This document shows, one piece after another, positions 1 through 23,522 of a DNA stretch of 23,522 nucleotides. Numbering within the stretch: position 1 is the first letter of the stretch; each line of letters begins with the position of its first letter. The notes below the pieces were generated by a model. The model searched no databases, had not been told where the DNA came from, and saw only the letters and a list, made by a program, of their open reading frames with translations. This DNA comes from a virus. The position numbers were made by a program, and so were the translations under genes. The stretch covers positions 1 through 23,522 of IMG/VR virus record IMGVR_UViG_3300042691_004022; one strand, 5' to 3'.

Positions 1-752
1 AGATCTTGTTTAATGAACTTGAAATTCAAGACTTAGACATTCTAGAAATCAATGCGTCACGTACTAACTCTGTAGAAGATGTGCGTGATAAGATTGTAAA
101 TTTTGTACAAATGATTCCATTTGGAGACTTTAAGGTAGTATTACTAGATGAAGCAGATTACTTATCACCTAACGCACAGGCTGCACTACGTGGAGTCATG
201 GAGGAATACCATACGACCGCTCGTTTTATTCTTACTTGTAACTATCCTAATAGGATTATCCCTGCTCTCCACAGTCGTTGTCAAGGCTTCCACATTGAGC
301 GAGTTGACGTTACTGAATTTACTGCTCGTGTTGCTACTATTCTCGTTGAAGAGAACGTAGAGTTTGATCTTGACACACTTGACACGTTTGTTAAAGCAAC
401 TTATCCAGACTTGCGTAAGTGTATTAATACTGTGCAGATGAACAGTTTAGAAGGCAAGCTACATACGCCCGAAAAAGGCGACACTGGTGAGGCTGACTAT
501 AAGATTGAAATGGTTGAACTGTTTAAGAAAGGTAAGATTGCAGAAGCACGTAAGCTAGTTTGCGGACAAGCTCGTCCAGAGGAAATGGAAGAAATATATC
601 GCTGGCTCTACGATAATGTAAATATATTCGGTGAAGAAGCTGTACAGGAGAAAGCTATTCTCATTATTAAACAAGGACTAGTGGATCATACATTAGTAAG
701 CGACCCTGAGATTAACCTTGCAGCCACATTAATTAGACTAAGTCACTTATGA
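1..752 (+). CDS. 44: Clamp-loader large subunit (T4 gp44-like), 5' truncated by window edge
   Basis: This is the ATPase subunit of the sliding-clamp loader, which opens gp45 and places it at primer-template junctions for the gp43 polymerase. The reading frame is open to the window edge (first complete codon at position 3), so the true start and the Walker A loop lie upstream. About 250 residues are present; T4 gp44 is about 319, so roughly the first 65-70 residues are missing. Visible hallmarks are the Walker B motif VVLLDEADYL, the AALRGVMEEY helix, the sensor-1 segment FILTCNYPNRI and the SRC arginine-finger motif in HSRCQGF. The helical collar follows at the C terminus. The stop overlaps the next ATG by 4 nt (ATGA), suggesting translational coupling. 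The partner subunit gp62 is not in the window. The family call is secure. Confidence 0.93.
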   Translation, partial: ILFNELEIQDLDILEINASRTNSVEDVRDKIVNFVQMIPFGDFKVVLLDEADYLSPNAQAALRGVMEEYHTTARFILTCNYPNRIIPALHSRCQGFHIERVDVTEFTARVATILVEENVEFDLDTLDTFVKATYPDLRKCINTVQMNSLEGKLHTPEKGDTGEADYKIEMVELFKKGKIAEARKLVCGQARPEEMEEIYRWLYDNVNIFGEEAVQEKAILIIKQGLVDHTLVSDPEINLAATLIRLSHL

Positions 753-1264
753 AGGAAAAGTTCGTTAAAGCCTACATGGACACAGCAAAACGTTTTGCTG
801 AACTAAGTCCTGCACGTAGATTACACGTTGGTGCTATTGTAGTTAAGGATGATAGAATTATCTCTATTGGCTATAATGGTATGCCAGTAGGATGGGACAA
901 TGAGTGCGAGTACAAAGACTACATGAGTGGTGATGCTGGTGGATGGTTAGATCCAGAAGAGATTTACGAGCGTTGGCCTCTTGAAGAATATGATAAAGAA
1001 GTAGAATCAAATCGTAGATATCGGTTAGTCACGAAGGATGAGGTATTACATGCAGAGTCAAATGCTATTGCAAAACTGGCGAAGTCTAATGACAGTGGTC
1101 TTGGGGCTGACTTATTTGTTACTCACAGTCCTTGTATCCACTGTGCCAAGCTCATTCATCAGTCAGGTATTCGTCGTGTGTATTATGGTGAAAACTATCG
1201 CAGTACTGACGGAATCGAATTCCTTGAAAAATCAGGGATTGAAGTAAAACAAATAGGAGAATAA
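749..1264 (+). CDS. cd: Deoxycytidylate (dCMP) deaminase
   Basis: This zinc-dependent deaminase converts dCMP to dUMP, feeding thymidylate synthesis during phage replication. The protein has 171 residues, similar to T4 Cd. The zinc site is clear: H101-A-E103, with the catalytic glutamate in HAESNAIAKL, and P128-C129-x-x-C132 in SPCIHCAKL. The N-terminal ARRLHVGAIVVKD strand and the SIGYNGMPVG loop are typical of the dCMP/CMP deaminase fold. An insertion rich in acidic and aromatic residues (about 50-95) lies between GYNG and HAE, as in other T4-type enzymes. The gene starts inside the stop of gp44 and ends 1 nt before the next ATG, and AGGAG just before that ATG serves the downstream gene. 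The four genes 44, cd, kinase fusion and DUF2061 look like one transcript. Confidence 0.95.
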   Translation: MKEKFVKAYMDTAKRFAELSPARRLHVGAIVVKDDRIISIGYNGMPVGWDNECEYKDYMSGDAGGWLDPEEIYERWPLEEYDKEVESNRRYRLVTKDEVLHAESNAIAKLAKSNDSGLGADLFVTHSPCIHCAKLIHQSGIRRVYYGENYRSTDGIEFLEKSGIEVKQIGE

Positions 1265-1265
1265 C

Positions 1266-2063
1266 ATGCCAAAAAGAATCTTAATTATGGGTCTGCCAGG
1301 TGCGGGCAAAACTTATCTAGCACAACATGTACTAGAGCATTTACAAAATGAAAAGAAAAAAGTAGGTTGGCTCAACGCAGATGATGTGCGTAAGAAGTAT
1401 AATGACTGGGATTTTAGTCACGAAGGGCGTATCCGTCAAAGTTTGCGTATGCGTGAACTAGCAGATAGTATGATAGAATATGATTATGTTATTTGTGACT
1501 TTGTTGCACCATTAGTCGAAATGCGTAATAACTTTAAAGCAGACTGGACTATCTGGGTTGATACTATCCGTGAGGGGAGGTATGCAGATACTAATGCCAT
1601 GTTCATAGAGCCTGAAGTTTACGACTTCCGTATTACAGAACAGAACAGCGAAAAATGGGGCGAATTTATCGCCGCACATATTATAGATAACAGACGTCGC
1701 CCAATATTTGATTGGAAGAAACCTACTGTACAAATGTTAGGTCGTTGGCAACCATGGCATGATGGCCATCGTGCATTGTTTGAAAGGCTGCTGGCAAAAA
1801 CTGGACAAGTTATTATTCAGGTACGTGATGTGCAAGGGTGGCAAGGTAGTAATCCTTTTGAAGTTGCTAAGGTTAAGGGATTTATCAAACGTGATCTAGA
1901 CCCTTTATATCAAGGGCAATATGAAATCCAAGTAGTACCTAACATTGTACATATTGGATGGGGGCGTGGCGTAGGCTATACTAGTGGTGAAGAGTCATTT
2001 GATGAATCTGTAACCGACATTTCAGCTACAAAAATTCGTAAAGAGTTAGGCTTAGATAAGTGA
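1266..2063 (+). CDS. Bifunctional P-loop kinase (APS-kinase-like) + NMNAT-like nucleotidyltransferase
   Basis: This 265-residue protein has two catalytic domains. Residues 1 to about 145 form a P-loop kinase with Walker A GLPGAGKT (9-16) and LNADDVRKKY, resembling the GDxVR motif of adenylylsulfate kinase (CysC). It also has an RELADSMIEYDYVICDFVAP segment aligning with the APS-kinase core. Residues from about 155 form an HxGH nucleotidyltransferase: GRWQPWHDGH (H165-x-G-H168) matches the GRFQPxHxGH signature of NadM-type NMN adenylyltransferases. GSNPFEVAK resembles their ENPFTAGER segment, and DISATKIR is the C-terminal ISSTxIR motif. The order (kinase first) is the reverse of NadR. Possible roles are NAD salvage, sulfate activation, or nucleotide-sugar/head-group activation; the substrate cannot be told from the sequence. 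The stop overlaps the GTG start of the DUF2061 gene. Domain calls are confident, function is not. Confidence 0.82.
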   Translation: MPKRILIMGLPGAGKTYLAQHVLEHLQNEKKKVGWLNADDVRKKYNDWDFSHEGRIRQSLRMRELADSMIEYDYVICDFVAPLVEMRNNFKADWTIWVDTIREGRYADTNAMFIEPEVYDFRITEQNSEKWGEFIAAHIIDNRRRPIFDWKKPTVQMLGRWQPWHDGHRALFERLLAKTGQVIIQVRDVQGWQGSNPFEVAKVKGFIKRDLDPLYQGQYEIQVVPNIVHIGWGRGVGYTSGEESFDESVTDISATKIRKELGLDK

Positions 2064-2263
2064 TTGAAACTACATCCCGTAGTATTGCTAAGACTATCAG
2101 TTGGAGGCTAACTGGTAGTTTTAGTACATTTGTGATATCCTATTTAATTTTAGGCAGTTTTTTAATTGCCGGATCAATAGCAATAGTACAAGTGACAGCT
2201 AATACTATATTATATTACATACATGAAAGAATATGGAATAAAATACATTGGGGAAGAAATTAA
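2060..2263 (+). CDS. DUF2061 small membrane protein
   Basis: This 67-residue protein matches the DUF2061 pattern throughout: the N-terminal SRSIAKTISWRLTG motif, two hydrophobic helices (about residues 20-36 and 38-52), and the C-terminal YYIHERIWNKIHWG. It is predicted to lie in the inner membrane with both termini on the same side. The biochemical role of the family is unknown. From memory, DUF2061 genes often sit next to or are fused with CysC-type kinase genes, so its 4-nt overlap (GTGA) with the kinase fusion is a meaningful pairing. The start is GTG at 2060. The next in-frame ATG is too far in to keep the conserved N-terminal motif. The gene ends right at the terminator hairpin. Confidence 0.85.
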   Translation: MIETTSRSIAKTISWRLTGSFSTFVISYLILGSFLIAGSIAIVQVTANTILYYIHERIWNKIHWGRN

Positions 2264-2287
2264 AAGGGGACTAGGTCCCCTTTTTTT
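2262..2287. terminator. Bidirectional intrinsic terminator between convergent genes
   Basis: A perfect inverted repeat has 10-bp arms (AAAAGGGGAC / GTCCCCTTTT) around a 3-nt TAG loop, followed by a T run to 2287. On the opposite strand the A run becomes a T tract, so it can stop transcription from both sides. It separates the DUF2061 gene (plus) from phoH (minus), whose stop codon overlaps the T tract. Confidence 0.93.
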
Positions 2288-3008
2288 AATCGTCACCGTA
2301 AAGGTCTAGTACCTCCTTAACGGCATTGTGTCGTTCAATATCACAACTATCAAAACGCACAACATCAATGTGAGATAACTTACGTCCTTCAACTTTACCA
2401 ATGAAGTCTATAAGTCCATTGTCTTTTAATCTGTCTGCTTGATTTAAGTCACCAGTTACTACCATTTTAGAGTTTTCTCCTAGGCGGGTTAGTAGCATTT
2501 TCATCTGGTTCTGAGTAGCATTCTGCATTTCGTCCGCAATAATGTAAGCATTCTTAAACGTACGACCACGCATGTATGCAAGTGGGCTTATTTCTATAAT
2601 ACCTTCTTCTAGCATCGATTCGATTTCCTTAGTTAGATAATATTCTCCTAATACATCGAAGATTGGTCTTGTCCATGGCGCCATTTTTTCATTTAGCGTA
2701 CCCGGTAAGAATCCTAAATCCTCATCCACAGAAACGGCAGGTCTTGTGACTATAATTCTATCAACTTTACCTTCTTGATAAAGTTTGATTCCCATTTGAA
2801 CAGCCAACAATGTTTTACCCGTACCAGCCGGCCCAATGGCAAACAAGATGTTCTTGCTGTCATCGTGCAACTTGTATAGATAAGACTCTTGGTGTTTATT
2901 GCGAGGTAACAGGCTTACACGCTGTTTTTTCGCAGGTTTGTGTGCATGGAAATCAATTACATTCACATCTGAAGTAAAACGTTTTTTCACTCTTGTGTTT
3001 TTACTCAT
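2286..3008 (-). CDS. phoH: PhoH-like P-loop ATPase
   Basis: The 240-residue cytoplasmic protein belongs to the PhoH family, which is common in marine phages. Its precise role is unsettled; RNA metabolism or helicase-linked ATPase and phosphate-stress roles have been proposed. Walker A is GPAGTGKT (59-66), followed by VTRPAVSVDEDLGFLPG and Walker B in AYIIADEMQNAT. The TGDLNQAD motif near the C-terminal half is also typical. The start is taken at the ATG at 3008-3006 because GGGAG lies 8 nt before it. An in-frame GTG 15 nt upstream would place the start inside that ribosome-binding site. The first 30 residues are basic and poorly conserved. It is the only minus-strand gene in this part and is divergent from the late block at 3167. 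A hairpin-rich leader precedes it. Confidence 0.95.
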   Translation of the reverse strand: MSKNTRVKKRFTSDVNVIDFHAHKPAKKQRVSLLPRNKHQESYLYKLHDDSKNILFAIGPAGTGKTLLAVQMGIKLYQEGKVDRIIVTRPAVSVDEDLGFLPGTLNEKMAPWTRPIFDVLGEYYLTKEIESMLEEGIIEISPLAYMRGRTFKNAYIIADEMQNATQNQMKMLLTRLGENSKMVVTGDLNQADRLKDNGLIDFIGKVEGRKLSHIDVVRFDSCDIERHNAVKEVLDLYGDD

Positions 3009-3036
3009 TAAGTTATCTCCCACTTTTTAGTAAAGC

Positions 3037-3075
3037 AGGACATGTAGCGACCGCCTCAGTAACTACAGAGGTCCT
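3037..3075. other. Nested inverted repeat in the phoH leader / divergent intergenic region
   Basis: AGGAC (3037-3041) and TGTAG (3043-3047) pair with CTACA (3063-3067) and GTCCT (3071-3075). An alternative compact hairpin is CCTC (3054-3057) with GAGG (3068-3071), extended by GTA/TAC. There is no T tract on either side, so it is unlikely to be a simple terminator. If phoH is transcribed from the space before 3100, this element lies in its 5' leader and could act at the RNA level. The other bases of the 158-nt gap contain only the promoter candidates listed here. Confidence 0.45.
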
Positions 3076-3094
3076 ACACTATTACTTAGTCATT

Positions 3095-3124
3095 TTGGAC
3101 TAAAGTAAACTGACAACATATGAT
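3095..3124 (+). promoter_or_regulatory. Possible sigma70-type promoter (weak)
   Basis: TTGGAC (3095-3100) and TATGAT (3119-3124) are separated by 18 nt, each with mismatches to consensus. It points towards the gene at 3167, which also has a late-type motif closer in, so this could give early basal transcription. Only moderate resemblance is seen. Confidence 0.3.
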
Positions 3125-3133
3125 TTAAAGCCT

Positions 3134-3141
3134 GCTAAATA
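3134..3141 (+). promoter_or_regulatory. Late-type promoter motif (T4 TATAAATA-like)
   Basis: GCTAAATA shares the TAAATA core of the T4 gp55-dependent late promoter. Its last base is 26 nt before the ATG at 3167. The same spacing is seen at two other copies (5454 and 17015), which supports it being real. No -35 element is needed for this promoter type. Confidence 0.55.
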
Positions 3142-3166
3142 AGAGTAGAACCTTCTAGGAATAACC

Positions 3167-3724
3167 ATGCGTGATATACTTGACGTTATTAAAAACGTAG
3201 AATCAATTTATAGTACAAACAGCAGTTTAAGTACACTCAAAGACTTTGAGCGTGTTCTAGACGAAATGAATATGTACGTATATAAAAATTGGGACGAGGG
3301 AGAATTAGCTTCAGGGCCCGCTGTTGACCGTCACTGGGTTACTGCTAGTTTTATGTGGCCACGTGAAAAGATGCCTGACCCGATGGCAGCAAAACGTTTG
3401 CTTGATTACGGATGTAGAGTAAAGTACGAAAAAACTCATTTAATTGAGCCACGTGAGGTTAGATCATCTGATGACTTCCGTCCAGGTACACGTAAAGGTA
3501 AGTTAGATCATACACCGGTATGGTTAGTTGAAATTACTATGCCTAAAAAATTAGTAACTGATATCTATAATGGTTATATGACTAAGATGAAAGAAAGTAT
3601 GGGCATTGGTAGAAGTGAGAAAATTGATGCTGCTCCAGTACAACCAGCTGAAGCTGCGGCGGCCACGGCTGCGGCGACTCCGGCTCCAGCGGCACCTGCT
3701 GCTCCGGCAGGGGGTGAAGTATAA
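3167..3724 (+). CDS. Conserved phage protein, probable virion component
   Basis: This is a 185-residue soluble protein with no recognised enzymatic motif. Residues 1-150 are mixed helix/strand and contain the distinctive PREKMPDPMAAKRLLDYG and HTPVWLVEITMPKK segments. From memory this protein pairs with the next gene in many marine T4-like phages and is annotated there as hypothetical or structural. The last about 35 residues are almost only Ala and Pro, a flexible tail. The start ATG has a modest AGGA at 3157-3160. The stop shares one base with the next ATG (TAATG). It is the first gene of a late-promoter block, which favours a virion role, but that is inference. Confidence 0.75.
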   Translation: MRDILDVIKNVESIYSTNSSLSTLKDFERVLDEMNMYVYKNWDEGELASGPAVDRHWVTASFMWPREKMPDPMAAKRLLDYGCRVKYEKTHLIEPREVRSSDDFRPGTRKGKLDHTPVWLVEITMPKKLVTDIYNGYMTKMKESMGIGRSEKIDAAPVQPAEAAAATAAATPAPAAPAAPAGGEV

Positions 3725-4458
3725 TGACACAAGTTAATGAAGGACTAACAGCAGGCGATCTTCGCATGTTAGTTGACAACATATTTGAAGTTGACAGTTA
3801 TGCTAGTAAGATGGGCGAAGACAAAGACATTGTTGTACTAGCATTTACTGTAAAAAATCAAGAACCTGCACAAGATCTAGTTGAATTTGTAGAAAACGGT
3901 TATGATTTTGTATTAGATGCAGATGCTAGCCCCGGCGAGCTTAGTGACGGAAAATATAAAGTGTTTGTAGAAATTGAACGTAATCGTCGAATTGCAGAAC
4001 AGATTATAGAACTTTTAAACGGTATTGGTAAACTAGCTGACTTAGATGATTTTAAATTTAGATACCACAAGAGTTTTAACAGTATTGATGCAGACGCTGA
4101 TAATTTAAGTAATACTATTCCAAAAACCAAAGACGAGTATGAGATTAATATTCAAGAAAATGTTATGAACAACTTTAGTAACTTTTTCGGACGTAGTTTT
4201 TTAGAAGCAGTTAGTGTTGACCATAATGATATTGTGTTCCAACGTAAGTTTGCAGAACCGTTGCGTATGAGAATTTCAGACTTTGGAACAACCGCACAAG
4301 TATATGACAATATTACAGGTCCGATTATGTTAGAAGGTAATGCAATGAGTGAGATCATGTACTTTACCAAGTACGTGGGCAACTATAATATTACTAAAGT
4401 TGGTGATAAATTTGTTTTTGAGAACGGCAGATACGCCGTAGCATTGGAGAAAATTTAA
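3724..4458 (+). CDS. Conserved phage protein of unknown function, probable virion component
   Basis: This 244-residue acidic protein has no transmembrane segments and no recognisable catalytic motif. The N-terminal part (residues 6-90) has alternating helices and strands around MLVDNIFEVDSYASKMG and IVVLAFTVKNQEPAQDLVEF. The C-terminal part is predicted beta-rich (SFLEAVSVDHNDIVFQRKF to the end). It is translationally coupled to both neighbours by 1-nt overlaps (TAATG at each end). It lies between the Ala/Pro-tailed protein and the spanin genes in a late transcription block. A structural or morphogenesis role is inferred from context only. Confidence 0.75.
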   Translation: MTQVNEGLTAGDLRMLVDNIFEVDSYASKMGEDKDIVVLAFTVKNQEPAQDLVEFVENGYDFVLDADASPGELSDGKYKVFVEIERNRRIAEQIIELLNGIGKLADLDDFKFRYHKSFNSIDADADNLSNTIPKTKDEYEINIQENVMNNFSNFFGRSFLEAVSVDHNDIVFQRKFAEPLRMRISDFGTTAQVYDNITGPIMLEGNAMSEIMYFTKYVGNYNITKVGDKFVFENGRYAVALEKI

Positions 4459-4973
4459 TGTGGCAATTTCAATGGATGTTAGGTTTAATACCTGAGTGGG
4501 TGTGGACTACATTATTAGTAGGCAGCGTGATAGGAATACTGTCAGCATGGTTATTAAAGCGTATACCATTTGTTAGTCAGTATAGATTTCCTATACAGGC
4601 AGTTAGTGTTGCAAGTTTATTAGTTAGCATATGGTTTATAAGTGCCAACAGTACTAATGCAGTATGGGAAGCTAAAGTTAAAGACTTAGAGGCTAAAGTA
4701 AAACTAGCTGAAGAACAATCTACTGAGAAAAATGTAGAAATACAAGAAAAGGTTGTTACACAGACCAAAGTGATTAAAGAAAAGGGTCAAGACATTATCA
4801 AATATGTTGATCGATGGAACACTAAAGAGGTAATCAAAGAAGTCGAAGGTCCTGAAAGAATTAGACGAGAAGAAGTGATCAAATACATTGAAAACTGTCC
4901 TGTTCCTAAGGAAATGATAGATATACATAATCAAGCCACAGAATTAAACAAAGCAGCAGAGGGCAAGAAATGA
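4458..4973 (+). CDS. i-spanin (Rz-like) inner-membrane lysis protein
   Basis: This 171-residue protein is predicted to link the inner membrane to the outer-membrane o-spanin and fuse the two at lysis. Two hydrophobic helices are visible (about 8-34 and 46-63). The short loop between them carries K, R and R, so the positive-inside rule predicts N-out/C-out topology. A long charged coiled coil follows (about 68-140, many K/E heptads). The C-terminal segment NCPVPKEMIDIHNQATELN resembles the conserved ending of many phage Rz proteins (Cys-Pro, then I-H-N). The next gene overlaps it by 4 nt and encodes a short lipoprotein, the classic Rz/Rz1 arrangement. Two membrane helices instead of the single one of lambda Rz is unusual. 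The call is well supported by topology and context. Confidence 0.8.
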   Translation: MWQFQWMLGLIPEWVWTTLLVGSVIGILSAWLLKRIPFVSQYRFPIQAVSVASLLVSIWFISANSTNAVWEAKVKDLEAKVKLAEEQSTEKNVEIQEKVVTQTKVIKEKGQDIIKYVDRWNTKEVIKEVEGPERIRREEVIKYIENCPVPKEMIDIHNQATELNKAAEGKK

Positions 4974-5236
4974 AATACCTTGCTATACTTTTAACTACAT
5001 TATTAGTTGCATGTTCAACTCCTGTACCCGTTAAGCCTAAATTTCCAGAAGCTCCGCAGGCATTAAAAGAAAAGTGCGAGCAGTTAAGAAAAATTGAAGG
5101 TGACAAAGTAGCAATAACAGAAATGTTAAAAGTTGTAATACACAACTATACCTTATATTACGAATGTTCAACTAAAGTAGAAGGTTGGCAAGAGTGGTAT
5201 GATACACAAAAGAAAATATACGAGAACATAAAATGA
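4970..5236 (+). CDS. o-spanin (Rz1-like) outer-membrane lipoprotein
   Basis: This 88-residue lipoprotein has a lipobox LLVAC with the acylated cysteine at position 15. Residue +2 is Ser, so outer-membrane sorting is expected. After a short Pro-rich stretch (STPVPVKPKFPEAPQ), the mature part has an EKCEQLRKIEGDK helix and a VIHNYTLYYECSTKVEGWQEW segment. These resemble larger Rz1-type proteins that follow Rz genes in myoviruses. Two more cysteines (about 36 and 56) could form disulfides with each other or with the spanin partner. The start overlaps the i-spanin stop (ATGA) and the stop overlaps the next lipoprotein's ATG. It acts with the i-spanin in the last step of lysis. Confidence 0.8.
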   Translation: MKYLAILLTTLLVACSTPVPVKPKFPEAPQALKEKCEQLRKIEGDKVAITEMLKVVIHNYTLYYECSTKVEGWQEWYDTQKKIYENIK

Positions 5237-5454
5237 AAATTACATTAATCATTGCAACAATGTTGTTAGCAGGCTGCGCCACTAATCCAGAAGTACAAAA
5301 ATCAATATCTAAAGATCAAACCATGGATAAGATGGCTAAAGCTGCTCTAATAAATGAAATGTTAGTTAGCCCTGATCCAATAGTACGTGCTAAAGGTGCT
5401 GATATTGCAGAGAAGTTTCTAGTAGAACCAAAGAAGAACTTATTTGGATTTTGA
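5233..5454 (+). CDS. Small lipoprotein of unknown function
   Basis: This 73-residue protein has a signal peptide and lipobox LLAGC (Cys15) followed by Ala-Thr, predicting outer-membrane location. The mature 58 residues are mostly helical and charged (KSISKDQTMDKMAKAALINEM, VRAKGADIAEKFLVEP). No family is recognised. It overlaps the o-spanin gene by 4 nt and lies in the lysis block, so a helper role in envelope disruption or superinfection exclusion is possible but unproven. Its stop codon touches the late-type motif that precedes the next gene. Confidence 0.75.
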   Translation: MKITLIIATMLLAGCATNPEVQKSISKDQTMDKMAKAALINEMLVSPDPIVRAKGADIAEKFLVEPKKNLFGF

Positions 5455-5461
5455 TTAAATA
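5454..5461 (+). promoter_or_regulatory. Late-type promoter motif
   Basis: ATTAAATA carries the TAAATA core; its last base is 26 nt before the ATG at 5487, and its first base is the last base of the upstream TGA stop. A strong ribosome-binding site (CAGGAGTGAG) follows. Spacing matches the copies at 3134 and 17015. Confidence 0.5.
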
Positions 5462-5486
5462 CTAATATATTAAGCAGGAGTGAGAA

Positions 5487-6050
5487 ATGTCAGTAGTTGA
5501 TTCAGTATTAAAGTTAATAACAAAAACACCAAAAGATCCAGATGCGCCTAAGCCCCCAGTGGGATCACGTTCAGAGCGTGAAGCCAAGCTAAAAGACAAA
5601 GCAGGTATGGTTATTTCTGTATTTGCATTGCTACTAGCAGTCAATGCTTGGTACGGTGGTAAGTTAAGTTCAACAGTTCTTAACAATACACTAGGCGCTA
5701 ACAACACATGGGCACAGTATCAAGCCAAAGCAGGACGTGGTGTTACATACGAAATTGCCGCTAAGACAACTAATGATCCACAATTAAAAGCAGAATTCCA
5801 AGCCGAGAAAGAACGCATGGATGCTGACAAGAAAGAAATTGCTGAAAGAGCTCGTGCTATGGAAGCAGTTCGTGAAGAAGCTAAGAAATCCAGTCCATGG
5901 ATCGGTTATGCTAGTACAGCATATCAACTAGCCATTGTTGTGCTATCAGCAAGTATTCTTGCAGTTAGTATGGGCATGTTCTGGGGCAGTTTTGTAGTAG
6001 CCGGCGTTGGCGTACTACTAAGCCTGAACGGCTTATATCTGTTCTTTTAA
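5487..6050 (+). CDS. DUF4337-family membrane protein
   Basis: This 187-residue inner-membrane protein resembles the DUF4337 family. One N-terminal helix (about 40-57, GMVISVFALLLAVNAWYGG) is followed by the characteristic STVLNNTLGANNTWAQYQAK segment. Then come a charged soluble helix (about 100-140, many E/K) and two closely spaced C-terminal helices (about 142-160 and 163-186). The family's function is unknown. It stands between the spanin/lipoprotein genes and the holin and has its own late-type motif, so it is expressed late. Involvement in lysis timing or envelope remodelling is an inference from position alone. The ribosome-binding site is AGGAG 7-8 nt before the ATG. Confidence 0.8.
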   Translation: MSVVDSVLKLITKTPKDPDAPKPPVGSRSEREAKLKDKAGMVISVFALLLAVNAWYGGKLSSTVLNNTLGANNTWAQYQAKAGRGVTYEIAAKTTNDPQLKAEFQAEKERMDADKKEIAERARAMEAVREEAKKSSPWIGYASTAYQLAIVVLSASILAVSMGMFWGSFVVAGVGVLLSLNGLYLFF

Positions 6051-6053
6051 ATA
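6046..6053 (+). promoter_or_regulatory. Late-type promoter motif overlapping a stop codon
   Basis: TTTAAATA contains the TAAATA core, and the TAA stop of the upstream gene (6048-6050) lies inside it. Its end is 17 nt from the holin ATG at 6070, shorter than the other copies. GGGGCG before the ATG is a plausible but imperfect ribosome-binding site. Confidence 0.45.
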
Positions 6054-6069
6054 ACAATAGGGGCGACAA

Positions 6070-6651
6070 ATGAGCGAAGAAGTAAAGAGCGCAAGCGAAA
6101 CAAAGAAAGAAGATTGGATGAATTCAAAATGGCGTCCAATGATGGGTTGGATGTATATGCTGGTCTGTACTATGGACATGGTTATATTTCCAGTATTATG
6201 GAGTCTATTACAGACTACTGTAGGTACGGGCCTTACACAATGGAATCCACTAACACTTCAGGGTGCCGGATTGTTTCACATTGCAATGGGTGCAGTTTTA
6301 GGTATCGCGGCATTTGGACGCACACAAGAAAAACTCGGAGGAGCAAACAATGGCGGAATACAAGCACCAGGAACAGGATTCCAGAGCGGGACTCCAGCAT
6401 TTGGCGCACCGCAATCAGGATTCGGTGCAGCGCCTGGGGGCTTCGGTTCTCCAGCACCAAGCACAAGTTACACACCAGCACCGAGTTGGGGCACAACTCC
6501 AACAGCACCAAGGTCTTTTAGTTCAGCACCACTCGGAGCCGCAGCAGTTGGTGCAGCCGGAGGTTTTGCGGCAGCAACAATGATGCCTGCTATGGACAAG
6601 CCAATGCCTAGCAGACCACCATTGGAAGAAGATTTTCCTGAATTAGATTGA
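6070..6651 (+). CDS. Holin (3-TM, GTA-holin-like family)
   Basis: This 193-residue protein is predicted to form inner-membrane lesions that release the cytoplasmic GH19 endolysin encoded at 12317. The family signature is clear: WRPMMGWMYMLVCTMDM, FPVLWSLLQ, then TQWNPLTLQGAGLFHIAMGAVLGIAAFGRTQEK. The hydrophobic segments lie at about 24-44, 45-55 and 66-81. Unusually, about 110 residues follow the membrane region, rich in Gly, Ala, Pro, Ser and Thr (repeats such as FGAPQSGFGAAPGGFGSP) and ending in an acidic EEDFPELD. This cytoplasmic tail roughly doubles the usual holin length. It could be a structural extension or a regulator of timing. The stop codon overlaps the -35 element of the next promoter. 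Confidence 0.85.
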   Translation: MSEEVKSASETKKEDWMNSKWRPMMGWMYMLVCTMDMVIFPVLWSLLQTTVGTGLTQWNPLTLQGAGLFHIAMGAVLGIAAFGRTQEKLGGANNGGIQAPGTGFQSGTPAFGAPQSGFGAAPGGFGSPAPSTSYTPAPSWGTTPTAPRSFSSAPLGAAAVGAAGGFAAATMMPAMDKPMPSRPPLEEDFPELD

Positions 6652-6676
6652 CATTTAGTTTATAGTGCTATATAAT
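6648..6676 (+). promoter_or_regulatory. Perfect-consensus sigma70 promoter for the J-protein/ClpA unit
   Basis: TTGACA (6648-6653), a 17-nt spacer and TATAAT (6671-6676) match the bacterial housekeeping consensus in every base. The expected transcription start is about 6682-6684, at or within 1-2 nt of the ATG at 6683. The mRNA would therefore be leaderless or nearly so. No Shine-Dalgarno sequence can be found between the -10 element and the ATG. Confidence 0.9.
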
Positions 6677-6682
6677 AGTACT

Positions 6683-7525
6683 ATGGACTATTATAAAATA
6701 CTAGGTGTAGCTGAAAACGCAAGTCAGGATGATATCAAAAAGGCCTACAAAAAGTTGGCCATGAAGAATCATCCTGATCGTGGCGGCGATACACAGAAAT
6801 TTCAAGAAATCTCACAAGCCTACGACACATTAGGCGATGATCAGAAGCGTCAACAATATGATGCTCAAAAAAATAACCCGTTTGCTCAAGCACGTAGTGG
6901 CACCCATGGATTCCAAGATATCAATGATATATTTGGAACAGCATTTGGGTTCGGTGGTGGGAATCCGTTTGGTGGGTTTCGACAACAACGCCGAAATAGA
7001 GATCTTTCAATCAGAGTTAGTATAACACTTAAACAAAGTTATACAGGAACTCAAATTGAAGCAAGATTTAACACACCAACTGGAAGAGCACAAACAGTAG
7101 TGGTTGATGTTCCTCAAGGGGTACAAACAGGACAGACTATTCGATATGCCGATCTTGGAGATGATTCTATTCCTAATTTGCCTAGAGGAAATTTAAATGT
7201 TACTGTTATAGTTGAGCCCGACCCTGTATGGGAAAGAAGAGGAAATGATCTTGTAACAATATTCAATATCTCTATTCTCGAGGCTATGACAGGCTGTATT
7301 AAAGAAGTTACTTCCTTAGACGGATCATTAATTCCTCTTAAGATTAGAGCAGGTATTCATTCTGGAGCAGAGTTTGCTGTAGGAGGGAAAGGGTTCAGAG
7401 ATCTTAACTCACACATGCAAGGCAAACTTGTCGTAATCCTCCACGTAGAAATCCCTGCTATTACAGATAGCCAATTAAGGCAAGAGTTCGAAACACTCTA
7501 TGCTAAAATTATAAAAACAACTTAA
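6683..7525 (+). CDS. DnaJ-like J-domain co-chaperone without zinc finger (CbpA type)
   Basis: This 280-residue co-chaperone is expected to stimulate host DnaK ATPase and deliver client proteins. The J domain is at 1-65: MDYYKILGV start, helix II KKAYKKLAMK and the catalytic H30-P31-D32. A Gly/Phe-rich linker follows (about 75-105, FGFGGGNPFGGF). The C-terminal client-binding domain (LSIRVSITLKQSYTG onward) ends in a typical KLVVILHVEIP strand. The CxxCxGxG zinc-finger repeats of DnaJ are absent, as in CbpA. The start is ATG 6683 because it gives the canonical N terminus. An in-frame GTG at 6665 would put the promoter's -10 element inside the gene. It lies 17 nt before clpA in what looks like one transcript. 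The family is certain; DnaK partnership is inferred. Confidence 0.93.
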   Translation: MDYYKILGVAENASQDDIKKAYKKLAMKNHPDRGGDTQKFQEISQAYDTLGDDQKRQQYDAQKNNPFAQARSGTHGFQDINDIFGTAFGFGGGNPFGGFRQQRRNRDLSIRVSITLKQSYTGTQIEARFNTPTGRAQTVVVDVPQGVQTGQTIRYADLGDDSIPNLPRGNLNVTVIVEPDPVWERRGNDLVTIFNISILEAMTGCIKEVTSLDGSLIPLKIRAGIHSGAEFAVGGKGFRDLNSHMQGKLVVILHVEIPAITDSQLRQEFETLYAKIIKTT

Positions 7526-7542
7526 CCGTAAGAGGAAATTAA

Positions 7543-9819
7543 ATGGTAGAACCGAGTGGCGAATTGCAACAGGTATTCGAAAAAGCTATTGATGTAGCTA
7601 AAAAACTTAAACATGAATACTTAACTATAGAACATTTGCTTTTTGCAATGCTATGTGAGGAATCATTTAACAAGTGCGTTACTGGATATGGTGCCGATGC
7701 TGATTTTCTTAAAAAGAATCTAGAGCTGTACCTTAAAAATAAATGTGACGAAATTATTACTGAAGAAGTTGATACTAAGCCACGTAAGACACAAGCTGTT
7801 GAACGTGTATTAAATCGTGCGTTTACACAAGTTCTGTTTAACGGACGTCAGAAGATCGAACCTACTGATGTTTTTCTTGCTATCATGAGCGAAAAGCGTA
7901 GCTATGCTCACTATTATATTGCTCAAGCAGAAATTGATAAAGATAAATTTGCCGATTATTTGAATAGCGATATTCAAGAAACAGAAGCAGAAGATGATCC
8001 ACGTGATGGACAAAGTGAAAGAGCCCTAAAAGCCTTTACAACTAATCTTAATGATTCAGTTAAAAAGAATAAAGTTGATCCAGTTATCGGGCGTGTTGAC
8101 GAATTAGAAAATATTGCCTTGTCGTTAGGTCGTCGTAGTAAAAGCAATGTGATTCTAGTTGGTGATCCAGGTGTTGGTAAGACTGCTATTGCAGAAGGAC
8201 TTGCCTACAACATTGTCAAAGGTGCTGTTCCTGACTTCTTAAAAGAATACACTGTTTACAACTTAGACATTAGTGCTATGCTTGCTGGTAGTAAGTATCG
8301 TGGAGACTTTGAAGAACGCTTTAAGTTAGTTCTTAAAGGTCTTGACAAGAAAGGTAAGACTGTCTTGTTCATTGATGAAGCACACATGATTAGTGGTGCA
8401 GGTGCAGGTGGACAACAAAGTAGTAATGATCTTGCTAATATGATGAAACCAGCATTAAGTAAAGGTAACATTAAAGTTATTGCCTCAACTACATGGGAAG
8501 AATATCGCAAGTACTTCGAAAAGGATCGTGCATTGATGCGCCGATTTGCTCGTATTACTGTTGATGAACCTACTCCAGAAATGGCAGTACAGATTCTTAA
8601 AGGCATTAAGAAGTATTACGAACAACATCACAATGTTAAAATTAAAGATGATGCTATTCAAGCAGCCGTAAAACTTAGCATTAAATATCAAACAGATAAA
8701 AAGTTGCCTGATAAAGCAATTGATTTAATTGATCTTGCATGTTCACGTTTTAATTTAAAAATTGCCGAAGATAAAGTAGTCGACGAGGCAGCTATTCAAT
8801 ATGAGCTTGCTAAGGTAGTTAATATGCCTACTGAGAAGATTGCAGAACAAGAATCTACAAATCTTGCAAGTCTTGAAGCTAACTTACAACAAGAAGTTTA
8901 CGGACAAGAAACTGCTATTACAGAAATTGTTGACAAGATTCTTGTTAGCCAAGCTGGGTTGAAAGCAGAGAATCGTCCAGTAGGTGCGTTTGTGTTTATG
9001 GGTCCAACAGGTACTGGTAAAACAGAAACTGCTAAATCACTTGCTAAGAATCTAGGTGTTAAACTTGTACGTTTTGATATGAGTGAATATCAAGAAAAGC
9101 ATTCAGTTAGTAAGCTGATTGGATCCCCTCCGGGATATGTAGGCTTTGAAGAAAATGCTGGCTTGTTAATTACACAAGTACAAGAAAATCCTAACTGTGT
9201 ATTATTGTTAGACGAGATCGAAAAGTCACATCCTGATGTTTCTACTATTCTGTTGCAGATGATGGACAATGGATTTGTCACAGGATCTAATGGTAAGAAA
9301 GCAGATTGCCGTAATTTGATTCTAATCATTACTACTAATGCTGGCGCTAGTGACTCTGAAAAGAATCAGATTGGATTTGGTCAACAGGAAAAGCAGTATA
9401 GTGACGAAGCACTTAAAAAGTTCTTTGCTCCTGAGTTCCGAAATCGTCTAGATGGTGTTGTAACCTTTGGTAAGTTAACTAAAGAAACTATGATCAAAAT
9501 TGTTGGTAAGTTTATGGTCGAAGTGCGTGAGCAAGTTAAAGAAAAAGGCATCAAGATTAAAATTGCTGATGAAGCAATTGATTGGTTAATCGAAAAAGGC
9601 TTTGATGCTAAGATGGGTGCTCGACCGTTACAGCGTGTCATTGACAAGGACATTAAACGTCCGCTGGCTAAACTAATGTTGTTTGGTGACTTAAAAGGTG
9701 GAGGAATGTTGAGCATTGGAGTTACAGATGGCGCTCTAACGTTAACTGCAAAGCCAAAAACTCCAAAGGTAATTGTTAATGAAATTAGCACTGTCAATAC
9801 AGACCAAACAAACAACTAA
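7543..9819 (+). CDS. clpA: ClpA-type AAA+ unfoldase with ClpP-docking IGF loop
   Basis: This is a full-length (758 residues, about the length of E. coli ClpA) double-ring AAA+ unfoldase. Residues 1-145 form the Clp N domain with two repeats. D1 has Walker A GDPGVGKT (207-214) and Walker B FIDEAH. D2 has Walker A GPTGTGKT (487-494), Walker B LLLDEIEKS and the arginine-finger region PEFRNRLD. No ClpB-type middle coiled coil is present, which fits ClpA rather than a disaggregase. The loop after TTNAGASDSEKNQ contains I610-G611-F612 (IGFGQQ), the tripeptide that docks ClpP. No clpP gene is in the window, so it may recruit host ClpP and change which proteins are degraded. It has a good ribosome-binding site (AAGAGGAAATTAA before ATG) and follows the J-protein gene by 17 nt. 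No catalytic residue appears lost. Confidence 0.95.
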   Translation: MVEPSGELQQVFEKAIDVAKKLKHEYLTIEHLLFAMLCEESFNKCVTGYGADADFLKKNLELYLKNKCDEIITEEVDTKPRKTQAVERVLNRAFTQVLFNGRQKIEPTDVFLAIMSEKRSYAHYYIAQAEIDKDKFADYLNSDIQETEAEDDPRDGQSERALKAFTTNLNDSVKKNKVDPVIGRVDELENIALSLGRRSKSNVILVGDPGVGKTAIAEGLAYNIVKGAVPDFLKEYTVYNLDISAMLAGSKYRGDFEERFKLVLKGLDKKGKTVLFIDEAHMISGAGAGGQQSSNDLANMMKPALSKGNIKVIASTTWEEYRKYFEKDRALMRRFARITVDEPTPEMAVQILKGIKKYYEQHHNVKIKDDAIQAAVKLSIKYQTDKKLPDKAIDLIDLACSRFNLKIAEDKVVDEAAIQYELAKVVNMPTEKIAEQESTNLASLEANLQQEVYGQETAITEIVDKILVSQAGLKAENRPVGAFVFMGPTGTGKTETAKSLAKNLGVKLVRFDMSEYQEKHSVSKLIGSPPGYVGFEENAGLLITQVQENPNCVLLLDEIEKSHPDVSTILLQMMDNGFVTGSNGKKADCRNLILIITTNAGASDSEKNQIGFGQQEKQYSDEALKKFFAPEFRNRLDGVVTFGKLTKETMIKIVGKFMVEVREQVKEKGIKIKIADEAIDWLIEKGFDAKMGARPLQRVIDKDIKRPLAKLMLFGDLKGGGMLSIGVTDGALTLTAKPKTPKVIVNEISTVNTDQTNN

Positions 9820-10420
9820 GTTGTTTAATGGCAAGTACAAATACAAAATTGTACTTGTCACTAAAACGGCCAGCTGGTTTAGAGGCGCAGATTTAGAGCA
9901 CGTTAAAACAATGACAGCAGTACAAGATATGTCTACTCATGCACATTGGGCAAGGACTATTACTACTACGGAAATAGAATATGCTGTTAAGTTAACTTCA
10001 GCTATGCAAAAGATGACTGATTTTATTATTAGAATTGAAAGTCCTTATATAAACTTTTATACAAATAACAAAGCAGATATTGAAAAATTAGCCAAAGTAA
10101 ATGTAGACAGTGTAAAATATGTAAGTGTTCCGACGCCCGGATCAGAAGCAAACTTAGAAGATAAAAAGATTATTGTAAAGAATTTAGATTACGATTATCG
10201 CGTAACTATGGGAAGAACTAGACAAAACTACAATAACTTCTTACAATGGTGTAGTGGAAAGGATAAAGTTAAGTTAACTAAACGTGCATCGTCACAGTTG
10301 TCTAAAGAGCATAGTTGGGGCGGGTATTACTTTTATGTTAAGGATGAAAAGTCATTAACCATGGTTAAAATGTTCTTAAGCAGCAATATACAGAACGTAG
10401 AGCAGTGTGTAAAGCAGTAA
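9779..10420 (+). CDS. Conserved phage protein of unknown function
   Basis: This 213-residue soluble protein is basic overall. Its N-terminal KLFNGKYKYKIVLVTKTASWFRG segment seems familiar from other T4-like marine phages, where it is a hypothetical protein. No catalytic motif is recognised. The middle (about 75-130) has strand-rich segments such as FIIRIESPYINFYTNN and the C-terminal part WGGYYFYVKDEKSLTMVKMF. The ATG at 9779 is chosen because AAAGG lies about 8 nt upstream. It overlaps the clpA 3' end by 41 nt in another frame. A TTG two codons earlier is less likely. It is the last gene before a strong terminator and probably shares the J-protein/clpA transcript. Confidence 0.72.
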   Translation: MKLALSIQTKQTTKLFNGKYKYKIVLVTKTASWFRGADLEHVKTMTAVQDMSTHAHWARTITTTEIEYAVKLTSAMQKMTDFIIRIESPYINFYTNNKADIEKLAKVNVDSVKYVSVPTPGSEANLEDKKIIVKNLDYDYRVTMGRTRQNYNNFLQWCSGKDKVKLTKRASSQLSKEHSWGGYYFYVKDEKSLTMVKMFLSSNIQNVEQCVKQ

Positions 10421-10437
10421 AAAAGCAATAAGCAAAG

Positions 10438-10474
10438 ATCCCTTTTACGATAAATATCGTAAGAGGGATTTTTT
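10438..10474 (+). terminator. Strong intrinsic terminator after the chaperone unit
   Basis: A 15-bp stem (ATCCCTTTTACGATA, 10438-10452, with TATCGTAAGAGGGAT, 10455-10469) has one G-U pair and a 2-nt centre. It is followed by six T (10469-10474). The apex must open to a few more bases in RNA. It ends the J-protein/clpA/unknown transcript. The apex also holds a late-type promoter motif (separate entry). Confidence 0.9.
10449..10456 (+). promoter_or_regulatory. Late-type promoter motif embedded in the terminator apex
   Basis: GATAAATA (7 of 8 bases of T4 TATAAATA) sits at the tip of the terminator hairpin. It is 44 nt before the ATG at 10500, and the same 8-mer recurs at 14593. Transcription from here would begin within the terminator's second arm, so the hairpin would not form in late transcripts. 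This would let the same DNA stop early and start late transcription. Confidence 0.55.
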
Positions 10475-10499
10475 ATGTCTATAAGATCCTATTAACATT

Positions 10500-10865
10500 A
10501 TGAAAATTTTTGAACTGTACAATCCTAATATAAAACGAGAAGAATTTGATCTAACAGATGATCTTATCTTTTTCATGAGAAACGATCCGCAATTTTATCG
10601 CCAGGATTATCATCCATTTATACAGAAATTTAATCGTCACTGCGATGCTGGTAGACAAGTAAGTGCTAAAGCATTTGTACCCATTGTAAAACATGCATTT
10701 GAGTGCTATAAAAATAGTTTCCCAGTTGAAGGAATGGAAGATACTTTATCAAGTCAAGATTTAGAAGAGGTATGCGACAAACTACAATCTGAAGAACATA
10801 ATTTCTATCACGACGAAAAGAAAAAGAACACAGAGAAAAAAGATGAAATTAAGACAACTTTTTGA
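10500..10865 (+). CDS. Conserved small phage protein of unknown function
   Basis: This 121-residue soluble protein has no recognised fold. The N-terminal MKIFELYNPN start is followed by a helical region with a run of aromatic residues (FFMRNDPQFYRQDYHPFIQKF) and the segment AKAFVPIVKHAFECYKNSF. The last about 20 residues are highly charged (DEKKKNTEKKDEIK). No good Shine-Dalgarno sequence is visible before the ATG, so initiation may be weak. The reading frame is otherwise protein-like and its 3' end overlaps the next gene by 23 nt. It is the first gene of the second late block and is probably a virion or morphogenesis protein by context. It seems to be conserved in cyanophage-type genomes from memory. 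Confidence 0.7.
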   Translation: MKIFELYNPNIKREEFDLTDDLIFFMRNDPQFYRQDYHPFIQKFNRHCDAGRQVSAKAFVPIVKHAFECYKNSFPVEGMEDTLSSQDLEEVCDKLQSEEHNFYHDEKKKNTEKKDEIKTTF

Positions 10866-12099
10866 ATCTAAGGCGCCGAGTGTAGGAATTATATTCGGAA
10901 GATTTAATCCTCCGCATCAAGGGCACGTTAAGGCATGGGAAATGGCTAGTGAAAATCCAGCGTGGTTTGTAGGTACTAATCAAAGTACACAAGGACCCAA
11001 GGATCCATTACCTTACGATATTAAAGTTAAAGCCATGCTAGCAGTTATGCCTGAAGTTAAAGGACACATTGTCGCTGAGACTAGTTGGTTAACACTGGCC
11101 AGTAAAGTTTACAAAAAATATGGCGACACAGTTCTTAACGTGTATACAGATGAAGACTGGGTTACTAAAGCTCTAGTTCAGTATAACGGCAAAGACGGTG
11201 CTCATGGCTATTACAATTTTTCAAATATAGAACAACAACCTACTCCTAGATTAAGTTCTGCAACAGCTCTTAGAGCAGCAGTACAAGCGGGAGATAGAGA
11301 AGCGTTTGCTCAGGCAGCAGGTGTTCCTTCTGATACTCCTGTAGCAGGACATCCATTCTTTGATGTAGTAGCACACTATCTAGCACCTCATGCAGAAAAA
11401 GAAAAAGTTAAGGCTGCTAAGAAAAAAGTTAAACAACCAGAGCAAGATGTAGCAGAGAATGATTTCAAAGATACACTCTATGAGTTATCAAATGAATTTC
11501 TAGGTCGTTATAAAAAAGCTGCTGCTGCTGATGCTAAAAAAGCAGATGCAGAAGGTGACTACGATCGCGGCAACAAACGTTTTTCGGGCATTGTCAAAGC
11601 AACTAAGAAACAGTTTGCCAACGATGAGAAAAGTGTAGCGGAAAACAAATTAGGTGAAATGATTCCTTGGCCAGTTGTTGCTAATAAGATCGGTAGTGCT
11701 ATGAAAGCAATGGGCTGGAAAGCACAGCGTAAAGGTGACGATGCATTTATGTTTAGCACTAAAGGTGCAGAAGATGAAAGTCAATACTACATGGTTATGA
11801 TTGACAACGAAGGTGACGGCATGTTCTCCTATGCACTAGGAACATTTGAAGGCGGACGTCCTGACATTGGCGAACACGGTAAACTACCAACAACCGAAGC
11901 CAGCGTAAGTGAAGTTTTGATGGCTATCCGTGACGGGTATGGATTAAATGAGATAGTAGCTGAAAATGCTTGGGATAGATTACAGCGTGAAAAGGCTTTA
12001 GAGTCAGCAGGTGTTGGTATTATAACAAAACAGAATACAACTGTCGATGTAAATAAGAATACACCAAAGAAGAATCTAAAGGCATTTAGGTTAATATAA
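10843..12099 (+). CDS. NMNAT-like nucleotidyltransferase fused to modular phage domains
   Basis: The protein has 418 residues. After a leader MKLRQLFE, residues 13-160 form a nucleotidyltransferase domain: GRFNPPHQGH (HxGH signature) and PRLSSATALR (the ISSTxxR motif). YTDEDWVTKAL lies between them. The substrate is unknown; NMN, a phosphoalcohol or a sugar phosphate are possible. Three V-A-E-N tetrapeptides at 203-206, 265-268 and 372-375 divide the remainder into modules. The first (206-267) contains FLGRYKKAAAADAKK and NKRFSGIVKATKKQF. The second (268-374) is a mixed alpha/beta domain with GSAMKAMGWKAQRKGDDAFMF. The third is a short basic tail. Each tetrapeptide and the leader end (L-F-E before Ser9) resembles a T4 gp21 prohead-protease site. 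The nucleotidyltransferase call is firm; virion packaging is a hypothesis. Confidence 0.82.
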   Translation: MKLRQLFESKAPSVGIIFGRFNPPHQGHVKAWEMASENPAWFVGTNQSTQGPKDPLPYDIKVKAMLAVMPEVKGHIVAETSWLTLASKVYKKYGDTVLNVYTDEDWVTKALVQYNGKDGAHGYYNFSNIEQQPTPRLSSATALRAAVQAGDREAFAQAAGVPSDTPVAGHPFFDVVAHYLAPHAEKEKVKAAKKKVKQPEQDVAENDFKDTLYELSNEFLGRYKKAAAADAKKADAEGDYDRGNKRFSGIVKATKKQFANDEKSVAENKLGEMIPWPVVANKIGSAMKAMGWKAQRKGDDAFMFSTKGAEDESQYYMVMIDNEGDGMFSYALGTFEGGRPDIGEHGKLPTTEASVSEVLMAIRDGYGLNEIVAENAWDRLQREKALESAGVGIITKQNTTVDVNKNTPKKNLKAFRLI

Positions 12100-12320
12100 T
12101 GGATGAACTGGCACAATTAAAACGCCTAGCCGGTGTTAATAGTTACAAAGGTCTAACACCATATGACATTAACGAAGGCAGTAATATTAGTATTACGGGC
12201 AACGAAAAAGGGCAGTTGATGAAGACGCACAATATTAAACCAGGTACCCCAGATTGGTTTAAGTTATGGTTTAGCTTGCCGTATATGACAGGTGAAAAAC
12301 CAATAGGAGACAACAGATGA
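12099..12320 (+). CDS. Small conserved phage protein
   Basis: This 73-residue soluble protein has no known domain. The N terminus MDELAQLKRLAG is a short amphipathic helix like those of neighbouring genes, and an I-N-E before Gly follows at about residue 26. The C-terminal half has the aromatic-rich segment KPGTPDWFKLWFSLPYMTGEKP, which seems familiar in marine T4-like phages beside the endolysin. It overlaps the preceding stop by 1 nt (TAATG) and the endolysin start by 4 nt (ATGA), so it is translated in a coupled series. The function is unknown. Confidence 0.72.
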   Translation: MDELAQLKRLAGVNSYKGLTPYDINEGSNISITGNEKGQLMKTHNIKPGTPDWFKLWFSLPYMTGEKPIGDNR

Positions 12321-12949
12321 GTTTTGAATTTGATTTTACACTAGATAAGGTAACACATTTACTACACAAAAATCGAGAGCCAGAATTTTGGTACAATGCT
12401 ATGAATGAGTATTTGCCAAAATTTGGCATTACTACTGCGGCTCGTGTTGCAGGATTTGTAGCACAAGGACAGCACGAAAGTGCAGACTTTACTATTTTAC
12501 AAGAAAATCTAAACTATAGTGCAAAAGGTCTACGTGGTATATTTGGAAAATATTTTCCAGACGATACCATTGCAAATCAGTATGCTAAAAAGCCAGAAAT
12601 GATTGCTAACCGTGTCTACGGTGGACGTATGGGTAATGGTCCAGAAGCGTCAGGTGATGGATACAAGTTCCGTGGTCGTGGTATATTACAGTTAACAGGT
12701 CGTGCAAACTATACACAATGCTCACGTGATTTGTTTGGTGACGACACACTCGCTAACGATCCTGATCTAGTGCGTACACCAGAGTACGCTATTATTACAG
12801 CCTGCTGGTTCTGGTACAAGAACAAGCTAAACGAAATCTGCGACAAGGGCGATATTGTATTGCTAAGTAAACGCATCAATGGTGGAACTATTGGTTTAGA
12901 AGATCGTATCAAACACTGGAACGATGCACTAGACGTGTTTGAAGGCTAA
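12317..12949 (+). CDS. Endolysin, glycoside hydrolase family 19 (chitinase/lysozyme-like)
   Basis: This 210-residue muralytic enzyme cleaves the glycan strand of peptidoglycan at lysis. The GH19 signature is present: catalytic Glu54 in AQGQHESADF, the second acidic residue Glu63 in LQENLNYSA, then KFRGRGILQLTGRANY and the C-terminal SKRINGGTIGLEDRIKHW. No signal peptide or membrane anchor is visible, so export depends on the holin at 6070. It is unusual that the endolysin is 6 kb away from the holin/spanin genes and sits among modular virion-like genes. A role as a virion-associated lysin at entry is therefore an alternative. It starts in the overlap ATGA with the previous gene. Confidence 0.93.
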   Translation: MSFEFDFTLDKVTHLLHKNREPEFWYNAMNEYLPKFGITTAARVAGFVAQGQHESADFTILQENLNYSAKGLRGIFGKYFPDDTIANQYAKKPEMIANRVYGGRMGNGPEASGDGYKFRGRGILQLTGRANYTQCSRDLFGDDTLANDPDLVRTPEYAIITACWFWYKNKLNEICDKGDIVLLSKRINGGTIGLEDRIKHWNDALDVFEG

Positions 12950-12950
12950 T

Positions 12951-14405
12951 ATGTTTTTAAGAGAATTGATGCAAAGGATCGATCAAGAGGATTTCCATCC
13001 TAATGATCTGCCGCCTGGTCCGGAAACTAAACCTACTATGCCCGCAGGTACTGTTAAGGTAGATGTTGATGATGTCTACGATTGGTACAAGTTAGGTCAG
13101 CATATTAGTAATATGAAAGGTTTAGGCAAACACGACTTTGGCAAGGGACCTCCTAGCACTATATTTTCCTTTGGCAGCGAAGAAGAAGAACACAAATATA
13201 TTAACGCATTAAAAAAGACAGGTCTCACTACTACTGATATCGATCCATTGGATCCTAATCAACCCAAAGGTATGCCTCGTCAGAAGACCGATCCTACTTA
13301 CAATGTAGGCGAGGCTAAGAAACGTAAGCGCAAAGCTCGTCGTACTGCAGGTACTTCTGCAGCATACGGTCCTGGACCTTATGGTGGCTATGGATACTAT
13401 GCTGGCTACAGCGGAGATAGCTCCGGCGGTGGTGACGGCGGAGGTGGCGAAAGTGTTAATCGTGGTGTGGCGGAAGGCGTCCCTCAACCGGGGCCAAGTT
13501 CAGGTGCTCCAAAACAGTTTGGACCCGATGCTAAAATACAAACTCGACAAATGACTGTAAAAGATATTATATCATCTGTGCCAGGGGTGCCTTATTATAA
13601 TAATGTAGTTGATGATTGGGACGCCAAAGATTATAGTTGGGGTGTCACTAAAAAAGTTATAGAGTATGCTACTTACTTGAAGGATCATCCAGAAAGTTTA
13701 GCAAAGTTGCCACCAGCAATAGTATTAAACGGTAAGTTTGAAGATGGCGCCCATAGAGTATCTGCCATATGGTTGTTACAACAAAGAATGGATCCTAAAA
13801 ATCCCTTGTGGAAAAATGCTAAATTAAATGTTCAGTTTGTTAAGCAAGGTGTGGCGGAAAACTTTGCTGATGGAAAGAATCCACAAGACAAAGGTGACAG
13901 CAAGCGTCACGGTATCAATACTAAAGCATCAGTAAGTAGTTTACGTAAGACTGCTAAACAAGGTGGACGTAAGGGCCAGTTAGCACATTGGCTTGCTAAT
14001 ATGAAAGCTGGTAAGGCTAAAAAGAATGAAACATTAACAGAAGCTGTTATTCATCCTAGTACTATGGATGCACTAGAAGACTTCTTACCATTTGTAATGA
14101 AGTTGCTAAAGCTAGATAAGCTGCCTAGAATTAGTGTACATAAAACTATCGAAACTGGTGATCAACCTAGCTTTGGTGGGTATAATCCAGCTGACGGCAC
14201 TATACAGTTGGCGCTTAAAGATCGTCATCCTGCAGATGTACTTAGAACACTGGCACACGAACTAGTACACTTTAAACAAGATCAACAGGGCGAGCTTGAT
14301 GAACAAAGTGGCGCTACTGGTAGCAATGAAGAAAATGAAGCAAATACTAAAGCAGGTATTATCATGCGTCATTTTAACAAAAGATTCCCGCAATATTTGG
14401 AATAA
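12951..14405 (+). CDS. Modular protein: ParB-like domain + basic module + HExxH metallopeptidase
   Basis: The protein has 484 residues. Residues 1-118 include VDVDDVYDWYKLGQHISNMK and KHDFGKGPPSTIFSFG, familiar from cyanophages but of unknown role. Residues 122-172 are a Lys/Arg patch, then a Gly/Tyr-rich stretch. Residues 176-303 hold a ParB/sulfiredoxin-like domain (PAIVLNGKFEDGAHRVSAIWLL). Residues 304-364 are a basic module with SVSSLRKTAKQGGRKGQLAHW. Residues 365-484 hold a zincin peptidase: H436-E-L-V-H440, with a downstream ENEAN as the likely third zinc ligand. Boundaries coincide with V-G-E-A (119-122), V-A-E-G (173-176), V-A-E-N (301-304) and L-T-E-A (362-365). The start is ATG 12951, with GAAGG 5 nt before it. 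The peptidase motif is clear; targets are unknown. Confidence 0.82.
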   Translation: MFLRELMQRIDQEDFHPNDLPPGPETKPTMPAGTVKVDVDDVYDWYKLGQHISNMKGLGKHDFGKGPPSTIFSFGSEEEEHKYINALKKTGLTTTDIDPLDPNQPKGMPRQKTDPTYNVGEAKKRKRKARRTAGTSAAYGPGPYGGYGYYAGYSGDSSGGGDGGGGESVNRGVAEGVPQPGPSSGAPKQFGPDAKIQTRQMTVKDIISSVPGVPYYNNVVDDWDAKDYSWGVTKKVIEYATYLKDHPESLAKLPPAIVLNGKFEDGAHRVSAIWLLQQRMDPKNPLWKNAKLNVQFVKQGVAENFADGKNPQDKGDSKRHGINTKASVSSLRKTAKQGGRKGQLAHWLANMKAGKAKKNETLTEAVIHPSTMDALEDFLPFVMKLLKLDKLPRISVHKTIETGDQPSFGGYNPADGTIQLALKDRHPADVLRTLAHELVHFKQDQQGELDEQSGATGSNEENEANTKAGIIMRHFNKRFPQYLE

Positions 14406-14408
14406 CTT

Positions 14409-14597
14409 ATGCGAATAAAAGAAATATTAGTTAAAGAAGACGCTACTGCTGGCGCAACTAGTGCAGGAAATGTAAGTGTTGGTGCTGTTTATAAGAATAA
14501 AATGGGCAAGACTTATAAGAATAAAGACGGTACAGCAAAAAATGCCTTAGATATTAAGGGGGCTAATTTACTCACCGGTGGCAGCTTAAAACGATAA
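14409..14597 (+). CDS. Short phage protein with capsid-targeting-like leader
   Basis: This 62-residue protein has the leader MRIKEILVKE, which resembles the about 10-residue capsid-targeting leader of T4 internal proteins (MKTYQEFIAE), with a V-K-E before Asp11. The remainder is small-residue rich (DATAGATSAGNVSVGAVY) followed by basic YKNKMGKTYKNKDGTAKN. No fold is recognised. It follows the metallopeptidase gene by 3 nt. Its TAA stop lies inside the late-type motif GATAAATA of the next gene. A small internal-head or DNA-condensing protein is a reasonable guess, but only that. Confidence 0.68.
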   Translation: MRIKEILVKEDATAGATSAGNVSVGAVYKNKMGKTYKNKDGTAKNALDIKGANLLTGGSLKR

Positions 14598-14600
14598 ATA
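14593..14600 (+). promoter_or_regulatory. Late-type promoter motif overlapping a stop codon
   Basis: GATAAATA is identical to the motif at 10449 and 7 of 8 to T4 TATAAATA. The TAA at 14595-14597 is the stop of the preceding gene. It ends 24 nt before the ATG at 14624. Confidence 0.6.
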
Positions 14601-14623
14601 CAACGATATTGGAGAATCCCCAA

Positions 14624-15730
14624 ATGCAAGACAACATGAATATGATGAACAGACCAGATAACCACGAAGCTAAAATGGCTCGTGCCGATCTATTTAAGTG
14701 CGCTCAATACAGCTTTAAGCTGTTTAAAATGATACAAGAAGATCAAGAGCTAGAAGGATGGGTACAGGCTAAGATTACCAAAGCTGCTGATTACATTGCT
14801 AGTGTATATCACTACATGGAATACGAAATGAAGATTAGCGAGTATGGTGATGCAATTGAAAACGCTGACATGTATTCAGAAAGCATTCGTCGTGCATTTG
14901 CACAACAGCTAACAGAAGCTAAGAAACAGGCTGTTAAAGCTAAAGATGACATGAAGAAGAAAGAAAAAGCACTAGACGAAGAACGCAGTTCAACTGGTGG
15001 TGAGATTGATCGTTCTAAGAAAGGTGTTACTAAGCATAAAGAAAATCCAAACAGATTCAGTGACGAAGAGCATACTGAGCCTAAGTCACAAGCAAAGTCA
15101 AAGTCTGCTGCTGAGAAAGCAGGTGACAAAGCCCACGATAAAGCACAAGAGAAAGATAGTAAAGCATGGGGCAAAGCTAATCCAGGTAAACAAACTATTA
15201 TGAAGGGTGGCGTTAAAACCACCAACGAGACTGCTGTTCCTATGAATCCTGATGGCGCTACAGCTCCGCCAAAAAAGAACCCTAAGACAGGGCGTTATCC
15301 AGTAATCACTTCTGGTCCTAATAAAGGTAAAGAGTGGAGTGCTGCTGCACCTGGTCCAACAAATCCTGCAATGAAAGAAGGCAAGAAGCCAGATTTCTTA
15401 GACATGGACAAAGACGGCGACAAGAAAGAGCCAATGAAGAAGGCAGTTGCTGATAAGAAAGCAGGACCACAGAAAGGTGTTAATCCTTTTGCTAAAGTAA
15501 AAGAAGCTGCTGACAAATGTAATCACACTGCAAAAGGTAAGTCATGCCCAGTACACGGTCTAAAAGAATGTGGTAGTATGTATGAAGGTGACAAGTTTGA
15601 TCCATTGAAGCACGTTAAGAATCCTACCAAAGGTGAAAAGACTGCGGCTAAAGATGTTAAGCGTGGTAGCTACGGAGATCGTGCAGCCATGTTGAAGTCA
15701 GCAGAAAAAGACGGTCGCTTAAAGGGTTAA
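14624..15730 (+). CDS. Modular lysine-rich phage protein, probable virion/internal protein
   Basis: The protein has 368 residues. Residues 10-85 form a helical domain (EAKMARADLFKCAQYSFKLF, VYHYMEYEMKISEYGDAI) that I recall from cyanophages. L-T-E-A at 96-99 ends it. The middle (100-260) is a low-complexity, Lys/Ala/Glu-rich chain. The C-terminal part has PDFLDMDKDGDKKEPMKKA, an EF-hand-like acidic loop, then CNHTAKGKSCPVHGLKEC, whose Cys and His spacing could bind zinc. V-K-E-A at 292-295 precedes this Cys/His segment. The start is ATG 14624 because GGAGA lies 8 nt upstream; an upstream in-frame TTG would fall on that site. A structural or packaged protein is inferred from the late motif and composition. 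No enzyme is recognised. Confidence 0.75.
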   Translation: MQDNMNMMNRPDNHEAKMARADLFKCAQYSFKLFKMIQEDQELEGWVQAKITKAADYIASVYHYMEYEMKISEYGDAIENADMYSESIRRAFAQQLTEAKKQAVKAKDDMKKKEKALDEERSSTGGEIDRSKKGVTKHKENPNRFSDEEHTEPKSQAKSKSAAEKAGDKAHDKAQEKDSKAWGKANPGKQTIMKGGVKTTNETAVPMNPDGATAPPKKNPKTGRYPVITSGPNKGKEWSAAAPGPTNPAMKEGKKPDFLDMDKDGDKKEPMKKAVADKKAGPQKGVNPFAKVKEAADKCNHTAKGKSCPVHGLKECGSMYEGDKFDPLKHVKNPTKGEKTAAKDVKRGSYGDRAAMLKSAEKDGRLKG

Positions 15731-15734
15731 TATC

Positions 15735-16487
15735 ATGGACATGAAGAAAATACTCCAAGCAATGGATGGCGTTAAGGCCAAAGCTGAAGTAAATTCTTCA
15801 GACATGAAAAAGTTTCTTACTATTGTAGAAGGTAAAGGACCGTTAAACCGTTCTACTACTGCAGAAGCATTAACAATGCAACACTACACAGAACCAAAGA
15901 AAACAATCACTGCTCCAGTACTTAATGTAGCAGAAGGTGCAACGCCAAGTATGATTGGCAAGTACTTTGCTACTGTAGAACAAGAATTAAAAGAAGCTGC
16001 TGCTCGCCCTAATGAACGTGCTCGCCAATTAGCAGAACGTGTCATTGAGCGTGTAACTCAAAACGCAGACGGGTCATTACCTGATCCAAGTATCAATCGC
16101 CTAACAGGCAAACCTAATCCTCCAGCAGCAGAACCTGCACCAGCACCTAGTAATGTAAAGCCGGGTGGCGCAACTGTAGAGTACGGTGGTGAAACGTACG
16201 ACGTGACAGTATTTGGTGACAAAAGTATTAGACCAAGAATAGCACGTAGTGACAAAGTTGTTAGTGCTAAGGTTTATACAATGGGCAACAAAATGTTTGT
16301 GATATTAGATTCACCAGCTCAAGAAGGTGTAACAGAAGATAAAGATCCTTGCTGGGACAGCCATAAAATGGTTGGTACAAAAAAGAAAGGTGGCAAGACA
16401 GTTCCTAACTGTGTGCCTAAAGAAGCAGTTAATCCTGCACAACAGGCAGCTATTGCTATTGCAAAAAAGAAAGCAGGTAAGAAATAA
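15735..16487 (+). CDS. Conserved modular phage protein, probable virion/internal protein
   Basis: The protein has 250 residues. The N terminus is MDMKKILQAMDGVKAKAEVN, then a second leader-like stretch MKKFLTIVEG in which I30-V-E32 precedes Gly. Another possible processing site, V65-A-E67-G68, follows. Residues 70-105 are a charged helix (EQELKEAAARPNERARQLAE). A Pro/Ala linker (about 127-145) leads to a small beta-rich domain (VEYGGETYDVTVFGDK to KMFVILDSP). The C terminus has CWDSHKMVGTKKKGGKTVPNC, a short Cys-flanked basic motif seen (from memory) in several marine T4-like proteins. AAAGGG about 8 nt before the ATG fits a start at 15735. The function is unknown. It is coupled to the Dps-like gene by a 1-nt overlap. 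Confidence 0.73.
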   Translation: MDMKKILQAMDGVKAKAEVNSSDMKKFLTIVEGKGPLNRSTTAEALTMQHYTEPKKTITAPVLNVAEGATPSMIGKYFATVEQELKEAAARPNERARQLAERVIERVTQNADGSLPDPSINRLTGKPNPPAAEPAPAPSNVKPGGATVEYGGETYDVTVFGDKSIRPRIARSDKVVSAKVYTMGNKMFVILDSPAQEGVTEDKDPCWDSHKMVGTKKKGGKTVPNCVPKEAVNPAQQAAIAIAKKKAGKK

Positions 16488-16924
16488 TGGACGAGCTCAA
16501 AAAAGCAATGAAGATTGCATTTGCTAGTGAATATGCATTTGCTATTAAAGCACAAAACTTTCATTGGAATGTAGAAGGTCCGCTGTTCCCGCAACTACAC
16601 ATGTTGTTTGCTACAGTTTATGAAGAAGTATATGGTGCAATTGACGACTTTGCAGAAAATATTCGCAAGTTAGGATCATACACACCTGCTAGTTTCCAAC
16701 GCTTTTCAATGCTAACACAAGTTGAAGATGAATTAAACATGTTAGAAGATAGAGCTATGATTGCAGAATTACTGCAAGACAGTGATAAAATGGTTAAATT
16801 GTTAAAGATAGTATTTGATCTTTCTGAACAAGCAGGCGAACACGGATTAAGTGACTTTATAGCAGGCCGCATGGATGCACATCGCAAGCACAGCTGGCAG
16901 CTAAGGGCTACTTCTAAAGAATAA
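16487..16924 (+). CDS. Dps-like ferritin (mini-ferritin family)
   Basis: This 145-residue four-helix protein belongs to the Dps/ferritin-like superfamily. The diagnostic stretch is AQNFHWNVEGPLFPQLHMLF, followed by GAIDDFAENIRKLGS. Dps forms 12-mers that oxidise and store iron and can shield DNA. Aligning without gaps to the E. coli Dps ferroxidase site from memory, H26 and H38 (H51, H63), D53 and E57 (D78, E82) are kept, but the residue equivalent to Asp67 is Ala42. Iron chemistry may therefore be altered. It has no DNA-binding Lys-rich tail at the N terminus. The C-terminal DAHRKHSWQLRA is typical of the subgroup. It starts with TAATG overlap after the preceding structural-type gene. It could protect phage DNA from oxidative damage or take iron; alternatively it may be a structural ferritin-fold protein. 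Confidence 0.85.
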   Translation: MDELKKAMKIAFASEYAFAIKAQNFHWNVEGPLFPQLHMLFATVYEEVYGAIDDFAENIRKLGSYTPASFQRFSMLTQVEDELNMLEDRAMIAELLQDSDKMVKLLKIVFDLSEQAGEHGLSDFIAGRMDAHRKHSWQLRATSKE

Positions 16925-17014
16925 GAACACACTACCTTAGGACCTTTGCGTTTTTAAGTGTGGGGAGGCTGCTGCCCGCAGAAAGCGATTCGCTACCGTA
17001 GACTGCTAAGTGAG
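16925..17014. other. GC-richer non-coding gap with several short inverted repeats
   Basis: This non-coding stretch between the Dps-like gene and the next late motif contains CACACT (16928-16933)/AGTGTG (16957-16962) around a T run. It also holds CTGC/GCAG (16969-16981) and the near-perfect hairpin AGCGA-T-TCGCT. CTAC-C-GTAG follows. No tRNA cloverleaf can be drawn and no clean terminator is evident. It may be a decayed gene, a weak terminator or a small structured RNA. Confidence 0.35.
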
Positions 17015-17022
17015 CATAAATA
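17015..17022 (+). promoter_or_regulatory. Late-type promoter motif
   Basis: CATAAATA (7 of 8 to T4 TATAAATA) ends 26 nt before the ATG at 17048, the same spacing as at 3134 and 5454. It stands in a true intergenic region, which makes it the cleanest copy in the window. Confidence 0.62.
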
Positions 17023-17047
17023 TATTATAGATTATTTGGGGAACAAA

Positions 17048-17893
17048 ATGGACTTAAAAGCATTGATGCAAAAGTTAGAAACTATTAACAAAACAGAAAT
17101 TCTAACTGAATCAGAAAAGAAAGAAACAACCTGGACTGACAAGAGCGGTAAAAAGCATCCTGCTACACAAGTCAAAGGCGACAAGTATACAGGCAAGGAA
17201 GCTGAAAAAGACGCTAAGCCAAAGAAAGACGATATAGACGAACATTTCACTAGCGCCATTGCTCAAGCATTAGTTGAAGAATTTGGTTATGAGGTTGAAG
17301 AATCTACGTTAACTGAAAATCCACATGCTAGTGATCCTGCAAAATCAGCAGCATGGGCAGCATTAAGTCCAGAAGATCAAAAGTGGTTAGGCGGTGCTGA
17401 TCCAACTGACCCAGCTATTTTAGCTCGCGCTCCTAACAAAGGTAAGCCGTCAGCACCAGCACCAGGAGGCGCAGCCACTAAGCCAGCAGGTGCACCAGCA
17501 TTAGTAGGAACACAGAACCAAGCACCTGATGCGGCTGCTCAGGCTAGCCGAATTGCTGATAGAATGGATGCAGAAGCAGGTGCAAATACTGCAGGGCAGG
17601 CAGCTGCTCCGGCAGCAGTAGATCCAGCTGCCGATCAACAAACTATTGACCCTGCTAAATTAGCAAGATTTAAAGAACTACTGGCAAAGGCAGCTACTCC
17701 AGCGGCGCCAAAACCTACACAAATTGCTCCTGCTCCTAAGAAGCCAGCAACTGGTGCTTCTACTAAACCATCACAACCGTTACCAGGTGTAACAGGTGTA
17801 CCCGGCGCACAAATTTCAAATACACCAGCAGCAGAATCAGTAACTTACGAAGACGATCAAATATTACTTGCTATTAAAAACGTAAGATTTTAA
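17048..17893 (+). CDS. Ala/Pro-rich modular phage protein, probable virion/internal protein
   Basis: The protein has 281 residues. The N terminus MDLKALMQKLETINKTEILTE ends in L19-T-E21 before Ser, like a processing leader. A short domain follows with TTWTDKSGKKHPATQVKGDKYTG, then an amphipathic helix FTSAIAQALVEEFGYEVEE and L88-T-E90-N91. From about 95 onward the chain is Ala/Pro/Thr-rich with few hydrophobics, probably disordered. It closes with AAESVTYEDDQILLAIKNV. The start is ATG 17048 with GGGGA before it. The frame is open upstream to a GTG at 16958, but that stretch has no ribosome-binding site and would read through the late motif. The function is unknown. It is followed after 1 nt by the peptidoglycan-binding protein gene. 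Confidence 0.73.
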   Translation: MDLKALMQKLETINKTEILTESEKKETTWTDKSGKKHPATQVKGDKYTGKEAEKDAKPKKDDIDEHFTSAIAQALVEEFGYEVEESTLTENPHASDPAKSAAWAALSPEDQKWLGGADPTDPAILARAPNKGKPSAPAPGGAATKPAGAPALVGTQNQAPDAAAQASRIADRMDAEAGANTAGQAAAPAAVDPAADQQTIDPAKLARFKELLAKAATPAAPKPTQIAPAPKKPATGASTKPSQPLPGVTGVPGAQISNTPAAESVTYEDDQILLAIKNVRF

Positions 17894-17894
17894 A

Positions 17895-19010
17895 ATGAAA
17901 GACCCGATCTTAGAATCTTTAAATACCATTCGTAGATTAGAATCGCCTGAGGTTCTAAACGAAGCTGCGGTTGCTGCACCAGCGGCAGCAGCTGGCAAGG
18001 GAATTGGAAGATTTATCCCAGGTGTTGGTGCTGCCTTAGGTGCATATGATGCTTACGGTCGTGCTAAACAAGGTGATTGGGCAGGTGCTGGATTATCAGC
18101 ACTAGGTGGTGCTGCCAGTTTAATTCCAGGTGTTGGCACAGCAGCTAGTATAGGCATTGCAGGTGCTCAAGCACTACGTGATAAACAGCGTACTGGTAGC
18201 TACTTACCAGGCGAAGATGAAATTGCTGCGGCTGTTGCTAAAGATGCGGCTCCACAAGCAGGTGCGGCTAAACCAGCGGCTGCTCCTACACCTCCAGGTG
18301 CTGATCCAAAGGTACTTGCATTACAAAAACAATTAATTGCCAAAGGTGCTAAAATTACAGCAGATGGCAAAATGGGGCCAGCTACACAGGCTGCTATGAA
18401 ACAATTCCCCGGCGTAGCCGTGGCAGAACAAAATAAAGGAAACGATATGTCTGAATCACAAAAAATTGCAGAGCTAAGAGATCGTCTTGCTCAATTAGAA
18501 CAAACTCAACAAGTGGCTGAAGGTCCGTTAGATGCAATTAAGGCTGGCGCTCAAGGTATAGGCAACTTTTTTAAAGGTGCTAAAGCAGGAGCACAAGGTG
18601 GAACTGCCGCTAGTAATGTTGCATCAGGCGCAGCCAATTTAGGCAAAGCCGGAGATAAAGGAATGGCAGCTGCTCAAGCAGTGAAAGGGGCCGGTAATAA
18701 GGTTGCTGGCGCTGTTTCTAATAATAGAGGTAAGTTAGGAGTGGCGGCTGGTGCAGGAGCAATGGCTGCATTGAGTGGTGGTGGCGCAACTAAACCAACT
18801 GATCCAGTTAAGCCTCCAGTTAAGCCAGCAGTTACTCCAACTGCTGATCCAGCAACAGCTTCTGCAACCAGTTTAACTACAGATGAAGAAGGTGAGATGG
18901 GAGTGTTAGCTCAAGAACTCGGAGCACATATGGGCCGCGTTCCAGATCTTGATGCATTGCTATTACAATACGAAAAACTTCGTCCTGGTGCTGCCAACGC
19001 GGCTCCATAA
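17895..19010 (+). CDS. Protein with Gly-zipper hydrophobic segments and a peptidoglycan-binding domain
   Basis: The protein has 371 residues. The leader MKDPILE is followed by Ser8 (I-L-E) and L21-N-E23-A24. Residues 30-95 are a Gly/Ala-rich, weakly hydrophobic region with paired motifs (GRFIPGVGAALGAYDAYG and ASLIPGVGTAASIGIAG) like membrane-active Gly-zipper proteins. Residues 136-172 resemble a PG_binding_1 repeat (VLALQKQLIAKGAKITADGK then GPATQAAMKQF). V176-A-E178-Q and V207-A-E209-G bracket a short coiled coil (SQKIAELRDRLAQLEQ). A second Gly/Ala-rich region (210-290) and a Pro/Ala tail follow. Combining pore-like and murein-binding segments suggests entry through the envelope or a capsid-delivered effector, but this is inference. 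It is the last gene before the strong terminator. Confidence 0.75.
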   Translation: MKDPILESLNTIRRLESPEVLNEAAVAAPAAAAGKGIGRFIPGVGAALGAYDAYGRAKQGDWAGAGLSALGGAASLIPGVGTAASIGIAGAQALRDKQRTGSYLPGEDEIAAAVAKDAAPQAGAAKPAAAPTPPGADPKVLALQKQLIAKGAKITADGKMGPATQAAMKQFPGVAVAEQNKGNDMSESQKIAELRDRLAQLEQTQQVAEGPLDAIKAGAQGIGNFFKGAKAGAQGGTAASNVASGAANLGKAGDKGMAAAQAVKGAGNKVAGAVSNNRGKLGVAAGAGAMAALSGGGATKPTDPVKPPVKPAVTPTADPATASATSLTTDEEGEMGVLAQELGAHMGRVPDLDALLLQYEKLRPGAANAAP

Positions 19011-19035
19011 AAAAGCGCCCCTGGGGCGCTTTTTT
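19009..19035. terminator. Bidirectional intrinsic terminator between convergent genes
   Basis: AAAAAAGCGCCCC and GGGGCGCTTTTTT form a perfect 13-bp inverted repeat around a single T. The GC-rich core is 7 bp and both flanks give a six-base U tract, one for each strand. It ends the late block on the plus strand and the secreted HExxH gene on the minus strand, whose stop overlaps it. Confidence 0.95.
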
Positions 19036-19351
19036 AATGATAGTTACCTTGGTAACAATGTCGGATTTCGTGTCCTACATCATGTAATGTAGGATTTTTC
19101 TTTGTATAGATAGTACAGGTTCTAGTGGCAAAGTTCCAAAACGCACAAGCATCTACTTTATAATTGAATCCACCATGGCCTCGACGTTTATATTCATTTT
19201 GACAAACCTGTTGTACATTCTCAACAGGCTTCCAAGTGATTAGCATAGTTTCAACCTCGTTGTCTTTAGTACTAAACGCGGCATCAGGATTGAACCATTG
19301 GGCAGAAACGTTTGAACAAATTAACAAACTAATTAACAAAGATTTTTTCAT
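19034..19351 (-). CDS. Secreted small HExxH putative metallopeptidase
   Basis: This 105-residue protein starts with a clear signal peptide (MKKSLLISLLICSNVSA, predicted cut before Gln18), so it is exported to the periplasm or beyond. The mature part of about 88 residues has four cysteines (50, 69, 79, 99), enough for two disulfides. A zinc-peptidase-type motif, H94-E-I-R-H98 (DVGHEIRHCYQGNYH), lies at the very C terminus. From memory, a similar signal-HExxH protein is found in several proteobacterial genomes and phages without known function. It is the only minus-strand gene in its neighbourhood, with a perfect sigma70 promoter and a shared terminator, so it is an independent moron-type cassette. 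It may modify host surface proteins or block superinfection; activity is not proven. Confidence 0.82.
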   Translation of the reverse strand: MKKSLLISLLICSNVSAQWFNPDAAFSTKDNEVETMLITWKPVENVQQVCQNEYKRRGHGGFNYKVDACAFWNFATRTCTIYTKKNPTLHDVGHEIRHCYQGNYH

Positions 19352-19356
19352 ATGTG

Positions 19357-19385
19357 TTGCTCTGTGTAGCTAAGTATGTTATTAT
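19357..19385 (+). promoter_or_regulatory. Possible extended -10 promoter for the dsbA-like gene
   Basis: TGt-TATTAT (19377-19385) is an extended -10 element with a weak TTGCTC (19357-19362) 17 nt upstream. It overlaps the divergent minus-strand promoter, sharing two bases of the -10 elements, so the two promoters should compete. Confidence 0.4.
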
Positions 19386-19412
19386 TATACAATACTTTTA
19401 AAGGAATGTCAA
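19384..19412 (-). promoter_or_regulatory. Perfect-consensus sigma70 promoter for the secreted HExxH gene
   Basis: On the minus strand TTGACA (19412-19407), a 17-nt spacer and TATAAT (19389-19384) match the housekeeping consensus exactly. Transcription should start near 19377, giving a leader of about 26 nt before the ATG at 19351. The -35 element overlaps the start codon of the divergent dsbA-like gene. Confidence 0.88.
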
Positions 19413-19678
19413 TGAGTACACGCATGTATGGGCCTGAAGAAAAAGCCAAATTAGAACGTTTGATCAACGAAGGTAGTACCGTTTTACGTGAAATTGAGGA
19501 TTTGAAAGAAGGGCTCAAAGAAACGGTTAAAGCTGTGGCAGAAGAATTGGAAATTAAGCCAAGTGTTATTAATAAAGCAATAACTATTGCCCATAAAGAC
19601 AATTGGAAAGAGCACGAAAGTGCTTGGGAAGATGTTGAAATGATTTTGGGTGTTACTGGACGCTTGCCGCAAGATTAA
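19412..19678 (+). CDS. dsbA: DsbA-like late-transcription dsDNA-binding protein
   Basis: This 88-residue, mostly helical protein is like T4 DsbA, a small double-stranded-DNA-binding protein that acts with the late sigma gp55 at late promoters. The recognisable part is EDLKEGLKETVKAVAEELEI followed by KPSVINKAITIAHKDNW. This matches the DELGV..MFNRLLALYHKDN region of T4 DsbA in pattern. The start is ATG 19412 because AAAGGA lies 6 nt before it. Two in-frame ATGs upstream (19376, 19406) have no such site and the latter overlaps it. The stop shares one base with the next ATG. The presence of late-type motifs in the window fits with this protein's role. Despite its name it is unrelated to disulfide-bond DsbA. 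Confidence 0.82.
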   Translation: MSTRMYGPEEKAKLERLINEGSTVLREIEDLKEGLKETVKAVAEELEIKPSVINKAITIAHKDNWKEHESAWEDVEMILGVTGRLPQD

Positions 19679-19965
19679 TGGAATTTATAAAAGGCATTTA
19701 TAATTGGGCAAGGACAGACTATCGAGAATGGCCTACTCGATTTACACTGGAAATTACAGCATGGTTCATGAGCCTTGGATGTTCGCTAACATTAGCAGCC
19801 GGGGCAACTGATCCACTGTTTTTCTATCTCTATCCAATCTTTATACTTCAGTGCGCAATATTTGGATGGGCCGCCTGGACCCGTAAAAGTACAGGCATGG
19901 TAGCTAACTACCTACTATTAGTCACTATTGATCTAGTAGGCTACATTAGACTACTAAATATGTAA
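19678..19965 (+). CDS. Small membrane protein with three predicted helices
   Basis: This 95-residue protein has an amphipathic start (MEFIKGIYNWARTDYREWP) and then three hydrophobic segments: about 24-42 (EITAWFMSLGCSLTLAAGA), 45-66 (PLFFYLYPIFILQCAIFGWA) and 73-92 (GMVANYLLLVTIDLVGYIRL). The WTRKSTGMVANYLLL part resembles proteins found before gp43 in other marine T4-like phages, where no function is known. It weakly recalls half-transporters, but I see no decisive motif. It is coupled by TAATG to the dsbA-like gene. A 71-nt leader separates it from gp43. Confidence 0.75.
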   Translation: MEFIKGIYNWARTDYREWPTRFTLEITAWFMSLGCSLTLAAGATDPLFFYLYPIFILQCAIFGWAAWTRKSTGMVANYLLLVTIDLVGYIRLLNM

Positions 19966-20001
19966 GAGAAAGGTTTAGTCAGCCATAAATGACAACGTAG
20001 G

Positions 20002-20025
20002 TATTTGCAGGCCTTAAATTGCATA
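20002..20025 (+). other. Small hairpin just before the gp43 ribosome-binding site (possible operator)
   Basis: TAT-tt-GCA (20002-20009) can pair with TGC-ATA (20020-20025) around a 10-nt loop, immediately before AGGAGA. T4 gp43 represses its own translation by binding a hairpin at this place. The stem here is short, so this is only suggestive. Confidence 0.25.
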
Positions 20026-20036
20026 GGAGAAACAAT

Positions 20037-22700
20037 TTGTACGTAGATGCATTCTTTCAGCGTGATGCTGATATCGTGAAGGTAGTCGAACGTAGCACAG
20101 AGGGGAAACGAGTATTCAAAGAGTTTCCTGTACGCTATACGTTTTACTATCCAGACCAGAGGGGTAAGTACCAAAGTATTTACGGTGACCCTTTATCAAG
20201 AGTTGTATGTAAAAACTCAAAAGACTTCCGCAAGGAATTGTCAATTAACTCAAACAAAACACTATTTGAAGCAGATATTAATCCTATCTTCTCTACACTT
20301 AGTGAAAACTATCTCAATCAAGACGCACCAAAGCTCAATGTAGCTTTCTGGGATATTGAGGTGGACTTTGATCCAGAACGTGGCTATGCTAGTCCAGAGG
20401 ACGCATTTATGCCAATTACTGCTATCGCTGTTCACCTACAATGGCTTGACACACTTGTATGTTTGGCAGTTCCTCCAAAGAAAATGAGTGTAGCAGAAGC
20501 AGAAGAACTTGTTAAGGATTTTCCTAACACGCATATCTTTGACAACGAAGCAGATATGCTAGATACGTTCTTGAACCTAATACAAGACGCTGACATCCTA
20601 AGTGGTTGGAACAGTGAGGGCTTTGATATGCCCTATACGGTTAACCGCATTACTAAAGTATTAAGCAAAGACGACACCCGTAGATTATGCTTGTGGGATC
20701 AATATCCTAAAAAACGTGAGTATGAAAAGTATGGAAAAACAGCTACTACTTATGACTTGGTTGGTCGCGTTCATTTGGACAGTCTCGAGTTGTACCGCAA
20801 GTACACCTATGAAGAACGACACACCTATCGATTGGATGCAATCGGAGAAATGGAAGTAGGTGAAAGTAAAACTGTTTACGAAGGTACACTGGATCAACTG
20901 TACAACAACGACTTCCGTAAGTTTGTTGAATATAACAGACAAGATACTGCACTATTAGATAAACTAGATAAAAAACTAAAATTTATTGACTTATCTAATA
21001 AACTAGCACACGAATGTACTGTATTACTACAGACCACAATGGGTGCTGTAGCTGTTACTGAACAGGCTATTATTAACGAATGCCATCGTAGAGGATTCCA
21101 AGTTCCTAATCGCCCTAAACGCGATGAAGAAGCAGACAACTCAGCCGCAGGTGCGTATGTAGCGTATCCTAAAGAAGGCATTCAAGATTGGATTGGCTCA
21201 TTAGACATTAACTCACTGTACCCTAGTGCTATTAGAGCACTTAACATGGGACCAGAAACTATTGTAGGACAGTTACGTCAAACTGCCACACAAGAATATA
21301 TTGACGAACTTACAGCAAAAGGTAAGTCATTTGCGGCTGCATGGGAAGGCATGTTCGGTAGTGTTGAGTATACCGCTGTTATGAACAAAGAAATTGGCAC
21401 AGAAATTACCATTGACTGGGAAGAAGGTGGAGTTGACAAACTAAGTGCTGCCGAAGTATATCGATTGATATTTGAAAGCAATCAGCCATTTATGCTTAGT
21501 GCCAATGGTACTATCTTTACCTACGAGAAAGAAGGAATTATTCCTGGATTGTTAAAACGTTGGTATGCCGAACGTAAAGAGATGCAGGCTAAACTAAAAG
21601 AATGTATCAAGGCAGGCAACAAAGTTGAAGAAGAATATTGGGATAAACGACAGCTCGTTAAAAAGATTAACCTTAATAGTTTGTACGGTGCCATTCTTAA
21701 CCCTGGTTGCCGCTTTTTTGATAAGCGTATTGGACAAAGTACTACACTAACAGGTCGTCAAATTGTTAAACACATGGCAGGCAAGGTTAATGAGATTGTA
21801 ACAGGTGACTATGACTATCGTGGTAAAGCTATTATCTATGGTGATACTGACAGTTGTTACTTTTCTGCTTACAAAACCTTACAAAAAGAAATTGATAAAG
21901 GTAGTATTCCATGGACTAAAGAAACTGTTATTCAACTCTATGACCAGATTGCAGAAGAAGTTAATAACACATTCCCACAGTTTATGTTAGATGCATTTCA
22001 TTGCCCAAAGAACCGTGGCGAAGTTATTAAAGCAGGACGTGAGATTGTCGGTAGTAAGAGTTTGTTTATTACTAAGAAACGTTATGCCGTTCTTTACTAC
22101 GATAAAGAAGGTAAGCGTACAGACGTAGAAGGTAAGCCAGGTAAGATCAAGGCCATGGGCTTGGATCTAAAACGTAGTGATACGCCAGAATTTATTCAAA
22201 ACTTCTTAAGTGATATTTTGGAGAAAGTCTTAACTGGTGCTACTGAAACAGATGTATTAGACCATATTACTGAATTCCGTACTAACTTCAAGGCTCGACC
22301 GGGATGGGAGAAAGGTTCGCCTAAACGTGCCAATAAGATTACAGAATATCAATCTAAAGAAGCAAAAGCAGGTAAGGCCAATATGCCAGGGCACGTTCGT
22401 GCAAGCATTAACTGGAATACTCTAAAACGCATGTACGACGACAAATATTCAATGAACATTACAGACGGTGCTAAAGTTATTGTTTGTAAGCTCAAAGAAA
22501 ATCCACTGGGGTTTACATCAGTAGCCTATCCAGTAGATGAACTTAGACTGCCCCAGTGGTTTAAGGATTTACCATTTAATCACGAAGAAATGGAACAGAC
22601 GATTATTGATAACAAGTTAGAAAACCTGATCGGTGTTCTTAATTGGGATATCAGATCAACCGAACAGACAAATACTTTCAATAAATTATTTGACTTCTAA
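20037..22700 (+). CDS. 43: DNA polymerase, family B (T4 gp43-like), TTG start
   Basis: This replicative polymerase has 3'-5' proofreading and 887 residues (T4 gp43: 898). Exonuclease motifs: FWDIEVDF with D106 and E108, GWNSEGFDMPYTVNR, and YNRQDTALLD. Polymerase motif A is SLDINSLYPSAIR (D390), motif B KINLNSLYG (K543-G551), motif C YGDTDS (D603, D605). A KKRYAVLYYD segment follows. All catalytic acidic residues are present. The C terminus ends in TNTFNKLFDF, a plausible clamp-binding tail like that of T4 gp43. The start is taken as TTG 20037 because AGGAG lies 7 nt before it and no ATG is near. An upstream TTG (20019) would precede that site. The rare start codon may keep levels low. gp45 follows after 38 nt with its own promoter. 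Confidence 0.97.
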   Translation: MYVDAFFQRDADIVKVVERSTEGKRVFKEFPVRYTFYYPDQRGKYQSIYGDPLSRVVCKNSKDFRKELSINSNKTLFEADINPIFSTLSENYLNQDAPKLNVAFWDIEVDFDPERGYASPEDAFMPITAIAVHLQWLDTLVCLAVPPKKMSVAEAEELVKDFPNTHIFDNEADMLDTFLNLIQDADILSGWNSEGFDMPYTVNRITKVLSKDDTRRLCLWDQYPKKREYEKYGKTATTYDLVGRVHLDSLELYRKYTYEERHTYRLDAIGEMEVGESKTVYEGTLDQLYNNDFRKFVEYNRQDTALLDKLDKKLKFIDLSNKLAHECTVLLQTTMGAVAVTEQAIINECHRRGFQVPNRPKRDEEADNSAAGAYVAYPKEGIQDWIGSLDINSLYPSAIRALNMGPETIVGQLRQTATQEYIDELTAKGKSFAAAWEGMFGSVEYTAVMNKEIGTEITIDWEEGGVDKLSAAEVYRLIFESNQPFMLSANGTIFTYEKEGIIPGLLKRWYAERKEMQAKLKECIKAGNKVEEEYWDKRQLVKKINLNSLYGAILNPGCRFFDKRIGQSTTLTGRQIVKHMAGKVNEIVTGDYDYRGKAIIYGDTDSCYFSAYKTLQKEIDKGSIPWTKETVIQLYDQIAEEVNNTFPQFMLDAFHCPKNRGEVIKAGREIVGSKSLFITKKRYAVLYYDKEGKRTDVEGKPGKIKAMGLDLKRSDTPEFIQNFLSDILEKVLTGATETDVLDHITEFRTNFKARPGWEKGSPKRANKITEYQSKEAKAGKANMPGHVRASINWNTLKRMYDDKYSMNITDGAKVIVCKLKENPLGFTSVAYPVDELRLPQWFKDLPFNHEEMEQTIIDNKLENLIGVLNWDIRSTEQTNTFNKLFDF

Positions 22701-22718
22701 TATAAAAACCTATATACT
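22690..22718 (+). promoter_or_regulatory. Sigma70-type promoter for gp45
   Basis: TTGACT (22690-22695), a 17-nt spacer and TATACT (22713-22718) each differ from consensus by one base. Transcription should start near 22725, about 14 nt before the gp45 ATG, leaving AAAGGA as the ribosome-binding site. The -35 element lies in the last codons of gene 43. Confidence 0.75.
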
Positions 22719-22738
22719 ATACAACAAAGGAAACAATC

Positions 22739-23467
22739 ATGCAAGATATTTTAAAAGACCTCGTAGGACATACACACAGTTTAGGCTTTCTACCACTAGT
22801 TAAAATTACTGGTGATAAAGACACTGTAATTGAATCTATGGCCGAAGACCGTAGTGTTATTGTTACTGCAAAAACACACAAGGCAGTTGACGAATTCGAT
22901 GGCGTCTTTGGTATGCCTAACTTAGACAAGTTAGCATTACACTTGAAGAACCCAGAGTACAAAGAAGGTGCTAACATTGAAGTAGTACGTTCACAACGTA
23001 ACGGAGTTGAGATTCCAACTAGTCTGCACTTTGAAAATGCCGCTAAAGACTTTAGAAACGATTATCGTTTCATGAATAGTGAAATTATTAATGAAAAGCT
23101 AAAGTCAGTTAAGTTCAAAGGTGCAAGTTGGGACATTCAGTTTGAGCCAGCAGTAGCAAGTATTCAACGTTTACGTTTGCAAGCGGCAGCACATACTGAA
23201 GAAACAACCTTCCAAGTTAAAACAGAAGGTGGCAACTTAGTATTCTTCTTTGGTGATGCAAGTACACACGCAGGATCATTTGTGTTCCATGCTAATGTAG
23301 ATGGAAAATTAAAGCAGACATGGTCATGGCCTGTGAATCAAGTTATGGCAATTCTTGCACTTGACGGTGATAAGACTATGCGTATTGCAGATGCAGGTGC
23401 TATGCAAATTACAGTTGATTCTGGTCTTGCTGAATACAACTACATTTTACCAGCACAGAGCAAATAA
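22739..23467 (+). CDS. 45: DNA polymerase sliding clamp (T4 gp45-like)
   Basis: This 242-residue protein is the processivity clamp, predicted to trimerise around DNA, tether gp43 and, in T4, also activate late transcription. The T4 protein has 228 residues. The matches are diffuse, as usual for clamps: LPLVKITGDKDTVIES near the N terminus, FDGVFGMPNLDKLALHLKNP, IQRLRLQAAAHTEETTFQV in the centre, and GSFVFHANVDGK and MRIADAGAMQITVDSGL at the end. It directly follows gp43, a normal T4 replication-cluster arrangement, although 44 lies about 22 kb away at the other end of the window. It has its own promoter and AAAGGA before the ATG. The stop shares one base with the next ATG. Confidence 0.9.
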   Translation: MQDILKDLVGHTHSLGFLPLVKITGDKDTVIESMAEDRSVIVTAKTHKAVDEFDGVFGMPNLDKLALHLKNPEYKEGANIEVVRSQRNGVEIPTSLHFENAAKDFRNDYRFMNSEIINEKLKSVKFKGASWDIQFEPAVASIQRLRLQAAAHTEETTFQVKTEGGNLVFFFGDASTHAGSFVFHANVDGKLKQTWSWPVNQVMAILALDGDKTMRIADAGAMQITVDSGLAEYNYILPAQSK

Positions 23468-23522
23468 TGAATAAAAACCTGACTGCACAGCAAAGCGATT
23501 ACGCATACTTCTTGCCAGCTAC
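23467..23522 (+). CDS. Start of a conserved phage protein, truncated by window edge
   Basis: An ATG overlaps the gp45 stop (TAATG) and opens a frame to the window end. Only 18 residues are visible, beginning MNKNLTAQQSDYAYFLPA. The QQxDYAxFLPA pattern resembles a hypothetical protein that follows gp45 in pelagiphage/cyanophage genomes, as far as I recall. Too little is present to say more. Confidence 0.6.
   Translation, partial: MNKNLTAQQSDYAYFLPA

Follow-up and report, generated by a model that had tools for sequence, protein, structure and literature searches.

A phage Dps mini-ferritin whose fifth ferroxidase-site carboxylate may have moved by one helical turn

The stretch of DNA analysed here, which we call the window, is an entire IMG/VR virus record of 23,522 bases, and at positions 16487–16924 of its plus strand lies a gene for a Dps mini-ferritin of 145 amino acids, opening on an ATG and recognised through Pfam, PHROG and PDB matches together with an AlphaFold2 model. 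That ATG shares one base with the stop codon (taATG) of the upstream gene at 15735–16487, also on the plus strand. What kind of virus carries it? The window encodes a family B DNA polymerase (PHROG 262, 3.3e-202) and a clamp loader (PHROG 168, 1.9e-54), matches that fit the T4-like phage named in an earlier reading made from the sequence only. Among isolates, the closest polymerases belong to jumbo phages of about 350–490 kb, among them Sinorhizobium phage Phosso (469 kb; 49.7% identity to the window polymerase) and Agrobacterium phage Atu_ph07 (490 kb), and several contigs of Dps-bearing relatives reach 278–356 kb. Pfam and PHROG matches further point to PhoH, DnaJ, a Clp ATPase, a dCMP-deaminase-like protein and a GH19-type endolysin; the gene at 22739–23467, annotated as unknown in PHROGs, may be the sliding clamp. 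Toward the other end, 3724–4458 matches PHROG 13138, “virion structural protein” (7.6e-26), and at 4458–5454 a membrane-anchored protein is followed by two short lipoprotein-like open reading frames (ORFs) in a candidate spanin-like layout. We place the source of this Dps as a T4-type, probably jumbo, aquatic phage.

The proposal of a Dps-like ferritin is borne out by Pfam Ferritin (PF00210, E 3.7e-18), by PHROG 3636 (4.1e-21) and by the PDB, where Pseudomonas aeruginosa Dps (8ff9) is the best sequence match (3.5e-26) and Dps proteins head the 54 distinct sequences matching at E ≤0.01. The AlphaFold2 monomer (pLDDT 97.5, pTM 0.91, from an alignment using 84 of 95 rows) has helices at residues 2–28, 34–50/52–61, 70–76, 88–115 and 119–143, that is, a four-helix bundle with a short helix in the B–C loop. 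A structural comparison with bacterial Dps, the check that had been suggested, gives the same answer: 8ff9 is the best solved match in Foldseek (TM 0.95, rmsd 1.2, 31% identity), and Dps entries lead there as well as in VIA-align, where nearly all of the 50 entries listed are Dps and Z runs from 21 to 24. Values of dN/dS between 0.013 and 0.089, obtained against seven of the nine relatives compared (dS was saturated for the other two), indicate strong purifying selection; a chance ORF is ruled out by this selection, the family match and the model.

Two other iron-site classes were considered for the protein and rejected. In DpsL proteins the di-iron site is of the bacterioferritin type, lies within a single subunit and features E-x-x-H motifs; the 145 residues contain no E-x-x-H, and PA4880 aligns at 11% identity. 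A His-type ferroxidase centre, with His in place of the partner-subunit Asp, is contradicted by an invariant D53. Neither terminus carries a DNA-binding-type tail, for helix A begins at residue 2 and the last helix runs to residue 143 of 145. Lacking an N-terminal tail, the protein is unlikely to bind or condense DNA in the tail-based manner; the PDB title of 1o9r describes a Dps that protects DNA without binding it.

The inter-subunit ferroxidase residues of a Dps—His, His, Asp and Glu—are found as His26 (16562–16564), His38 (16598–16600), Asp53 (16643–16645) and Glu57 (16655–16657), all on the plus strand. They align with H37, H49, D64 and E68 of P. aeruginosa Dps, named as ligands in PMC10002758, and they are invariant in all 203 distinct viral and all 81 distinct bacterial relatives. 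Alignment and model together show a predicted Dps fold with strictly conserved H26 and H38 facing D53′ and E57′ of the partner subunit. The fifth canonical carboxylate, which belongs to the His-bearing subunit, is missing from its own column, where translation and the alignment of relatives place Ala42 (16610–16612, plus strand), and Glu46 (16622–16624, plus strand), one helical turn after 42, may substitute for it. Four ligands kept and an alanine at 42: the earlier reading had numbered these residues correctly. It had gone on to suggest that such a protein might protect DNA without normal iron oxidation.

Does Ala42 mean a dead site? Pseudomonas aeruginosa Dps (PA0962, 8ff9) has the same fold and the same four iron ligands as the phage protein, and according to PMC10002758 its two irons are held by H37, H49, D64′ and E68′ as the only protein ligands, plus water; the residue at position 42 is not among the ligands named there, and iron is oxidised with H2O2. 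It differs in having Glu at 42, Thr at 46 and an N-terminal coil, where the phage protein shows Ala42 and Glu46 and lacks a tail. Nostoc punctiforme Dps4 (5hjh, a His-type centre) resembles the phage protein in carrying a nonacidic residue, Asn67, at the position-42 place; by the account in PMC6675082 this Asn is not a ligand, and iron is still oxidised with O2. In NpDps4, His stands in for Asp78 and His164 is recruited, whereas the phage Dps keeps Asp53. Among bacterial relatives, 14 of 81 have Met42 with no acid at 46. Ala42 does not, then, point to a dead site, since the four invariant ligands suffice in P. aeruginosa Dps and since NpDps4 and the Met42 bacteria lack an acid there; loss of function through Ala42 was considered and rejected, the invariant core ligands and the active P. 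aeruginosa and Nostoc proteins being against it. As an observation in its own right, Gln138 (16898–16900) replaces the usual Met or Phe in the window Dps, as it also does in loci L470–L475, and it may occupy the place of NpDps4 His164.

Position 42 itself turns out to be labile. Across the window and 80 viral loci, 81 rows in all, it is Gly in 52, Ala in 14, Glu in 11, Asp in 3 and Gln in 1, with H26, H38, D53 and E57 invariant in the same rows; across the 160 distinct sequences of the window-like branch, which comprises those closer to the window than to the Dps of Synechococcus phage S-SRM01, it is G, A, Q, S, K or M, or else D or E. Close homologues retain the acid: two loci whose Dps is 92% (L009) and 88% (L012) identical to that of the window have Glu at 42, and two others, 87% (L013) and 86% (L014) identical, have Asp. 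On the same face of the helix there is a further acidic residue, Glu46, which is reciprocal with the acid at 42 across the family. These were the two outcomes named beforehand as telling against abnormal iron oxidation at an Ala42 site, and that idea is not supported.

The reciprocity can be put in numbers. Among the 160 window-like sequences, 57 have an acid at 42 without Glu46, 90 have Glu46 without an acid at 42, four have both and nine have neither; of these nine, five have Asp46 and two an acid at position 50. An acid at 42 or 46 is thus present in 156 of 160, and only 2 of 160 lack one at 42, 46 and 50 alike. Ranked by excess mutual information with the acid at 42, position 46 comes first of 143 columns (0.322), followed by 39 (0.221) and 43 (0.191). 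A first tree, from which columns 42 and 46 were omitted, implies at least 19 changes of state for the acid at 42 and 24 for Glu46, and a Pagel-type test of the pair gives a likelihood ratio of 70.3 against 17.4 for the best of 93 control columns. With columns 35–60 left out of a second tree, the ratio is 87.9 (77.7 when D or E at 46 is counted), and 100 null simulations on that tree gave at most 15.2. A conservative pair test limited to well-supported branches points in the same direction, with only seven independent pairs and a median p of 0.0625; on average 5.1 pairs changed in opposite senses, 0.2 in the same sense and 1.7 not at all. The first tree holds 150 of the 160 window-like sequences (after a 97% identity filter), 8 of 43 S-SRM01-like and 15 of 81 bacterial ones, and the relatives are a nonrandom sample, the best 80 matches per query. 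In statistical terms, these comparisons show that most window-like phage Dps keep a putative fifth carboxylate at 42 or at 46 and that the two states have exchanged repeatedly.

At least 120 viral stretches carry the swapped motif; all 118 of the loci fetched hold an ORF matching the Dps profile, 112 of them distinct in sequence. One bacterial phylum gave the swapped pattern in 0 of 398 genomes and the pattern with an acid at 42 in 17 of 150. Among bacterial relatives the acid is at 42, the older-looking state, in 64 of 81, usually beside a Thr or Asn at 46; Glu46 occurs in only one. We found no description of the exchange in the open-access literature searched.

Where would such a carboxylate sit? 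On an ideal helical wheel, A42 (−14 degrees), E46 (+26), D53 (+6) and E57 (+46) make up one face, with 40 degrees separating A42 from E46; E47 (+126 degrees) falls off it. Since H38 with E57′, and residue 42 with D53′, share one site, helix B would pair antiparallel with its two-fold mate, which would bring Glu46 one turn nearer the dyad. Direct iron ligation by Glu46 is doubtful, the residue lying about 6 Å from 42 along the helix axis, and a second-shell, entry or dyad site seems, with due uncertainty, as likely as direct ligation. The reading that we consider best, and think probable on alignments and model, is that of a catalytically competent phage Dps in which the fifth carboxylate has been relocated from 42 to 46.

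A somewhat unlikely, though substantial, alternative is that the exchange reflects packing or electrostatic coupling at the two-fold dimer interface, unrelated to iron, with the four-ligand site unaffected. Four ligands do suffice in P. aeruginosa Dps, the 14 Met42 bacterial relatives have no acid at 46 to make up for it, and covariation with 42, if weaker, extends to positions 39 and 43 of that helix. Against it, the exchange is specific to acids, one of which is there at 42 or 46 in those 156 of 160 sequences, and the helical wheel puts 46 on the ligand face.

Other groups mark out how far the exchange extends. The Dps of S-SRM01, likewise from an aquatic phage, is about 30% identical to that of the window, with Gly42, Glu50 and no acid at 42 or 46; in the 43 distinct S-SRM01-like sequences, a set that includes more distant members such as L084 and L085, the acid is at 42 in 3, otherwise at 46 in 4 and otherwise at 50 in 36. 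The combination of Gly42 and Glu50 in S-SRM01-like Dps (L082, L222–L301) is possibly a third placement of the carboxylate. In the group L462–L475 (13 distinct rows), a nonacid at 42 accompanies Glu46 in eight rows; L462 has both the acid at 42 and Glu46, L474 has Glu50 only, and an acid at 42, 46 or 50 is missing altogether from L464, L465 and L467, as it is from 17 of the 81 bacterial sequences. Given these exceptions, S-SRM01-like, L464/L465/L467 and bacterial, the fifth carboxylate is dispensable in some lineages, and since the Met42 bacteria manage without it, it may matter little for catalysis. Nor does the position-42 column strictly define the Dps family, being nonacidic in 17 of 81 bacterial relatives. 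In window-like phages, nearly all sequences keep the fifth carboxylate in one form or another.

Might the protein instead travel in the virion, for instance as a head-internal protein delivered with the DNA? We regard this as quite unlikely, and part of the evidence for it comes from the neighbours. T4 capsid-targeting propeptides, as described in PMC9026906, are 10–19 residues long and are cut after L/I-x-E; leaders of neighbouring genes resemble them. Scored as L/I-x-E-[AGS] within 40 residues of the N terminus, such protease-like sites are enriched, over expectations of 3–6%, among homologues of several window genes, all on the plus strand: the nucleotidyltransferase-like gene at 10843–12099 (PHROG 3041, 4.5e-15; leader-like N terminus; 23 of 48, expected 6%), the small gene at 14409–14597 (capsid-targeting-like N-terminal leader; 15 of 32, expected 5%), the gene at 15735–16487 immediately upstream of Dps (17 of 42, expected 6%) and two downstream genes, 17048–17893 (4 of 6) and 17895–19010 (6 of 8). 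The frequency is also high in the 19376 gene (63 of 72, expected 17%); other neighbours show no enrichment (3 of 64, 2 of 28, 2 of 61). A leader resembling M[K/R]I-x-E-I-I-x-E, by a regular expression chosen after examples had been seen, recurs on unrelated proteins, at 30 of 1966 ORF starts vs. 6 of 6251 internal Met and 1 of 1511 bacterial starts. A T4-style leader expression finds 15 of 164 starts vs. 1 of 660 internal Met at the L462–L475 loci, and 5 of 1078 starts at window-like loci. With two leader types in two phage groups (window 10843–19010; L462–L475), a head-cargo operon is possible.

In 149 representative relatives, the surroundings of Dps include homologues of 19376–19678 in 72, DNA polymerase in 57 and the nucleotidyltransferase in 46; an upstream ORF was found in 111, usually with Dps within a few bases of it (commonest gaps +1, −1 and −4). 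The DPCW...VPNC motif of the gene upstream of Dps in the window was found only in close relatives (3 of 149 loci). A T4-type prohead protease occurs in 10 of 23 Dps-bearing records and, with the leader-like sites, makes the gene block look head related. The earlier description of the neighbours as virion-type genes stands in part, on the leader sites of several of them; no family match, though, puts the adjacent genes in the virion.

Dps itself, judged by its sequence, shows no packaging signal. A T4-type propeptide is absent, protease-like sites occurring in 5 of 149 homologues where 11% would be expected, and it lacks the leader that its neighbours have. We found no virion proteome reporting a phage Dps in the literature searched, and the earlier suggestion of a structural component goes unsupported. 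Three BFVD models matching the Dps fold are named prohead protease, which would favour packaging; the prohead proteases of Dps-bearing records are separate ORFs of 208–222 amino acids. In those three entries (A0A6J7XDU5, A0A6J7WIS1 and A0A6J7WPK9) Dps-fold domains lie within longer viral proteins, the protease label being a matter of names only. Viral scans with L304 and A4 gave stand-alone Dps (149–159 codons in the L304 scan) and no fusion to a prohead protease, and searches with PF03420 and PF04586 in the 23 Dps-bearing records found only separate ORFs. A fusion of another kind occurs at L582:6134–6970, where a Dps domain (G42/E46) follows a segment of about 115 residues matching PHROG 2859, of unknown function; it adjoins a PhoH-like ORF.

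The notion of an impaired iron site, in a protein protecting DNA without normal iron oxidation, has in its favour the lack of the canonical carboxylate at column 42 and the existence of Dps with altered sites, but it is very improbable given four invariant core ligands, the reported activity of P. aeruginosa Dps and NpDps4 without a coordinating residue at that place, close relatives that flip state at 42, and the missing N-terminal DNA-binding tail.

How, then, might a competent phage Dps with a relocated carboxylate work? In the infected cell, it would most likely oxidise and store Fe2+, probably with H2O2, and so limit Fenton damage; a small residue at 42, Gly or Ala, would make room for Glu46, and Glu46 would supply the charge formerly provided by residue 42, as a weak ligand or as a second-shell or iron-entry carboxylate. 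PMC7354516 reports strong induction of the host's dps and catalase during a phage infection. Phage-encoded Dps proteins (in Lactobacillus phages, and in Gratiaviridae and 36 other gut phages) have been proposed to relieve oxidative stress or free iron; they belong to other phage groups, and neither the 42/46 exchange nor a head-gene neighbourhood is described in the excerpted parts of those reports (PMC6669764, PMC8008677). For window-like phage Dps, we found no biochemistry in the literature searched.

More tentatively, and as a possibility that we think less likely than not, evolution in phages could have produced a separate class of Dps ferroxidase centre. In it the auxiliary carboxylate would have moved by one helical turn, from position 42 to 46; in S-SRM01-like cyanophages it would have gone to 50, a residue that the two-fold partner would place at a similar level. 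The outcome would be a metal site, shifted or additional, close to the dimer axis and adapted to infected cells, in a protein encoded by a late gene block whose other products go into the head.

In our judgment, the family of this phage Dps is ordinary and the variant interesting. What looked like a broken active site becomes a repeated natural experiment in which one carboxylate moves along a helix, in some pairs of proteins more than 85% identical. Characterised Dps differ on the fifth carboxylate, which goes unused in P. aeruginosa Dps and is included in canonical descriptions, and the natural pairs could show what its role is, whether in the choice of oxidant, in binding of the second iron or in iron entry. 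Many aquatic phages, it appears, invest in the detoxification of iron or peroxide, and they do so beside genes that resemble head-targeted cargo.
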